Below are positions 1 through 63,590 of a DNA stretch of 63,590 bases, in pieces (within the stretch, counting starts at the first letter, position 1; each line of letters begins with the position of its first letter). The notes beneath the pieces are model-generated. The model worked only from the letters and a program-made list of their open reading frames with translations, did no database searches and was not told the origin of the DNA. Both the position numbers and the translations under genes were made by a program. The stretch spans positions 1-63,590 of the forward strand of contig JALHNZ010000015.1 of NCBI GenBank assembly GCA_022843265.1, read 5' to 3'. Source of the DNA: Gemmatimonadaceae bacterium (GTDB lineage: Bacteria > Gemmatimonadota > Gemmatimonadetes > Gemmatimonadales > Gemmatimonadaceae).

Positions 1-1678
1 TCGTTGCCGAGTCGCGTGTACCGCCGCTCAGCAACAACCCGACCGCTACTACCGTGAGCGCGCCAATCACGTTGTGCCACAGGAAACTGATGGACGGTGC
101 ACCAAACGACACGGCCGCTACTGTGGCCATGCCCGTGATCAATCCAACAAACGCACCGAGTGCTCGCGCGCGTGGGATCATGGCCAACAAGAACACGCCA
201 AGAATCGAGCCGTAGAAAAACGAGCCGAAACGGTTCACCACCTCGATCAACGAACCGAGGGTGGCTGCATACGTGGCCACAAAACACGCAAAAAGCCCCC
301 AAACCGCGGTGGAGATCTTCGACACCTTCAGGAAGTGCGCGTCGCTGCCCACGGGTTTGAACCACCGCTGATAGAAGTCCACGACGGTGGCGGTAGACAG
401 TGAATTCAATTCCGCCGCAATGCTCGACATCGCCGCCGCCAGTACGGCCGCGAGGAAGATGCCTGCAAGCCCCACCGGCAGGTGATCGAGCACGAAACGT
501 GGAATGATGTAGTTCACATCGCGCGAGGACTGTCCGGTCACGCTGGCGGCCTTCGCCAGTGCCTCCGTTCGAACCGCCGAGACGCTCGCCTCAGCTGAAC
601 GCACGGCGTCCAGGGCCACCGTCTCTGCAGCACCATCCTTCGCGCCGCGTGCGGTCACGACCTGCCGTGCGGCCGCTTCGCGTTCCGTGCCGGCAGCAAC
701 ATATCGCTGCTCAAGTGCCGCGTACTCTACCGGTGCGCTGGCCCGTACCTGCGATTCATGCGCCGGGTTGTACAGCAGCGGTGGCGACTGGAACATGTAA
801 AACAGGTACACAAGCACACCAACGAGCAGCACGAGCGCCTGCAGCGGAATCTTCCAGTACGCGCTCATGAGCAGCGAACTGCGCGCTTCGTCTACCGAGC
901 GCGCGGTGAGATAGCGCTGCACCTGACTCTGGTCGGTGCCAAAGTACGACAACATGAGGAACGTGCCGCCCAGCACGCCGCTCCAGAACGTGTACGTCTC
1001 GGTAAAGTTGAACGAGAAGTCGAACACCTGCAGACGCCCCGTCGCACCGGCTACACGCAGTGCGTCATCCAGCGGCACCGGCATGCGCAACAGGAGCACC
1101 ACCACGATCGCCGTGAGCGCACCAACAATCACCACCATCTGTTTTACGTCAGCCCAGGTAACCGCCTGCACGCCGCCGAGCACGGTGTAGAGCACCGTGG
1201 GCACACCGATGAGGGCAACAGACCAGGTGAGATCCCAGCCAAACACCGCCGAGAACACCACGGCCGGCGCGGCGATGATGGTGCCGCACGACATGCCGCG
1301 CGACATGAGGAAGAGAAAGCTGGTCAGCGAGCGTGTTTTGGCATCGAAGCGACGTTCGAGATACTCGTACGCCGTATAGACCTTGGCGCCGTGCAGAAAT
1401 GGCACGAGCGTCACGCCGAGGATCACCATCGCGAGCGGCAGTCCAAAGTAGAACTGCACAAAGCGCAGGCCGTCGGTCGCGCCCTGACCGGTGGTGCCGA
1501 TGAGTGTGACGGCTGACAGCTGCGTGGCCATGACCGACAATCCCACCGCCCACCACGGCAGGCTGCGATTGGCGAGGAAATAGCCTTCGATGTTGGTGGT
1601 GTTCTTCGTGCGCCGCAGCCCGTCCCACACCACGTACGTGATGTAGGTGATCAGAATGACCCAGTTGATCCAATGCAT
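1..1678 (-). CDS. Sodium:solute symporter (SSS family), 3' end off window
   Basis: This frame stays open from an ATG at 1678 to the left edge, giving about 559 residues, so only the extreme C-terminus is missing. The translation starts MHWINWVILITYITYVVWDG and continues as a run of hydrophobic helices. It contains the SSS-type core around SVMATQLSAVTLIGTTGQG (TM2 region) and LAAAMSSIAAELNSLST (TM8/9 region), which fits SGLT/SSF transporters. These move sugars, amino acids or organic acids with Na+ across the inner membrane. The substrate cannot be read from the sequence. An Ala/Glu-rich helical insert of roughly 70-80 residues lies between transmembrane segments, encoded at about 510-760. A stop codon sits 3 bases upstream of the ATG in frame, which fixes the start. 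The gene follows a 34-residue ORF with 3 bases between that stop and this start. Confidence 0.88.
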   Translation of the reverse strand, partial: MHWINWVILITYITYVVWDGLRRTKNTTNIEGYFLANRSLPWWAVGLSVMATQLSAVTLIGTTGQGATDGLRFVQFYFGLPLAMVILGVTLVPFLHGAKVYTAYEYLERRFDAKTRSLTSFLFLMSRGMSCGTIIAAPAVVFSAVFGWDLTWSVALIGVPTVLYTVLGGVQAVTWADVKQMVVIVGALTAIVVVLLLRMPVPLDDALRVAGATGRLQVFDFSFNFTETYTFWSGVLGGTFLMLSYFGTDQSQVQRYLTARSVDEARSSLLMSAYWKIPLQALVLLVGVLVYLFYMFQSPPLLYNPAHESQVRASAPVEYAALEQRYVAAGTEREAAARQVVTARGAKDGAAETVALDAVRSAEASVSAVRTEALAKAASVTGQSSRDVNYIIPRFVLDHLPVGLAGIFLAAVLAAAMSSIAAELNSLSTATVVDFYQRWFKPVGSDAHFLKVSKISTAVWGLFACFVATYAATLGSLIEVVNRFGSFFYGSILGVFLLAMIPRARALGAFVGLITGMATVAAVSFGAPSISFLWHNVIGALTVVAVGLLLSGGTRDSAT

Positions 1679-1681
1679 GGA

Positions 1682-1786
1682 CTAACCGGCGTAGCGAGAC
1701 TGGAGCGCCCAGAGCAACAGCAGGGCGATCACTTGCACGGTCATGACCTGGGCAAGTGTGCGTCGAAAGCGGGAGGGTTCGGACAT
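1682..1786 (-). CDS. 34-residue single-pass membrane protein upstream of symporter
   Basis: An ATG at 1786 opens a 34-codon frame ending in TAG at 1682-1684. The product begins MSEPSRFRRTLAQVM, continues with a hydrophobic stretch (VQVIALLLLWAL) and ends QSRYAG. A positively charged N-terminus followed by one helix predicts a single-span inner-membrane protein with its N-terminus inside. Its stop lies 3 bases before the symporter ATG, so translation is probably coupled. No strong Shine-Dalgarno is visible. Tiny hydrophobic subunits accompany several transporters (KdpF is one), so a role as an accessory peptide is an inference. It is too short for most gene callers. The evidence for its being real is its position, its codon use and its membrane-like composition. 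Confidence 0.6.
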   Translation of the reverse strand: MSEPSRFRRTLAQVMTVQVIALLLLWALQSRYAG

Positions 1787-1883
1787 GGGGAGAATGTATC
1801 GTCGGGGCCAGACCGGGCGCGATCGATTTTTCCCTGGCTTTTCAGGCAGATCGAGTGATGTGGCGCGGTGTCAAGGTCTGCCT

Positions 1884-1998
1884 GGTCAGAGGGTTTAGTA
1901 TGTTTCGGTCAGAAAGATTAGTTTGTTGCGGTCAGAAGGTATTGTATAAAGTGGTCAAAAGGTATAGTATATGCTGGTCAGGAGGCCTTGTCGTTACC
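1884..1998. repeat. 23-bp tandem direct repeat array, four clear copies plus one decayed
   Basis: Copies begin at 1884, 1907, 1930 and 1953, exactly 23 bases apart. A degenerate fifth starts at 1976. Every copy starts GGTCA, and most continue with a purine-rich GAAGG and then a TATAGTAT-like core. Copies 3 and 4 match at 18 of 23 positions. The array is markedly AT-rich compared with its surroundings. 23 is not a multiple of 3, so it is not a coding repeat. It lies 57 to 171 bases upstream of the DUF4143 ATPase start. Within it, TTGTTG (1923-1928), a 16-base spacer and TATAAA (1945-1950) could act as a sigma70-type promoter. Confidence 0.85.
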
Positions 1999-2054
1999 GA
2001 GAAGACGGCGTGGCTTGAAAGGGCGTTCCGTAGGCCGCCATGTGGAGACTTAAC

Positions 2055-3347
2055 ATGAAGGAATACAAGACGAGAGTGATTGACGCGGAGCTCGACGAGC
2101 TGCTGCAAAGCCTGCCCGCTCTCGCACTGGAGGGACCAAAGGGCGTAGGAAAGTCAGAGACGTGCCAGCGACGCGCACACACCACGTTCCGGTTGGACGA
2201 GTTGGCGCAGCGCGCGATCGCCGAGGCTGATCCAGCAAACGTGCTTACCGCGCCTCGACCGGTATTGATCGACGAGTGGCAGTACGTACCCGCGATCTGG
2301 GATGCCGTGCGTCGAGCGGTAGATGCCGACCACTCTGCGAACCAGTTCTTGCTTGCCGGTTCAGCGGCACCTGCCAATGCGCCGACACACAGCGGAGCGG
2401 CGCGAATCATTACCGTGCGAATGCGCCCGCTGAGCCTTGCCGAGCGCGAGGTGCCAACACCAACCGTGAGTCTCCAGTCGCTGTTGTTGGGCGAGCGCCC
2501 CGCAATTGCGGGTCAAACAGACATTGGACTGCGAGAGTACGCACATGAAATATGCCGCTCAGGATTTCCCGGCATTCGTCATCTGACGGGAAGGGCACTG
2601 CGGGCACAGCTTGACGGCTATCTGCAGCGCATTGTCGATCGTGATTTCGCGGAGCAAGGGTATGTTGTTCGTCGTCCGGATGCACTTCGGCGATGGCTCA
2701 CGGCGTTCGCGGCGGCCACCGCAACGTGCACGACATTCGAAAAAATCCGAGCCGCTGCTACAAGCGGTGAAGGCAACACGCCAACCAAGCCCACGAGCAA
2801 CAACTATCGAGCGATTCTTGAGCAACTCTGGATACTGGACTCGGTCCCAGGGTGGCTTCCGTCGCGCAATCAGCTTGCGCGGCTTACGCAGTCGCCGAAG
2901 CATCATTTAGCAGATCCGGCGCTGGCTGCGCGCTTACTCGGTGTCGATGAGCGTGCATTGCTCGAGGGCACAACGGCCGCGCAGGCGACTGCGAATGCCT
3001 CACCAACGCCGCGAGACGGCGCGCTCATGGGCCAGCTTTTTGAATCGCTCGTCACGCTTTCGGTTCGAGTCTACGCGCAGCACGCCGAAGCGCGAGTGCG
3101 CCACCTGCGTACGCGCGACGGACGACAAGAAATTGACCTGATCGTGGAGCGCGACGACCAGAAAGTGCTGGCAATCGAAGTGAAGCTGAGCGCGACCGTG
3201 ACGGATGCAGACGTCAAGCACCTGCTGTGGCTGCGTGACCAACTCGGTGCAGACGTGCTCGACCTTGTGATCATCACCACCGGAACACACTGCTATCGCC
3301 GCAAGGACGGCGTGGCGGTGATCCCGGCCGCGCTGCTGGGACCGTAG
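2055..3347 (+). CDS. AAA family ATPase with DUF4143 C-terminal domain
   Basis: The 430-residue protein has a P-loop GPKGVGKS near residue 30 and a Walker B-like VLIDEW near residue 75. Its C-terminal half ends in a PD-(D/E)XK-like fold typical of DUF4143, visible as EIDLIVERDDQ followed by LAIEVKLS. Proteins of this family are widespread, patchily distributed and of unknown substrate; some are suspected to act on DNA or in toxin-like or defence contexts. I chose the ATG at 2055 because GGAG lies 7 bases upstream; an ATG at 2040 would add five residues but lacks a ribosome site. The gene stands alone, between the repeat array and a convergent ABC operon. No partner antitoxin or nuclease is visible next to it. 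Confidence 0.88.
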   Translation: MKEYKTRVIDAELDELLQSLPALALEGPKGVGKSETCQRRAHTTFRLDELAQRAIAEADPANVLTAPRPVLIDEWQYVPAIWDAVRRAVDADHSANQFLLAGSAAPANAPTHSGAARIITVRMRPLSLAEREVPTPTVSLQSLLLGERPAIAGQTDIGLREYAHEICRSGFPGIRHLTGRALRAQLDGYLQRIVDRDFAEQGYVVRRPDALRRWLTAFAAATATCTTFEKIRAAATSGEGNTPTKPTSNNYRAILEQLWILDSVPGWLPSRNQLARLTQSPKHHLADPALAARLLGVDERALLEGTTAAQATANASPTPRDGALMGQLFESLVTLSVRVYAQHAEARVRHLRTRDGRQEIDLIVERDDQKVLAIEVKLSATVTDADVKHLLWLRDQLGADVLDLVIITTGTHCYRRKDGVAVIPAALLGP

Positions 3348-3370
3348 CCACCACGCGAACACGCTGGTTG

Positions 3371-4081
3371 TTAACTCGCCGCCAACGCGATCGTCGCCGC
3401 ATCCGCTACGCGCCCGTCGAACAGATGCACTTCGCGGTCCGCGTGCTGCGTATAGCGTGCATCGTGCGTGACCATGCAGATCGTGGCGCCGTTCTGATGC
3501 AGTTCCTGCAGTAGTCCCATGACCGCTTCGCCATTCTTGGAATCGAGATTTCCCGTGGGCTCGTCGGCGAGCAGAATGGCCGGATCGCCGGCGACCGCGC
3601 GCGCCACCGCCACACGCTGCTGCTGACCGCCAGAGAGCTGAGCAGGGAAATGTTTGGCGCGATGCGTCATGCCCACACGTTCCAGCGCCGACTGCACGCG
3701 GTCACGACGCTCACTCGCGGCCATGTCGCGGTACGTGAGTGGCAACTCCACATTCTCAAATACGGTGAGATCACCAATCAGATTGAATGCCTGAAAGATG
3801 AATCCGATTTGCTGATTACGAACACGCGCGCGATCCATGGGCGCGAGCCGTGCGACTGGCTGCCCATCAATAAAGTACTCGCCAGACGTTGGCGCATCGA
3901 GCAAGCCAAGAATGGAAAGCAAGGTGGTTTTTCCGCAGCCCGACGGACCGGAAATGGCCACGTACTCGCCGCGCTGAATTTCAAAGTGCACATCGGCGAG
4001 CGCATGCGTTTCGACTTCATCCGTATGAAACACTTTCCGGATGTTCTGCATCTGAATGAGCGGTGAAGCTTTGGCGGACAT
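3371..4081 (-). CDS. ABC transporter ATP-binding protein, LolD/MacB type
   Basis: This 236-residue ATPase has a Walker A (GPSGCGKTT, near residue 45), a signature motif (LSGGQQQR) and a Walker B followed by the typical extension (ILLADEPTGNLD), then a switch His in MVTHD. The LADEPTGNLD form is characteristic of the LolD/MacB/FtsE group. These drive MacB-type permeases, which do not pump substrate through the membrane but work mechanically on periplasmic substrates. It is the last gene of a three-gene unit behind a MacA-like adaptor and an ADOP permease, with 36 bases between the adaptor and this gene. Substrate is unknown; candidates are peptides, lipoproteins or antibiotics. Confidence 0.93.
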   Translation of the reverse strand: MSAKASPLIQMQNIRKVFHTDEVETHALADVHFEIQRGEYVAISGPSGCGKTTLLSILGLLDAPTSGEYFIDGQPVARLAPMDRARVRNQQIGFIFQAFNLIGDLTVFENVELPLTYRDMAASERRDRVQSALERVGMTHRAKHFPAQLSGGQQQRVAVARAVAGDPAILLADEPTGNLDSKNGEAVMGLLQELHQNGATICMVTHDARYTQHADREVHLFDGRVADAATIALAAS

Positions 4082-4117
4082 GTCGTGAGTTCTCCGATGT
4101 GAAAAAACGGTGGGCTA

Positions 4118-5362
4118 TCAGCGAATGCGAACGCGATCGGCGGTGGCGAACGCCGACATGTCCGAGAGAATGATGCGATCACCGGGCGCGAGGCCGCGGA
4201 TGATTTCGATCGTGTTGACCGAGTTGCGCCCGAGTTCAACCGGGACACGCGTGGCCGCGTCGCCACCAGCGTCAAGCTTGAACAGGCTCACCATTCCGGT
4301 ACCACCGGTCATGGCAGGACGTCCGCTGAAAATGACGTTCTCAAGTTTTTCGATCTGGATTGTTCCATCCACACTCAGATCGGGCACCGCGCCGGCTGGC
4401 AGCGGTCCTTCGAGGGCCACGTCGATCGTGACACTGCCACTAATCGCGGACGGATCCTTGCGCACGACACGACCCGCGACCGTGCCATTGCGCGTGTCGA
4501 TCATGGCCGGCAATCCGATGGTGACGTCTTTGGCCTGCGATTCGGGTACACGCAACACCGCCTTCAGCTTGCCTGGCTGCACCACCTTGGCGAGTGTGGT
4601 GCCCTCGGGCACCCACTGACCGAGCTGCAGTGTGAGATCCTGCAGCACACCAGTCTCCGGTGCACGCACCTGCAATGAGCGCAGACGTGCGCGCTGATTC
4701 GCGGCGATCGCTTCGAGCTGAACAACCTGCGACGCCTGAACGGAAATCTGTGAATCGATCGCCTGCTTCATGAGATCGAGTCGTTCCTGCTCAATGCGAT
4801 AACGCGTGGTAAACTCCTCAGCCGAGGCTCTTTTGTTGCTCGCTTCAAATCCGGAAATGAGGCGAAGTCTCACCAGCGAGTCTGCGGCCGCGCCTTCCTG
4901 CGTGGCGTTCACAAGCTGGGTGCGCATGCTCGCCACGGTGCCCTCCTGCGTGAGCAACTGGCTGCGCAGGTTGGTGCGCAAGTTGAGCAGATCAATCTGC
5001 GCCTGACGCACCTGCTGCTCGGCCTGCATCGTCTGAATCTGCAGGTCAGGATTGGACAGTTCGAGTAGAATCTGATCGGCCGATACCTCGCGACCTGATT
5101 CCGAGTTCAGTCGTTCCACGCGAGCGGAAGCCTGCGCCGTGATCCAGCGAATCTGCTCGGGTACGAGCGTACCCGGACCGCGCACTTCACGCACCACATC
5201 GCCGCGACGTACGGAGTCAATGAGAACGGCCGCACGTTCCACCGTTGGAGCGGCGGGCTCAAGTTTGCTTAACAGTGCCGTGCTAACCGCCACGAGCAGT
5301 ACGGATCCGCCAATGATATACGCCTTGCGATTGGATTTCTGCGGCGTGCGAACAATATCCAT
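4118..5362 (-). CDS. Periplasmic adaptor protein, HlyD/MacA-like
   Basis: The 414-residue protein has one N-terminal membrane anchor (about residues 14-32). A lipoyl-like half follows, then a long alpha-helical hairpin rich in Gln and Arg (about 110-220), the second lipoyl half and beta-barrel domains ending in a DRVRIR tail. This is the layout of membrane-fusion proteins that link an inner-membrane permease to an outer-membrane channel. The start ATG overlaps the stop of the upstream permease by one base (TGATG), which predicts translational coupling. An outer-membrane TolC-like factor is not encoded nearby. Confidence 0.9.
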   Translation of the reverse strand: MDIVRTPQKSNRKAYIIGGSVLLVAVSTALLSKLEPAAPTVERAAVLIDSVRRGDVVREVRGPGTLVPEQIRWITAQASARVERLNSESGREVSADQILLELSNPDLQIQTMQAEQQVRQAQIDLLNLRTNLRSQLLTQEGTVASMRTQLVNATQEGAAADSLVRLRLISGFEASNKRASAEEFTTRYRIEQERLDLMKQAIDSQISVQASQVVQLEAIAANQRARLRSLQVRAPETGVLQDLTLQLGQWVPEGTTLAKVVQPGKLKAVLRVPESQAKDVTIGLPAMIDTRNGTVAGRVVRKDPSAISGSVTIDVALEGPLPAGAVPDLSVDGTIQIEKLENVIFSGRPAMTGGTGMVSLFKLDAGGDAATRVPVELGRNSVNTIEIIRGLAPGDRIILSDMSAFATADRVRIR

Positions 5363-7863
5363 CAGTCGTACCGGAGAGCGTGCATGGGATCAACGGCCGC
5401 GGCGCGGCGCGCGGGCAAATAGCCGGCGGTGAGGGCGATGGCGGCGAGCAACAGAATCGACAGTGCAAACACGATCGGATCGTGTCCTTCAAGGCCGTAC
5501 AACAGCGACTGTGCAGCGCGGCCAAGTCCGAGTGCGGCGGCCACCCCAACTACTCCGCCGATCACCGTCATGACGCCCACCTGACGCAGAATCATGGTGC
5601 GCACGCGCGCGCCGTTTGCGCCCAGGGCCATGCGTACGCCAATCTCTCGCGTGCGTTGCGCCACGGTATACGCAAGCACGCCGTAAAGTCCCACGCCCGC
5701 CAGCAGGGTGGCGAGCAATGCAAACGACGCCGATAGAATGCTGATCATGCGATCGAGAAAAATGTTCTCTCGGATCTGCTGCGGCATGGTTTTGAGTTCA
5801 CCCACGGGCAGCGTGGGATCGAGCTGCTTCATGACGGTGGGAATCGTGCTCAGCAGCTGTGCGGGCGGTAACGACGTGCGCACATAGAAGTACAAGTCAC
5901 CCGTACGGCGATCCTGTCGCCACGGCGTGAAGAACAGCGGTGGGACGTCGTCTTTCACATCGCTGTACTTGGCGTCTTTCATGAAGCCAACAATGAGAAT
6001 GTTGAGCGAATCGCCACTCTCGCCGCTGCGTCCCATGTACTTGCCGACAACATCGGTGCCGAGGTTGAACTTTTTCGCGAACGCTTCGTTGACAATGGCC
6101 ACACGCGTATCGTTGGCGCCGTCGCTCGTGGTGAACTCCCTTCCCGCAAGCAGCGTCATGCCAAGCGCCGAGAGATAGCCCGCGCCAACGAGATTCATGC
6201 GCGCGTTCGAGTCAATGTCGGGTCCGCTTTCAAAGCCCTGCACGCGAACGTCCGTGCCCCAGTTGCTGCCCGCGAGCAGCGGCACCGATGAGCTGGCAAC
6301 CGCGGTCACACCCGGAATCGCGGCCATCTCTTCTTCGACCCGCGTGAGAAAGAGTGCCGAGCGTGTACTATCGTAGCCATTGCGCGCGGGCGAGAGCGCG
6401 AACGTGACCAGGTTATCCACGTCGGCACCAATCTCCACACGACTGACATTCACCAGGCTTTTGAGGAACAGTCCGGCGCTCACCAGCAACGCCATGGAGA
6501 GTGCGACCTGCGCCGTGACCAGCGCCGTGCGAAAGCGTGACGCGGAGCGTCCGCCGGTCATTTGTGAGGCACCGGCGCGAATGGCGCTGATCAGATCGGC
6601 GCGCGTGCTGTGCAGTGCCGGAAAGAGACCGAATACCAAACCAGTGCCGATGGCCACGACCGCGGCAAACGCAATGACCGACGGCTGCAGCTGGAACTGC
6701 AATGACTCGACCGCCTCGGGGGGCAGCAAAGATGCAATCAGCTTGAGTGTCCAGAACGCGACCAGCAAACTCGCCACACCGCCCAGCAGCGCGAGCACCA
6801 CGGCTTCTGTGAGCAACTGTGTGAGCAGGTGACGGCGGTTGGCACCCAGCGCCAGACGCACGCCCATTTCTGTCGCGCGACTGGCACCGCGTGCCAGCAA
6901 CAGATTTGCGATGTTCGCACACGCGATGAGCAGCACCACTCCGGTAATGCCGAACAGCATGAACAGCGGCGTACGCGCTTCACGGTGAATACTGCTTTGC
7001 CCTTTCTGTCCCGGCTCCAACGTGAGTTGCTTCGCTTTGAAGAGCTGCATGGTCGCGTCGCTCATGCCTTCCTGCAGCGGCGCTTCGACATCGGTAATGA
7101 TTGGCGCGTACACGGTATTCATGGCCGTACGCGCCTGTTCAAGCGAAACGCCTGGTTTAAGACGCGCAAACAGATACACCCAGTAGCTGCGGCGATTTTC
7201 GAAGCCGTTGAATCGCGGTGCGATGTCGCGGCGCATGCTGATCGGCACGTAAATGCCGGGGCGTGATCCGAGCGTGGTGCCTTCAAATCCATCCGGCGTC
7301 ACACCAATGATCTCGAACTGCTTGCCGTTCACATTGATGTTTTCACCGACCGCCGAGGGCGAACCACCAAAACGTTCCTGCCAGACCGCGTGGCTGATCA
7401 CCGCCACAAAGTTCGCGCCATGCGCGCCGTCATCCGCGGGCGCAATCAACCGCCCGAGCGCGGGCTGCACCTGCAGCACACTGAAGTACGAACCCGATAC
7501 GAGCATGCCGTCGCTGATGAACGGTTCGTTGCGCACCGCGAGGTTGGCGCCGAATGCAAAGTGTCCGGCAATCCCTGTGAATACCGTTTGCACGCGTTCG
7601 AGATCGCGCAGCATGGAATAGCTGAATACCACATCACAATCGCCCGCCTGATTGCACGACGTGCTCCCCGGTTTGGGACCGGGCGCCCCCAGATTCACGA
7701 GCTCCTGCGGCGCGGGTACGGGAAGCGGGCGCAGCAGCATCTGATCGAACAGCGAAAAGATGGCCGCATTGGCGCCAATGCCGAGCGCGAGCGAAGCAAT
7801 CGCGATCGTGGTAACGAATGGCGTTTTGCGAAGTGATCGCAACGCCAGTCTGAGATGTCGCAT
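5362..7863 (-). CDS. ADOP-family ABC permease (MacB-like, duplicated)
   Basis: The product (833 residues from the ATG at 7863) starts MRHLRLALRSLRKTPF, followed by a first transmembrane helix with ALGIGANAAIFS. That signature belongs to ADOP permeases, in which two MacB_PCD/FtsX units are fused. The first unit has a large periplasmic domain, three helices near residues 330-450 (VLLIACANIANLLLARG) and a loop. The second repeats the pattern and ends with LTAGYLPARRAAAVDPMHALRYD. The frame is open back to an ATG at 7980, but that 39-residue extension is Pro/Arg-rich and unlike the family. It is the first gene of the permease-adaptor-ATPase unit. It lacks its own ATPase domain, which is the separate gene at 3371. 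Confidence 0.92.
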   Translation of the reverse strand: MRHLRLALRSLRKTPFVTTIAIASLALGIGANAAIFSLFDQMLLRPLPVPAPQELVNLGAPGPKPGSTSCNQAGDCDVVFSYSMLRDLERVQTVFTGIAGHFAFGANLAVRNEPFISDGMLVSGSYFSVLQVQPALGRLIAPADDGAHGANFVAVISHAVWQERFGGSPSAVGENINVNGKQFEIIGVTPDGFEGTTLGSRPGIYVPISMRRDIAPRFNGFENRRSYWVYLFARLKPGVSLEQARTAMNTVYAPIITDVEAPLQEGMSDATMQLFKAKQLTLEPGQKGQSSIHREARTPLFMLFGITGVVLLIACANIANLLLARGASRATEMGVRLALGANRRHLLTQLLTEAVVLALLGGVASLLVAFWTLKLIASLLPPEAVESLQFQLQPSVIAFAAVVAIGTGLVFGLFPALHSTRADLISAIRAGASQMTGGRSASRFRTALVTAQVALSMALLVSAGLFLKSLVNVSRVEIGADVDNLVTFALSPARNGYDSTRSALFLTRVEEEMAAIPGVTAVASSSVPLLAGSNWGTDVRVQGFESGPDIDSNARMNLVGAGYLSALGMTLLAGREFTTSDGANDTRVAIVNEAFAKKFNLGTDVVGKYMGRSGESGDSLNILIVGFMKDAKYSDVKDDVPPLFFTPWRQDRRTGDLYFYVRTSLPPAQLLSTIPTVMKQLDPTLPVGELKTMPQQIRENIFLDRMISILSASFALLATLLAGVGLYGVLAYTVAQRTREIGVRMALGANGARVRTMILRQVGVMTVIGGVVGVAAALGLGRAAQSLLYGLEGHDPIVFALSILLLAAIALTAGYLPARRAAAVDPMHALRYD

Positions 7864-8040
7864 CACGGGGGAGGGTCGAACGGTGGGTTGTTCTCGGGGC
7901 GGACCCTCTTGGGACAACCGGAGGCTGGCCGAGGGTTTGAACACCACGCGAATGCGGACCGTACGAGGGGAAACCGACATCGTTTCGCAGATCGTGCTGG
8001 GTCACATGACCCGGACGCGAACCTGCACAGGGGCATCGGG

Positions 8041-8066
8041 GTTCAATTATTGTTCAACCAGTTCAC
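8041..8066. promoter_or_regulatory. Short GTTCAA direct repeats in a divergent promoter region
   Basis: GTTCAA occurs at 8041 and 8052 and GTTCAC at 8061, so the copies are 11 and 9 bases apart. They lie in a small AT-rich patch between the ADOP operon (-) and the DUF2911 gene (+). A regulator binding on one helix face is possible. The motif is short and could be chance. The rest of the 7864-8114 interval shows no gene. Confidence 0.25.
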
Positions 8067-8114
8067 GCCACCACCGGCGTGCACGGCCCGACCATCCTCT
8101 TGTCTTTCCTGCCC

Positions 8115-8663
8115 ATGTCTGCTGTGAAATTTGCTGGTCGTGCGGCGATTGCTCTCGCTGCGCTGTCAATCGCCATGCTGTCCGCGTCTTCCGTTGAAGC
8201 CCAGGCTGCGCCCGCTTCGCCGCGCGATTCGGTGAAGACCACGATCGCCGGTGCTGCGCTCAAGGTGGACTACGGCCGTCCGTCCAAGCGTGGTCGCGAA
8301 GTGTTTGGTGGCCTCGAAAAGTGGGGCAATGTGTGGCGTACCGGTGCGAATCAGGCCACACACTTCACCACGTCGCAAACGCTCAACTTCGGCGCCGCGT
8401 CAGTTCCCGCTGGCACCTACACGCTGTACACGCTGCTCGATCAGGGTGGCAAGTGGCAGCTCATTGTGAACAAGCAGACGGGCCAGTGGGGCACGGTGTA
8501 CGACGCCAAGCAGGATCTTGTACGTATCCCGCTCACGGTGGAGCAGACGCCGGCTGTGGTCGAAAAAATGGAAATCACGATCACGCCGGCGGGCGCCGGT
8601 GGGGAACTCGCGATCCTGTGGGACCGCACCAAGGCCAAGGCCGCGTTCACCGTGGCCAAGTAA
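8115..8663 (+). CDS. DUF2911 exported protein
   Basis: The 182-residue protein starts MSAVKFAGRAAIALAALSI and has a Sec signal peptide with a likely cleavage after SVEAQA. The mature part shows the DUF2911 pattern: VDYGRPSKRGREVFGGL, then VWRTGANQATHF and a C-terminal beta-rich domain. DUF2911 proteins are secreted, about this length, and have no assigned function; they are common in Bacteroidota and Gemmatimonadota. An upstream in-frame ATG at 8079 exists but would put 12 extra residues before the signal peptide. It is divergent from the ADOP operon and followed by a hairpin at 8682. Confidence 0.88.
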   Translation: MSAVKFAGRAAIALAALSIAMLSASSVEAQAAPASPRDSVKTTIAGAALKVDYGRPSKRGREVFGGLEKWGNVWRTGANQATHFTTSQTLNFGAASVPAGTYTLYTLLDQGGKWQLIVNKQTGQWGTVYDAKQDLVRIPLTVEQTPAVVEKMEITITPAGAGGELAILWDRTKAKAAFTVAK

Positions 8664-8681
8664 CGACGCATCCTCTTACTG

Positions 8682-8711
8682 TCGCTGGCGTGGCGCAAGT
8701 CGCGCCAGCGA
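8682..8711 (+). terminator. Hairpin downstream of the DUF2911 gene
   Basis: A perfect 9-base inverted repeat, TCGCTGGCG and CGCCAGCGA, flanks a 12-base loop 19 bases after the DUF2911 stop. The loop contains TGGCGC, which can pair alternatively with GCGCCA. There is no T-run, so if it terminates it is not a classical intrinsic terminator. Confidence 0.5.
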
Positions 8712-8746
8712 TGGCTAGACGCGGGGCGTAACAATGGGGTAGGTTG

Positions 8747-8778
8747 GCCACGGCGGCTTTTTGTACGGTTGCCGTGGC
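8747..8778. promoter_or_regulatory. Inverted repeat upstream of nqrA
   Basis: GCCACGGC at 8747-8754 and GCCGTGGC at 8771-8778 form a perfect 8-base inverted repeat separated by 16 bases. It ends 30 bases before the nqrA ATG, at the head of the whole nqr unit. It could be an operator or a leader hairpin in the nqr transcript. No clear -35/-10 pair was found beside it. Confidence 0.45.
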
Positions 8779-8808
8779 TCTTCATTTGGTTCCACTCCCC
8801 CCTCGTTC

Positions 8809-10191
8809 ATGCCAGTCCATTCGGTTACCCGTGGGCTCGACGTTCCGATCGCTGGACCTCCGGCCCAGGTCATCCATGATTCCCGGGCCGTGACTGAGGT
8901 CGCGGTGCTTCCCAGTGATAGCCGAGGCGTGCGCCCTCGCTTGCTCGTGCAGGTGGGAGACGCGGTTGAGGCCGGCCAGACCATCTATCAAGACCGCCGG
9001 AACGAAGCGCTCCGCGTGGTTTCTCCCGTCGCGGGCCGCGTAACCGCCGTGCACCGAGGCGAGCGGCGTGTGGTGCAGTCGGTGGTGATAACGATCGCGC
9101 CACCGACCACCACCCCAGCCGCCTCGGCTTCGCGCTTTGGCTCATGGTCACCGCAGGTGGTCAGCAATCGCACGGCCCTTCGAGAGTTGCTGCTCGAGAG
9201 CGGGATGTGGATGGCGTTTCGAACGCGTCCGTTCTCGGAAGTCCCAGCGCCTGACGCCACGCCGCACGCGATTTTCGTTACGGCCATGGATACGAGTCCG
9301 CTCGCTCCGAATGTCGACGTAATCGTTGCCGCGCGGGCGGACGACTTCAATCGTGGTCTCGAAGCGCTGGTCGCACTGAGCGATTCCCCCGTCTACTTAT
9401 GTCGCGCCAAAGGATCGCGCAGTGGCGAAGGAGCGAAGGGCGTGCGGGTGGCGGAGTTTGCGGGCAAACATCCGAGCGGCACGGTTGGCTTTCATATCCA
9501 TACGTTGGCGCCCGCCTCGCGCGCACATGTGTCGTGGCATTTGAATGCACAGGATGTGATTCGACTCGGCGCGCTGCTGCGCACCGGGATCTACGACGCC
9601 TCGCACGTGATTGCGCTCGGTGGTCCGCTGGTTCGCGAGCCTCGCCTGCTGCGCACGGTACTCGGCGCGAACGTGTCGCAGCTGGTGCATGGCGAACTGC
9701 TGCGCGGAGAACGCAACGGGCATGAGGTGCCGCCGCGCGTGATCAGCGGGTCGGTGCTCACCGGCCGAGCGGTTGTCGACAGTATCACCGGCTTTCTGGG
9801 TCGCTTTGAGCAACAGGTGAGTGTGGTGCCGGATGTGCAGGAAGGTGACTTTGTGGCGTGGACGCTGCCCTTCTCTCGTTCGTACAATTTTCTGCCAGCA
9901 TTCCTTCCGCTCTGGAAGGGGAAACTCGAACGCGCGTTTGACACGCGGTTGCACGGTGGACGCCGCGCGATGGTGCCGATTGGCGTGTACGAGCGTGTAT
10001 TGCCGCTCGACCTGATGGCCACGCATCTGCTGCGCGCGCTGGCGGTTGGTGATGCGGAGTTGTCCGAACAGCTGGGCGCCCTGGAACTCGACGAAGAGGA
10101 TCTGGCGCTCTGCACGTTCGTGTGCCCAAGTAAGTACGAGCACGGAGCGGCACTGCGCCGCGTGCTGGACCTGATTGCGGCGGAGCGATAG
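8809..10191 (+). CDS. nqrA: Na+-translocating NADH:quinone reductase subunit A
   Basis: NqrA is the peripheral cytoplasmic subunit of the Na+-pumping NADH:quinone oxidoreductase and is implicated in ubiquinone interaction. The 460-residue product begins MPVHSVTRGLDVPIAGPPAQ, matching the conserved RGLDxPIxG start of NqrA. It continues with the barrel-sandwich segment (LLVQVGDAVEAGQTIYQD, VVSPVAGRVTAVHRGE) shared with RnfC. The C-terminus has the conserved cysteine-containing tail LALCTFVCPSKYEHG. I chose the ATG at 8809 on family alignment; the frame extends to 8761 without support. Its stop is directly followed by the nqrB ATG. Confidence 0.96.
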   Translation: MPVHSVTRGLDVPIAGPPAQVIHDSRAVTEVAVLPSDSRGVRPRLLVQVGDAVEAGQTIYQDRRNEALRVVSPVAGRVTAVHRGERRVVQSVVITIAPPTTTPAASASRFGSWSPQVVSNRTALRELLLESGMWMAFRTRPFSEVPAPDATPHAIFVTAMDTSPLAPNVDVIVAARADDFNRGLEALVALSDSPVYLCRAKGSRSGEGAKGVRVAEFAGKHPSGTVGFHIHTLAPASRAHVSWHLNAQDVIRLGALLRTGIYDASHVIALGGPLVREPRLLRTVLGANVSQLVHGELLRGERNGHEVPPRVISGSVLTGRAVVDSITGFLGRFEQQVSVVPDVQEGDFVAWTLPFSRSYNFLPAFLPLWKGKLERAFDTRLHGGRRAMVPIGVYERVLPLDLMATHLLRALAVGDAELSEQLGALELDEEDLALCTFVCPSKYEHGAALRRVLDLIAAER

Positions 10192-11409
10192 ATGCGCATA
10201 GTGCGAAAACTGTTTGACAGTCTCGAGCCGCACGTCGCGCCGGGCGCGAAGTACCACAAACTCTTCCCGCTCTGGGAGGGCATGGAGAGTTTTTTCTATA
10301 CGCCGTCGGCGGTGACAACCGGGGGGCCGCACGTTCGCGATAATCTCGATCTGAAGCGCATGATGCTGCTGGTCGTGATCGCGTTGGTGCCGTGCATCAT
10401 CATGGCGCTGTACAACACCGGTTACCAGATCCACCATGTGGTGGAGCAGGGCGGTACGCTCATCGACAACTGGCAAACGGCCGTGTTTTCGGCCACGGGG
10501 TTGCCAGTGGAAACGTCGTCGGTGCTCAGCTGCATGGTGCACGGCGCGCTGTACTTCTTTCCGATTCTGATTGTCACGTTGATTGCCGGCGGCACGGCCG
10601 AAGTGATTTTTTCCGTGGTGCGCGGCCACGTGATCAGTGAAGGGTTTTTTGTCACGGGTACGCTGATCCCGCTGATTCTGCCACCGACCATTCCGCTCTG
10701 GCAGGTTGCGATGGGCACCCTGTTCGGCGTCGTGATCGGCAAGGAGATCTTTGGCGGCACGGGCATGAACTTCCTGAATCCTGCGTTGACTGCCCGCGCC
10801 TTTTTGTTCTTTGCGTATCCGGCGCAGATCTCTGGTGAGGTGTGGGTTGCCGCGATCCAGCCCGACGGTCGCTCTGGTGCCACGTGGCTGGCGTCGTTTG
10901 CCGAAGGTGCAGGGCATTTGCCGGGCTACACCTGGATGGATGCATTTATCGGACGCATTCCGGGCTCGATGGGTGAGACGTCGGTGATCGCGATCCTGCT
11001 GGGCGCCGCGCTGCTCCTGGTGACGCGAGTGGGGGCGTGGCAAACCATGTTCGGCGTACTCGTCGGCACGCTCCTGACCGCATTTGGTCTCAACATGATG
11101 GGGTCGGAGACCAATGCCATGATGAGCCTGCCGCCGCTGTATCATTTACTCATTGGCGGGTGGGCGTTTGGTGCGGTGTTCATGGCGACGGATCCCGTGT
11201 CGTCGGCCTTTACCAGCACGGGCAAGTTGTGGTACGGATTCGGGATCGGCCTCTTGTGCGTGCTGATTCGCGTGGTGAACCCGGCGTACCCTGAAGGCAT
11301 GATGCTCGCGATTCTCTTTATGAACATGTTCGCGCCGCTGATTGATCACGCGGTTGTGCAGGCCAACATTCGCCGGAGGACACAGCGCTATGGCCAACGC
11401 GCGGCGTGA
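10192..11409 (+). CDS. nqrB: Na+-translocating NADH:quinone reductase subunit B
   Basis: NqrB is the main membrane subunit carrying a covalent FMN and the Na+ pathway. The 405-residue protein has about ten hydrophobic segments. It has the family motif around GGTGMNFLNPALTARAF and the flavinylation motif SGAT at residues 228-231, whose Thr is the FMN ester site attached by ApbE. The N-terminus reads GAKYHKLFPLWEGMESFFYTP, typical for NqrB. It starts at the base after the nqrA stop, and its last 20 bases overlap the nqrC start. Confidence 0.97.
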   Translation: MRIVRKLFDSLEPHVAPGAKYHKLFPLWEGMESFFYTPSAVTTGGPHVRDNLDLKRMMLLVVIALVPCIIMALYNTGYQIHHVVEQGGTLIDNWQTAVFSATGLPVETSSVLSCMVHGALYFFPILIVTLIAGGTAEVIFSVVRGHVISEGFFVTGTLIPLILPPTIPLWQVAMGTLFGVVIGKEIFGGTGMNFLNPALTARAFLFFAYPAQISGEVWVAAIQPDGRSGATWLASFAEGAGHLPGYTWMDAFIGRIPGSMGETSVIAILLGAALLLVTRVGAWQTMFGVLVGTLLTAFGLNMMGSETNAMMSLPPLYHLLIGGWAFGAVFMATDPVSSAFTSTGKLWYGFGIGLLCVLIRVVNPAYPEGMMLAILFMNMFAPLIDHAVVQANIRRRTQRYGQRAA

Positions 11410-12199
11410 TTCCACTGCGTACACGATCGGCTTTGCCGCTCTCGTGTGCCTGGTATGTGCAGTGCCCATTGCCGCTGCGGCCGTGGCACTCAAGCCGCGG
11501 CAGGAGTTGAATGCGCGGATTGATCGCTTGACCAAGGTGCTCATGGTCGCGGGTTTGATGACGGCCGATGAATCGCTTTCCGCAGACGCGGTGGAAGCGC
11601 GCTTCGACGAGTCTGTGGTCACGCGTCCGATTGATTTTCGCACGGGTGCGCCCGATTCGTCGGTCGATGTCAAAACGTACGATGCACGACGCGCGGCGCG
11701 CGATCCGGCCACGAGTACAACGGCGGTGGAGAATGCCGCACGCGTGATTCGTGTGCCGAAGGTTGGCATCGTGTACGAAGTGGTGAAGGACGGCCAACTG
11801 CGCGCCATCATTCTGCCCATTCAAGGCTACGGATTGTGGTCCACGATGTACGGGTTCCTGGCGCTTGAAGGCGATGCACGCACCGTCTCGGGCATCACGT
11901 TCTACGAACATGGTGAAACCGCGGGACTCGGCGGCGAGATCGAAAATCCGAACTGGCAAGCACGCTGGATTGGTCGCAAGGCCGTTGATGAAGCGGGCAC
12001 CGTGCAACTTGAGGTCATCAAGGGACAGGCGGGGCCGCCGGCCGATGATCCGTACCGCGTAGACGGACTGTCTGGCGCGACGATTACCGCCCGCGGCGTC
12101 ACGTCAACGCTCGAATTCTGGCTGGGCCCGAACGGGTTTGGCCCCTATCTGGATCGCGTGCGCAGCAGCAGCGCGCAGGGAGGCACCAGTGCTCGATAA
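11390..12199 (+). CDS. nqrC: Na+-translocating NADH:quinone reductase subunit C
   Basis: NqrC is a membrane-anchored periplasmic flavoprotein subunit. The 269-residue product has one N-terminal helix (about residues 10-33), an FMN-binding domain, the conserved [14 protein letters not shown] segment and the flavinylation motif DGLSGATIT with Thr 231. The start ATG at 11390 lies 9 bases after GGAGGA, which decides it over the frame opening at 11342. The gene overlaps nqrB by 20 bases and nqrD by 11. NqrB and NqrC each carry SGAT, matching two ApbE targets. Confidence 0.96.
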
Positions 12200-12869
12200 A
12201 CAAACGCGCAGCGTTCTGCTCGATCCGCTGTTCGACGAGAATCCGATTGGCAAGCAGGTGCTCGGTATTTGTTCAGCGCTGGCGGTCACTACGCTACTCA
12301 AGCCGTCGCTGGTGATGTGTCTGGCGGTGACCGCGGTGCTGATCGCGAGCAACGTGAGCATCAGTCTGATCCGATCGTACATTCCGTCGAGCATACGCAT
12401 CATTGTGCAGCTCACGATCATTTCGTCGCTGGTGATTATCTGCGACCAGGTGCTGAAAGCGTTTGCGTATGGCGTGTCGAGACAGTTGTCGGTGTTCGTA
12501 GGACTCATCATCACCAACTGTATTCTCATGGGACGCGCGGAAGCGTTTGCCATGCAGAACGGGCCGCGCGCGAGCTTTTTTGACGCGGTCGGCAATGGTG
12601 TGGGCTACAGTCTGGTGCTGCTGCTGGTGGCCTTCTTCCGCGAGCTGTTTGGTTCGGGGAGCGTATTCGGTGTTGCGGTGTTGCCGCTTGTGCGCGACGG
12701 CGGATGGTATGTGCCCAACGGGCTCATGGTCTTGTCGCCTGCGGCATTCTTTCTGATTGGCGGACTTATCTGGGCGCTTCGCGAGTGGAAGCCCAAGCAG
12801 ATTGAGATTGAGCCAGTGGTGGAGATCGAACTTGAACACGGCGCACCAGCGTCGCGTCACGCGGCCTGA
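12189..12869 (+). CDS. nqrD: Na+-translocating NADH:quinone reductase subunit D
   Basis: NqrD is one of two small related membrane subunits that together bind an Fe-S centre in the membrane. The product (226 residues) starts at a GTG at 12189 ([19 protein letters not shown]), preceded by AGGGAGG; the frame is open further upstream but within nqrC. Six transmembrane helices are visible, with conserved cysteines in [11 protein letters not shown] and [13 protein letters not shown], the positions used as Fe ligands in this family. The C-terminal tail is Glu-rich. It overlaps nqrC by 11 bases. Confidence 0.95.
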
Positions 12870-12877
12870 GGCGAGTC

Positions 12878-13495
12878 ATGGCAAGCCACTATCTCAGTCT
12901 GCTGGTGCGATCGATTTTTGTTGAGAATCTCGCGTTGGCGTTTTTTCTTGGCATGTGCTCGTTTCTGGCCGTCTCCAAAAAGGTCAGCACTGCGATCGGT
13001 CTTGGCTTTGCCGTGATCGTGGTCATGGTCATTACCGTGCCGCTTAACCAGCTGCTTTTGCACGGCGTGTTGCGGGAGGGTGCGCTCACCGCGCTGCATC
13101 CGTCGTTCGCCACGGTCGATCTGTCATTCCTGGTGTTTCTTACGTTCATCGGCACGATTGCGGCGCTGGTACAGGTCGTGGAAATGGTGGTCGACAAGTT
13201 TGCGCCGGCGTTGTATTCGGCGCTTGGCGTGTTCCTGCCGCTCATTGCTGTAAACTGCGCCATTCTCGGCGGCAGTCTGTTCATGGCGGAACGCGACTAT
13301 GGCTTTGGCGAAAGTGTGGTGTTTGGACTTGGTTCCGGCATTGGTTGGTTGCTGGCAATCGTTGCACTCGCCGCCGTGCGCGAAAAGCTGCGCTACGCCA
13401 ACCCGCCGGCCGCGTTGCGCGGTCTTGGTCTGACATTCATGGTGACGGGCTTGCTGGCCGTGTGTTTCATGGCGTTCGCCGGCATTCAGCTCTGA
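12878..13495 (+). CDS. nqrE: Na+-translocating NADH:quinone reductase subunit E
   Basis: NqrE is the partner of NqrD, with the opposite membrane orientation. The 205-residue protein has six helices. It carries the Fe-S ligand cysteines in [13 protein letters not shown] and [13 protein letters not shown], and the family segment [18 protein letters not shown]. It starts 8 bases after the nqrD stop. Length and motifs match the family closely. Confidence 0.97.
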
Positions 13496-13508
13496 GGAAC
13501 CAGACAAC

Positions 13509-14732
13509 ATGTTAACGGCTCTCTCCGGAATCGCGGCGTTCCTGTTGCTCGTGCTGGCGCTGGTTGGACTGCTGATGATGGCCCGCTCACGTCTGGTGAG
13601 CACCGGCAACGTCACCATCCGCATCAACGACGACGCCGAGCGATCACTCACCGTGCCCAGTGGCTCGACGCTGCTGGCCACGCTGGCCAATCAACAGATC
13701 TTTATTCCGTCTGCGTGCGGTGGCAAAGGCACGTGCGGCGTGTGCAAGGTGGAAGTGTTTGAGGGTGGTGGTGCGCTGCTGCCGACCGAGACCAGTCACG
13801 TTTCGCCTGGCGAGGCGCGTCATCACGTTCGATTGTCCTGTCAGGTGAAGGTCAAGCAGGACATGAAGATTCACGTGGAAGAAGACATTTTTGGTGTGCG
13901 TCGCTGGAAGTGTCGCGTGCGCTCCAATGACAATGTGGCCACGTTTATCAAGGAACTGGTGCTGGAGCTGCCGGCGGGCGAAACCGTACCGTTTCGCGCC
14001 GGCGGCTACGTGCAGATCGAGTGCCCGCCGCATCTTGTGGAGTACAAGAACATTGATGTGCCCGAGGAGTATCGCGACGACTGGGAGACGTTTGGCTTGT
14101 TCAAGCTCACGTCGACCAGCACGGAGTCGGTGCAGCGCGCCTACTCCATGGCGAACTATCCGAATGAAGCGGACATCATCATGCTGAACGTGCGCATTGC
14201 CACGCCGCCGCCGCGGACCACAGGATTGCCACCGGGTTTGATGTCGTCCTACATCTTCAATCTCAAGCCGGGCGACGAAGTCATCATTTCCGGACCGTTT
14301 GGCGAGTTCTTCGCCAAGCCCACGAAGAACGAGATGTGTTTTATCGGTGGCGGCGCCGGAATGGCGCCCATGCGGTCGCACATTTTTGATCAGTTCCGTC
14401 GCCTGCATACCGATCGCAAGGTGACCTTCTGGTACGGCGCACGTTCGCTGCGTGAAGCGTTTTACGTGGAAGACTTTGACGCGATCGCGAAAGAGAATGC
14501 CAACTTTACCTGGACACTGGCGCTTTCTGAGCCGCGCCCCGAAGACAACTGGACCGGTTCGCAGGGATTTATTCACGATGTGTTGTATCGCGAGTATCTC
14601 GCCACGCATCCGGCGCCCGAGGATATCGAGTACTATCTCTGCGGTCCGCCGATGATGCTGCAGGCGTGCATGAAGATGCTTGATTCGCTCGGTGTGGACC
14701 GTGAGAACATCGCGTTCGACGACTTCGGATAA
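13509..14732 (+). CDS. nqrF: Na+-translocating NADH:quinone reductase subunit F
   Basis: NqrF is the electron-entry subunit: it oxidises NADH through FAD and passes electrons to a 2Fe-2S cluster. The 407-residue product has an N-terminal helix (residues 4-24) and a ferredoxin domain with Cys 70, 76, 79 and 111 ([13 protein letters not shown] and LSCQVKV). An FAD-binding domain with RAYSMANYP and an NADH-binding domain with [12 protein letters not shown] and LCGPPMM follow, ending in DDFG. The cysteine positions match the numbering known for the Vibrio cholerae protein. Confidence 0.97.
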
Positions 14733-14738
14733 GGCGTT

Positions 14739-15815
14739 ATGATGTCCGTTGGTCGCGACGTTCCTCCGGCGCGGTCTCGCGGGGCGTTGCGCTGGGTGGC
14801 GATGCTGGTATTGCTCGGCCTCGCTGCCTACACGTATTTGCGACGTGCGCCGAGTGCCGCTGGCGCGCTCGAGTTCAGTGGTGCGACCATGGGCACGACC
14901 TACCGCGTGCTGTTTGGTGGCACCGCAGCCGAAACCGATCGCGAAGCGTTGCAACGCGGAGTGGATTCGGTGCTGCTGGCTGTTAACGCCAGCATGTCGA
15001 CGTACGACGAGCGCTCCGAGCTTTCGCAGTTCAATGCCTTCGCCGATACCACACCCGTGTCCGTGTCCGCACCGCTCGCTCGGGTGCTCACGCAAGCGCT
15101 CAATGTGTACCGCGCGACGGGCGGCAGCTTTGATGTGACCGTGGGTCCGCTGGTGGATGTGTGGGGATTCGGACCGACGCCGCGCGACACGATCGTGCCA
15201 ACGGCCGCCGAGCTGGATTCGCTTGGCCAGTTTGTGGGGTCCGACAAGTTGAAACTGGCGGGCGGTACCCTCGCCAAGTCGGACGCCCGTGTGCGCGTGG
15301 ATCTATCGGCCATTGCGAAGGGCTTCGGCGTTGATGCGGTGTCGGACTATCTGCTTGGCCGCGGCTACTCGAATCATCTCGTCGAGATTGGTGGTGAACT
15401 GCGCGCGCGCGGCGTGAACATTCGCGGCGAACCATTTCGCGTGGGAGTTGAGGAGCCCGATCCCGATCGCATCCAGGTGCGTCTGGCTGTGGCGCTCGAC
15501 AATCGGGCGCTCGCGTCGTCGGGGAACTATCGTAACTTCTACGAAGTGGGCGGGGTACGATATTCACATACACTCGATCCGATTACTCGTCGGCCCACAC
15601 AGCACACGCTGCTTGCGGTGTCGGTGATGCACCGCGAGTGTGCGGTCGCGGATGCATGGGCTACGGCGCTCATGGCGGCGGGACCGGAGCGCGCCTGGCA
15701 GCTTGCCGACGCGAATGGGCTTGATGTGCTGCTGCTGATTGATGGCGGTGATGGTCGCGTGAACGAGCGCGCCACGCCAGGTTTCACGGCGGCGCTTCGT
15801 CGCAACGCTTTATAA
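14739..15815 (+). CDS. apbE: FAD:protein FMN transferase
   Basis: ApbE cleaves FAD and attaches FMN to the Thr of SGAT motifs, here NqrB and NqrC. The 358-residue product has an N-terminal membrane anchor (about residues 18-33). The catalytic domain follows, with GATMGTTYRVLF, DPWG-like VDVWGFGP, DLSAIAKGFGVDAVSD, IEIGGELRARG and the Mg/FAD-binding SYSHTLDPITRRPTQ-type segment. It begins 6 bases after nqrF, so the flavinylating enzyme is made with its targets. Two adjacent ATGs (14739 and 14742) are possible starts. Confidence 0.94.
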   Translation: MMSVGRDVPPARSRGALRWVAMLVLLGLAAYTYLRRAPSAAGALEFSGATMGTTYRVLFGGTAAETDREALQRGVDSVLLAVNASMSTYDERSELSQFNAFADTTPVSVSAPLARVLTQALNVYRATGGSFDVTVGPLVDVWGFGPTPRDTIVPTAAELDSLGQFVGSDKLKLAGGTLAKSDARVRVDLSAIAKGFGVDAVSDYLLGRGYSNHLVEIGGELRARGVNIRGEPFRVGVEEPDPDRIQVRLAVALDNRALASSGNYRNFYEVGGVRYSHTLDPITRRPTQHTLLAVSVMHRECAVADAWATALMAAGPERAWQLADANGLDVLLLIDGGDGRVNERATPGFTAALRRNAL

Positions 15816-15828
15816 CCGGGACTCGCTC

Positions 15829-16029
15829 ATGATGATGGTGCTCTTGGTCACGATTTCCATTGTCGCACTCGTAATGGGTGCGATGGCGATCGGCGTCATG
15901 ATCTCCGGCAAACGGCTCAAGGGGTCGTGCGGCGGGGAGGGCGGACCCGACTGCGCGTGCGAGCTGTCAGGCCTCAAGCGCACTGCGGGAGTGTGTGCAG
16001 CGAAGCAGGCGGCAGCGCAGAAGCGCTGA
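15829..16029 (+). CDS. nqrM: Na+-NQR maturation protein NqrM (DUF539)
   Basis: This 66-residue protein has one N-terminal helix (residues 2-26) followed by a cysteine-rich tail with Cys at 34, 42, 44 and 56 (SCGGEGGPDCAC and GVCAAK). This matches NqrM/DUF539, which is needed for assembly of the Fe centre held between NqrD and NqrE. It lies 13 bases after apbE and closes the nqr unit. Any of the three consecutive ATGs at 15829, 15832 or 15835 could be used. Confidence 0.93.
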   Translation: MMMVLLVTISIVALVMGAMAIGVMISGKRLKGSCGGEGGPDCACELSGLKRTAGVCAAKQAAAQKR

Positions 16030-16045
16030 CGCCTGCCTGTTGGAG

Positions 16046-17548
16046 CTATTCAATCGCAAAGTTCATCATCATGCCGTGGTCTTCATGCTCGAGGTTGTGG
16101 CAATGCATCATGAATCGGCCGCGGTAACTGTCAAACTTTGCGATCACTGACACACGTTCGCCGGGATACACGAGCACGGTGTCTTTCCAGCCACGCTCCC
16201 ACGGGAAGATCTCGTTGCGCCCGCCTTCGCGTGACGCAATGCGAAAGTGTACGGCGTGCATGTGGACAGGATGCGGAAATGGGGCGTCGTTCACAAAGAC
16301 CCAACGCTCCGTGGCGCCAAACGGTACGCGCTCGTCAATTCGCTCCATATCGAAATCCTTGCCGTTGATGCTGTGCTGCATCATGGCGCTGCGAAAGTGA
16401 AAGACGCGCTCCTTGGAAACAGCGGCCGTCTCGATCGCTGGCAGTGTTGACAGTTTCGACGGGACACGCGGCGTTTCACGCACACTGCGCGTGACCACAA
16501 ACTCCAGCAGGTCCATGGCCGCGCCCTGGGGCAACGCACCACCGCCGCCCATGCCGCGCCCCATGCCACCGCCCATGCCACCGCCCATTCCCCCCATGCC
16601 ACGGTACGGGCTCACAAAGGCGAGGGATTGCAGCTTCACACGCGTGCCCACGGCAAGACCGGAAAAGTCCAGTAGCAGATCGGCGCGTTCGCCGGTGCTC
16701 AGATCCATGTGCGGCAGCTGAATCGGCGCGTCAAGCAATCCACCGTCGGTGCCAATCAGGGTGATTGGACGTTCGTTCGACAAACCCAGTCGGAAGATGC
16801 GCGCGTTTGCGGCACCCAGCACGCGTACGCGATACATCGCCGAATCCACGTTCACACTCGGTGTGCGAACACCATTCACGTACGCGGCGCTGCCGAGCAA
16901 ACCTTCCATCATGTCGTGACCCATGGTCACGTTGTAGGAAATGCGTCCCTGTTCGTCGGGGCGTTTGTCCTGCAACACAATCCCGAGTTCGCGCGCGCCA
17001 CTCGGCAGCCCGAGCGCTTCTTCTTCCGCGTCGGTGATGATGAAGAGCCCCGCCATGCCGAGGTGAATCTGGGCGGCGGTTCGCATATGCGGATGCGAGT
17101 GATACCAGTACGTGCCGGCACGCTCGTTGAGCGCAAAGTCGTAGCGGTATTCCGCGCCGGTGCCAATCGCGAGTCGCGGATGCCCGTCGGACGCTTCGGG
17201 TGGACGCAGGCCGTGCCAATGCAGAATTGTGGGTTCGGCGAGCTCGTTGCGCAGCACAATCGTGGCGCGTTCACCGGCGCGGGCGCGGATCGTTGGTGCC
17301 ACGGGTCCATTGCCGATCGCAAAGATCGGTGAGCTCACACCAGGTGCGATCTCCGCGGCGGTGGCCCGCGCGGTCAGCGTAAGCGCTTTGGGTGAGACCG
17401 TGGGCGGGATGTACAGCGGCCCGCCCGCCGCGCTGCCGGGAGATTGTGCAATCCGCCACGATGAGGGCGAGGGTAGCAAGCCGGTCTTGTTTGCAGCAAC
17501 GGCGCCACCGACGAGCGCGGCCGCGCGCAAGAAATTTCGACGATCCAC
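16046..17548 (-). CDS. Tat-exported multicopper oxidase
   Basis: The 500-residue protein starts MDRRNFLRAAALVGGAVAA, a twin-arginine signal. All four copper-ligand motifs are present: HWHG near residue 110, WYHSHPHM near 150, HPVHMHAVHF near 430 and the C-terminal HCHNLEHEDHGMM, which supplies the type 1 copper Cys, His and Met. It is therefore a complete three-domain oxidase of the CueO/CotA/bilirubin oxidase group, acting in the periplasm. A Gly/Met-rich insert (GGMGGGMGGGMGRGMGGGG) lies near residue 330; Met-rich loops in CueO bind Cu(I), so a cuprous oxidase role is plausible. It is convergent with the nqr unit. Confidence 0.93.
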   Translation of the reverse strand: MDRRNFLRAAALVGGAVAANKTGLLPSPSSWRIAQSPGSAAGGPLYIPPTVSPKALTLTARATAAEIAPGVSSPIFAIGNGPVAPTIRARAGERATIVLRNELAEPTILHWHGLRPPEASDGHPRLAIGTGAEYRYDFALNERAGTYWYHSHPHMRTAAQIHLGMAGLFIITDAEEEALGLPSGARELGIVLQDKRPDEQGRISYNVTMGHDMMEGLLGSAAYVNGVRTPSVNVDSAMYRVRVLGAANARIFRLGLSNERPITLIGTDGGLLDAPIQLPHMDLSTGERADLLLDFSGLAVGTRVKLQSLAFVSPYRGMGGMGGGMGGGMGRGMGGGGALPQGAAMDLLEFVVTRSVRETPRVPSKLSTLPAIETAAVSKERVFHFRSAMMQHSINGKDFDMERIDERVPFGATERWVFVNDAPFPHPVHMHAVHFRIASREGGRNEIFPWERGWKDTVLVYPGERVSVIAKFDSYRGRFMMHCHNLEHEDHGMMMNFAIE

Positions 17549-17626
17549 GAATGCACCTGCGGGAAGGCCCGCGATCAGTAGGCAGCACGCCTGCGCTGCG
17601 GCGTCGCAGTCTGTATCCGTTTAAAT

Positions 17627-18778
17627 CTAAGGTGTTCGCAAAGCGGCGGACCCGTTGGGCCGGCGCAACCCATACACCCGCACCGACTGCTCACCGTCTG
17701 CTGGCGAAAGTTCAAGGCCGAGTATGTAGTCACGTCCCACTTCGTACACTGTCATTGCGCTCGGCAGTGACAGTGCGGCAACCTGATCTCCGTCTGGTGA
17801 AAAGATCAGCCAACTCGCGTCCAGATCGCGCCCACGGGGAAAGCGTCGAATCCACACGTAATCCTCAGCGTCGACGAGCATCGCGTCGTACGCGGGCACC
17901 GTGGTGGGAAACTCGACAGTGGTCCACAAGCGCACCTGGTGCTCTCGTTCGCGACTGGTCAGGCCGAGCGTATCGAAGCGCTTGAAGCGTTCGATGTCGA
18001 GTGCGGTGGTGCGCAGGTCCGCGTCTGAGTTGCGTAACGTGTCGATCGCGACACCATCGAGCGAATACGCGAGGATCGCGAAACTGTCGGCGGTCCCGAT
18101 GTATACGCGCTCGCGGCCAATCGCGAGCACCGGATTACGACCGAGTGGGTGCGGCTCAGAACCCCCCTCGTACACGAGACGTTCAGAGCCCGGGTGTTCG
18201 CCAAGGTCCGCGCGCGTGCGCGCGTCCGTGGTGGTGATCCAGTACGGAACCGTCCAGCGCACGCGTCCGATTTTCTTGTCGTCGTGTTGCGCCCACCCGT
18301 TGTGCACGAAGACATAATTCGCATTGCAGCGACTGTCGTACGGCGAGCGTTGACCGTGGATTTCAGCAACTTTTGGCGCGCGCGTGCGCACCCCATCGAG
18401 CGAATACACAAAGATCGATTGCTGTTCGATGTCTTCCACGTAGAGCGAGTCGCCGCATCGCAGCGTCTCAGCCATGTAGCCAAACTCATCAGGCCCGAGG
18501 CCTTTGCGACCCACCGCCCGCAGGAACTCGCCATTGGCGCCAAAGTAGCGCAGCGAATGCAGTCCGCGGTCGGCCACGATGATTGAGCCGTCGCTAAGTC
18601 TGGTGGCGCCCACCGGATTGGCGAGCATGGGTTCGCCGGTGGGGTCGTCATCGCGGATGATGGTGATCGGGATGCTGTCAACAGACCAGCCGGTTGGTGC
18701 GAGATCGGCTACGTCGGAGGTGGCGCTGCAAGCGGCAAGCAGCGCCACGCCTGTGAGCAGTATTGGCAGTCGGATCAT
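17627..18778 (-). CDS. Beta-propeller lipoprotein
   Basis: The product (383 residues) starts MIRLPILLTGVALLAACSA, a lipoprotein signal with the lipobox Cys in LAAC. The rest shows repeated beta-strand units of the 6-bladed NHL/TolB-like type, for example VGATRLSDGSIIVADRGLHSLRYFG split across a blade, and GEFLRAVGRKGLGPDEFG. Such proteins act as extracytoplasmic binding or scaffold modules; no catalytic residues are apparent. The frame is open to 18922, but those 48 extra residues are Arg-rich and lie over the divergent promoter region. Function is unknown. Confidence 0.8.
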   Translation of the reverse strand: MIRLPILLTGVALLAACSATSDVADLAPTGWSVDSIPITIIRDDDPTGEPMLANPVGATRLSDGSIIVADRGLHSLRYFGANGEFLRAVGRKGLGPDEFGYMAETLRCGDSLYVEDIEQQSIFVYSLDGVRTRAPKVAEIHGQRSPYDSRCNANYVFVHNGWAQHDDKKIGRVRWTVPYWITTTDARTRADLGEHPGSERLVYEGGSEPHPLGRNPVLAIGRERVYIGTADSFAILAYSLDGVAIDTLRNSDADLRTTALDIERFKRFDTLGLTSREREHQVRLWTTVEFPTTVPAYDAMLVDAEDYVWIRRFPRGRDLDASWLIFSPDGDQVAALSLPSAMTVYEVGRDYILGLELSPADGEQSVRVYGLRRPNGSAALRTP

Positions 18779-18870
18779 GCGGCACGGGTGGGAGACAGAG
18801 TGTGCGCGAATGCGAATGTCTTGCGAGCAAAGTACCTGACGGCGCGCGCGTCTCGCGATAGTTTGGCCTG

Positions 18871-19563
18871 ATGTTGCTACTCCTTCACGGCGCCATTGGC
18901 GATCAGACGCAGTTTGACGCATTGCGCGTGCAGCTCGGATTTACGGGCGTGCGCACGATGGATTTTGAAGGTCACGGCGCGCGACCGATGGCGGGGCGCG
19001 CGTTTCGGCTTGAGCATTTTGTGGAGAATCTGCTCGTGTGGCTGGCCGAGCACTCGCCCGCTGACTCGGTGGATATTTTCGGCTACAGCATGGGCGGCTA
19101 TGTGGCGCTGCGCGCGGCCGCGGACGCGCCAGCGCGGATTCGCAGCGTGCTCACACTCGGCACAACGCTCGTCTGGACGCCTGGCGTGGCCGCAGAGGCC
19201 GTAAAACAGCTCGATCCGGCCCGTCTATCGGAAAAGGTGCCGGCTTTCGCCAGCGCGCTTGCAGCGCGTCACCATGCGACCGGGTGGGAACGTGTGCTCA
19301 GCGAAACGGCCGGCGCGCTGCAGGCGCTCGGGCAGGCGCCACTGCTGACGCCTGAAGTGCTGGCGCGGATCACATGCCCGGTCCGGCTGGCGGTGGGTGA
19401 CCGTGATGCGACGGTCCCCGTTGAGGAGCTGCGCGACGCGGCCCGACTGATTCCGCGCGGCGAATACGAAGTGCTGCCCAATACGCCGCACCCGTTGGAG
19501 CGGGTGCCGCTGGAGCGTCTCGCGTGGACGCTCCAGCAGTTTGTCAGTTCGGCCGGGGTGTAG
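18871..19563 (+). CDS. Alpha/beta hydrolase
   Basis: The 230-residue protein begins directly with the first beta-strand and oxyanion region (MLLLLHGAIGDQTQF). The nucleophile elbow is GYSMGG near residue 72, the acid is probably Asp in VGDRDATVP and the His is in PNTPHPLE. The size and the short lid resemble the MenH/esterase group, but the substrate cannot be assigned. It is divergent from the propeller lipoprotein, with about 90 bases between, and its 3' end overlaps the convergent DUF4015 gene by 20 bases. Confidence 0.87.
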   Translation: MLLLLHGAIGDQTQFDALRVQLGFTGVRTMDFEGHGARPMAGRAFRLEHFVENLLVWLAEHSPADSVDIFGYSMGGYVALRAAADAPARIRSVLTLGTTLVWTPGVAAEAVKQLDPARLSEKVPAFASALAARHHATGWERVLSETAGALQALGQAPLLTPEVLARITCPVRLAVGDRDATVPVEELRDAARLIPRGEYEVLPNTPHPLERVPLERLAWTLQQFVSSAGV

Positions 19564-20998
19564 CGGCGGCGTTCGTGCGTCCGGCCGCGCTATCGGCCTT
19601 GCGCGCCGAATCCGTGCCCGTGCGTGATCGTGCCTCACGCTTGCGAATGAGCGTGCTCAACCGCGCCCGATTCAGCGTGAATTCCGGTTTCTTCCAACCG
19701 CTCCGTTCAAGCCTGGACTGTCCGCCGTTCGCCGGACGCAATGCGTCTTCGAACTCGGCGTACTTGCTGCCGGGATTCCAGAGCGCCCAGCTCTTGAGTC
19801 CGGCGTCGTAGGTACCCTGAATCTGTTCGCGCAGCGCCGGTGCACCGTACTGTGCTCCACGAATACTCATGGCTTCCAGCCACGGCATGATTTCACCGAC
19901 CTTGGCGTTTGCGGAGTCTTTCATCCACTTGGTACGCTCCACGGCGTCGGCCATTGAATAGCGAATCACTTCATACGGGCTGGCAATCGGTTTCGCCAGG
20001 CCGTACAGGCCCGCGGCGTAGTGCGACGGATACACCATCGGCAAGACGGCGTCCGACACGGTGATCACCTTCTCCCAGTTCTGACCAATCTCAACATCGC
20101 CTTCAAGGTGCGTCACGAGACCGAACACATCGGCCGTAACGGGCACGTTGTATTCGGCGAGCTGCTCCTTGGTATAGACAATGAAATTGCGAATGTTGTC
20201 GGCACGTGACACGCTGTCGCTGCCGGGATACCGCATGACGGTGCGCGCCGAGTTGGTCACGTCAGGAAAGCGCACGTAATCCCACTGCAGCTCGGAGAAG
20301 CCCATGTCGAGTGCTTCACGGGCAATGGCAATGTTGTAATCCCACACACGCTTGTCGTATGGGTTGACCCACGGGCCGCCTTTATTGTCCTTCCACACAC
20401 TGCCATTGGCGTGGCGAATCGCAAGCTCGGGTTTCTTTTCGGCAAGCATGCGATCCTTGAACACCACGATGCGCGCAATCGGATAAATGTTATGTGCAAT
20501 CAGTGTGTCAATCAGTGCGGGCATCCACTTGGTGGCGGGGCGCTGATCGGCACCAATCTCGAGCGCGAGCGGAATCTTCGTTCCGGAGTACGCGAGATAC
20601 GTATCGGATTCCTTGATATCAATGATGAACGCATTGATCTCGGTGGAATCCGCAATACGAATCAGATTCTCCATGCGCGAGCGTGAGCCGGCGGCCCATG
20701 CATTCACGTAGAGCGCGCGGACGGAATCCGGATGTTTGACACGACGCGCGAGTCGACCCGCGCGCGTGGTATCCGGCGTCGCAGGCATCGTATCTGCGGC
20801 TGCGGCGTTCACGCTATCGCCCATGTTACCTCCCGCTGCACTCGCGAGCGTTGCCGAATCCGGCTCGGCACTTTTTGCGGACTGCGATTGCCCTTCACCG
20901 CCGCACGCGGCGAGCAGGATGACACTCAGCGCACTCGCGACTGTGAGTGCGCGCTGCATCGCGTGCTGGACCTGAGTTCCTGCTGCTGCTCCCGTCAC
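19544..20998 (-). CDS. DUF4015 glycoside-hydrolase-like lipoprotein
   Basis: The 484-residue product has a lipoprotein signal (ALSVILLAACGG) and a Ser/Ala-rich linker. A (beta/alpha)8-like domain follows that matches DUF4015, a putative glycosidase family: VRALYVNAWAAGS, INAFIIDIKESD, YPIARIVVFKD, LQWDYVRFPD, then VTADVFG and LPMVYPSHY. Conserved acidic residues in DIKESD and WDYVRFPD are candidate catalytic groups by analogy with related TIM-barrel families. The GTG at 20998 has GGAG 5 bases upstream; an ATG at 20959 also gives a good signal peptide. The substrate is unknown, presumably an extracellular or envelope glycan. Confidence 0.82.
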   Translation of the reverse strand: MTGAAAGTQVQHAMQRALTVASALSVILLAACGGEGQSQSAKSAEPDSATLASAAGGNMGDSVNAAAADTMPATPDTTRAGRLARRVKHPDSVRALYVNAWAAGSRSRMENLIRIADSTEINAFIIDIKESDTYLAYSGTKIPLALEIGADQRPATKWMPALIDTLIAHNIYPIARIVVFKDRMLAEKKPELAIRHANGSVWKDNKGGPWVNPYDKRVWDYNIAIAREALDMGFSELQWDYVRFPDVTNSARTVMRYPGSDSVSRADNIRNFIVYTKEQLAEYNVPVTADVFGLVTHLEGDVEIGQNWEKVITVSDAVLPMVYPSHYAAGLYGLAKPIASPYEVIRYSMADAVERTKWMKDSANAKVGEIMPWLEAMSIRGAQYGAPALREQIQGTYDAGLKSWALWNPGSKYAEFEDALRPANGGQSRLERSGWKKPEFTLNRARLSTLIRKREARSRTGTDSARKADSAAGRTNAAATPRPN

Positions 20999-21145
20999 AA
21001 CTGCTCCACGTACAAATGTCGTCCTGCGCCTCGCGCTCCTGTGCCCGCGCTGTGATAGGAAAGAAGTTAGCGGGGGCGCGGGACGAAGAGCGAGCGGTCG
21101 CCCTCAGGGGGTAGTCGGATCGTGGGCCGCGGGGCCAGGGCGGCG

Positions 21146-22231
21146 CTATTGTTTGAGCCAGACGGATACCCAGCGCACGCGTCCTCTCGCCGTTTCACCG
21201 CGCTCGCGGCCGCCCGGTGCTCCGCACTCTGCCCCCACGGGCCAGCGCCGCTCCAACGTATTCGTGAAGTCAGCGCCTGCGGGATACGCCTCAATAAACT
21301 CGATATCCTCCACTCGTACGGCATCAATGGGGAAGCCGGGGCGCGCACGGCCGTTCACGAACACACAGGCATCGCGTCCGATCAGGATGCTTTTGCGGTT
21401 GCCGCTTGGCGATTCCGTCATTGCCGCTGACACACTGCGTGCTCCGGTTTTCACCAGTTCTTCCCGTGCAACCACCACCGAGTACGCCCCGCGGTTGCTC
21501 AGACGAAGCTGCAGATCCTTCATGTCGATATTGTCCTTCGGCGCAGGATTGGCCGTGTCGAGCGGTATGTCGAGCTCGATGTAGCGACCATCCGGGATTA
21601 CGACACTGCGCATGACCGGAAGAAATCCCTCGCGTTCCACGCGCACGATGGCCGTCTGCGCGTTTGGGACTTCAATCGCAAACGCGCCATCCCTGTCACT
21701 GCTGTCGACAGACACGCTGCCCAAAACCGTGACACGCGCATCGGTCAGTGGACTGAAGCTGCGCGCGTCGTACGCGACACCACGCACGCCAGTCCACCGG
21801 GCACTGACCAACACGGAATCAAGCGTGTTTGCGCGCGGGGAAAGCACGACGTCATGTCGCACCCCATCGAGCGTGATGGCGATTTCCACAACGTATGGCG
21901 CGTAGCCAATACGCTGCGCTGAGAGTGTCCATTCCCCGTCGGTCAGCCCGCTGAATCGAAACCGGCCGTTTCGATCGGTGCGCGTTATTCGCGTGACGGT
22001 GTCGCGTGTGATGCGCACCGTCACGTCGGTGAGTCCCGCGCCCTGCGGATCCTGCACCTGACCAATCACGGCACGATTCTGGGCCACCTGTGCGGCCGCG
22101 AGTCGTGGGCTCAGCACACTCAGCGACGCGAGCAGAATCATCAGTGCGGCGAGCCGCCACTTTGATCGCACGGCGGCGGCGCGCTTGTGCGTGATGGACA
22201 GTAGGAGGGCGCCAGCGGCGAGAGGAGGCAT
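21146..22231 (-). CDS. Exported carboxypeptidase-regulatory-like protein
   Basis: From the ATG at 22231 the product has 361 residues with a signal peptide (MILLASLSVLSPRLAAAQ). One CarboxypepD_reg-like beta-sandwich follows (VIGQVQDPQGAGLTDVTVRI, then GRFRFSGLTDGEWTL), then a second similar unit (YDARSFSPLTDARVTVLG, DRDGAFAIEVP). The C-terminal segment resembles a TonB plug (RVEDIEFIEAYPAGA). This domain order is common in surface-exposed proteins of Gemmatimonadota and Bacteroidota. No enzyme motif is seen, so it is probably structural or ligand-binding. The frame extends to 22303 without a better start. Confidence 0.78.
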   Translation of the reverse strand: MPPLAAGALLLSITHKRAAAVRSKWRLAALMILLASLSVLSPRLAAAQVAQNRAVIGQVQDPQGAGLTDVTVRITRDTVTRITRTDRNGRFRFSGLTDGEWTLSAQRIGYAPYVVEIAITLDGVRHDVVLSPRANTLDSVLVSARWTGVRGVAYDARSFSPLTDARVTVLGSVSVDSSDRDGAFAIEVPNAQTAIVRVEREGFLPVMRSVVIPDGRYIELDIPLDTANPAPKDNIDMKDLQLRLSNRGAYSVVVAREELVKTGARSVSAAMTESPSGNRKSILIGRDACVFVNGRARPGFPIDAVRVEDIEFIEAYPAGADFTNTLERRWPVGAECGAPGGRERGETARGRVRWVSVWLKQ

Positions 22232-22305
22232 TCGTATTCGGAGTGAGGTGACGCGTCGTGAGACACGCACGCTTTGGTGATGTTCCGCACGAACTGCCGC
22301 CAACG

Positions 22306-22341
22306 CAACGGGGGCGACCGCATGTGCAGTTGCCCCCGTTG
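22306..22341 (-). terminator. Hairpin downstream of the BNR protein gene
   Basis: CAACGGGGGC at 22306-22315 and GCCCCCGTTG at 22332-22341 form a perfect 10-base stem with a 16-base loop, 24 bases after the stop of the BNR gene. No U-run follows on the minus strand. It separates that gene from the carboxypeptidase-regulatory-like gene. Confidence 0.6.
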
Positions 22342-22364
22342 TTCACACGTGGTGCGCGACGAAA

Positions 22365-25300
22365 CTACATGCGCGGTGCCGGACCAATCACTCGATCCAG
22401 TTCGGCCTTCGCCGCATCCAGCTCCTTGCGCAGCACCAGATGACGCTCGATCGCATCACGACCGACTTTCTGGTCAGCGCGCGTGGTCATGCCCGCCAGA
22501 TACGAGATGTGTGCCTGCAATCCGGGCTTGCCGTAACGCACCGGCGCCGTGAGCAGCTTCTCCGTGACCGCGCCCAGCTTGGTGAGTGTATCGCCGGCCG
22601 CGGCACCCGCCGCCTTGAGACGCGTCTCCGCCGTGCGCGCGCGTGCCACCACAGCGTTCACTTCGGCGACCATTTCACGCAGGCGCGTGTTGTGTGCAAA
22701 CTGTTCCTGCAGATCAGCCGCCGTGATGCCTTCGGCGCCCAGTCGCGGATCAATCAGCACAGTGAGCGGCACCGTCTGCTTTTCGCTGCCCACAGACACC
22801 GTGACCGTGTATTCACCCGGCGGTGCACCAAAGCCATTCTGATGCTGCACGCCCCACGTAAAGCGGTTGAAGCCCTTGCTAGCCGTGACCAGGTTGAGTG
22901 TTGGTGCGAATGCGCTGGTGGGCGTGTTGTCGCGACCTTCGTTCATCACGGCATCGGGATCTTCCGGATCCGCGCGACGCGCACGCGGCGGAGCGGCCGG
23001 GCGCACGCCACTCTTGTAGGTGTTGACCACGGTGCCCTGCGCATCACGAATTTCAATGCGCAGTGTGTCCGTCGGCGCCGCCGCCAGGTGGTAATCGATC
23101 TGCGGGCCGAGATAGAGGCCGCCAGTGTTGGTGCGATAACCAGCGCGCGGCTTGTACACGTGCAGCGATGCCGCCGACGTGTTGGCCGCCACCTGATGCA
23201 ATGCCGACACGTTGTCGATGATCCAGTTTCCACGTCCCTGCGTGGCCACGATCAGATCTTTCTGGTGCAGCACGATCTGCTGAATCGGCACGTTCGGCAG
23301 ATTCAGCTGGAACGGCTGCCAGTTTTTACCGTTGTCGAACGAAATGTGCATGCCGAACTCCGTACCGGCGTACAGCAGCCCTTCCCGATCCGGATCTTCA
23401 CGCACAACGCGCGTGGGGTGATCGCCCGGAATACCGTTCTTGCCGTCGGTCAGCTTGGTCCACGTTTTGCCGTAGTCATCCGTGCGATAGATGTACGGCG
23501 CGTAGTCGCCGAGCAGGTAGCGATACACGGCGTAGTAGGCCGAGCCGTTGCGATGGTTGGACACATCAATCCACGCGGTGCGGCCACCTTCCGGCAGATC
23601 CTTGGGCGTGATGTTGGTCCACGTCTTGCCATCATCACGCGTCACGTAGAATGGGCCGTCGTTCGCACCGGTAAAAATCACGCCCTTTTCACGCGGTGAC
23701 TCGGTAACGGCGTACAGCGTGCTGTAGAACTCTTCGCCCGTGACATCGCGCGTGATCGGCTCACCACTTGCACCCTGACAGCACTTCGGGAACGCGGTGA
23801 GATCGGGGGACATCTTTTCCCACGTCACACCCTTGTCGCGCGTGCGGTGCAGATACTGTGTGCCGTAATACAGCACGTTCGGATCGTGCGGCGAGTACGA
23901 CATGGGAGCCACACGCTGAATGCGATAGATCAGATCCTGGCCGGCGTTGCCGTACAGCGACTGACCACCAATCCAGTAATTGCGTGACTGACGCGTTTCC
24001 GTGTTCATCACGGCAAACTGACCTTTGCACGACCCGTAGATCACGTTCTTCTCAGTCGGGTGCGGCATGATCGGTCCCGTTTCACAGCCAGGACCGGTGC
24101 GCAGCGACGCCACATCGAACGGATTGCCAACGCTCGACATGATATACGTGCTGTTGTCCTGCTGCGCCGAGTACAGGTTGTACGGAAAGTTGTTGTCGGG
24201 CACGACGCCGTAGAACTCGGCCGTGGGCTGATTGCTCTGCGAGCTCCAGGTGCGACCGCCGTCGTAGCTCACATTGGCGCCGCCGTCGTTGGCTTGCACC
24301 ATGGTCTGCCCGGCGTTCGGATTCACCCAGATGTCGTGATTGTCGGTGTGTGGCGTGCGGAAGGGTACGACGGTCTTTCCACCGTCAGTCGATTTGTACA
24401 GCGTTTCCGCGCCGGCGTACACCACATCGGCGTTGGTTGGGTCGGTGCCAAGCGTGGTGTAGTAGAACGGACGCGTGATCAGGCCGGGCGTGCTGTTCAT
24501 CAACTGCCACGTTGCGCCGGCATCATCAGAGCGATAGAGACCACCGCCGGGCGCTGCTTCCACCAGCAGGTACAACCGATTCGGGTTGGCGGCAGTGACG
24601 CCGAGATTGCCTTTGCCAGTGAGCACGTTCGGCAGCCCGGTGCCCGTTTTCTTGAACGTGTTGCCACCGTCCACGCTCTTGTAGAAGCCACCTTCTTTCG
24701 AGCCGCTGATAATCGTCCACGGCTTGCGTTCAATGCGCGCGATCCAGGCGTACACCACGTCCGGATTGCCGGGCATGATTTCAACGTCGCTCGCGCCGGT
24801 GCTGTCGTTGAGGAAGAATGTTTTCTTCCAGGTCTTGCCGCCGTCTAGCGTTTTGAAGATGCCACGATCGACGTTGCGCTTGAACATGTCGCCGTTCGCC
24901 GCCACCCACACGATGTCGGGATTGGTGGGGTGAATGCGCAGGGCGCCGATCTGCCCCACGTTGTACAGTCCCGCGAATGCCCAGGTATCACCGCCGTCGT
25001 TTGAGCGATACACGCCGCGTCCCGTGGACACATTGCTTCGCGCGCCGTCAGCGCCGGTGCCGGCGTAAATAATGTTCTTGTCGGAATCGGCAACTTTGAT
25101 GTCGCCGATTGAACCGACGGGAATCTGTCCGTCGCTGATGGGCTGCCAGCTCTCGCCGCCATCACGCGTGCGGAAAATGCCGCCGGATGCGACGCCCATG
25201 AAAAACGTGCGTGGTTCAGAAGCAATGCCGGTGACCGTGTTCACGCGTCCGCCAACCGAATGGCCCACGTGCCGGTACCGGATGCCCTCAAAGAGAGCGG

Positions 25301-25427
25301 GTTGCATGGCGGCGGTGCCGCTGGCACCGGAACGCGCCGCCTGAGCGTGCACGGTGCCGCCGGCGATCGCCATGATGGCAACGGCGGCAGCGACGGAGGA
25401 TGCGCGGGTTCTACCCATCATCATCAA
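22365..25427 (-). CDS. VPS10/BNR-repeat exported protein
   Basis: The 1020-residue protein has a signal peptide (VAAAVAIMAIAGGTVHAQA) and a long beta-propeller region. At least seven Asp-box (BNR) repeats are visible, such as TRDGGESWQP, SNDGGDTWAF, LDGGKTWKK, SVDGGNTFKK and TDDYGKTWTK. This architecture matches the sortilin/VPS10-like 'glycosyl hydrolase' exoproteins of Gemmatimonadota, Acidobacteriota and Bacteroidota. Asp-box repeats occur in sialidases and photosynthesis system II stability factors, but no sialidase Arg triad is evident, so an enzymatic role is unproven. The last 250 residues are helical plus an Ig-like segment. It is flanked by hairpins on both sides and seems monocistronic. 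Confidence 0.87.
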   Translation of the reverse strand: MMMMGRTRASSVAAAVAIMAIAGGTVHAQAARSGASGTAAMQPALFEGIRYRHVGHSVGGRVNTVTGIASEPRTFFMGVASGGIFRTRDGGESWQPISDGQIPVGSIGDIKVADSDKNIIYAGTGADGARSNVSTGRGVYRSNDGGDTWAFAGLYNVGQIGALRIHPTNPDIVWVAANGDMFKRNVDRGIFKTLDGGKTWKKTFFLNDSTGASDVEIMPGNPDVVYAWIARIERKPWTIISGSKEGGFYKSVDGGNTFKKTGTGLPNVLTGKGNLGVTAANPNRLYLLVEAAPGGGLYRSDDAGATWQLMNSTPGLITRPFYYTTLGTDPTNADVVYAGAETLYKSTDGGKTVVPFRTPHTDNHDIWVNPNAGQTMVQANDGGANVSYDGGRTWSSQSNQPTAEFYGVVPDNNFPYNLYSAQQDNSTYIMSSVGNPFDVASLRTGPGCETGPIMPHPTEKNVIYGSCKGQFAVMNTETRQSRNYWIGGQSLYGNAGQDLIYRIQRVAPMSYSPHDPNVLYYGTQYLHRTRDKGVTWEKMSPDLTAFPKCCQGASGEPITRDVTGEEFYSTLYAVTESPREKGVIFTGANDGPFYVTRDDGKTWTNITPKDLPEGGRTAWIDVSNHRNGSAYYAVYRYLLGDYAPYIYRTDDYGKTWTKLTDGKNGIPGDHPTRVVREDPDREGLLYAGTEFGMHISFDNGKNWQPFQLNLPNVPIQQIVLHQKDLIVATQGRGNWIIDNVSALHQVAANTSAASLHVYKPRAGYRTNTGGLYLGPQIDYHLAAAPTDTLRIEIRDAQGTVVNTYKSGVRPAAPPRARRADPEDPDAVMNEGRDNTPTSAFAPTLNLVTASKGFNRFTWGVQHQNGFGAPPGEYTVTVSVGSEKQTVPLTVLIDPRLGAEGITAADLQEQFAHNTRLREMVAEVNAVVARARTAETRLKAAGAAAGDTLTKLGAVTEKLLTAPVRYGKPGLQAHISYLAGMTTRADQKVGRDAIERHLVLRKELDAAKAELDRVIGPAPRM

Positions 25428-25506
25428 ATCTCACAGGGTCGGTGGGGAAATCAGTCGATGCCCGGACGCCAAAGCGCACGGGCCAACTCCTGCTAAAAGT
25501 ACGCAC

Positions 25507-25534
25507 GGCGCCCGGGAGCGTTGTCCCGGGCGCC
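25507..25534 (-). terminator. Intrinsic-type terminator after the HerA-like gene
   Basis: GGCGCCCGGGA and TCCCGGGCGCC form a perfect 11-base stem with a 6-base loop, 18 bases after the stop at 25553. On the minus strand it is followed shortly by a CTTTT stretch. It closes the kinase-DUF2071-HerA unit. Confidence 0.7.
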
Positions 25535-25552
25535 CCGCGCTGCTGCAGAACT

Positions 25553-28018
25553 TCAGGTTGCGCGAACGAGTTGGCCACCTTCACCAGCCACGTACGGCAC
25601 CCACGCGAGCGCCACCAGCTGTACGTGCACGTCAGTACTCTTGGGGCGCACGACAATCTCTTCAAGCTGTTCGGCCAGCGCGTCGTAACCCGCCGACTCC
25701 AGCGCGAGTTCTTCCGTGATGCGTGCCTCCAACGCCGCTAGCTCGAGCTGGGCCGCCTCGTGGTTCTCAGTGGCCCGCGCAACGTCACCAGTCTGCTTCT
25801 GCGAGCGACCTACGCTGCGCGCGGCCGTGCCGATTTTGCCCACGTTCGTCGCGCTGAGTTTTTTGCGGGAAAACAGTGCGCCCAACACGGCGCCGCCGAT
25901 CACAAGGGCTGTATCCAGCTTTGACGAGGATGCAGCCGTTGTGCGCTGCTCAATCGCTTGCTCCGTGCGGCGCACCTTTTCCTGCGCCGATTGCATGCGC
26001 GTGGCGTATTTCTGTCGCACCTTCTCGAGGCGCGCGTCGCTGGCTTCGCGCGCCGCCAGCTGCAGTCGCGCACGAAACGCGCCCTCGGTCTCATCGACGG
26101 CAGACACAAGTTTCAGCGCCTTGCTTTGAAAAAGTGTGATGAGGTCGTTCGTGCTGATGAACTTTTGCAGCGTGCGCGACCACGTGGCGTAGCTCTTGGC
26201 ATTCGCGGCCAGCTTTGGCACGGCTTCGTAGGCCGCACCGGACACCGCGTCCCGGGTGAGCAGATCCAGATCCATGGTAACTAACGCGGCATCACTCCAG
26301 TCGAGCGTGAGCATGGCGTCATCGAGCGGCAGGATGCGTGTCAGCGTGCGTTGTTCCGCGAGACCAAGTTTGGTCTGGTGGTATGACACATCGGCGCTGC
26401 CAAGCAGTGCGGGGCGCCATGTGATGAGCGAGGCGCTCATTCGCGTGGGCATCCACACCTGCAGAATGTCTGTTGGCAACACTGGCGCCTGACCGGTTGT
26501 ACCAGACGTCGTGGTTTGCGCGGCTGTCACGCTGGCCGCGACGGCACTCGCCAGCTGTGGTGCACTTCCGGCAGTGATCGGTGAGTGAGCGGTGCCGTTC
26601 GCGCCACCAACGGCCGCGGCGCCAAGACGTCGAATCTGCTCGCGCGTCATTGGACCGGCGAGATACGACAGCGCCCATCGCGTTTCGAAGACGGTGGGCT
26701 GATTCTCGTGCACGCTGTGCATGAGAAACACGCGCTTGCCGAGCCCCGAAATGGTCCGCTCCATCGCCCCACGATCAAACGGCACGTTGCCCGATGCGCC
26801 AGCAAGGCCGTCCATGACGCGATTCTTGTCCTGCTCTGTTTGCAGCCGACCAATAAACCAGATCCCGGTGTTCGACAGCCCTTTGTAATCGAGGTCAACG
26901 GGGTTCTGCGTGGACAACACCACACCCAATCCAAACGCACGCGCTTGCTTGAGCAGCGTGAGCAGCAGTTGTTTGGACGGCGGGTTTGCGACGGGTGGCA
27001 TGTAGCCAAACAGTTCGTCGATGTACAGCACGGCGCGCAGCGAACCGGTGCCCGGTTGCTGCCGCATCCACGCGATCAGATCGGCGAGCAGCATGGTCAC
27101 AAAAAACATGCGTTCCGCGTCGGACAGGTGCGCTATTGACAGCACGCTAATGCGCGGCTTGCCATTCGCCGCGTACAAGAGCGCGCCGGCGTCGAGTGCG
27201 TCGCCTTGCATCCAGGCTTGAAAGCCGGGAGCGGCCAGCAAGTTGTTCAAGCGCATGGCCAGTGCGGTCCGATCCTTTGCCGGGAACACGGTATCCAGCG
27301 GCATCACACCAATCTGCGAGAATGGCGGATTCTGAATCGCGCCGATCAGTGCGGCGAGATCGAGGTCAACGCCGTTGCTCCAGAAATGTGAAAACACATT
27401 CGCGAGCAGAATGTGTTCGCGGCTGCTAATGGGATCCGCGTCGATGCCGAGCAGGGCGAGCAAACCGGTGGCCGCCGTGTTCACGCGTTCGGCAAACGCC
27501 TCCGCATCATCGCGCACCACTGCGGGTGGCGCCGCAAAGCCCTTGAGCAGCGAGATCGGTCGGCCCGCCGTGCTGCCGGGCGTGTACAGCGTGACGTCAG
27601 CGGCATCGCGCAAACGCTGAATGCGCGCCCCGTCCTGCCCCCATTCTGCGAGTCCAGCGCTCCACCGAGAAGCCATCGACTCGGCGAATGCTTCCGGCGT
27701 TTGTCCCGCGGTCGACGCTTGCTGCGCGTCTACCCACGGCGCAAAGTCGGATGGGCGCAACGATGGGAACGTCAGCGCGATATTGCCGAGATCACCTTTC
27801 GGGTCGATGGCAATGACCGGAATGTGATCGATCGCGGCTTCTTCGAGCAGGCCGATACCGAGACCTGTTTTTCCACTGCCGGTCATGCCGATGATGACGG
27901 CGTGCGTGGTGAAGTCCTTGGCGTCCAGCAGCACCAGATCATCTCGACGGGTGCGAGACGCGAGGTCAAACTCGCGACCGGCGTAGAACGCGCCAAGCTT
28001 TTCGTAGTCGTGATTCAT
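25553..28018 (-). CDS. HerA-like (DUF87/DUF853-type) ATPase
   Basis: The 821-residue protein has a Walker A GMTGSGKTG near residue 45 and a DPKGDLGNI element near 70. Further HerA/VirB4-group signatures are a Walker B-like VLYIDELFGYMPP, the sensor STQNPVDLDYKGLSNTG and the arginine region LQTEQDKNRVMDG. The C-terminal third is helical, with a coiled coil (about 640-780). Family members hydrolyse ATP to pump or translocate DNA or proteins. This one is not beside a NurA nuclease, so the classic HerA-NurA repair role is not supported by context. It is the last gene of a unit with a hybrid kinase and a DUF2071 protein, 9 bases after the latter. Confidence 0.85.
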   Translation of the reverse strand: MNHDYEKLGAFYAGREFDLASRTRRDDLVLLDAKDFTTHAVIIGMTGSGKTGLGIGLLEEAAIDHIPVIAIDPKGDLGNIALTFPSLRPSDFAPWVDAQQASTAGQTPEAFAESMASRWSAGLAEWGQDGARIQRLRDAADVTLYTPGSTAGRPISLLKGFAAPPAVVRDDAEAFAERVNTAATGLLALLGIDADPISSREHILLANVFSHFWSNGVDLDLAALIGAIQNPPFSQIGVMPLDTVFPAKDRTALAMRLNNLLAAPGFQAWMQGDALDAGALLYAANGKPRISVLSIAHLSDAERMFFVTMLLADLIAWMRQQPGTGSLRAVLYIDELFGYMPPVANPPSKQLLLTLLKQARAFGLGVVLSTQNPVDLDYKGLSNTGIWFIGRLQTEQDKNRVMDGLAGASGNVPFDRGAMERTISGLGKRVFLMHSVHENQPTVFETRWALSYLAGPMTREQIRRLGAAAVGGANGTAHSPITAGSAPQLASAVAASVTAAQTTTSGTTGQAPVLPTDILQVWMPTRMSASLITWRPALLGSADVSYHQTKLGLAEQRTLTRILPLDDAMLTLDWSDAALVTMDLDLLTRDAVSGAAYEAVPKLAANAKSYATWSRTLQKFISTNDLITLFQSKALKLVSAVDETEGAFRARLQLAAREASDARLEKVRQKYATRMQSAQEKVRRTEQAIEQRTTAASSSKLDTALVIGGAVLGALFSRKKLSATNVGKIGTAARSVGRSQKQTGDVARATENHEAAQLELAALEARITEELALESAGYDALAEQLEEIVVRPKSTDVHVQLVALAWVPYVAGEGGQLVRAT

Positions 28019-28027
28019 GAGTGGAAT

Positions 28028-28792
28028 TTACCGTGAAGCAACACGCGCGGTGCCCGGCACATCGGCGCCAGGATACACGGCCACATCGGAGCCCTCGGCG
28101 AGGAACGTTGACACGGGTGCTTCGGACAACGGAGCGACCCAGGGCTGACCGTACAGTCCGGCAATGTCCGCCTCGAGAAAGCACTCGGCAAGCGGGGCGA
28201 TATTCCATCGGGGATGTTCAACGCGATATTCACGCGTGGCGCGGGCCCCCCGCCCGGTGTAGCCCCAATAGTGTTCGGCGATAAACTCTTCGACAGAGCC
28301 GGCGCGCATGGGTCGCGGATCACCGACGGCCAGGCCAACCGCACGTTCCCATTGACCGTCTCGCTGCCATTCGAACAGCACGGTTCGGCGCGAGTTGCCG
28401 TCATCATCACGTACGCCCGAGGTGTGCGCCTCACGCATGGGCAGTGCAACATACGGTTCCCCGTACACGCGTCGTGCGACCAATGCGATCGCGGCCCGGG
28501 GAACGATCTCCTTCACGAACACCACGCCGCGGCGAATCTCACCGTCCGGACCGGTGCGCTTCACGTAGAATCGCAGATTGACTTCGGGAAACCGCGCGTG
28601 GAATGGAATCGTGATGCCGCGGACGCGCACCGACTCAAATCGAAACGCGACCACGCTGGCGAGGGCTCGCCCCTTCCACAGATCCAGCTCCAGGCCGCGC
28701 GGCAGTAGCGATGCGAGCAGCCGTTGGTCCACTGCCCACGTCAGCATGAGCAGGTCTCGCCACTCGGCGGTGAGAAACGGAGATTCTTTCAT
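28028..28792 (-). CDS. DUF2071 (YqjF-like) protein
   Basis: The 254-residue protein matches DUF2071 throughout: MLTWAVDQRLLASLLPRGLELDLW, GRALASVVAFRFESVRVRG, FPEVNLRFYVKR and the C-terminal EHYWGYT and VEHPRWNIAP motifs. The family includes Bacillus YqjF; its fold resembles the acetoacetate decarboxylase type, but its biochemical function is not established. The ATG directly follows the kinase stop codon without any gap, so expression is tied to the histidine kinase. Confidence 0.88.
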   Translation of the reverse strand: MKESPFLTAEWRDLLMLTWAVDQRLLASLLPRGLELDLWKGRALASVVAFRFESVRVRGITIPFHARFPEVNLRFYVKRTGPDGEIRRGVVFVKEIVPRAAIALVARRVYGEPYVALPMREAHTSGVRDDDGNSRRTVLFEWQRDGQWERAVGLAVGDPRPMRAGSVEEFIAEHYWGYTGRGARATREYRVEHPRWNIAPLAECFLEADIAGLYGQPWVAPLSEAPVSTFLAEGSDVAVYPGADVPGTARVASR

Positions 28793-30781
28793 TCATTGAC
28801 CAGTGAGTTTGGCCAGCAGCGCATTGACGTCATTCATCGTAAAGGGTTTTTGCAGGAAGCCGGAAATGGTGAGGTCACCAAGCCCGCTCGAGACATCCTG
28901 CTCGCTGTAACCACTCATCAAAAAGACAGGCACGGGTGTGCGTGACTCCGTCTGCTCCGCCTCGCGGATCCGTTGCAGCACCTCGATACCAGACAAGCCC
29001 GGCATCGTCAGATCCAGCAGCACGAATCGATACGGCTCTACGGACGTCGCGAGCCGGTCGAGCGCGTCGCGTCCACCCTCGACACTTTCGACCGTAAATC
29101 CGCGCCGCGATAGCAACGCCGCGCAGACCCCGCGTACAACCCGGTCATCATCAACCACCAGAACGCGCCCACCGCGTGACTCAGCGCGGGCATCCGGTTC
29201 TATTGCTGGTACCGGCACGGCATCCTGGGCCACTGGAAAGGACAACCGAATGTGCGTGCCTTTGCCCGGAGCGGTCATGACGGAGATGCTCCCATGGTGG
29301 CCACGCACAATTCCCAGCGTGGCCGCGAGGCCCAGACCGCGGCCGGTGAACTTTGTGGTGAAGAATGGATCGAACATTCGCTCGGCGACATCACGTTCCA
29401 TTCCACTCCCTGAGTCAATCACGTCCAGATGTAACGCCGCATCACCCGGTTGAAGTTCGCCAAAGATGAGTTCATCCGGCAGCGGCGCCTCTCGCGGCCC
29501 GTGCGACGTGCGCACGATCACCGAACCTTCGCGTCCCTGCAGCGCGTCCGACGCGTTGGTAATCAGATTCATGATGACTTGCCGCAGCTGTGTCGCATCT
29601 CCGTACATCAAAGGTGGCGATACATCGAGTGTTAACTGCAACGTAGCATCTTTACTCACCACTGTGCGCAGCAGTTGCGACATTTCTGACGCGAGTGCGG
29701 TCAGGTCGAGCGGTTCCACCACAAATCGCCCTTTCCCTGAGTACGCGAGCAGCTGACGCGTGAGGTCAGCGGCGCGTTGAGCGGTTCGTTCGATATCGAG
29801 CACGACGTGTCGTGCCGGAACGCCTTCGTCGAGATCGAGCAGCGCCAGCGACGCGTTGGACAATACACCAACGAGCAGGTTGTTGAAGTCGTGAGCGATG
29901 CCACCGGCAAGCAGGCCGAGTGATTCCAGCTTCTGCGCGTGGTGGATTTGTGCTTCGAGGCGCAGTCGCTCTTCGTCGTGCCGCACGCGTTCGGTCACAT
30001 CCTGCAACGTGCCAATGAGCGATTGTGGTGACCCGTCTTCGTTATACAGCACTTCGGTGAGCGCGTGCACGTGGCGTTCCGACCCGTCGTGCCGATGAAT
30101 ACGGTAGCGCTCATCCACCGGTTCGCCCCGCTCGATCCCGAGCGCATGCGCGGCGCGCAGACGTGCGCGGTCCTCGGGAAGGATCAGATCATCGAGCGCC
30201 GCCTCGGAGGGGGCCACCACTTTCGGATCAAGCCCCACGATGCGGTAAAACTCGGCGGACCAGCTCAATGTTTGCGTTGCAAAGTGCCATGTCCATGAAC
30301 CGATCTGCGCAATCTCTTGTGCCCGCGCGAGCTCACGTTCGCGTTCACGGTTTCGCTCGTCGGCCGCCTGCTGCTGCAATCGCGCTGTGGCCTCGGCGCT
30401 GATGTCCACCACGGTCCCGATAATGCGCGTGGCCTGACCGGCCGAATCGGTCAACACGTCGCCGCGAACATGCAGCCATTTGATCGCCCCGCGCGCGTCG
30501 CGAATGCGGCACTCCACTACATACGGGGTTTGGGAACGCACCGATTCCCGAATGAGCTGCAATACGCGAGCCCGGTGCTCGGGAACAACACATCGGACGA
30601 AGGCGGAGAGGGACCGCGGGCAGCCGCCCGGTGGATAGCCCATAATCTCGTCGAACCGATCCGACGCGTACGTCTCGCCGCTGCCGAGGTGCGTATCCCA
30701 CATGCCAGCCTGTGTTGCGGCGAGGATCAGCCGTAACCGGTCCTCTTCGTCGGCGTGGGGCAGCAGTTGGCGAGTGGTCAT
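28793..30781 (-). CDS. PAS-PAS hybrid histidine kinase with receiver
   Basis: The 662-residue cytoplasmic protein has two PAS/PAC modules (about 15-130 and 155-265) with no transmembrane helix. A HisKA domain follows, with phospho-acceptor His 297 in GGIAHDFNNLL. The HATPase has an N box (VIMNLITNASDAL) and a DSGSGMER and GRGLGLA pair. A C-terminal receiver (about 535-660) has VVDDDR, the phosphorylatable Asp in LLDLTMPG and the Lys in LQKPF. No response regulator is adjacent, so phosphotransfer beyond its own receiver must go to an unlinked partner. It leads the unit with DUF2071 and the HerA-like ATPase and is divergent from a PP2C gene. Confidence 0.93.
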   Translation of the reverse strand: MTTRQLLPHADEEDRLRLILAATQAGMWDTHLGSGETYASDRFDEIMGYPPGGCPRSLSAFVRCVVPEHRARVLQLIRESVRSQTPYVVECRIRDARGAIKWLHVRGDVLTDSAGQATRIIGTVVDISAEATARLQQQAADERNRERERELARAQEIAQIGSWTWHFATQTLSWSAEFYRIVGLDPKVVAPSEAALDDLILPEDRARLRAAHALGIERGEPVDERYRIHRHDGSERHVHALTEVLYNEDGSPQSLIGTLQDVTERVRHDEERLRLEAQIHHAQKLESLGLLAGGIAHDFNNLLVGVLSNASLALLDLDEGVPARHVVLDIERTAQRAADLTRQLLAYSGKGRFVVEPLDLTALASEMSQLLRTVVSKDATLQLTLDVSPPLMYGDATQLRQVIMNLITNASDALQGREGSVIVRTSHGPREAPLPDELIFGELQPGDAALHLDVIDSGSGMERDVAERMFDPFFTTKFTGRGLGLAATLGIVRGHHGSISVMTAPGKGTHIRLSFPVAQDAVPVPAIEPDARAESRGGRVLVVDDDRVVRGVCAALLSRRGFTVESVEGGRDALDRLATSVEPYRFVLLDLTMPGLSGIEVLQRIREAEQTESRTPVPVFLMSGYSEQDVSSGLGDLTISGFLQKPFTMNDVNALLAKLTGQ

Positions 30782-30973
30782 GGAAAAGGCGAGAGAGTGC
30801 GGAGCAACACGATCACAACTGAACTACGGAAATTCGCCGCCGAGCGGAAGGGGTTCGTGGGCTCGTTTCCGGCCGTCCGACTGGCGAAATCCGGCGCAAT
30901 GGCGCAGGATCAGTGACGGGAGTTACATCTCTCGCCACGAATCGCACACACGCCGCCTGCTGAGAAATCACAC

Positions 30974-31822
30974 ATGATGCCCGCTGACTCGCATCTGCCG
31001 CATGCGCAGGATATCGATGTGCATGGTGCGACACACCCGGGGCGGGTGCGTACTGTGAACGAAGATCAATATCTGATCGCCTCCATGCACAAGCTGCTGC
31101 GCGTGCACGGCTCGAGCGCGAGCCCCGATGCGCTCGGTGATCTGACGAGTGAATCGCGCGGCTACTTGTTTCTCGTGGCGGACGGGGTCGGTGGTCGGCC
31201 GGACGGTGAAATCGCCAGTTGGACGGCGGTTCGCGCGATCGCCGAGCACGTCACGCATGTCATGCGCTTCTACGCTATTCGCGAGGGGAAATCGCGAGAG
31301 GCACTGTTTCTGGAGGAGCTTCAGGCGTCCGTTGCGGCCGGCCACGCCCGCGTGCGCGAAGAAGCAGCGGGTACCGCCACCACACTCACCATGGTGGTGG
31401 TCCTGTGGCCCCGCGCGTATCTCATTCATGTCGGCGACAGCCGCTGCTATCGCCTGCGCGACGGTGAGCTGCAGCTGTTGTCGCAGGATCAGACGATGGC
31501 AGAAGCGCTCGTGGCTGCGGGCGCCCTGACTCCGGAAGCAGCGGCGGCCTCGGAGTGGAAACACGTGCTCGCATCAGCGCTCGGTGGCGACGAAGCAACG
31601 CCGCTGACTGTACCGACCGACTGTTACTGGGACGATGTCCTGCTGCTGTGCACGGACGGCGTGACCAAACACGTGACGGACAGCGAAATCCGAGACGTGT
31701 TGCGTTCCGGCGGAAGCGCAGAACAGATGACTTCCGAACTGCTCTCGCGCGCGCTCACCAACGGCGGCTCCGACAACATTACCGCGGTGGTGGGTCGCTT
31801 GCGCGCGCGAGAGATCGCTTAG
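30974..31822 (+). CDS. PP2C-family serine/threonine phosphatase
   Basis: The 282-residue protein has the metal-binding pattern of PPM phosphatases: GRVRTVNEDQY near residue 25, FLVADGVGG near 75, AGTATTLTMVVV, HVGDSRCYRL, LLLCTDGVTKHV and the C-terminal NGGSDNITAVV. All aspartates for the two-metal centre are present. It lacks a membrane helix, so it is a soluble enzyme that dephosphorylates Ser/Thr, usually opposing Hanks-type kinases; no such kinase is in this window. It is divergent from the hybrid kinase gene (192 bases between), and its 3' end overlaps the convergent small gene by 4 bases. Confidence 0.93.
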   Translation: MMPADSHLPHAQDIDVHGATHPGRVRTVNEDQYLIASMHKLLRVHGSSASPDALGDLTSESRGYLFLVADGVGGRPDGEIASWTAVRAIAEHVTHVMRFYAIREGKSREALFLEELQASVAAGHARVREEAAGTATTLTMVVVLWPRAYLIHVGDSRCYRLRDGELQLLSQDQTMAEALVAAGALTPEAAAASEWKHVLASALGGDEATPLTVPTDCYWDDVLLLCTDGVTKHVTDSEIRDVLRSGGSAEQMTSELLSRALTNGGSDNITAVVGRLRAREIA

Positions 31823-32097
31823 TCAGCGAGCTTTTCGCGGATTTTCCGGTACCCGTCTTTCAGATCGTCGGCCATCTTCCGCGCCGTCTCTGACACGACC
31901 TCGCCAACGCCGCCAGCCGATTCTTTCGCGTCGTCTGTGGCAGACGTCATGCGAGCCCGCAGTGCGTCAAGTCGCGTTTCAAGCGCGGCGAACTCGTCTT
32001 TCGCATCAAGCGATGCCAGATGCACCTTCACGCGCAGTTCATCGCGCTCGCGCTCAAGCGAGGTGATCAACTCTTCAAGCTTGTTCTGCCAGGCCAT
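31819..32097 (-). CDS. Small coiled-coil protein, uncharacterised
   Basis: The 92-residue product is almost entirely predicted helix: KLEELITSLERERDELRVKV, then DEFAALETRLDALRARM and a C-terminal KMADDLKDGYRKIREKLAD. It is highly charged, has no cysteine and no signal peptide. Heptad-like spacing of Leu and Ala suggests a coiled coil. I recognise no family. It lies 30 bases downstream of a 57-residue gene on the same strand, so the two may be co-expressed. Confidence 0.75.
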   Translation of the reverse strand: MAWQNKLEELITSLERERDELRVKVHLASLDAKDEFAALETRLDALRARMTSATDDAKESAGGVGEVVSETARKMADDLKDGYRKIREKLAD

Positions 32098-32127
32098 GCA
32101 TGTCTCCGATAGGGGTTGGCGCGCGCA

Positions 32128-32301
32128 TCAGAATTCACGACGCTTCATTTCCTTGAATAACTCGCGGGCTTCACCCGTGCGATCATCTTCCTTACGCGTG
32201 GCCTCAATGGTGGGGTCGAACGACGGCCGCTGCTGCGGTTTTTTTTGTTCGGCTTTTCCCGTGGTCTTGCGAATGAGAGCCTTTAGCTGCGAGTCCTTCA
32301 C
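32128..32301 (-). CDS. 57-residue charged protein, GTG start
   Basis: A frame starting at GTG 32301 encodes 57 residues: VKDSQLKALIRKT, a Lys/Gln-rich stretch, then FDPTIEATRKEDDRTGEARE and LFKEMKRREF, ending in TGA at 32128-32130. GAGG lies 5 bases before the GTG. The composition (30 or more charged or polar residues, helical C-terminus) and the good ribosome site support a real gene. No ATG is available, and an in-frame stop upstream (about 32381) limits the frame. The function is unknown; its size and charge resemble small nucleic-acid-binding or stress proteins, which is a guess. It is followed by the coiled-coil gene. Confidence 0.6.
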   Translation of the reverse strand: MKDSQLKALIRKTTGKAEQKKPQQRPSFDPTIEATRKEDDRTGEARELFKEMKRREF

Positions 32302-32453
32302 GGCGACCTCGATTGCAGGTGACGGAGCGTTTCCAGCGGAACCTGTCCTTGCTTGAGCATGGGCGCTCTTTACGAAAATGTCCAGTGATCAGGACGGCGA
32401 TCACATCGGTGCCGAACAATCTCCGAGGTGACGTGTGTCACGTCGGGTGCGCG

Positions 32454-33377
32454 TCAGCGGTCCACTCGCAGGAGTCGGCGCACCGCATCGATTGCTGCCT
32501 GTCCAGCCGCGGTACGTGGTGACATGACATCATGATGTCCGAGGGCGGGAATCGTGACAACCTCCACGGCGTCTCCAGCTTTTCGCGCCGAGTCCGCGAA
32601 CGCCGCTACAACCTGAGGCGTTGCCACGCGGTCGAGTTCGCCGGCTACGTGCACGTGTGGCACGCCCAGCGGCAAGCGCTCAATCGGAGAAACGGATTGG
32701 TAGCGTTCCGGTACCACGTCGGGTAGCCCACCCATCACCGATTCAACCGCCGGATTGCCGCAGGACCGAAGCTGGCGCTCTTGAAACTCGCGCATATCCA
32801 TCACGCCACCGAGCGACACAACACCCGTCAGCGCGAGCGGAGCGCTTATGTACACCGGGTTGCCCGTCTCAAGCTTGCCGCGGGTTGCCAGCCATGCCGC
32901 CAGCTGTGCGCCGGCCGAGTGTCCAATGGCTACGACTCGCGATATGTCCAGCGCGTGCGCGCGCGCCAATGTGCGGACATGATCCGCGCCCCGCGCCACA
33001 TCGGTGAATGTGCCGGGCCAGCCTCCACCCGGGTGATCATAACGACGATACTCAATATTCCAGGTGGCAATGCCAAGCGCTGCCAGCGCGTCGGCGAGTG
33101 GCGATGCGTTGCGCACGTTGGCATACGGCGAATACCAGCAGCCGCCGTGAATCACAATCGCCACGGGAAACGGTCCGTTACCCTGCGGCAGGCGCAGCTC
33201 GCCAAACTGCAGTGAATCAACACCGTACGCGATGCGCAGACCGGCGTTGGACACGGGAAGCGAGTCAATATCGGCGGGGCGCGCGAGGCGCGGACGCGGA
33301 GCGTCTTGCGCCTCGAGGTTGGATGATGCCGGTTGTGCCGCGAGCACCACACCGAACATGAGTGCTGCAATCTTCAT
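32454..33377 (-). CDS. Exported alpha/beta hydrolase (BD-FAE/esterase-like)
   Basis: The 307-residue protein has a signal peptide (MKIAALMFGVVLAAQPASS). The hydrolase fold shows the oxyanion motif VIHGGCW, the nucleophile elbow GHSAGA near residue 155, an acid in GELDRVATP and the His in PALGHHDVM. The HGGCW plus GHSAG pair is typical of the BD-FAE/Est group, which acts on esters including acylated sugars, and of some peptidase-like relatives. It starts by a 4-base ATGA overlap with the upstream membrane hybrid kinase gene. Confidence 0.87.
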   Translation of the reverse strand: MKIAALMFGVVLAAQPASSNLEAQDAPRPRLARPADIDSLPVSNAGLRIAYGVDSLQFGELRLPQGNGPFPVAIVIHGGCWYSPYANVRNASPLADALAALGIATWNIEYRRYDHPGGGWPGTFTDVARGADHVRTLARAHALDISRVVAIGHSAGAQLAAWLATRGKLETGNPVYISAPLALTGVVSLGGVMDMREFQERQLRSCGNPAVESVMGGLPDVVPERYQSVSPIERLPLGVPHVHVAGELDRVATPQVVAAFADSARKAGDAVEVVTIPALGHHDVMSPRTAAGQAAIDAVRRLLRVDR

Positions 33378-35458
33378 GGCGTGACGTTGGTTCGTGAGAC
33401 TTCCGCGAGTGCTTGCTGCAACTGCTTTGACGAAAACGGCTTGGGCAAGACGCGAACGATGCCCGTATCCGGTGCGTCCGCCATAGCACTGTGTTCGAGA
33501 TAACCCGTGGTGAGAATAATTGGGAGCGAGGGTCGCAGCGCGTGAACCGCGCGGGCGAGTTCAAGTCCCGACATGCCGGGCATGGATAGATCCGTGAGCA
33601 TACAATTCACGACGACCGCTCCGCTCCGAATGCGGGCCAGCGCCTCCGCTGGATCGAGGCAGCCCTCAACATTCCAGTTCAATCGCATGAGCAGTCGTGT
33701 GGTAGCGGCGAGTACCGCCGGTTCATCGTCCACCACCATCACGCGGAAGCGACGATCCGGTGATGTCTCCACTTCTGCTTCGACGTTCGGTTCGTGAACG
33801 GCGGTGGCGAGTGGCAGGAACACGCGCATGCTTGTCCCCACACCAACCACGCTGCGTGGAACAACAATTCCCCCGAGCGCCGTGACGGTTCCGTGGACCA
33901 TCGCCAGTCCGAGCCCGGTTCCACGTCCAGGGCCTTTGGTCGTGAAGAATGGATCAAACGCCCGAGCCAGCGTTTCCTGCGACATGCCTTCGCCATTGTC
34001 CGTGACCGTGAGCGACGCCACGAAGTCGCTCTCGGGAAATGCTGCGCGCAGCACCGCGTCGCTGGCGGTGGAAACCGAACCGACGTCGAGTTGCAGCACT
34101 CCACCTTGCGGCATTGCGTGCGCCGCGTTGGTCGCGAGGTTGAGCAACACTTGCTGCACTTCTCCAGCTTCACCGCGCACTGTCACGTCGGGCACACTCG
34201 ACATCGTCACGGTGATGTTCGCCGGCAGTGTAGAACGGAGGAGTCGTTCGGTCTCGGTGAACAGTGACACCAGATCGACTGGTGAGCGCTCATGCTCCAT
34301 GGAGCGCGTAAACGTGAGAATGCGACGAACCAGTGCGCGCGCGCGCTCCGCGGACTGTCGGATGTCGTGCAGCAGGGGTTGCGCACCGTGGGTAGCCGGC
34401 AGCTGCGCCTGTACCGATTCGGTGTTGAGCACGATCGGCTGCAAGAGATTGTTGAAGTCGTGCGCGATTCCGCCAGCGAGTGTTCCGATCGCTTCAAGCT
34501 TCTGACCTTGTTGCACACGCGCTTCGAGCGCACGTTCACGACGCACATCGCGCAAGGTCGCCAACACGTGCGTGACGCTCTTCCCATCATCACGCACGGG
34601 CGACGTGGTGCCCGAGAGCGTGATGACATCACCCCCCGGCAGCGACGCGTCGAAGGAGCCGGCCCACGATTGGCCCTGCAGAACGTCTGGCCACGGCACA
34701 TGACTCATGAGCGAGAACGCATTGCCAAGCAACGCGCGTGCCGTGGTATTCGCGTACACGATGTTGCCGCTGATGTCGGCGAGCAGCACCAGACCGCCGC
34801 TCTGATTCACGGCAAGTGCGAGTCGCTCTGATTCTCGTTCAGACGCCATTCGTGCGGCCGCTTCGTCTCCCAGCCCAGCAAAAAGCGCACCGATGGACAA
34901 CGTGCACAAACTGCATAGCATCATGATGCTGATCGTGCTCACCGTCCACATGACTTGTGCGTTGGGCATCGCATTCGCCCAGGGGAATGCACCCTGCGCG
35001 ATGAACTGTGCCATGGTGAGCAGCACGCCGAGCAAGGCGATAAGACACACCACACCCGTTCGCAATCCGAGCAAGACGGCGCCCATGATCGGGAACGCCA
35101 TGAGCCAGATAAAACCTGCCGCCTCAAAACCAAAACCGGCCAGAAAATAGGTGCCGAGCACCGCCGGCAACGTTACCACCACGCCGGCTCTCACCGCGTA
35201 AGGCAACGCGCGAACGAGCGTGACGACTAGCAATACGCCGTACGCGATGCTGTCGATGATGACGACATTGCGCTCGCCCTGATCCCAGGCGAGCCAAACG
35301 CTGGGGATAAATGCGAGCATCCCCAGCACGCTCATGCTCACCAACACCACCGCAAGAATGCGGCGACGCCAGCTTTCAATGGCGAAACCGGTTGCCGGTG
35401 CAACCCACGCCACAGTTCGACGCAGGCGTGCGAGCGTGGAGTCTGTGGCGTGCGGCAT
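33374..35458 (-). CDS. Membrane hybrid histidine kinase with receiver
   Basis: The 694-residue product (ATG at 35458, MPHATDSTLARL) has about six transmembrane helices in residues 30-195 and a PAS domain (about 205-305). A HisKA domain with acceptor His 333 in GGIAHDFNNLLQP follows, then an HATPase (LLNLATNAAHAM, VTDNGEGMS, GTGLGLAMV) and a receiver (about 567-690) with VVDDEP, LTDLSMPG and LPKPF. The helical N-terminus resembles an integral-membrane sensor without a large outside domain. It is translationally linked to an exported hydrolase downstream and lies 7 bases after the tricorn-like protease. No regulator gene is adjacent. The frame extends to 35566, over the end of the protease gene. 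Confidence 0.92.
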   Translation of the reverse strand: MPHATDSTLARLRRTVAWVAPATGFAIESWRRRILAVVLVSMSVLGMLAFIPSVWLAWDQGERNVVIIDSIAYGVLLVVTLVRALPYAVRAGVVVTLPAVLGTYFLAGFGFEAAGFIWLMAFPIMGAVLLGLRTGVVCLIALLGVLLTMAQFIAQGAFPWANAMPNAQVMWTVSTISIMMLCSLCTLSIGALFAGLGDEAAARMASERESERLALAVNQSGGLVLLADISGNIVYANTTARALLGNAFSLMSHVPWPDVLQGQSWAGSFDASLPGGDVITLSGTTSPVRDDGKSVTHVLATLRDVRRERALEARVQQGQKLEAIGTLAGGIAHDFNNLLQPIVLNTESVQAQLPATHGAQPLLHDIRQSAERARALVRRILTFTRSMEHERSPVDLVSLFTETERLLRSTLPANITVTMSSVPDVTVRGEAGEVQQVLLNLATNAAHAMPQGGVLQLDVGSVSTASDAVLRAAFPESDFVASLTVTDNGEGMSQETLARAFDPFFTTKGPGRGTGLGLAMVHGTVTALGGIVVPRSVVGVGTSMRVFLPLATAVHEPNVEAEVETSPDRRFRVMVVDDEPAVLAATTRLLMRLNWNVEGCLDPAEALARIRSGAVVVNCMLTDLSMPGMSGLELARAVHALRPSLPIILTTGYLEHSAMADAPDTGIVRVLPKPFSSKQLQQALAEVSRTNVTP

Positions 35459-35465
35459 GCTGCGT

Positions 35466-38400
35466 TTACGGCGCGGGCGGACGGCGGTTGCGGATTGGTG
35501 GTGCCGGCTCCGGTTTGAGCTCAACCGGCTTTTCACGCAATAACCGCATGGCTTCTTCCACCGCACGAAGCAACTGCGGATCCCGACCCGCGATCACTTC
35601 CTTTGGCGTGTACTCCACATCGATATCGGGCGCCACGCCTTCGTTTTCAACGGCCCATTTGCCGTCTCTGTCGAAGAAACCACCGCGCGGCGCGATCATG
35701 CTGCCGCCATCAATGAGTGCCGGCGTGTCCCAGGTTCCAACCAGTCCGCCCCACGTGCGCTTGCCAACAATCGGTCCGATTTTGCGACGCTTGAACATGT
35801 ACGGCAACAGGTCGCCGCCGGAGCCCGCCATTTCGTTGATGATCATGACTTTCGGGCCCCAGATGCCGGCCGTCGGGCTTGTAAACGGCGTGCGCTCATG
35901 CACCGGATTGTTGAAGTAACCGTCAAAGTCACGTTGCATGACTTCAATCATGTAATCCGCGGCAGATCCACCGCCATTCCATCGCTCATCAATGACCACG
36001 CCCGAACGATCCTGTTGCGCGAAGTAATAGCGATTAAATGAGGTGTAACCCGGCTGCCCCGTGTTGGGCACGTACACATACGCGAGCTTGCCACCACTGA
36101 GCGAATCAACCAGACGGCGGTTGTTTTCTACCCAGGCGCGACCACGCAATCCGCTCTCGTTGGCCACCGGGACCACGGTGACCCGACGCGCGTTGGTGAG
36201 CGACGGCGTCGCATTCACGGTGAGTACCACCTGACGATTCGCCGAACCTTCGAACACGCGGTAGAGATTGTCAGTGCTCGTGACGTCCACACCGTCAACG
36301 GCCAGCAGGTAATCGCCAACACGTACATCGATGCCAGGGCCCGCCAACGGCGCACGCAGCTCAGGATTCCATGACTCGCCGGTGAAGATCTTTGCGATGC
36401 GATGACGCCCCTCGGCCACAGACCAGTCCGCGCCGAGCAATCCAACATTGGACTGCGGCACTTCGGGAAAGTCGCCACCGGATACGTAAGAATGTCCGAC
36501 TGCGATTTCTGCACCGAGCATGTCGAGCAAATACGTGAAATCGGCGCGATGTGCGACATGTTCGAGCATGGGTTCGTACATCGCCTTGGTCTTCACGTAG
36601 TCCGCGCCGTGCAGATTCGGCACGTACAAGAACTCACGCTGGTTGCGCCAGCCTTCGGTAAACATCTGCTTGAACTCGGCGCGCGGATCCACCTGCATCC
36701 GCAGCGTGGCCGTCACACGTCCCGTCGTACCGGTGGGTGCCGGCTTATCGGTGTCGCCAATCGTGAGATTCGCACCCGCACGCCACAGAATCTTCTTGCG
36801 ATCGTCTGACACTACGAACTGCTGCACACCCTGCGTGTACGGCGCGGCGCGTCGGTCCTTCAGCACGTAACGGTGCAACGGTGCGCCACCGCCGCCAGGC
36901 GCTCCACCAGCGGGACCCGTGCTCGGCACGTTCTCCGTAAAGAACAACGTGCCCGTTGGACCAGCCTGCAATTCGGCGTAGTCGCGTGGCACGATGTCGA
37001 GTGAGATGATGCGATTGGCGAGTCCGTCAAAATCAATCGTGACCGTGGGCGTGCGTGGCGCGGCGGCGCCGGCGGCGCGTGGAGCGGCGGAGTCGGTGCT
37101 GCTGGCGCGCAGCATGCCCGCGTCCTCGTCGCTTTCCGGCGGCAATGGCGACGGCTCGGAACGCCCGAGCACGGCGAGATACACACCCTTGGTGACAGGC
37201 CGCTCGTACGATGTCATATCGAGCCAACCCGTGCGCAGGGCAAAGTTGGTGCTGGCGAGAAAGTACAAATACTTCCCGTTCGCATCCCACGCCGGCCACG
37301 TGGCGTCACTCAAACCATCAGTAATCTGACGCACGCGCGAGTTCGCCAGATCGTACACGTAGATCGCGTGCAACTGCGTGGGGAGACGCTTGGCATACGC
37401 GATCCATTTGGAGTCTGGACTCCACACCGGATTCAGCGAACGCTCCGGCACCATGTATCCATCGGTGTCGACTTTCGTGGGTACGCCGCTTTCGATATCA
37501 ACCACCCACACGTTGAGATGGGTATCGGTGAACAGCAGCTTCCGACCATCTGGAGACCAGCGCGGTGTGTAGTAGAAACTTGGATTCGGCAACGAGATCA
37601 CGCGCGGCTTTCCAATGCCATCGGCCGACGCGAGTATGAGTTGATACTCGCCACTTTCATCGCTGAAGTACGACACCGTTTTTCCGTCGGGTGACCACGC
37701 CGGAGTACGCTCGGCGACACCCGCGGTGCGCGTGAGATTACGCCAGTCGCCCTTGTCAGACGGAATGGTGAAAATTTCGCCGCGCGCTTCTACCACGGCA
37801 CGCTTGCCCGTGGGTGACAGCGCAATGTTGGTCATGCGATTGGTCACGTCGCGCCACTGCGGCACGAGCCACGGAAAGTCACCGCGCGCCGTGATGTTGA
37901 GCTGGCGATGCTGATTGGTGGCCGGGTCGAGCAAGTGCAGATATCCCGCCTGCTCGAACACAACCGCGCCGCCACCCGCGTCAATGGATTTGACGTCGAG
38001 ATCCTTGAACCTGGTGATTTGCGTGAGCGCCTTGGTCCGCGTGTTGTACGACCACACGTTCGCACACCAGTCCCGATCTGAAATGAAATACACCACATCA
38101 CCAACCCAGACCGGATCAATGTCTTTGGAATCAGTCCACGGCGGCGTTTCCACTTCGTAGGAACTGAGTGTCATGATCCAGATGGGGCGGTTCTGACCGC
38201 CGCGGTAGTTGCGCCACTCATCGTCCCACGAGTTCGCCATGCGATACGCGAACCGCTGTCCGTCGGGCGAGTACTTGCCTTGCCACGAACGCGGCATGGG
38301 AAGCGCGGTGGCATTGTCGCCGGTTGCGCTCACACTCCAGAACTTGGGCACGTTGCCAGTTGGCGCGGCGTCACGTGACGATGCAAACACCACGCGCCGC

Positions 38401-38783
38401 CCATCCGGGCTCCAGCCTTGCACGAGATCGGCGCCCGGGTGCCATGTGAGTCGACGTGGTTCACCACCTTCCACCGGCACCACGTACACATCGGTGTTGC
38501 CGCCGTACTGCCCGCTGAAGGCCACGAGTTTGCCATCGGGCGAGAGTTTTGGCAGCGATGTGGCGCCCTGAAAACTTGTCAGTCGACGCGCTTCACCACC
38601 GGACCGACTTGTGACCCAGATGTTGTTGGCGTAGGCAAAGGCGATGTGCTCGGCGCTGATCGTTGGTTGGCGCAGCAGTCGCGTTTGCGCGTGCGCGGCG
38701 GCACTCAGCGTTGACGAAATGATGGCGACGGTTGCCGAGAGCCAGAAGCCGCGAGGCGCGAGACTTCGCAGAAATGCAGACAT
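35466..38783 (-). CDS. Tricorn-like protease, exported (S41 family)
   Basis: The 1105-residue protein has a signal peptide (WLSATVAIISSTLSAAAHAQ). An N-terminal beta-propeller pair follows, with many PDGK/R-type TolB blades (SPDGKLVAFSGQYGG, SPDGRRVVFASSRD, SPDGKTVSYFSDE). A PDZ-like domain (VGDYLLAVDGVDV) and a C-terminal S41 serine peptidase domain complete it. The likely nucleophile Ser lies in MAGSGGDLLPYMF near residue 988, with NEMAGSGG typical of tricorn core C2. Archaeal tricorn degrades oligopeptides downstream of the proteasome; exported bacterial relatives presumably hydrolyse peptides in the periplasm. It heads a unit with a membrane hybrid kinase and an esterase-like hydrolase. 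Confidence 0.92.
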   Translation of the reverse strand: MSAFLRSLAPRGFWLSATVAIISSTLSAAAHAQTRLLRQPTISAEHIAFAYANNIWVTSRSGGEARRLTSFQGATSLPKLSPDGKLVAFSGQYGGNTDVYVVPVEGGEPRRLTWHPGADLVQGWSPDGRRVVFASSRDAAPTGNVPKFWSVSATGDNATALPMPRSWQGKYSPDGQRFAYRMANSWDDEWRNYRGGQNRPIWIMTLSSYEVETPPWTDSKDIDPVWVGDVVYFISDRDWCANVWSYNTRTKALTQITRFKDLDVKSIDAGGGAVVFEQAGYLHLLDPATNQHRQLNITARGDFPWLVPQWRDVTNRMTNIALSPTGKRAVVEARGEIFTIPSDKGDWRNLTRTAGVAERTPAWSPDGKTVSYFSDESGEYQLILASADGIGKPRVISLPNPSFYYTPRWSPDGRKLLFTDTHLNVWVVDIESGVPTKVDTDGYMVPERSLNPVWSPDSKWIAYAKRLPTQLHAIYVYDLANSRVRQITDGLSDATWPAWDANGKYLYFLASTNFALRTGWLDMTSYERPVTKGVYLAVLGRSEPSPLPPESDEDAGMLRASSTDSAAPRAAGAAAPRTPTVTIDFDGLANRIISLDIVPRDYAELQAGPTGTLFFTENVPSTGPAGGAPGGGGAPLHRYVLKDRRAAPYTQGVQQFVVSDDRKKILWRAGANLTIGDTDKPAPTGTTGRVTATLRMQVDPRAEFKQMFTEGWRNQREFLYVPNLHGADYVKTKAMYEPMLEHVAHRADFTYLLDMLGAEIAVGHSYVSGGDFPEVPQSNVGLLGADWSVAEGRHRIAKIFTGESWNPELRAPLAGPGIDVRVGDYLLAVDGVDVTSTDNLYRVFEGSANRQVVLTVNATPSLTNARRVTVVPVANESGLRGRAWVENNRRLVDSLSGGKLAYVYVPNTGQPGYTSFNRYYFAQQDRSGVVIDERWNGGGSAADYMIEVMQRDFDGYFNNPVHERTPFTSPTAGIWGPKVMIINEMAGSGGDLLPYMFKRRKIGPIVGKRTWGGLVGTWDTPALIDGGSMIAPRGGFFDRDGKWAVENEGVAPDIDVEYTPKEVIAGRDPQLLRAVEEAMRLLREKPVELKPEPAPPIRNRRPPAP

Positions 38784-38908
38784 GGCAGGGCGGGGCAGGC
38801 GGAGAGAACGGAGGCGCGACTGAGGTCGCACCGACTGTCCCTAGCAATCAACAGATTGGCCCGCGCATGGCAAGTCACGAGCACAAGTCCGCGCGCGTCG
38901 CGCAGTGG

Positions 38909-39340
38909 CTAGCCGATGCGCAATCCCTGCGTGCCGACGTAGACCTCGCGCAGAAAGACCATCAGCGCGGCTATGAACGAGATCATCGCGCCAATGAAGA
39001 GCACGGCGATCAAGCCGCCGAGCGAGGCCTCAAGAAACACGCCGAGAAACAGCGAAATGATGACAAATCCGACCAACAGCGCGGACACGACGAGCATGGA
39101 AATGGCGTGGTACACAAGCCGTGCCCGCTGGGAGAGATGCGCGAGGTCAGCGGCGATCTCGTCTGCGTTCCCCGCGCCCGCGTCACGTCGCGCTTCCTGA
39201 GCACGTGCTCGATCAATGATGCGCGCGAGTCGGTTCGCCAGCACGCCGAGGGTGGCGCCAACGCCTGTGAGCAGGAAGACGGGTGCGACCGCGAGCTGAA
39301 TGACCTGCGCAACGGCGGCAACTGATGGATCAGGAAACAC
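38909..39340 (-). CDS. DUF2721 membrane protein
   Basis: The 143-residue protein matches DUF2721: an N-terminal helix (VAQVIQLAVAPVFLLTGVGATLGVLANRLARIIDR), a short charged loop, and two or three more helices ending LMVFLREVYVGTQGLRIG. The conserved NRLARIIDR pattern is diagnostic. The family is of unknown function and sits in the inner membrane. It starts 3 bases after the OMP-like gene stop, so it is in one unit with that gene and the ABC exporter. Confidence 0.88.
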   Translation of the reverse strand: MFPDPSVAAVAQVIQLAVAPVFLLTGVGATLGVLANRLARIIDRARAQEARRDAGAGNADEIAADLAHLSQRARLVYHAISMLVVSALLVGFVIISLFLGVFLEASLGGLIAVLFIGAMISFIAALMVFLREVYVGTQGLRIG

Positions 39341-39343
39341 GGT

Positions 39344-40048
39344 TCAGAAACGCAACACCAGCGAAAGTGATCCAGCGTTGACTGCACCGAGCACCGTCGG
39401 CACGCGGCGCCAACGGGCTTCGACCGCAAAACCATCGAGTCTGGCGCTCATCGGCGCAAGCAATCCGACGCCGAGCGACGGTGCGAATCCCAGACACTTG
39501 CCCGCCTCGCCCATGGAGTTGGTGCCCGCAGCGCCCAACATCGCGACGGTATACACGCCGACGCGTCCTCGCATGGGGTGATGCTCGACGCCAACGCCGA
39601 AGCCAACGCTGCGCCGCGATGTTTCGCGCGGCTCGCGGACGCAGTTGTCGTCCGGGCACGGGAGCGCATCGGCCAGCAGCCCTGTCTCAGACGCCACACT
39701 GCGGTCATGCAGGTACAGGAATCCTTCTGCGCGCCAGGCAAGCTTGGGGGTGATGTACCCGATCATTGCCGCATCAAACGAACCACCAAGTGTTGGTGTG
39801 TACGTGGTGCCGCGACCGGGCGATGTCGTCGCCACGCCGCCAACACCGATGCTGAGATGTTGTGGAATCCAGCGACGTGCCGGCATCGAGCGCATCTCCG
39901 CTGCGCGCGATGCCTGATGCACATCGGATGCATTCGCTTCGGCGCCCGCCTGCGCGGCGCCCTGCGATTCCTGCGCCGATGCCGATCGCGCCAGGCATAC
40001 GCATGCGGTCAATACAGATACCGCGAAGCATCGTTTCACGCGCCGCAT
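39344..40048 (-). CDS. Outer-membrane beta-barrel-like exported protein
   Basis: From the ATG at 40048 the product has 234 residues with a signal peptide (MRRVKRCFAVSVLTACVCLARSASAQ, shown here only to mark its end at about residue 26). An Ala-rich linker and an amphipathic beta-strand-rich domain follow, with alternating strands such as HLSIGVGGVA, LGGSFDAAMIGY and LAWRAEGFLYL, and a C-terminal Phe (LSLVLRF). A terminal Phe after a strand is typical of outer-membrane barrel proteins. A Cys pair (PCPDDNC) lies in a probable loop. The ATG comes one base after the ABC exporter stop. Confidence 0.72.
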   Translation of the reverse strand: MRRVKRCFAVSVLTACVCLARSASAQESQGAAQAGAEANASDVHQASRAAEMRSMPARRWIPQHLSIGVGGVATTSPGRGTTYTPTLGGSFDAAMIGYITPKLAWRAEGFLYLHDRSVASETGLLADALPCPDDNCVREPRETSRRSVGFGVGVEHHPMRGRVGVYTVAMLGAAGTNSMGEAGKCLGFAPSLGVGLLAPMSARLDGFAVEARWRRVPTVLGAVNAGSLSLVLRF

Positions 40049-40049
40049 G

Positions 40050-41984
40050 CTACAGCGCGCGACCGGCACTGCGCGCAGCCATGCGAGTGGCCTCCGCGCG
40101 TGCGTCCGACTCCGTGGCCGGCACGGGATCTTCTCCAGGATTCACAAACCGATCACGTTCGAAACGGTGTTGCCGGTCATACAAATCGCGGTAGCGGCCG
40201 TCGAGGCGCAGCAACTCGTCGTGTGTGCCGCGCTCCACAATCTGACCCTGCTCCAGCACCAGAATCTGGTCGGCGCTGGTGATGGTCGACAGGCGGTGCG
40301 CAATGACAAAGGTGGTGCGACCGGAACGCAGACGCTGCAAACCTTCCTGGATGAGTGACTCACTCTCGCTGTCGAGCGACGACGTGGCTTCATCCAGAAT
40401 CAGAATGCGTGGATCCGCGAGGATCGCGCGTGCGATGGCCACCCGCTGGCGCTGTCCACCAGAGAGCTTCACGCCGCGTTCGCCCACAATCGTATCGTAC
40501 CCATCCGCGAAGCGCGACACGAACTCATCCACGTTGGCAATGCGGGAGACTTCGAGCACTTCTTCATGCGTAGCACCGGGACGCGTGAACGCGATGTTAT
40601 CGCGCACCGTACCGTCGAACAAAAAGTTGTCCTGCAAGACCACGCCCAACTGCCGCCGATACTCGTGCAGCTTGAGCGTGGAGAGATCATGCCCGTCCAC
40701 AAGGATCTCGCCCTTCTGCGGCCGCGCAAAGGCCATCACAAGCGAAATCAGCGTGCTCTTGCCCGAGCCGCTGGAGCCCACCAGCGCCGTGGTTGTGCCA
40801 GCGGGTGCCTTGAAGCTCACGTCACGCAGCACGGGCGTATCGGTTTCGTATTCGAACCACACATGCTCGAACGACACATCACCGCGTAACGGTGGCAGCG
40901 CGAGGCGATTTTCATCTTCCTGGTCTTCGGTGGCCATGTCGCGCAGTTCACGAATGCGATCCAGACCGGCAAACGCCTCGGTGAGCTGCGTGCCAATGTT
41001 CGCGATCTGCACGAGCGGTGCGGCGACGAGACCAATGAAAATCACGTACATGAACAGATCGCCGAGCGTCATGCTGCCGGCGATCACGGCGCGTCCACCG
41101 AACACCATGACAATCACGCTGATCAATCCCACCACGGCCGTAGAGAGCGCGGTGGTGGCCGAAGTTCCGGTAATCGTCTTGGCGATGTTCTGGAACAGGC
41201 TCATGACACCGCCGCGAAACACCTCCTGTTCGCGCTTTTCGGCAGTGTACACTTTCACCAGACGAATACCACCGATGGTTTCGGCGAGTCGACCGGTGAC
41301 TTCGGCGGTGAGGCGCCCGCGTTCGCGAAAGATGGGGCGCAGTCGCTTGAAGGCCGTGGACATCCCGATCGCAAAAACGGCGAGCAGCGTGACCGTACCG
41401 AGCGTGAGTTTCCAGTTGAGCCACAGCAACACCGCCAGCGCAAACGTGGCGGTAACAAGGCCGCCCGTAAGCTGAATGAGCCCGGTGCCGACGAGATTCC
41501 GAATGCCATCCGGGTCATTCATGACACGCGAGATCAGAATGCCGGATTTTGTGCTGTCAAAGAACCGCACTGGCAGCCGAACCAGATGTGCTTGCACTTC
41601 TTCACGCATGTTGGCGATCGCGCGTTGTGCTGCCACGCTCACCACCTGCGATAGCGAAAATGACGTAAGCGCCTGAATCAGCGTGGCCGCTCCACCCGCG
41701 AGTGCGAGCGGTACCAGCAACCCGTAGTTCTGCTTGGTGAGTACTTCGTCAATCAGATACTTCGAGCTGAACGGCAGCACAAAACCTGCCGCGCGACTGA
41801 TCAACATCAGCACGAGTCCAATGCCAACAGAGCGGCGATGCGACCAGATGAGTGCGCGTGCTTCTGCCCACGCGCGTTTCGAGTCGCGAGGGGTGGTCGG
41901 TTCGCCGCCATCGCGACGCCCACGGCCACCACCACCGCCCTTTTCAGCGTTTGGCAATGATGTGCGAGGAAAACCGCGTGCCAT
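40050..41984 (-). CDS. ABC exporter, MsbA-like (fused permease and ATPase)
   Basis: The 644-residue half-transporter has an Arg/Gly-rich N-terminal tail and six transmembrane helices (about 60-340). The nucleotide-binding domain has Walker A GSSGSGKST, a Q loop with LGVVLQDNFLFDGTVRDNI, the signature LSGGQRQR, Walker B ILILDEATSSLD and the switch AHRLST. It belongs to the MsbA/multidrug exporter type, which works as a homodimer; substrates may be lipids, drugs or peptides. It starts 10 bases after the DEAD-box helicase stop and is followed at one base by the OMP-like gene, which may be related to envelope export. Confidence 0.94.
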   Translation of the reverse strand: MARGFPRTSLPNAEKGGGGGRGRRDGGEPTTPRDSKRAWAEARALIWSHRRSVGIGLVLMLISRAAGFVLPFSSKYLIDEVLTKQNYGLLVPLALAGGAATLIQALTSFSLSQVVSVAAQRAIANMREEVQAHLVRLPVRFFDSTKSGILISRVMNDPDGIRNLVGTGLIQLTGGLVTATFALAVLLWLNWKLTLGTVTLLAVFAIGMSTAFKRLRPIFRERGRLTAEVTGRLAETIGGIRLVKVYTAEKREQEVFRGGVMSLFQNIAKTITGTSATTALSTAVVGLISVIVMVFGGRAVIAGSMTLGDLFMYVIFIGLVAAPLVQIANIGTQLTEAFAGLDRIRELRDMATEDQEDENRLALPPLRGDVSFEHVWFEYETDTPVLRDVSFKAPAGTTTALVGSSGSGKSTLISLVMAFARPQKGEILVDGHDLSTLKLHEYRRQLGVVLQDNFLFDGTVRDNIAFTRPGATHEEVLEVSRIANVDEFVSRFADGYDTIVGERGVKLSGGQRQRVAIARAILADPRILILDEATSSLDSESESLIQEGLQRLRSGRTTFVIAHRLSTITSADQILVLEQGQIVERGTHDELLRLDGRYRDLYDRQHRFERDRFVNPGEDPVPATESDARAEATRMAARSAGRAL

Positions 41985-41994
41985 TCAGTTCCGC

Positions 41995-43512
41995 CTAACG
42001 ACTGCGTCCGCCGCGGCCGCCACGATGGCGACCACCACTACCACCGCTCGATCCACCGCTACCACTTCCGCCTTCACGCGGCGCGCTGCTGCTATCCGCT
42101 GAGCGATAGGGTGAGCTCGAGGTGCCGCTTGACGTGGCAGGTCGGGGCGTGTTGCTCGCAGGACGTGCCGGGCCGGTCGAACGAGCCGGCGACGACGACG
42201 AAGAACGCGCACTGCCCGACGACCGCGACGTACTGGCGGGTCGTGCCGTGCTCGCCGCAGCGGGCGCACCGGCACGTCCCGCCTTGCGCGCTGCCTTTTC
42301 TGCTGCACGCGCACGCTCTTCCGCTTTGCGTTTGCGAATCTCGGCAATACGATCTTTCAGCGGCACTTCCAACTGCTCACCGGACCGCGACGTGTAATCG
42401 AAATCGGGCAACAACACGCGCGGCAAACGACGATTAATCGCCTTTTCAATGTCCCGCAGTTCCTGCTCTTCATCCGGCGCCACCAGCGTGTACGCCTCGC
42501 CCGTGAGTTCGGCGCGCGCGGTGCGACCAACGCGGTGGATATAATCTTCGGGTGCGGTGGGTACGTCGAAGTTCACCACGTGACCAAGCGCTTCGATATC
42601 AATGCCGCGCGCCGCAATGTCGGTCGCGACCAGCACACGAATGGTGCCGTTCTTGAATCCCGCCAACGCCGCGGTACGCGCCGTCTGCGAACGATTGCCG
42701 TGAATACGCTCGGCGCTGATGCCGCGTTTGATCAGCTGTTCCGCGAGGCGGTTGGCGCGATGTTTGGTACGCGTAAACACGAGTGCTTCTTTCATGTCAC
42801 CGCGTTCAAGCAAGTTCATGAACAGCTGCGTCTTGAGATCCTGCGCCACCGGATACACGGCCTGCGTAATGCCGACGGCCGGTGCGGAACGTCGCTCGAG
42901 ATCAATCGTCACCGGATTCTGCAGCAGCTCCGAGGCAAGCTTGCCAATCGGCGCGGGCATCGTGGCGCTGAAGAACAGCGTCTGCCGCTTGGTCGGGATG
43001 TACTTGAGCAGTCGACGAATGTCGGGCATGAACCCCATGTCGAGCATGCGATCAGCTTCGTCGAACACGAGGAACTCAACACCGGACAGCGATGCGTACG
43101 ACGACTTGAGATGATCCAGCAAACGTCCAGGGGTCGCGATCATCACGTCAACACCGCTGCGAAATGCGCGCTCCTGAGGTCCCATGCCAACGCCGCCAAA
43201 CACGGCTGCCGCCGTAATGGGTGTGTGCACGGCCATACTCTCAAGGCTTTCGAGAATCTGGGCCGCGAGTTCACGCGTGGGGGTGACCACCAGCGCACGC
43301 GTGGTTCCGCGCGGCTTGTCGATGAGCTGATGGAGAATGGGCAACAGGAACGCGGCAGTCTTGCCGCTGCCGGTCATGGCGCAGGCCAGAATGTCACGGC
43401 CTTCGAGTGCGGCCGGGATCGCACGCTCCTGAATGGGCGTGGGACGCGGGAAACCGAGCTCTTTCAGCCCCTTCTGGAGGCTGGGATGTAACTGCAGACT
43501 GGAAAACGACAG
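41995..43512 (-). CDS. DEAD-box RNA helicase (RhlE/CsdA-like), non-canonical start
   Basis: The frame contains all helicase motifs: Q motif (GFPRPTPIQ), motif I (AMTGSGKT), PTRELA, TPGRLLD, DEAD in VFDEADRMLD, SAT, then ARGIDIE and HRVGRTAR. The C-terminal 120 residues are a disordered Ser/Arg/Gly-rich tail typical of RNA-binding helicases. The first ATG, at 43377, lies inside motif I and would remove the Q motif, so it cannot be the start. From the in-frame stop at 43567 to the Q motif there is no ATG, GTG or TTG. Family alignment places the start at CTG 43512 (then SFSSLQLHP) or ATT 43515. From the CTG the product has 505 residues. It unwinds RNA in ribosome assembly or cold adaptation. Confidence 0.9.
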   Translation of the reverse strand: MSFSSLQLHPSLQKGLKELGFPRPTPIQERAIPAALEGRDILACAMTGSGKTAAFLLPILHQLIDKPRGTTRALVVTPTRELAAQILESLESMAVHTPITAAAVFGGVGMGPQERAFRSGVDVMIATPGRLLDHLKSSYASLSGVEFLVFDEADRMLDMGFMPDIRRLLKYIPTKRQTLFFSATMPAPIGKLASELLQNPVTIDLERRSAPAVGITQAVYPVAQDLKTQLFMNLLERGDMKEALVFTRTKHRANRLAEQLIKRGISAERIHGNRSQTARTAALAGFKNGTIRVLVATDIAARGIDIEALGHVVNFDVPTAPEDYIHRVGRTARAELTGEAYTLVAPDEEQELRDIEKAINRRLPRVLLPDFDYTSRSGEQLEVPLKDRIAEIRKRKAEERARAAEKAARKAGRAGAPAAASTARPASTSRSSGSARSSSSSPARSTGPARPASNTPRPATSSGTSSSPYRSADSSSAPREGGSGSGGSSGGSGGRHRGGRGGRSR

Positions 43513-43518
43513 AATGAC

Positions 43519-43559
43519 GGTCCGGGACAGAGATCGAGGGGGGCGCGCCCGTCCGGACC
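43519..43559 (-). promoter_or_regulatory. Strong hairpin just before the helicase start
   Basis: In the transcript, GGTCCGGAC (43559-43551) and GTCCCGGACC (43528-43519) pair over nine positions with one bulged base. The stem ends 3 bases before the candidate ATT and 6 bases before the CTG. The 22-base loop contains the palindrome GGGCGCGCCC. The ribosome-binding region is therefore inside or against the hairpin. This could be a site of regulation, possibly by the helicase itself. Confidence 0.55.
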
Positions 43560-43607
43560 CGCCTGCTCACCCTCGAAATCTACACCCAATAGCCCCTGTC
43601 TGGTTCT

Positions 43608-44168
43608 CTACTTCTCGAACAGCGCCTTGAACGCCCCGTAGCCGGCTGATTCCAGCGAATCGGCCGGAATGAAGCGCAGGGCGGCCGAATTCATGCAATA
43701 CCTGAGGCCCGTGGGATCCGGCCCGTCTGAAAAGACGTGCCCCAGATGCGAGTCGGCACCGACCGAGCGCACCTCGGTGCGTTCCACGGTCAGAAAACGA
43801 TCCGTTTTGGTGTACACGTTGTCCGTGACGAGCGGCTTGGTGAAGCTCGGCCACCCCGTGCCACTGTCGTACTTGTCCTTTGAGCTGAAGAGTGGCTCGC
43901 CGGAGACCACGTCGACATAAATGCCGTCGGCCTTGAGGTCGTGGTATTCGTTGTTGAACGACGGCTCCGTGCCATCGGTTTGCGTGATGCGATACTGCAC
44001 CGGCGTGAGTGTGGCGCGGAGCTGCTCGTCGTTCGGACGCAGCGCGCCAACTACTGAGGCGGCGGGTGCGGCCACCTCGGCGTTTGCCGCCCGCTGCCGT
44101 CCAGTGGTCACGAACAGCACGGCGAGCGCTGCGAGCGATACGCCGGCAATGATCAGATATCGAGCCAT
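43608..44168 (-). CDS. msrB: Membrane-anchored methionine-R-sulfoxide reductase, single-Cys
   Basis: The 186-residue product has an N-terminal anchor (about residues 3-21) and the MsrB fold: [40 protein letters not shown] and the catalytic Cys 158 in [11 protein letters not shown]. It reduces methionine-R-sulfoxide in proteins, here on the periplasmic side. The two CxxC zinc motifs of classical MsrB are replaced (VDVVSG and VGADSH), and the resolving Cys in DSGCGWPSF is Thr. Cys 158 is the only cysteine in the protein, so regeneration must use another reductant. It lies 2 bases after msrA, as a pair. Confidence 0.93.
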
Positions 44169-44170
44169 GA

Positions 44171-44866
44171 TCAGTTCGCCTTCAGCAAGCCAGTGGTTCC
44201 GATGCCTGCGGCATCGCCCCACAGCTCTTTCAAGCGGGCATCACGGCCGCAGGCGCTACGGTAATACTTGTAGCGAATCGGATTCTTCTTGTAATAATCC
44301 TGGTGGTAGTCCTCAGCCGCGTAGAACGTGCTGGCGTCGGTAATTTCCGTGACGACACTGCGCTTGAGCTTGGCTGCCACCTTTGCCTTTGAGGCTTCGG
44401 CCGCAGCGCGCTCTTCAGCGTTCGCCGGAAAAATTTCCGACCGATACTGCGAACCTTGATCGCAGAACTGCGCGTTCGCGGTGAGCGGATCAATGTTGTG
44501 CCAGAAAATATCGAGCAGCTGCGCGTACGACACCTTGGCCGGATCATAGGTGATTTCCACGGCTTCGGTGTGTCCGGTGCGGCCGGCGGACACCTGTTCA
44601 TACGTGGGATTGCGCACTCCACCGCCGATGTAACCGCTTACAACTGACGAAACACCGGCCAGCTTTTCAAACGGCGGTTCCATGCACCAGAAACATCCGC
44701 CGGCGAAGATTGCCTTGCGCGTCGCCGAACTGCCATCGTCATCACCGTTGGCCACCGAAGCGGCGGACACCGGCGTGGCATTGGACGTTGGCGCACGGAA
44801 GAGCAGGGCCACCGCCGCAATCGCAACAACCGCACCAACTACTGCAGACACTGAGCGTACCGACAT
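44171..44866 (-). CDS. msrA: Exported methionine-S-sulfoxide reductase
   Basis: The 231-residue protein has an N-terminal membrane anchor or signal (residues 8-24) and the MsrA signature [14 protein letters not shown] with catalytic Cys 58. Further family segments are [31 protein letters not shown] and [11 protein letters not shown]. The C-terminal [14 protein letters not shown] holds another Cys that can resolve the disulfide. It reduces methionine-S-sulfoxide, complementing MsrB. Both genes predict export, so this is a periplasmic repair pair. Confidence 0.95.
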
Positions 44867-44924
44867 GACATCCTCGCGTTAAGCGTATACCACACGTAGT
44901 CAGAAAGCCGGGCACGAGTTCCCA

Positions 44925-44960
44925 GTGCGCGCGCCGAGGGCGCGCGAAGTGCGCGCGCAC
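44925..44960 (-). terminator. Overlapping GC-rich hairpins after the DAO gene
   Basis: Two mutually exclusive stems are possible. One is CGCGCGCC (44928-44935) with GGCGCGCG (44939-44946). The other is GTGCGCGCGC (44925-44934) with GCGCGCGCAC (44951-44960). They lie 14 to 49 bases after the stop of the DAO gene and before msrA. They could end transcription or switch between two states; no U-run is seen. Confidence 0.5.
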
Positions 44961-44973
44961 GACGGGGAACTTT

Positions 44974-46140
44974 TCAGAGCAGATCGGGTCCGGCAATCGG
45001 CTGACCGCGTGCGAAGCGGTCGAGGGCGAGCGACGACATGTCGAGCGAATGCGCAGCGCCATCGACCACCAACTCGGCCATCAGCTGGCCAATCGCGAGC
45101 GCGTGCATGACACCGTGTCCCGACGAGCCGTTCGCCAAGAGTAGGTTGGATACGTCCGGCGTGGCGCCGAATATGAGATGTCGATCCGGGGACATTTCGT
45201 ACAGCCCTGCCCACGATGACGGCGCGTCGATGGCGACGTCGCGCAGGGCGGGAATGACGTCGTTGGTGGTGCGTCGTACGTCGGCAATCCACGACGGATC
45301 AACACTCGTATCGAACGCATCCGCGACAGGCGTCTCGTCGGGTTGCAGCAACAACACACGATCGCCACGCACGCGCAGATGAAACCCGTTGTCTGCCACA
45401 ATGGTCATGGGTGTGTCGGGTGCGAATAGCGCGGTGGGCACGGTAATCGCAACCTGTCTGCGTTTGGGTGTGACGGGAATGTGCACACCCGCCATCGCGG
45501 CAACTGATGCCGCCCACGCGCCCGCTGCGTTGATCACGCGGTCGGTAGCGATGCGTTCATTGGCCGTGTGTACGGCCACGATGCGATGGCCCTCACGCTC
45601 AATCGACGCACAGCTGGTGTTGAAAGAGCAGGTGACACCGGCGCGTTGCGCGCTGTTGAGCAGTCCTTGCAGCAGGGCCTTCGGATTGATGTAGCCATCG
45701 CGCGCGGCATACACACCGCCCGTGAACTGCGACGCATCAACATGTGGTGAGAGCTGTCGAATATCAGACGGGCTCACTTCATATCCGTCCGAGTAGCCCG
45801 CCGCGTGTTGCACCGCTTGCGCATCGCGCAGCACCTGCAGCGTTTCCAGCGATCGCGCCATGAACAGGTAGCCCACGGGCATGTATTCCGGATCGACACC
45901 GTGTACATCGTGAAACGACGTCAGCTGGTTCAGCGCCAGCAGCGAGAGCTGCACGTTGATGGCTGTTCCATACTGCGCGCGAAAGCCACCGGTAGCGCGT
46001 CCTGTGCTACCAGCCGCTGGTGCGCTTGCACGCTCCAGCACGCGCACGGAACCAGCGCCGCGTTGTGTGAGGTGCCACGCGATGGCCGCGCCCATAATTC
46101 CGCCGCCCACAATCACCGTGTTCGCGCTCGAACGCTGCAT
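44974..46140 (-). CDS. FAD-dependent DAO-family oxidoreductase
   Basis: From the ATG at 46140 the product has 388 residues, starting MQRSSANTVIVGGGIMGAA, a Rossmann dinucleotide-binding motif. Family features are RATGGFRAQYGT, a middle INAAGAWA element and the C-terminal NGSSGHGVMHALAIGQLMAEL, where the His and Gly-rich loop close the flavin site. This resembles sarcosine oxidase beta-type and glycine oxidase-type enzymes, which oxidise secondary or primary amines and produce H2O2 or feed quinones. An ATG at 46173 with AGG upstream is an alternative that adds 11 residues. The substrate is unknown. Confidence 0.88.
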   Translation of the reverse strand: MQRSSANTVIVGGGIMGAAIAWHLTQRGAGSVRVLERASAPAAGSTGRATGGFRAQYGTAINVQLSLLALNQLTSFHDVHGVDPEYMPVGYLFMARSLETLQVLRDAQAVQHAAGYSDGYEVSPSDIRQLSPHVDASQFTGGVYAARDGYINPKALLQGLLNSAQRAGVTCSFNTSCASIEREGHRIVAVHTANERIATDRVINAAGAWAASVAAMAGVHIPVTPKRRQVAITVPTALFAPDTPMTIVADNGFHLRVRGDRVLLLQPDETPVADAFDTSVDPSWIADVRRTTNDVIPALRDVAIDAPSSWAGLYEMSPDRHLIFGATPDVSNLLLANGSSGHGVMHALAIGQLMAELVVDGAAHSLDMSSLALDRFARGQPIAGPDLL

Positions 46141-46392
46141 GAGATATCGCTGAGGTAAACGGCCACGGGTCATGTGACCTGCGGCGCACGAAAGACTGGG
46201 CGTTGACCGCACTGGAGGACACCTCCGAGCCAACGTTGTGCCTGCATCTGCGCCGTAATCTGTTGTGCGGACTCAACTTGCGCTTGTGCTCCCGGTTCTG
46301 GCCCCGCGTGGCCACTGCTTTGCATATCGGGGTGTCAGCTGCGGCGGCCACGAGGGCATCCGTTCTGAACCATCCGTTTGGAGTTGTTGGTT

Positions 46393-47697
46393 ATGTCAGT
46401 CTTTCAGGTTGCGCTTTCGTCGCACATTGCACGGCGCCGTGTTTCTCGGCTGCGCGTGTTCTCCTTGATGATGGTATCGCTCGCCGTTGCGGCGTGTGGG
46501 GATGATACCGTAGCGCCTGCGCCCGTGGTTCCCTCGGCTGTGGCGAGCGTCGAGATCGTGGGTGAGGCGCAACCCCTCACGATTGGCGCAACGCGGGCGC
46601 TCAATGCCGTGCTTCGCGACGCGAATGGCGCCGTGATCACCGGGCGTGCCATCACGTGGACGTCGAGTAACCCGGCGGTCGCGACGGTGTCTACCACAGG
46701 AAACGTGGCCGCGCTCTCCGTTGGAACGGCGACGATTCTGGCGTCAGCCGGCGGTCGCGACGGGCTGCGCGTGGTTAGCGTACAGCCCGTGCCGGTGAGT
46801 GAAATCGCGGTGCCGTATGGACAGCTCACACTGCAGCGGCATGAATCCCGCACGATCGAAGCCTCCGCGCGTGATGCGCAGGGCGTTCCGATTACGAACA
46901 TTCAGTACACGTGGTCGAGCGACGACGAGAGTGTGGCGGTTGTGATGCCGAGTGGTCGTGTTGTGGCGGTGGCGTCGGGCACGGCCTTGATCACGGTGAG
47001 CGCAGGAGGACGTGCGGCCACGGTACAGGTGACGGTGCCGTCGTCGATCGTCTCGGTCCGTGTGACACCCGCGGCGGCCATTCTTTCCGTTGGATCCTCC
47101 CGGCAGTACTCGGTCGTCGCGATCGACGACCGAGGACGTGAGGTGACTGGGAAGCCTGCGATCTGGAATAGCAGCACACCAACGGTGGCGCGCGTCTCAC
47201 CCACTGGACAGGTCACAGCGCTGATGCCGGGATATGCTACGATTTCCGCGACCGTTGATGGTATCACCGGTGCCGTGGCGCTCTCGGTGGAGACGAGTGA
47301 TTGGCGGTTTGAGGAGAATTTGTTTTCCGGTCGGGTGATTGTACGATCGGATACCTTGCATCGAACGGAGCACGGCTACGCGGTCAGCGAAACGCGTATG
47401 GTGGCCGCGACGTTGGTCCTGAACGAGCAGACGGGCGCGTGGACACTCTCGGGGGAGCTGGTGCGGGAGGAGCGTAACTACTTCCAAGGCAATGTGATCG
47501 TGCGCGAGACCGGTCGTTGGACTGGCCTGGACCGCGGGACGACCGTGGCCCGGGATGTGGTGAGCAATACGCAGACGCTGCGCTCTGCGATCTCGGGAAG
47601 CGAGCAGTATCGGGTAACCATCGGTACCCGTTTCGCCTGGCTGGAGGGGACCTTGCCGGGCTACACCGCCGAGATGGCGTTCCAACTGAATCGCTAA
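46393..47697 (+). CDS. Big2-domain lipoprotein
   Basis: The 434-residue product has a lipoprotein signal (MMVSLAVAACGD). Three bacterial Ig-like (Big2) domains follow at about 40-125, 125-205 and 205-290, each with the pattern ...TWSSNPAVATVS / GNVAALSVGTATI and related variants. A unique C-terminal region of about 140 residues ends EMAFQLNR. Big2 proteins act in surface adhesion or as structural modules; the role here is unknown. GGAG lies 9 bases before the ATG at 46393; a TTG at 46378 is less likely. Confidence 0.82.
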   Translation: MSVFQVALSSHIARRRVSRLRVFSLMMVSLAVAACGDDTVAPAPVVPSAVASVEIVGEAQPLTIGATRALNAVLRDANGAVITGRAITWTSSNPAVATVSTTGNVAALSVGTATILASAGGRDGLRVVSVQPVPVSEIAVPYGQLTLQRHESRTIEASARDAQGVPITNIQYTWSSDDESVAVVMPSGRVVAVASGTALITVSAGGRAATVQVTVPSSIVSVRVTPAAAILSVGSSRQYSVVAIDDRGREVTGKPAIWNSSTPTVARVSPTGQVTALMPGYATISATVDGITGAVALSVETSDWRFEENLFSGRVIVRSDTLHRTEHGYAVSETRMVAATLVLNEQTGAWTLSGELVREERNYFQGNVIVRETGRWTGLDRGTTVARDVVSNTQTLRSAISGSEQYRVTIGTRFAWLEGTLPGYTAEMAFQLNR

Positions 47698-47720
47698 GCA
47701 GGGTTGCCCTAAAATCTTTC

Positions 47721-47749
47721 TTGACAGGCAGTACCGGACGCCTTAATAT
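47721..47749 (+). promoter_or_regulatory. Near-consensus sigma70-type promoter of the cold-shock gene
   Basis: TTGACA at 47721-47726 is followed after exactly 17 bases by TAATAT at 47744-47749. Transcription would start near 47756, giving a leader of about 158 bases before the cold-shock protein ATG. This is the clearest housekeeping-type promoter I found in the window. Confidence 0.7.
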
Positions 47750-47773
47750 CGCGTCATGGGAGTTGTTCGGTCT

Positions 47774-47810
47774 TGGGACTACGGCTCTTGCTGTGGTCCC
47801 ATTTTCGTTT
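47774..47810 (+). promoter_or_regulatory. Terminator-like hairpin in the cold-shock leader
   Basis: TGGGAC at 47774-47779 and GTCCCA at 47796-47801 form a 6-base stem with a 16-base loop, followed by TTTTCGTTT. It lies between the promoter and the gene, so it could act as an attenuator or a temperature-sensitive leader element, as known for cspA-type messages. The loop is long, so stability is uncertain. Confidence 0.4.
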
Positions 47811-47913
47811 CTGCCATGCGCGTCAGCGGGGCGCGATTGCCCGCAGGATACGGACGGTCGGTGCGTACGGAAATACCGATACCTCGGCAGTCAGTACAAT
47901 TTCAGGAGTAGGT

Positions 47914-48123
47914 ATGCGTACGACCGGTACAGTCAAGTGGTTCAACGACACGAAGGGTTTTGGTTTCATCACGCCTGAGAACGGCGGCAAGGACTGCTTC
48001 GTGCATCACTCGGCCATCCAGACGAGCGGCTTCCGCTCGCTGGCCGAAGGCGAGCGGGTTGAGTTCGACATCGTGCAGGGCCAGAAGGGCCCCGCCGCTG
48101 AGAACGTCACCAAAATCGGCTGA
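47914..48123 (+). CDS. Cold-shock domain protein (CspA family)
   Basis: The 69-residue protein is a single cold-shock domain: [19 protein letters not shown] with the RNP1 motif KGFGFI, then RNP2 as CFVHHSAI, and [21 protein letters not shown]. These bind single-stranded RNA or DNA and act as RNA chaperones or antiterminators. GGAG lies 6 bases before the ATG. The frame continues upstream to 47773, but that part lacks family similarity and overlaps the leader. It has a strong promoter and a terminator, and so appears to be its own transcription unit. Confidence 0.95.
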
Positions 48124-48167
48124 GTCACTTGGCTGCACGTGTCGCACCTCGGTGCGATGCGTTTGGG

Positions 48168-48197
48168 GGGCCGCTCGGAGCAATCCGGGCGGCCCTT
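48168..48197 (+). terminator. Terminator after the cold-shock gene
   Basis: GGGCCGCTCGG (48168-48178) pairs with CCGGGCGGCCC (48185-48195) over 11 positions including one G-U, with the loop AGCAAT and a following TT. A smaller hairpin (TCGCAC and GTGCGA, 48142-48157) precedes it. Confidence 0.65.
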
Positions 48198-48265
48198 CGT
48201 GCATTTCCGGGAGTTATCCGGTAATCTGACGCGGCAGCACCTGCACCCCTTTCTCCCCAGTTCGA

Positions 48266-48700
48266 ATGCAACGCGAATCGATTTCCTTCTCCGGCGTCCT
48301 TCTGCGCGTGGTCGCCGCTCTGCTGCTGGTGTACGGGACGTGGAATCCGTTCGGCTACTCCTTCTACGATTGGGCCATCGCGCCGCTCTTCGGCGCCCCC
48401 CCAACGGAAGGACCGATCGCCGTGAAGTTCTTGCTGGGCGTGGTGCTGGTGGCGGCGTGGGCGGTATTTGTCACGGCCACCCGTCGCTCGCTTGGATTAT
48501 GGGGCGCGCTGCTGGCGGTGGCACTCACGGCCGGTGTGATCTGGGTGCTGATCAGCTACGATCTGGTGAGCGCGAACAGCAGCAAGGGCGTGGCCAACGT
48601 GGTGCTGATCTGTCTGGCGCTCTGTCTCGCGGCCGGGCTTTCGTGGTCCTTCGTTTCGCGACGGATCTCTGGTCAGGTTGATACGGACGTGGTGGACTGA
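48266..48700 (+). CDS. DUF6524-like integral membrane protein
   Basis: The 144-residue protein has four hydrophobic helices (about 9-24, 52-70, 78-97 and 105-125) joined by short loops, with an N-terminal FSGVLLRVVAALLLVYGTWNPFGYSFYDW segment (given here as its outline). This resembles DUF6524 family membrane proteins, whose function is unknown. The C-terminal tail is acidic. It is followed by a strong terminator and is convergent with the next gene. Confidence 0.7.
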   Translation: MQRESISFSGVLLRVVAALLLVYGTWNPFGYSFYDWAIAPLFGAPPTEGPIAVKFLLGVVLVAAWAVFVTATRRSLGLWGALLAVALTAGVIWVLISYDLVSANSSKGVANVVLICLALCLAAGLSWSFVSRRISGQVDTDVVD

Positions 48701-48706
48701 ATCACG

Positions 48707-48732
48707 AAGGGCGCGCCAGTGAGCGCGCCCTT
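48707..48732. terminator. Bidirectional-type terminator hairpin
   Basis: AAGGGCGCGC (48707-48716) pairs perfectly with GCGCGCCCTT (48723-48732) around a CAGTGA loop. It lies between the convergent genes ending at 48700 and 48774, so it can serve both strands. The flanking AA and TT give short U-runs on either strand. Confidence 0.72.
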
Positions 48733-48773
48733 GTTGCGAGCGGGAAATCGGGTGAGCTACCGCTACCAACGCA

Positions 48774-49400
48774 TTACTGGAATCCCCACGGCGCCGGCGG
48801 CGCGGCCACGGCGCGTGAGAGATCAAACTCCACGCGAAAGCGGCGCTCGGTGCCCTCACGTCGAAGCGCGTACACAAAACTGACGCCGGGCTGCACCGCC
48901 ATCGTCCAGACGTTGGTGGCGGCCGCCGGAATCAGCGTAGCCGTGTGCGCATCGGCGTAAAACTCCTGCGCGCTCGACGACGCGGCCTCGCGCGTGTCGC
49001 CGCCATACTGCGTGACACTGTCTTCGCTGCCGTCTTCGTGTCGATGCTCATGCTTGAGACGCATGGCGCCATTCATCTTTGACACGACCCACGTGCGTGA
49101 ACGATTCTCACCCACGTGAAACGGAATTCGAATCACGGAATCATTGCATTCGCGCACGTGCATCACGAGCGTTGATGTGGCGAACGCACTGTCGAGTGAC
49201 GAGTCTTCGATCACACGACCTTCGAACGCCTGTCCGCACATTGCCGCCAACGCGGAGAAGAAAGTGTCCTGCGGCGTGACCACGGCATTGGCAACCGCAC
49301 TGCTCTCCGATGCGGCGTCGGGAATGGCACGTTCGCCGGAGCACGCAGCAATCGTGGCGCACGTGGCGACGAAGAGGAGAAGCGAAATACGTGAGCGCAT
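48774..49400 (-). CDS. Lipoprotein of unknown function
   Basis: From the ATG at 49400 the product has 208 residues and starts MRSRISLLLFVATCATIAACSG, a lipoprotein signal with its Cys near residue 20. The mature part has two further cysteines (MCGQAFEGRV and VRECNDSV), which may form a disulfide. A beta-rich domain follows (RIPFHVGENRSRTWVVSK, MRLKHEHRHEDG), ending in a second strand-rich part. I recognise no family. The frame is open to 49532, but that extension lies before the signal peptide. Confidence 0.75.
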   Translation of the reverse strand: MRSRISLLLFVATCATIAACSGERAIPDAASESSAVANAVVTPQDTFFSALAAMCGQAFEGRVIEDSSLDSAFATSTLVMHVRECNDSVIRIPFHVGENRSRTWVVSKMNGAMRLKHEHRHEDGSEDSVTQYGGDTREAASSSAQEFYADAHTATLIPAAATNVWTMAVQPGVSFVYALRREGTERRFRVEFDLSRAVAAPPAPWGFQ

Positions 49401-49619
49401 GCGCGGTGGGCTGGGGGAGGAGGACGCGACGCCTGGACTTCTCGTACAAGTGTAATCGCCAACGCGTCCATCCACGTCGACATGGATTGGCGAACGCTGG
49501 AGTAGGGTGCCGATCGAGAGGAGTGTTAACACCAGCGTGGGCGGCGCGTACGTGGTGGAGCAGGGCGCGTTCTTCCATGCAACAGCTCAGGTCTCTCCTC
49601 TTGCCTTGTGGACGGTTGT

Positions 49620-50834
49620 ATGTCGCATCTTCGGCTCTCTCGAATCGGGTTCACGCTGCTGGCACTTGCTGCCTGCGGTGGCGCAGATGCGGACACCTCT
49701 CCGGTGAACGAAAGCCAAACGCCTACGGCCCCGTCGCCTCCGCCGGTCGCGGCACCTCCGGCCAACGCCTTTCCAGACGTGACAGCGTTTCTCACGCTTG
49801 ACCTGAACGCGCTTCCGAACTTTTCGGCGCCGGTGTATCCCGTGCATTACGATGCGGCGGCGATCGCGCGCGACAATAGCGGTGCGAACCCGGTGACTGA
49901 TGCGGGCGCTGCGCTCGGTAGCGTGTTGTTTCATGACCGCCAGCTGAGCATTAACGGCCGAGTGTCGTGCGCGTCGTGTCATCAACAGGCCGATGGCTTT
50001 ACCGATCGTGCGCGCTTCAGCGTAGGTTTTGACGGCGAACGTCGAACGGACGTACACTCGATGCGCCTCGCGAATTCGCGCTTCCAATCGGACCCGGGAT
50101 TTTTCTGGGATCGGCGCGCCACAACGCTCGAGTTGCTGTCGACCGAACCCATTCGCAACTCCATCGAGATGGGATTCGACAGCAGCGTGGGTGGTATTGA
50201 CTCACTCGTGCGTCGCATGCGCACATTGCCGTACTATCCCGAGCTGTTTCGCGTGGTTTTTGGCGACACGGAGATCACGGAAGCGCGCATGCAGCGTGCG
50301 TTGGCGCAGTATCTGCGCAGCATCGTGTCAACACGCAGTCGTTGGGACGACGGCTACGCGCGCGTGTACTCTCTCACGGCGCCCAATCGCGGCCTTAACG
50401 TGAATGTGCCGGGATTGAGCGCTCAGGAGAATCGGGGGCGTCAACTGTATTTCGACCCACCGCAGCAGGGTGGTGCAGGGTGCGCCGGCTGTCACGCCGC
50501 GCCAACCTTCGCGCTCGCGGCGGGTGTGCGTGGCAACGGTCTTGATGCCGGCGAACAACGCGCCTTTAAATCACCGTCGCTCAAGAATGTGAGCGTTCGC
50601 GGCCCGTACATGCATGATGGACGCCTCGCCACGCTTGATGCCGTGGTGGAGCACTACAACAGCGGTATTCGCGGTGGGCCGGCGCTCGACCAGCGGCTTC
50701 GCGGCGCCAATGGTCAGCCGCTCCGCCTCAATCTCAGTGTCGAAGACAAAGCGGCATTGGTGGCATTCCTGCATACGCTCACCGATACCGAGCTGCTGAG
50801 CGATCCCAAGTTCGGAAATCCATTCCGGCGGTAG
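49620..50834 (+). CDS. Di-haem cytochrome c peroxidase (MauG/CCP family) lipoprotein
   Basis: The 404-residue product starts MSHLRLSRIGFTLLALAACGG, a lipoprotein signal, followed by a Pro-rich linker. Two c-type haem sites are visible, CASCH near residue 125 and CAGCH near 290, with the typical CCP segments LGSVLFHDRQLSINGRVSCASCHQQ and FKSPSLKNVSVRGPYMHDGR. Such enzymes reduce H2O2 to water with electrons from small cytochromes, or oxidise amino-acid residues in the MauG branch. It probably acts in the periplasm, anchored by lipid. A GTG at 49608 is a possible alternative start. Confidence 0.92.
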   Translation: MSHLRLSRIGFTLLALAACGGADADTSPVNESQTPTAPSPPPVAAPPANAFPDVTAFLTLDLNALPNFSAPVYPVHYDAAAIARDNSGANPVTDAGAALGSVLFHDRQLSINGRVSCASCHQQADGFTDRARFSVGFDGERRTDVHSMRLANSRFQSDPGFFWDRRATTLELLSTEPIRNSIEMGFDSSVGGIDSLVRRMRTLPYYPELFRVVFGDTEITEARMQRALAQYLRSIVSTRSRWDDGYARVYSLTAPNRGLNVNVPGLSAQENRGRQLYFDPPQQGGAGCAGCHAAPTFALAAGVRGNGLDAGEQRAFKSPSLKNVSVRGPYMHDGRLATLDAVVEHYNSGIRGGPALDQRLRGANGQPLRLNLSVEDKAALVAFLHTLTDTELLSDPKFGNPFRR

Positions 50835-50839
50835 ACGCC

Positions 50840-52036
50840 TTACCGCCGCGCCGGTGGCCGCTCGTACGACGAGGAAATCGAATCCCACGGCGACGGACTG
50901 AGCGACTGCTCATACCCGATCTGCTCCAAGCGCAGCATCCACGATTTGTCGAACAATTTCTGCGCGCCGGGCTCGTCAACGAGTGTGGCGTGAGGCTGCG
51001 CAATACGCACTTGCATGCGCAGTCCCGGCACGTCGGCGGAGACCGCGCGTCCCAGCTCCTGTAGTCGCTCGAGCTGATGCGGTTGCGCCGCCCAGAACAG
51101 CAGCTCGTTGGTCCGACCGCTGATCTGGCCGCGACTCGACGGTTTGAGCATGCGCACTGGCGCGTGCGTAAACACATTCATGATCACCCACACGCGCACA
51201 TTCACATCGCCCTGCACACCCGCCGCGCGCAGTCGCACGGCGAGATCGCGGTAATCTTCCAGCGACAGCAACGGCAACACATTCGAAATCACACCGCCGT
51301 CGCTGTGCACGTGGCCATCAATGATGCGCGGTGGGAAGATCCCCGGAATTGCCGTGGCGGTGTAGAGCAACAGTCGCGCGCGATCCAGCGGGGCCTCCGG
51401 CGCGTTCAGCGCGACACTCATATCCCACAGGCGACCAATGCCGAGATCCATGTCGGTGGTGGCAAAGAGCAACTGACGGCTCTTTGCAAACTCCGACTGA
51501 AGGCTGGCCTGCATGGATGCATTCACGACAGACGCGATCGAACGCTCGTAGCGCGTGGTATTCACCAGACCACCGGTGCGTCGAAGCCAGAACCACCAGT
51601 CGAGTGTGGGCGCAATGCGATCGGCGGCTGAACGATAGAGCGCCGTGATCGTGTCGAGCGCGGCGGGTGTACCAAGCAGCGCGAACGGCGCCTGCAGTGC
51701 ACCGGTGCTGATCGCGCTCACCAGATCGAACTGCGGCATAGCGTCGGACGAACGTGACGCCCAACCGCGCATGAAACCCACGCCGAATGCGCCGTGCTGT
51801 CCTCCGCCGGAGAGCATCAGGATATCAAGCGTGCGATCCTGACGTGACTGCGCTCGCCGCACGAGACGATTGAGCACCGAGTCGCGCGTGACCGCGTGTT
51901 CGATGCGCGCCCGATCACCGTTGGACCGAATGGCGGCCAGATCGGTTTTGGGCCGGGAAACGGCAGCGCACGCCGTGACGCTTTGCCCCAATACGATCGC
52001 GCACACCGCGCGAACAATCCATCGTCGGATCACCAA
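50840..52036 (-). CDS. Patatin-like phospholipase family lipoprotein
   Basis: The 398-residue protein has a signal with a possible lipobox (VLGQSVTACAA). The patatin fold has the oxyanion loop SGGGQHGAFGVGFM near residue 78 and a nucleophile elbow at AISTGAL near 110. The Asp of the catalytic dyad lies in HSDGGVISN. The elbow reads A-x-S-x-G where G-x-S-x-G is usual. Patatins hydrolyse acyl esters of lipids; here probably in the periplasm or at the outer membrane. It is the last gene of a minus-strand run, 13 bases after the DsrE-like gene. Confidence 0.87.
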   Translation of the reverse strand: MVIRRWIVRAVCAIVLGQSVTACAAVSRPKTDLAAIRSNGDRARIEHAVTRDSVLNRLVRRAQSRQDRTLDILMLSGGGQHGAFGVGFMRGWASRSSDAMPQFDLVSAISTGALQAPFALLGTPAALDTITALYRSAADRIAPTLDWWFWLRRTGGLVNTTRYERSIASVVNASMQASLQSEFAKSRQLLFATTDMDLGIGRLWDMSVALNAPEAPLDRARLLLYTATAIPGIFPPRIIDGHVHSDGGVISNVLPLLSLEDYRDLAVRLRAAGVQGDVNVRVWVIMNVFTHAPVRMLKPSSRGQISGRTNELLFWAAQPHQLERLQELGRAVSADVPGLRMQVRIAQPHATLVDEPGAQKLFDKSWMLRLEQIGYEQSLSPSPWDSISSSYERPPARR

Positions 52037-52049
52037 CGCCTCCAGAGGT

Positions 52050-52610
52050 TCACCACGGATTCAGCTGATATCCCTGCGACTGCAACACGGACATCGCCGT
52101 CATGGCCGAGAGCGCGAGCTGCACGCCGGGAATCAGCTTGTCGCGTGGGACATCGCGGCCCATGGATGTCTGTCCGCAGAGAATAATGCGCACGCCGGCC
52201 TGCAACAGCTCCCTGATGAGCGGGCCACTGGGATTGGCGGTTCCATATCGTGCCTTGTACGTGGCGTCATCAAGCAGGTCTTTGCCGGCCGTGCCGTGCA
52301 CGACCGCCGCGAGCTGCACGTTTTCGCGTGGCACGCCCGCCCGCGCGTGGAGATTCAGAAAACGCGCCATCGTATTCAGCTGTTCGTTCCACGCCATGGC
52401 GGGCGCTGGAGCACCAGGCGCGGCGTCGACGGCACCGCGGTTAATCTCGAACACCACTTTGTACACGTGTTCGCGCGGAGTCTCAAACGAGGGGTACGGC
52501 ACGTCGAAGACGGCGCCGCCCGTTCGGATGACCGGACCGGTGGTGGCCTGCGACAATACCGGAGTCGCCGACGCCAACAGGAAGAACGCTACCGCGGTGA
52601 TTCGACGCAT
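52050..52610 (-). CDS. DsrE/F-like exported protein
   Basis: From the ATG at 52610 the product has 186 residues with a signal peptide (MRRITAVAFFLLASATPVLSQ, ending near residue 21). A DsrE-like alpha/beta domain follows: VYKVVFEINRG, LNTMARFLNLHARAGVPRENVQLAAVVHG (given in outline) and IILCGQTSMGR with a conserved Cys. DsrE-family proteins are linked to sulfur transfer; in exported members the role is unclear. It precedes the patatin gene on the same strand. Confidence 0.82.
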   Translation of the reverse strand: MRRITAVAFFLLASATPVLSQATTGPVIRTGGAVFDVPYPSFETPREHVYKVVFEINRGAVDAAPGAPAPAMAWNEQLNTMARFLNLHARAGVPRENVQLAAVVHGTAGKDLLDDATYKARYGTANPSGPLIRELLQAGVRIILCGQTSMGRDVPRDKLIPGVQLALSAMTAMSVLQSQGYQLNPW

Positions 52611-52677
52611 CAGGGAAATACCGGAAATAAGTTCGTGATCACAACGCACCACGTCGCGCGCCTTGCATGCCAACAAT

Positions 52678-53946
52678 TTAGCGCAGCGCGGCCAGAACGC
52701 GTTGCACCAGGCCATCGACAGAGCCGTTATTGATCCAGCGCGCCACAATCACAAGATCATGCTCGGGCACGGCAATGATAATGTTCGTGCCATTCCCGAC
52801 GTGTGCGAACGTTTTGGGGGTGGCGCTCGCGAGATACTTGCCGTCGGTATTCAAAAACCAGTTCATGTAGCCATACGTGAGCTGTGCAGGCGTGGGGGTC
52901 GTGGCCTGTGTCACCCACTGCTCACTCAGCAACTGTTTGCCCTTCCACTGTCCGCGGCGCAGCGTGAGCAGTCCAAAGCGCGCCTGGTCGCGCGCGCTGA
53001 TGAACATGCCGCCGCCCCAATGACCGCCGCCGCTCACCACTTCGATAGCGCGTCCGTCAAGCTGAATCTTGGACGTTTCGTACCCCATCCATCGCCACGT
53101 GGGTGACGCACCAATCGGATCCATGATGTATTCGCGCAGCACTTCCGGCAGTGGACGACGCCACACACTCGTGGCCGCCAGCGCCAGCAGGTTCACGCGC
53201 GTGTCGTTGTATTCGTACACCGTCCCGGGTTCTTTGCGCTCACGACTGAGCCATTGCGCCGCATCACGATCAGGACGATCCGCCCACTCCGGCTTGCCCC
53301 ACAGCACACCATCCCAGTCGCTGGTTTGCCGCAGCAAGTGATCCCATGTGATGCGCGCGTTGTGCGGGCCGGTAAACGGTTCGAGCAACGCGCCGTTGGC
53401 CGGTCGGTCCGCGCCAAGTCCGCCGCGCATTGGATGCAGCGAGACAATCGGTCCGACATAACCCGCGGCACGGTCATTCACGTTGCGAATGAGACCGCGG
53501 TCGACCGCAAGACCGACCGTGGTGGAGAGAAAACTCTTCGACACGCTGAACGTCATGTCCACCCGATCCGGATCACCCCATTCAGCGACGATGTATCCGC
53601 CGCGCACAATCATGCCCGTGGCGTCTCCACGCGGCGTGAAGATGCCGCCCGCATCACCAAAGGGCTCACGTCCAAACGACTGGTAGTGCGCCAGTTCCAG
53701 ATCACGCGGCGTGCGCGCCTCATTCTCAATCGCAAACGCGATCGCCGCGGCCAGTCGCGCCGAATCAAATCCGGCCGCTTGTGCGGACCGACGCTGCCAC
53801 GCCGGACCGGCGTCGGGATAGTATGCGTTCGCCGGAACGGTCCAGGTTTGCGGAGCGCGCGTCTCAAGCGTTGCGGACTGCGCGGGTAATGTGCCCGCAA
53901 CAGCCACGAAACAGGCAACGGCAAGCGATGTCAGAACACGTGTCAT
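52678..53946 (-). CDS. Exported serine hydrolase (beta-lactamase class C-like)
   Basis: The 422-residue protein has a signal peptide (LTSLAVACFVAVAGTLPAQS) and the class C/penicillin-binding-protein-like fold. The nucleophile is Ser 134 with the general base Lys 137 (SVSK), the Tyr motif is EYNDT near residue 245 and a third motif is likely GNG in HVGNGTNI. These enzymes act on D-amino-acid peptides or esters; beta-lactam resistance is not implied. The ATG overlaps the stop of the uncharacterised upstream gene by 4 bases (ATGA). Confidence 0.9.
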   Translation of the reverse strand: MTRVLTSLAVACFVAVAGTLPAQSATLETRAPQTWTVPANAYYPDAGPAWQRRSAQAAGFDSARLAAAIAFAIENEARTPRDLELAHYQSFGREPFGDAGGIFTPRGDATGMIVRGGYIVAEWGDPDRVDMTFSVSKSFLSTTVGLAVDRGLIRNVNDRAAGYVGPIVSLHPMRGGLGADRPANGALLEPFTGPHNARITWDHLLRQTSDWDGVLWGKPEWADRPDRDAAQWLSRERKEPGTVYEYNDTRVNLLALAATSVWRRPLPEVLREYIMDPIGASPTWRWMGYETSKIQLDGRAIEVVSGGGHWGGGMFISARDQARFGLLTLRRGQWKGKQLLSEQWVTQATTPTPAQLTYGYMNWFLNTDGKYLASATPKTFAHVGNGTNIIIAVPEHDLVIVARWINNGSVDGLVQRVLAALR

Positions 53947-54560
53947 TCCTGGATCTCTCCATCAGATGCGGCATCAGATTCGGCATCAGGTTCCGAATCC
54001 GTGAGGTATGATCGCGTGGTCAAAAACGCCGCGATCACCGCGCGGTCGGTGAACACGTCGAGTTTTCCCGACATCGACGCAATACGAATCAGACAACCGG
54101 TGCCTACCGGCGATGCAATCACAATCGCATCGTGCGTAATGCACACCGCCTCGGCCTCAGTGGGCACATCTTCGGCCGTTCCGGACTGCTGCACCACGGC
54201 TTCCATGCGCGACGCGTCGATCCGCTCGTCGGCGCTCTCGACCTTCGACACGGAAAGCCACGTGGCGCCCGTGAACAGCACGACATCGTTGCCGCCGAGC
54301 CCGAGATCTGTGGTTTCGTAGACCGTGGCATCGGCGATGTCCGCGTGCGCCGTTTCGTCGAGAAGGTCATCGGCCACAATGCACGTGGCCGCAAATCCGG
54401 GCTCAATGTCATGCAGCTCGACGCGGAACTGCACTGCTGTGCCATCGGCGAGTCGTACGGTGGCCGAGCGCTCCGTGGCCTGCACATCGCGCCAGGCACC
54501 GCGCAGTCGACGGAATGTTTCGATGCTATCGCTGTCGGCCTGGAATCGATACTCACGCAT
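53943..54560 (-). CDS. Uncharacterised soluble protein, 205 residues
   Basis: The product begins MREYRFQADSDSIETFRRLRG and is beta-rich, with strands such as TVRLADGTAVQFRVELHD, VVLFTGATWLSVSKVES and AVCITHDAIVIASPVGTG. It ends in an acidic tail (TDSEPDAESDAASDGE). It has no signal peptide or membrane helix, and two cysteines (AATCIVAD and TGCLIR). I recognise no family. It is translationally coupled to the serine hydrolase downstream. Its start codon abuts a 9-10-base-pair hairpin, suggesting translational control. Confidence 0.75.
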   Translation of the reverse strand: MREYRFQADSDSIETFRRLRGAWRDVQATERSATVRLADGTAVQFRVELHDIEPGFAATCIVADDLLDETAHADIADATVYETTDLGLGGNDVVLFTGATWLSVSKVESADERIDASRMEAVVQQSGTAEDVPTEAEAVCITHDAIVIASPVGTGCLIRIASMSGKLDVFTDRAVIAAFLTTRSYLTDSEPDAESDAASDGEIQE

Positions 54561-54594
54561 CAGCGCACCTCACAACACCACCAAGGTGCGCTGA
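54560..54594 (-). promoter_or_regulatory. Hairpin ending on the start codon of the 53943-54560 gene
   Basis: On the minus strand CAGCGCACC pairs perfectly with GGTGCGCTG (forward 54585-54593 and 54561-54569) across a 15-base loop. One more U-A pair is possible with the A of the ATG at 54560. The only purine-rich ribosome-binding candidate (GAGG) straddles the loop-stem junction. Folding of this element would hide the start site. Confidence 0.55.
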
Positions 54595-54650
54595 GCCATC
54601 AAGCCGAGCGCATAAAAAATAGAGAGAATCCATCCTCTCAAACTACCCGA

Positions 54651-54676
54651 AGCACCGCGTGTTGTTGAGCGGTGCT
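54651..54676 (-). terminator. Hairpin after the Gfo/Idh/MocA gene
   Basis: AGCACCGC (54651-54658) and GCGGTGCT (54669-54676) form a perfect 8-base stem with a 10-base loop, 23 bases after the oxidoreductase stop. The interval 54594-54698 holds no gene. Confidence 0.6.
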
Positions 54677-54698
54677 CCGATTCAGGCGTGCAACGGTA

Positions 54699-56219
54699 TC
54701 AGAGCGACCAGCCGGTGCGGTATTCGCGCGTGAGGAAGGGGTTGAGCTCTTCCGCATTCGTAAACCGCATGGCCGAAGCGTCGTAGAACGCCTTTTTGCC
54801 CTGACCCAGACGCATCGCGACCGTGCCGACCAGCATGGTTTCGTTGAGCGCCGCGGCGTATGCAAATGGTGACGATGCCTGCGCTTCACCTTTGGCGGCC
54901 GAGATCCAGTTACCCTCGTGCGAGCCACCGATGCGCGGCAACGACACCGGCACGCGCTCGGCTTCCGCCGCGACCGACTCGGGATACACCTTCGGACTGT
55001 TGCCGTAGGTCTCGTACACGATGATGCCTCGCGAGCCGATGATCACGCCGCCGCCGCCATCACCGAGCGGGAGTGACGCATCGTCAGGCAGGAACTGCGG
55101 GCGTGGTGGCATCAGTCCACCGTCGTACCAGTAGAGCTTGACGGCCGGACGGTCTCCCACCGCCGGAAACTCGTACTCCACCTGCGTGGCCAGGGGATAA
55201 CTGGCCGGAGTCTTCGCGCCGCCGCCCCAGGGCGAAGTGGCCGCAGAGACACTGGTTGGCTGCGTGAGGCCAAGCGCCCAGTAGGCCTGATCAACGAGGT
55301 GTGCGCCCATGTCGCCAAGCGCACCGACACCAAAATCCACCCAGCCGCGCCAGGCGAACGGATGATACGCCGGGTGATACGGAATGAGCGGTGCGGGCCC
55401 GCAATACAAATCCCAGTCCAGCCCGGGAGGTGGAGACTGCGGATTGTCGGCCATCGCACGCAGCACTGCGACTTCCACTGTGCGCGCATTCCACTGCGGC
55501 GGACGCGCCGGATCGGCGGCACGGACGGCGGGCACTGGCGAGCCAGGACGCGGAATGCCCTGCGCCCAATAGCCCACGGGTCGATCCGTCCAGATGTGCG
55601 CGCTCGACACCGTGCCGAGCACACCCGAACGCACGATTTCAACGACACGTCGTGTGCCTTCGCGCGAGTGCCCCTGATTGCCCATCTGTGTGGCCACTTT
55701 GCTCGATGCGGCGAGTTGTGCGAGATGACGCGACTCGTGCACGGAGAAGGCAAGCGGCTTTTGCACGTACACATGTTTGCCGAGCTGCATTGCCGCGCTG
55801 GCTTGAATCGCGTGCAAGTGATCGGGTGTGGCAATCATCACCGCGTCAATGTCCTTGCGCTCTTCGAGCATCTTGCGAAAGTCGGTGTACTTGGCGGCTT
55901 TGGTGTACACCTCCTTCAACGCGATGGCTTCGGTGGAGACCTTGCCATCACGCGGACGCAGTCGTCCTTCGAGCTGACGTTCGACGTAGGCAAAATCCAC
56001 GTCGCACACGGCGACAATGTTTTCGCCCATCATCGCCGCCATGTTGTTCATTCCCATGCCGCCGATGCCAATGCAGGCAATGTTCAGCGTGGCGCTGGGA
56101 GCGCGCGAGAGCACGCCAGCAGGTGCGCCGGCAATGAGATGGCGCGGGAGGACCATGGCGCCCAGGCCAAGGGCAGCCGCGTGCCCGAGAAATTCGCGGC
56201 GAGAGGGAGGGGTAGTCAT
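54699..56219 (-). CDS. Gfo/Idh/MocA-family oxidoreductase, Tat-exported
   Basis: From the ATG at 56219 the 506-residue product starts MTTPPSRREFLGHAAALGLG, a twin-arginine signal. A Rossmann NAD(P)-binding unit follows (NIACIGIGGMGMNNM), then the family signature around EKP-like VYVQKPLAFSVHE and a C-terminal alpha/beta catalytic domain (WVDFGVGALGDMGAHLVDQ). Exported Gfo/Idh members often act on sugars or glycosides with tightly bound NAD. The usual EKP reads QKP here, but the Lys is kept. An ATG at 56255 would place 12 residues before the Tat motif. It lies 54 bases after the NlpE-META gene on the same strand. Confidence 0.9.
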   Translation of the reverse strand: MTTPPSRREFLGHAAALGLGAMVLPRHLIAGAPAGVLSRAPSATLNIACIGIGGMGMNNMAAMMGENIVAVCDVDFAYVERQLEGRLRPRDGKVSTEAIALKEVYTKAAKYTDFRKMLEERKDIDAVMIATPDHLHAIQASAAMQLGKHVYVQKPLAFSVHESRHLAQLAASSKVATQMGNQGHSREGTRRVVEIVRSGVLGTVSSAHIWTDRPVGYWAQGIPRPGSPVPAVRAADPARPPQWNARTVEVAVLRAMADNPQSPPPGLDWDLYCGPAPLIPYHPAYHPFAWRGWVDFGVGALGDMGAHLVDQAYWALGLTQPTSVSAATSPWGGGAKTPASYPLATQVEYEFPAVGDRPAVKLYWYDGGLMPPRPQFLPDDASLPLGDGGGGVIIGSRGIIVYETYGNSPKVYPESVAAEAERVPVSLPRIGGSHEGNWISAAKGEAQASSPFAYAAALNETMLVGTVAMRLGQGKKAFYDASAMRFTNAEELNPFLTREYRTGWSL

Positions 56220-56273
56220 GCCGACGACGCTACGGTGCGGCGTCGTCGGCGTCAATAAACCAGCGCGAGAATG

Positions 56274-57380
56274 TTACGGCGCGGCGATCAGGCGAACGAG
56301 GCGTGCGACATCACGCGGACCCTGACTGATCACGAGCGTGTCGCGATCGAGCCGAACCGAGCCGCCAGCGTTGATCGCGGCGATGAACCGCTTTTCCGCG
56401 GCGGTCACCGTGCTGTCCGAACAGGCCATCTCGGATACAACGGGGGGGCCGGACGTGAAGGTCGTGCCGCGAAACGTGGCCGGTGCACTGAATCCGTTGC
56501 AGCCGCCGTTTCCCGCGAAGCGGTTTTCGTAGCGCTCCCACTTAAGCGAGGCCGTGGTGTTTTCGGGCAACGTGATCGCGCCTTCCGGTCCGTCGAGACT
56601 GACGAGCCGCCACGTATTGGCGCCCATGACATCGAGCGTGCCGAGCGCGGCGCAGCCGTCCAGCGGATCAATGCTGTCCATGGAATCCACGACGAGCGAC
56701 AACTCCTTACCCGTGCCTTCCATGGCGGGTTTCTCTGCGAGATGACCCTTGAGCCGCACGACAACCGCATCGCCTGGCTGAATATCCGTGAGGGCCGTGT
56801 ATGCGCGCTCAAGCGTGATGTACTCACCGCTCATATCAACCGGGAAGTGCAGTCCGTTCCCGCACTCCACGATGGATGCCGCGTCTGCCATATACGCGAA
56901 GGACCCGATCAGCCGCGCGGGATGCGTGATGTCGACCGGTCGCGACACAGCGGTGAGTGTGTAGTTCAGCTCGCCGCCCATGCGCTGTCCCTGTCGATCG
57001 AGCTTCGTCAGGGCGCCATCGGGCTCGACCGCGTAGAGGTCCGCCAGACCCGTACTGCCCCGGAGCACGACACGAGTCGCGGTGTCCGCGTGCGTCCAGC
57101 GCCCGAGGTCGGTCAACGTGGTATCGCCCTTGCCGCCAGCGCCGAGGTACACACCTTCGGTGCGGAACGTGCCGTCTGGATAGAGCGTGATGGTGGTGCG
57201 AATTCCCGCGCAATCCGCGCACGGAATTTCTCCGACCCAACTCGCCGCGCCCGCCAGGGCTGCGATATCGCGAACCGACGCGTCGCTTGCCGCGGCGCCA
57301 TCACGAGCCGTGTCCGATGCACCGCACGCAGCGGTGAGGCTAATGAGAAGGAGGGAAGCCAGTCGCAGCGCAATCCTCAT
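56274..57380 (-). CDS. NlpE-META fusion lipoprotein
   Basis: The 368-residue product has a lipoprotein signal (LLLISLTAACGA). An NlpE N-terminal barrel follows with the CxxC motif ADCAGI in GEIPCADCAGIRTTITLYPDG, then a second OB-like segment (about 150-240) and a C-terminal META domain (ANTWRLVSLDGPEG, then FAGNGGCNGFSAP). NlpE in Escherichia coli senses copper and surface contact through Cpx; META domains occur in heat-shock lipoproteins such as HslJ. The fusion suggests an envelope stress role; no Cpx-type partner is adjacent. It is divergent from the VanZ gene. Confidence 0.88.
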   Translation of the reverse strand: MRIALRLASLLLISLTAACGASDTARDGAAASDASVRDIAALAGAASWVGEIPCADCAGIRTTITLYPDGTFRTEGVYLGAGGKGDTTLTDLGRWTHADTATRVVLRGSTGLADLYAVEPDGALTKLDRQGQRMGGELNYTLTAVSRPVDITHPARLIGSFAYMADAASIVECGNGLHFPVDMSGEYITLERAYTALTDIQPGDAVVVRLKGHLAEKPAMEGTGKELSLVVDSMDSIDPLDGCAALGTLDVMGANTWRLVSLDGPEGAITLPENTTASLKWERYENRFAGNGGCNGFSAPATFRGTTFTSGPPVVSEMACSDSTVTAAEKRFIAAINAGGSVRLDRDTLVISQGPRDVARLVRLIAAP

Positions 57381-57407
57381 GAGAGTCTCGGAAGGGGAAT
57401 GAAAGAA

Positions 57408-57419
57408 GGTGAGCTCACC
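57408..57419. promoter_or_regulatory. 12-bp palindrome between divergent genes
   Basis: GGTGAGCTCACC is a perfect palindrome lying 27 bases before the NlpE-META start (57380) and 51 bases before the VanZ start (57471). It is a candidate operator for a dimeric regulator acting on both genes, but it includes a common SacI-type hexamer and may be chance. Confidence 0.35.
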
Positions 57420-57470
57420 CTAAAGTAGTGTGCCTCACGATTCCGGTGTGGCGAACCGATACTGCAGAGG

Positions 57471-58721
57471 ATGTCCGCCGTACTGCCTCCGATTGCCGAC
57501 GTCTCGCGCGCAACACCGCCCTCGGTCGCCACAAACCGTCCCGTCGGATCGCCTTCGGGCCGTCACCTCAGCTCGGCGCTGCTCGCCTACCTGGTGGCGA
57601 CCACCGTGCTGATTACCTGGGCGCCGTTCGCGTTCACGCTTACGCCCGCGCACGGCTTCAGCACCGTGTGGACATGGTCCGATCTGGTGCTGAATGTGGT
57701 GATGTTCCTGCCACTCGGGTTTTTTGCGCAGTCCGCGCGTTTTCGTGAACGCGACATTGCGTGGTGGATGGTGGGACTTGCCGGCGCGTTGTTGAGCGCG
57801 GTGATCGAAGTGGGTCAGCTGTTTCTGGCAGAGCGATTCTCGTCGGTGTTTGACGTGTGCACGAACGGGATTGGCGCCGCGATTGGCGCACGCGTGTTTC
57901 ACGTCGTGCGTCCGCAGGTTCGCCTTGGTCGCGGTGCGGTGTCTGCGCTGGCGCTTGAGTTGCCGTTGATGGGGCTGGTGATGTTGCTGGTGCCGCTATT
58001 GTGGGTGACGGGGTTTGCGAGTGCGGGAACGGAGCGCGTCTGGTTGATGCTCCTGCTTGCCACGTTTGGTGGTGCGCTGATTGGCGCGGTGCATGGCGCG
58101 TATCTCGATCACAATGGACGCGTCTCACGCGCCACCATGCTGGGCGCCGTCGCGGTCTGGTTTGTTGTCGCGGCGCTGCCCGGTGCGGCTGCACACGCTG
58201 ACGTGCTGATCGCCGGTGCTACACTGGCGATTGGCTGTGCCTGGCTGCGAAGCCGCGCCACATCGCGTGCGCGGGCACGTCACGGAGCACAACGTGTGGA
58301 GTTGCTGACGCTGCGAATCGCGTTGCCATTGTTTGCGATGTACTTCACGCTCGCGTCGTTGTGGCCGCTTGATGCCGTTGACGGCGTGTGGCGTGGCGCG
58401 TGGGCACTCGCCCCTTCGCGCGACGGACTGTCGCGCATGCTGCTCATGCAGTCGCTTGAATATCTCGCTGGGTTCACCCTTGTTGGCTACATCACCGCGG
58501 AGTTTCACGGGCGTTCAAACGAATCGTATCGCGTGATTTCGAGGCACGTGTTGCGCGGCTCGCTGGTTCTGATCGCACTCCTCGAGACGGCGCGCGGATG
58601 GAACACGGCGCAGGGCGCGAGTCTCTCAATCGCACTACTCGCCGTCGCGGCCGCACTCTTTGGTGGGTGGTTGTATCACCTGCAGCGCGATCACGTGCGA
58701 ACATTGCTGCAACGCACGTAG
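57471..58721 (+). CDS. VanZ-family membrane protein
   Basis: The 416-residue protein has about ten hydrophobic helices. The first half holds the VanZ signature: NVVMFLPLGFFAQS, a conserved GALLSAVIEVGQLFLAERFSSVFDV and TNGIGAAIGA. The second half has more helices and may be a second VanZ-like unit (QSLEYLAGFTLVGYITAEF). VanZ proteins are linked to teicoplanin resistance in Firmicutes, but most are of unknown role. The Ser/Pro-rich N-terminus of about 30 residues is not membrane-spanning. Confidence 0.88.
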   Translation: MSAVLPPIADVSRATPPSVATNRPVGSPSGRHLSSALLAYLVATTVLITWAPFAFTLTPAHGFSTVWTWSDLVLNVVMFLPLGFFAQSARFRERDIAWWMVGLAGALLSAVIEVGQLFLAERFSSVFDVCTNGIGAAIGARVFHVVRPQVRLGRGAVSALALELPLMGLVMLLVPLLWVTGFASAGTERVWLMLLLATFGGALIGAVHGAYLDHNGRVSRATMLGAVAVWFVVAALPGAAAHADVLIAGATLAIGCAWLRSRATSRARARHGAQRVELLTLRIALPLFAMYFTLASLWPLDAVDGVWRGAWALAPSRDGLSRMLLMQSLEYLAGFTLVGYITAEFHGRSNESYRVISRHVLRGSLVLIALLETARGWNTAQGASLSIALLAVAAALFGGWLYHLQRDHVRTLLQRT

Positions 58722-58831
58722 TTCGCGTTCACGATCGTATCGGGATTCCGACGGGCGTACCGCTGGCACTCGGCCGGAGTTCGGCACATACTCCAGTGAG
58801 TTGTTGCGCCCTCCCTCGCCGGATACCTGCC

Positions 58832-60757
58832 ATGAACCACATGATCTCTCGCCTGCGTCACGGACACCATCTGACGCGTGCGTTCGTGCTTGGACTGAGT
58901 GTTGCTCTGCTGCCCGAAAGCGTGTTCGCGCAGCGCACCGAACGCCCGCAGCTACATGGTAAACACTGGGTGGCGGTGACCGGGAAACCACTCGGCGCCA
59001 CCGCCGGCGCAATGATTTTTCAGCAGGGCGGCAACGCGGTTGACGCAGCGGCCGCGATGCTTGCGGCGACGTGCACCATGTGGGACACGCTCGGCTGCGG
59101 TGGCGAGACGCAGGCGCTGATCTATCACCCCAAGCTCAAGAAGGTGATCGGCATCAACGCGCTCGGCATGGCGCCCACCGGCGCCACACCCGCGTTCTAC
59201 CGATCCAAGGGCATGAGTTTCCCGCCTGAGTTTGGTCCGCTGGCGGCCGTAACACCGGGCACTCCCGGCGGTCTGATGGTCATGCTCGCCGAGTACGGCA
59301 CGATGTCGCTGGCGCAGGTGCTGGCACCAGCCATTCAGATGGCCGACGTGGGCTACCCCGTTGAAGCGCAAGCGGCGAACGCCATGCACGCCAATGCCGC
59401 GCGCTTCAAAGAATGGAAGTATTCGCCGGCGGTATTTCTTCCGCACACTGGCGAGAAGCGCGAAGCTCCGGTCGCTGGCGAGTTGTTCAAGCAGGCCGAT
59501 CTGGCGGCCACATTCCGCAAGCTTGTTGAAGCGGAGCGGACCGCGCTGCGCAGTGGAAAAACCCGCAAGCAGGCCATCATGGCGGCCTATGATCGTTTTT
59601 ACAAAGGTGACATTGCCGCCGAGATCGTGCGCGGTGTGCAGGAAGACGGCGGGCTGTTCACCATGCAGGATCTGGCGAACTGGAGCGTGCGCATTGAAGA
59701 GCCGTACACGACGAATTATCGCGGCATTGACGTGTACAAGTTGCCCATCTGGCAGCAGGGGCCGGTGTTACTGCAGGCGCTCAACATTCTTGAGAACACC
59801 GATGTGAAGGCGATGGGCTACAACAGCTCCCAGTATATTCACACGCTGTATCAGGCCATGAATCTGGCCTACGCGGATCGCGATTTTTACTACGGGGATC
59901 CGTACAACGGCCCGGAAGAACCCGTGGCCGGGCTGATGAGCAAGGCGTATGCAAAAGCACGCTTCGCGCTCATGAGTCAGGATCTTAATGACGCCGCCGT
60001 GCGCCCCGGCGATCCATATCCATTCCAGCAGGGCGTGAATCCATTCGCTGATATATTGTCCCGCTGGTCAACCACGGGTCCGCGTCCGGATAGTGTACGT
60101 CGCGCTGCCGCGACATCGAGTGGGTTCAGTGCCAGCGCATCGTCAAGCGACAGCGCCTTCCACGATGCGTTCACGCGCGGCACAACAAGCATTCAAGCGG
60201 CGGACTCCGCCGGCTGGATGGTATCTATCACGCCGAGCGGTGGCTGGATTCCCGCCGTGATCGCCGGTCGTACCGGCATTGGCCTCTCGCAACGCATGCA
60301 GTCGTTTGTGCTCGACGCGGAGGACGGTCCGTACAATGTGCTCGAACCGGGCAAACGACCGCGTGTTACGCTCACGCCAACCCTCGCGCTCAAAGACGGC
60401 GAACCGTGGATGGCGTTTTCCGTGCAGGGCGGAGATACGCAGGATCAGGATTTGCTGCAGTTCTTTCTGGCCATGGTCGAGTTCGGACAGACGGTTCAGC
60501 AAGCGGCTGAGCATCCGGGTTTTCACAGCTACCAGATGCGTTCAAGCTTTGGCGCCCATGAGGCGCGTCCCGGTCGGTTGCAGCTCAATGAGCGCATTCC
60601 CGACTGGGTGCGCGACGATCTTCGCCGGCGCGGGTATACGCTTGAGTTCGCGCGCTACACATCAGGCCCGATCACGGCCATCTGGCGAGACCGCAAGCAC
60701 GGCACGTTGTGGGGTGCCGCGAGCAATTTTGGCGAAGACTACGGCATCGCGTGGTGA
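58832..60757 (+). CDS. Gamma-glutamyltransferase family protein, exported
   Basis: The 641-residue product starts MNHMISRLRHGHHLTRAF with a signal peptide ending near VFAQR. The GGT fold is clear: GGNAVDAAAAMLAATCTMWDTLGCGGE, TPGTPGGLMVMLAEYG, then the small-subunit start GTTSIQAADSAGWMV, whose Thr is the expected autocatalytic nucleophile, and GGDTQDQDLLQFFLAM. GGT cleaves gamma-glutamyl bonds (glutathione, poly-gamma-glutamate) in the periplasm. A Ser/Ala-rich insert precedes the processing site. The frame extends to 58598 within the VanZ gene without support. It is convergent with the PLP gene and overlaps it by 19 bases. Confidence 0.92.
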   Translation: MNHMISRLRHGHHLTRAFVLGLSVALLPESVFAQRTERPQLHGKHWVAVTGKPLGATAGAMIFQQGGNAVDAAAAMLAATCTMWDTLGCGGETQALIYHPKLKKVIGINALGMAPTGATPAFYRSKGMSFPPEFGPLAAVTPGTPGGLMVMLAEYGTMSLAQVLAPAIQMADVGYPVEAQAANAMHANAARFKEWKYSPAVFLPHTGEKREAPVAGELFKQADLAATFRKLVEAERTALRSGKTRKQAIMAAYDRFYKGDIAAEIVRGVQEDGGLFTMQDLANWSVRIEEPYTTNYRGIDVYKLPIWQQGPVLLQALNILENTDVKAMGYNSSQYIHTLYQAMNLAYADRDFYYGDPYNGPEEPVAGLMSKAYAKARFALMSQDLNDAAVRPGDPYPFQQGVNPFADILSRWSTTGPRPDSVRRAAATSSGFSASASSSDSAFHDAFTRGTTSIQAADSAGWMVSITPSGGWIPAVIAGRTGIGLSQRMQSFVLDAEDGPYNVLEPGKRPRVTLTPTLALKDGEPWMAFSVQGGDTQDQDLLQFFLAMVEFGQTVQQAAEHPGFHSYQMRSSFGAHEARPGRLQLNERIPDWVRDDLRRRGYTLEFARYTSGPITAIWRDRKHGTLWGAASNFGEDYGIAW

Positions 60758-61998
60758 GTGAGGTGCGGCACTGCCGCGGCGAGTCCGAGTTCAAGATCCT
60801 GCCAGATGTCGTCCACGCGCTCGACGCCCACGCTGAGTCGCAACAGTTGCTGACTGATGCCGTGGGCGGTGCGCACGTCAGGATCGACCACCCGATGTGT
60901 AAGACTGGCGGGATGTTGAATCAGCGAGTCCGTGCTGCCGAGTGAAACAGCGGGCGTGATGAGACGCAGCGCGGCCATGCAGCGTGACGGCGCGTGTTCG
61001 TCGTCACTCTTCAGTTCAAAGGCAAGCGTACTGCCCGGGCCGAGCAGCTCGCGGCCGAGCACACCGCGCGGATCGCTGTTGGCCAGACCTGGATAGTGCA
61101 CGGCGGCAACCGCGTCGTGTCGCAACAACAACTCGACGATGCGCTGCGCATTGGACTGTGCACGCGCCACGCGCAGCGGAAGCGTGGCAATACCGCGGTG
61201 TAATAGAAACGCTGCCATTGGATGCAGCACGCCGCCCGTCAGAAGCCGCACCTGACGCAGCGCGGTGAGCCACGTGTCATCGTTCGTGCTGATTACACCG
61301 GCGAGCACATCGCCGTGACCAGCGAGCGCTTTCGTGGCGCTGTGGAGCACCAGCGTTGCGCCATGCTCCAGCGGACGCAGCAGGATTGGCGTGGCAAAGG
61401 TGGCGTCGACCATGACCGGTATGCCATTGGCCTGCGCGACGATATCGGCAATGTCGACGAGTTGCAGCGTCGGATTGGCCGGCGTTTCAATCAGCACGAG
61501 CGCAGTGTCCGCTTCGCACGCATCGCGTACACCATCGGGCTCGGTGAACGTCACGCGTAGTCCCAGCATGCCGCTGGCCAGCAGATGATCAGCGCTGCCG
61601 TAGAGCGGCCGCACTGCGACCACGTGTGATCCGCGTGCGCGGGCGGCGAGCAGTGCGGCGGTATATGCAGCCATTCCCGAAGCAAAGGCTACCGTGGCAT
61701 TGGCCCCCTCAAGCGCCGCGATGGCGGATTCCGCGCGGGCCACGGTTGGGTTGTAGAGCCGACTGTAGACCGCCGAGCCGATGGGCAGGCCTCCGGCGAC
61801 CATCGCATCGATGGATGCCATGCCGGCGTCGAGATCCGGCACCGGATAGGTGCTGGAGAAGTCGAGCGGTGGCGCGTGGACGCCGAGGGCGACGAAATCT
61901 TCGCGTCCGGCGTGCACGGCGATGGTATCGGCGTGTGCTCCGTCAGCGGCGTGGTGACGCAGCGGTGACGCCGAGGGCGGCTTGTTGTAGGGGCTCAT
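60739..61998 (-). CDS. Cys/Met-metabolism PLP enzyme, methionine-gamma-lyase-like
   Basis: The 419-residue product (ATG at 61998) belongs to the cystathionine gamma-synthase/lyase fold: YSRLYNPTVARAESAIAALEG, FASGMAAYTAALLA, PLYGSADHL and IETPANPTLQLVDI. The PLP lysine lies in HSATKALAGHGDVLAG, and SLGSTDSLIQHPASLTH follows. These enzymes split or join C-S bonds; the choice between MetB, MetC, MetZ and methionine gamma-lyase is not secure from motifs alone. The divergent Lrp/AsnC regulator 38 bases away matches the mdeA-mdeR arrangement of Pseudomonas putida and favours a catabolic lyase. The frame is open to 62106 over that promoter. Confidence 0.87.
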   Translation of the reverse strand: MSPYNKPPSASPLRHHAADGAHADTIAVHAGREDFVALGVHAPPLDFSSTYPVPDLDAGMASIDAMVAGGLPIGSAVYSRLYNPTVARAESAIAALEGANATVAFASGMAAYTAALLAARARGSHVVAVRPLYGSADHLLASGMLGLRVTFTEPDGVRDACEADTALVLIETPANPTLQLVDIADIVAQANGIPVMVDATFATPILLRPLEHGATLVLHSATKALAGHGDVLAGVISTNDDTWLTALRQVRLLTGGVLHPMAAFLLHRGIATLPLRVARAQSNAQRIVELLLRHDAVAAVHYPGLANSDPRGVLGRELLGPGSTLAFELKSDDEHAPSRCMAALRLITPAVSLGSTDSLIQHPASLTHRVVDPDVRTAHGISQQLLRLSVGVERVDDIWQDLELGLAAAVPHLTHHAMP

Positions 61999-62036
61999 GC
62001 AGGTAAATTGGCACGATATTCGTTCACGGAGAACAA

Positions 62037-62549
62037 ATGCCGCAGAACATTCGGTCAGGCGTGAATCGAGAGCCCCTCGACCGCATCGACCACGCCCTGG
62101 TGACACTCCTGCAGCAGAATGCTCGGTTGAGCAACAAGCAGCTCGCGGCGCGAGTGGGGCTGGCCGAGTCGAGCACGCTGACGCGTGTCCGTCGCCTTGA
62201 AGAGCGTGGTGTGCTGCTCGGCTATCACGCGGAGGTCGCGCCGTGGGCCAAGGGGATCACGCTGCAGGCGCTGGTAGCGGTGCGGTTGGCCCGACACGCG
62301 CGCGATGTGGTGGAGCGGTTTCAGGAGCATTGCCGCGGACTGCCGCAGGTGCTCGCGGCCTACAACATCGGCGGGTCTGATGACTTTCTGGTGCATGTGG
62401 GCGTGGCCGACTCCGACGCGCTGCGCGAACTGATCCTCACCTCGATCAGCACGCGCCCCGAAGTCACGCATATCGAAACGCATCTCATTTTTGATATGGT
62501 GCGCGGCGCGGCCGCGGTGGGCTCGGACGTGGCGTCGCGTTCGCGCTAA
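62037..62549 (+). CDS. Lrp/AsnC-family transcriptional regulator
   Basis: The 170-residue protein has an N-terminal winged helix-turn-helix (LDRIDHALVTLLQQNARLSNKQLAARVGLAES, shown as its outline) and a C-terminal RAM ligand-binding domain (LQALVAVRLARHARDVV, VLAAYNIGGSDDFLVHVGV, VTHIETHLIFDMV). Such regulators sense amino acids. The GGAG at 62028 lies 5 bases before the ATG. It is divergent from the PLP enzyme, which is its probable target. An imperfect palindrome, GTTCACGGAGAAC at 62022-62034, overlaps the ribosome site. Confidence 0.93.
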   Translation: MPQNIRSGVNREPLDRIDHALVTLLQQNARLSNKQLAARVGLAESSTLTRVRRLEERGVLLGYHAEVAPWAKGITLQALVAVRLARHARDVVERFQEHCRGLPQVLAAYNIGGSDDFLVHVGVADSDALRELILTSISTRPEVTHIETHLIFDMVRGAAAVGSDVASRSR

Positions 62550-62589
62550 AAGCGTTTTTGCCAGCGCGTTTGCGTCAGGCGCGTGTGTG

Positions 62590-63590
62590 CTAGAAGCGCG
62601 CTCGCAGTCCCACCGATATTGAACGTCCTGGAAGGATCGTAATGTTGTCCGGCTCGCCGGTCTGTCGGTCGAGCAGGTTCTCACCGCTGACGATGAGTGT
62701 CAGCGCGCGGGGAAAGGCGCGCATCAGCGACGCGTTGACGCGCGTGACGCCATCATATGGAATCCACAGTTGGCGAAGCGCCGGTCCCGCCAGCGCGGTT
62801 GCGGGGCGCCCAGGCGTGACAAACGTCTGCGCGGCGGCGATGCGATCGTAACCAATCCAGTCCGCAACGCGCGTGGCGCCGAACGACGCATTCCATGGCC
62901 CATCGTCCCAACGCAGCGAGAGGCCGAGTGTTTGCGCGGGCACATCCAGCATGCGGTCGCCAACACGCAGCTCTCCTGTGTAGCCGCGCCGAATTGCCAA
63001 CACACGACTCGCGACGTGCGTGAACGAACTCTGCACCACAAACGCGCCCGCGCGCAGGCGCCCTTCAACTTCCCAGCCGCTGTTGCTGATCGCACCAACG
63101 TTCTGCAGCTGATACGCGAGGTTTCGGTTCAGTGGGTCGTTTGTGCGCGGTGGCATTGACGGCGCGAGCGGTGCGATGACGCTGACCGGTTGCACCAGAC
63201 CACTGGCGCGCTGATCGAAGCGAGTCACGTGCAATGCCGTGTGGGTGCCGAAAAAAACATCCGCACCAAACTCGGTACCCGCCTGCGATTCGGGTTCGAG
63301 TGCGTCATTGGGCAGCAATCGGTCGTGTGCGAGTGTTGCGCCGCCAACGGTCACGCGTGGTGGCCTGATCCCTTTACCATACGCCGCGCGAAGTTTGAAT
63401 GTGTTGCCCGCGTGATCGTGGACGTACGACGTGCCCACCATGGGCAAGAGCGAAACGAGTGGCTCGGCGACAAAACCAGCGCTGCGTTCTACGCGGGTGC
63501 CGGCCGTGACAAACACACGGTTCTGCCACGCCAGATCGAGTTGTGTGACGAGACCCGTTGTCTGTCGCCAGACTGTGGTAGCGGCAGCGC
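62590..63590 (-). CDS. TonB-dependent receptor, C-terminal part (5' end off window)
   Basis: The frame is open from the right edge to a stop at 62590. It encodes about 333 residues of beta-barrel: YVHDHAGNTFKLRAAYGKGIRPPRV, FGADVFFGTHTALHVTRFDQR and the terminal strand ISVGLRARF ending in Phe. The FKLRAAYGKGIRPP and SGENLLDRQTGEPDN segments are diagnostic of TonB-dependent outer-membrane receptors. The plug and N-terminus lie outside the window; an internal GTG at 63516 is not the start. The ligand is unknown. It is convergent with the Lrp gene. Confidence 0.92.
   Translation of the reverse strand, partial: AAATTVWRQTTGLVTQLDLAWQNRVFVTAGTRVERSAGFVAEPLVSLLPMVGTSYVHDHAGNTFKLRAAYGKGIRPPRVTVGGATLAHDRLLPNDALEPESQAGTEFGADVFFGTHTALHVTRFDQRASGLVQPVSVIAPLAPSMPPRTNDPLNRNLAYQLQNVGAISNSGWEVEGRLRAGAFVVQSSFTHVASRVLAIRRGYTGELRVGDRMLDVPAQTLGLSLRWDDGPWNASFGATRVADWIGYDRIAAAQTFVTPGRPATALAGPALRQLWIPYDGVTRVNASLMRAFPRALTLIVSGENLLDRQTGEPDNITILPGRSISVGLRARF

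Follow-up and report, generated by a model that had tools for sequence, protein, structure and literature searches.

An array of 23-bp direct repeats stands just upstream of a lone AAA_14-DUF4143 gene in the window, by which we mean the whole stretch of 63,590 nucleotides that was analysed, and the array and the gene are absent together from a congener. Relatives of this gene from several bacterial phyla, and from archaea as well, are preceded by matching arrays, and it is therefore probable that the repeats are docking sites for self-control. Across the family, the arrays hold an operator-like position in front of the start, their period follows the protein clade, and the sequence of their unit is co-inherited with the protein. 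Judging from these sequence comparisons, we consider it fairly probable that the array provides private docking sites for the product of its own gene, which would make it a self-operator for cooperative autoregulation.

The array and the gene that follows it

The features of the locus are listed below in the order of the forward strand.

1 to 1680, minus strand: flanking gene, running leftwards from 1680 and open to the window edge, which we take to be sodium:solute-symporter-like; aligned, bordering the empty site at one end
1779 to 3413, no strand: segment made of the array and the gene, replaced in the congener G004 by unrelated sequence of about 117 bp; its limits are approximate owing to divergence of the intergenic flanks
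1884 to 1906, plus strand: repeat copy 1, GGTCAGAGGGTTTAGTATGTTTC
1907 to 1929, plus strand: repeat copy 2, GGTCAGAAAGATTAGTTTGTTGC
1930 to 1952, plus strand: repeat copy 3, GGTCAGAAGGTATTGTATAAAGT
1953 to 1975, plus strand: repeat copy 4, GGTCAAAAGGTATAGTATATGCT
1976 to 1998, plus strand: decayed fifth copy, GGTCAGGAGGCCTTGTCGTTACC, whose left half, GGTCAGGAGG, is conserved by sequence reading
2055 to 3347, plus strand: AAA_14-DUF4143 gene, PADLOC PDC-S01, with an alternative start ATG at 2040; from Pfam, PADLOC and structure models
3371 to 4081, minus strand: flanking gene, bordering the empty site at its opposite end, presumably an ABC-transporter ATP-binding gene

The four copies named in the original prediction are spaced by exactly 23 bp (starts at 1884, 1907, 1930 and 1953) and are 65-78% identical to copy 1. 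Their lag score at period 23 is 37, the maximum among 5000 Markov simulations of the intergenic sequence 1787-2054 being 18. No tandem signal in the 63.6-kb window is stronger, as 300-bp stretches away from the array score 27 at most. The label of a fifth decayed copy was also right, because 1976-1998 keeps the left half only, and the AT-rich island in GC-rich DNA is borne out by a GC content of 42.6% in 1884-1998 against 62.1% for the window. Repeats unlinked to the gene would have spoken against a module, and these were sought with a genome-wide search for the unit pattern that allowed up to 3 mismatches and took the reversed pattern as control. It returned 9 matches, the 4 array copies and 5 scattered ones, and the control gave 5 as well. 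This confirms that the array is real, and that it is found nowhere else in the genome beyond the control level.

The gene stands alone between the divergent symporter-like gene and the convergent ABC-transporter gene. Its product exceeds the curated Pfam cut-offs for AAA_14 (40.9 bits, cut-off 27) and DUF4143 (89.8 bits, cut-off 28.1), and it matches the PADLOC PDC-S01 profile over residues 1-428 (E 6.2e-79). In the AlphaFold2 model (pLDDT 91.7), residues 1-296, which comprise the AAA+ domain and a winged helix, have 2qen (Z 14.7) and 2fna (Z 13.7) as best structural matches, followed by NLR and CED-4 structures (RPP1, CED-4; VIA Z 12-13). The NOD plus winged-helix fold of a STAND-type AAA+ ATPase is thereby found, with 2qen, 2fna, RPP1 and CED-4 leading the list, and Foldseek with the same model also lists Cdc6/Orc1. 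The C-terminal domain was predicted separately, with an alignment drawn from window and genome loci only (pLDDT 91.9), and its matches are Card1, a Pyrococcus repair endonuclease, McrC, EndoMS, VRR_NUC and EcoRV, the best at E 0.005 and none below 0.001. Both D361, E375 and K377, which form a D...ExK motif, and the G and K residues of Walker A are invariant among the 22 sequences compared. From these structural matches and invariant residues, the product is modelled as a STAND-like AAA+ ATPase that has a winged helix and a C-terminal PD-(D/E)XK nuclease. These three parts take up the 430 residues, among which a repeat region that could form a separate sensor is not evident. The winged helix of STAND proteins can be structural only. 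PDC-S01 is reported to rank fourth in frequency among the defence-type genes of prokaryotes, with its function unvalidated (PMC12988326), and its anti-phage role is that of a candidate.

Distribution and inheritance of the arrays

The original prediction held that repeats upstream of related genes would speak for a module, and such repeats are present. Homologues from relatives, from Actinomycetota, from Chloroflexota and from one Thermoplasmatales archaeon have upstream arrays of their own. When scored against Markov shuffles, 110 of 202 distinct AAA_14-DUF4143 genes have significant upstream tandem repeats, in a sample that is uneven and non-random and to which two archaeal genomes contribute many paralogues; it covers Gemmatimonadota, Actinomycetota, Chloroflexota, Thermoplasmatota, plasmids and gut phage contigs, the phylum labels being those of the seed-locus records. 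The same test is positive for 1 of 202 stretches inside genes and for 8 of 139 downstream regions. A separate count, with a score of at least 18, found arrays at 46 of 103 genes and at 10 of 537 control windows taken from these loci, and period 23 at 26 genes compared with 1 control window. By the Markov-shuffle test, 92 of the 202 genes (about 45%) have no significant direct-repeat array, and an inverted pair, significant in 18 of these 92, explains this only in part.

Inverted arrangements were met at several loci. In the 32-34 bp clade, L112, L113 and L115 have long perfect or near-perfect inverted repeats upstream, such as TACGGCCTTATTTTCGC. The second DUF4143 gene of the Gemmatimonadaceae genome (L001, G000:C8, about 930-1970) appears to carry a frameshift, and in place of a direct array it has two ATATGGA...TCCATAT-like palindromes in front of it. 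Upstream repeats are also significant at 10 of 26 archaeal loci of the sister DUF234 ATPases (L250-L279), mostly with periods of 28-29 or 14-16 and often palindromic, so the array principle may be wider than DUF4143.

The position of the arrays is that of an operator. Their 3' end lies at a median of -40 from the start in the 22-24 bp class and of -38 in the 32-34 bp class. By inspection, the array runs into TATA-like sequence at several archaeal loci, and on a Bacteroides plasmid it is followed by TATCTTTGC, which resembles a -7 box.

The periods fall into discrete classes, with 56 arrays at 22-24 bp, 12 at twice that value, 31 at 32-34 bp and 5 at 39-42 bp; a single array lies at 25-31 bp and none at 35-38 bp. 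The classes step by about 10 bp, which is about one helical turn. The array period follows the protein clade: the nearest neighbour in the protein tree has the same period class for 98.0% of 99 genes, as compared with a mean of 56.7% and a maximum of 74.7% in permutations that count related genes as independent. By inspection, sub-clades as a rule hold to either 22 or 24 bp.

The unit sequence is likewise co-inherited with the protein, and this across phyla. The more alike two proteins are, the more similar their units tend to be (Spearman 0.18, with a maximum of 0.084 in permutations that again count related genes as independent), and the mean unit similarity of cross-phylum pairs is 0.429 at a protein identity of at least 50% and 0.336 below 35%, column-shuffled units giving 0.326. 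The unit aTGgCGAaAtGGTAgcGTA of a Chlorobi plasmid, for example, is like those of Actinomycetota, Chloroflexota and Gemmatimonadota with GGTAgcGTA-like cores, and AAGCCAAACTGCCGAATAAT of Bacteroides is like the archaeal CTCCAAATGACCGAATAAT. At the Gemmatimonadota locus L010, the shared unit is inverted relative to the gene. Within the archaeal genomes G152 and G287, the units of paralogues are unlike one another (mean similarity 0.365 at a mean identity of 0.47). One G152 paralogue has a unit with 6 matches in that genome, all beside its own gene, with 0 for the control. A region-wise comparison singled out no protein region as determining specificity (partial r of 0.15 at most).

Two further observations concern the units. 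Both archaeal genomes, which belong to the Thermoplasmatota, hold 29 and 32 DUF4143 genes in about 1.4-1.5 Mb, many of them with a distinct array of their own. On a Rhizobium plasmid (L207), five TTAACATTTCGCCAT-like 23-bp copies lie upstream of 1980, and this unit nearly matches the Chlorobi one in reverse complement, although the proteins share only about 28% identity.

The array and the gene are also present or absent together. In the congener G004, both flanking genes are adjacent with about 117 bp between them, and the array and the gene are absent together; a deletion in G004 may be the source of this difference. At L005, the segment that is present or absent relative to the congeners G021 and G047 (L287/L288) is 2.4 kb long; besides the array and the DUF4143 gene it contains a gene that we take to be DinB-like, so the mobile unit is not always the array and the gene alone. 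The window gene bears no compositional sign of recent arrival, because its GC content (61.6%) equals that of the window. The suggestion of a self-contained module holds, given the arrays of the homologues, the lack of unlinked copies in the genome above the control level and the joint absence in the congener; composition shows no sign of recent arrival.

Proposed self-control and its alternatives

In the self-operator reading, the STAND-like product of the gene would bind the repeats, and several protomers would sit side by side on them in a fixed helical phase, 23 bp being about 2.2 turns and 33 bp about 3.1 turns. The protein docked at the promoter would then regulate its own gene, and the most likely outcome would be cooperative autorepression, by which a potentially harmful nuclease would be kept low and poised. 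The choice of repression over activation is a guess, because an unregulated nuclease is presumed to be costly. That the binder would be the gene's own product is suggested by the co-inheritance of unit and protein, the unlike units of paralogues and the lack of a constant partner gene. Since the gene is often alone, and also found on plasmids, no protein other than its product is certain to accompany the array. The clade-specific spacing, for its part, points to protein-protein contact between neighbouring protomers, and binding would be cooperative. Among the options originally proposed, the best survivor is that of an operator bank serving the ATPase itself.

The main rival of the self-operator is the reading in which the array is a working part of a defence system, as a scaffold or decoy that holds the STAND-like nuclease until it is freed or activated by an invader disturbing the array. 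The fold does resemble the oligomerising ATPases NLR and CED-4, the family is listed among defence candidates, and there are up to about 6 phased copies, whereas simple repression needs 1-2 sites. In addition, a Thermus DUF4143 gene rises 6.6-fold in the wild type when a plasmid is present (PMC4406477). The arrays, however, lie in an operator-like place, shortly before the start and adjoining the core promoter, and we regard this rival as unlikely. A bolder reading concerns the whole family, in which each AAA-nuclease would have its own orthogonal, helically phased DNA address, with the array as an integral scaffold on which the STAND-like nuclease would be assembled and held poised, and with a period (2, 3 or 4 turns) and sequence that would have diverged, allowing a single cell to harbour many paralogues. 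In this general form the idea is speculative and rather unlikely.

The helically phased direct repeats adjoining the gene, the AAA+/winged-helix similarity to Cdc6/Orc1, the presence or absence in congeners and the homologues on plasmids and phage contigs would all suit an iteron-like origin or the end of a mobile element, belonging to a small mobile element whose replication the ATPase would initiate or whose transposition it would serve. Against this, the insert in the window is a lone gene on a chromosomal contig, without any transposase or replication gene, downstream regions are near background, and no target-site duplication is evident at the L005 junctions relative to L287/L288. The iteron-like site of the original prediction is retained only as an analogy of architecture, and we deem an actual origin or element end improbable.

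Any regulator could use a site at the promoter, including a different one encoded by the host. The unit, however, resembles those of same-clade homologues in other phyla and not those of paralogues in the same genome, and it is unused elsewhere in the two genomes tested. The unlike paralogue units and the G152 unit found beside its own gene only thus make a shared host regulator unlikely, and we give a host-encoded binder very little weight. Lastly, stacked sigma-70 promoters, proposed since TATAGTAT-like cores resemble -10 boxes and 6+17 coincides with the spacing of 23, are contradicted by sister clades at 22, 24 or 32-34 bp, by the arrays of archaea, by the reversed unit of L010 and by a scan of 1700-2100 in which no forward sigma-70-like site (-35/-10 hexamers, 16-18 spacing) was found, so that we reject them as highly improbable.

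Meaning and relation to known systems

If the self-operator reading is right, a conserved private DNA site beside the abundant PDC-S01 gene would give a concrete handle on its control. The array provides binding assays with a defined substrate and studies of induction with a reporter, and it predicts that the specificities of paralogues are orthogonal. The family, with its 29 and 32 DUF4143 genes in the two archaeal genomes, would be a natural collection of matched protein-DNA pairs.

Our literature search, with most subscription papers and bioRxiv outside its reach, found no paper that describes these arrays. The closest known system is PDC-S01 itself, as the window protein is a member with the same two domains and in a single gene; the accessible parts of the published accounts describe the protein alone, as an ATPase fused to PD-(D/E)XK, and do not mention an upstream array. 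The archaeal AAA+ ATPases PABY2304 (2qen) and SSO1545 (2fna) share the AAA+ domain and the winged helix, but the match is limited to model residues 1-296 and the nuclease domain lies outside it. Plasmid iterons with their Rep proteins, and Cdc6/Orc1 with the ORB elements, likewise combine a DNA binder of the AAA+ or winged-helix kind with phased direct repeats next to its gene; here, in contrast, the protein has a nuclease domain, the period depends on the clade and the module shows no sign of a replicon. The C-boxes of restriction-modification systems and the operators of toxin-antitoxin systems likewise provide a nuclease or toxin module with an operator of its own at its own promoter. These modules use a small separate regulator or antitoxin, whereas here the ATPase-nuclease is the only gene, and it is preceded by about 3-6 phased direct repeats.
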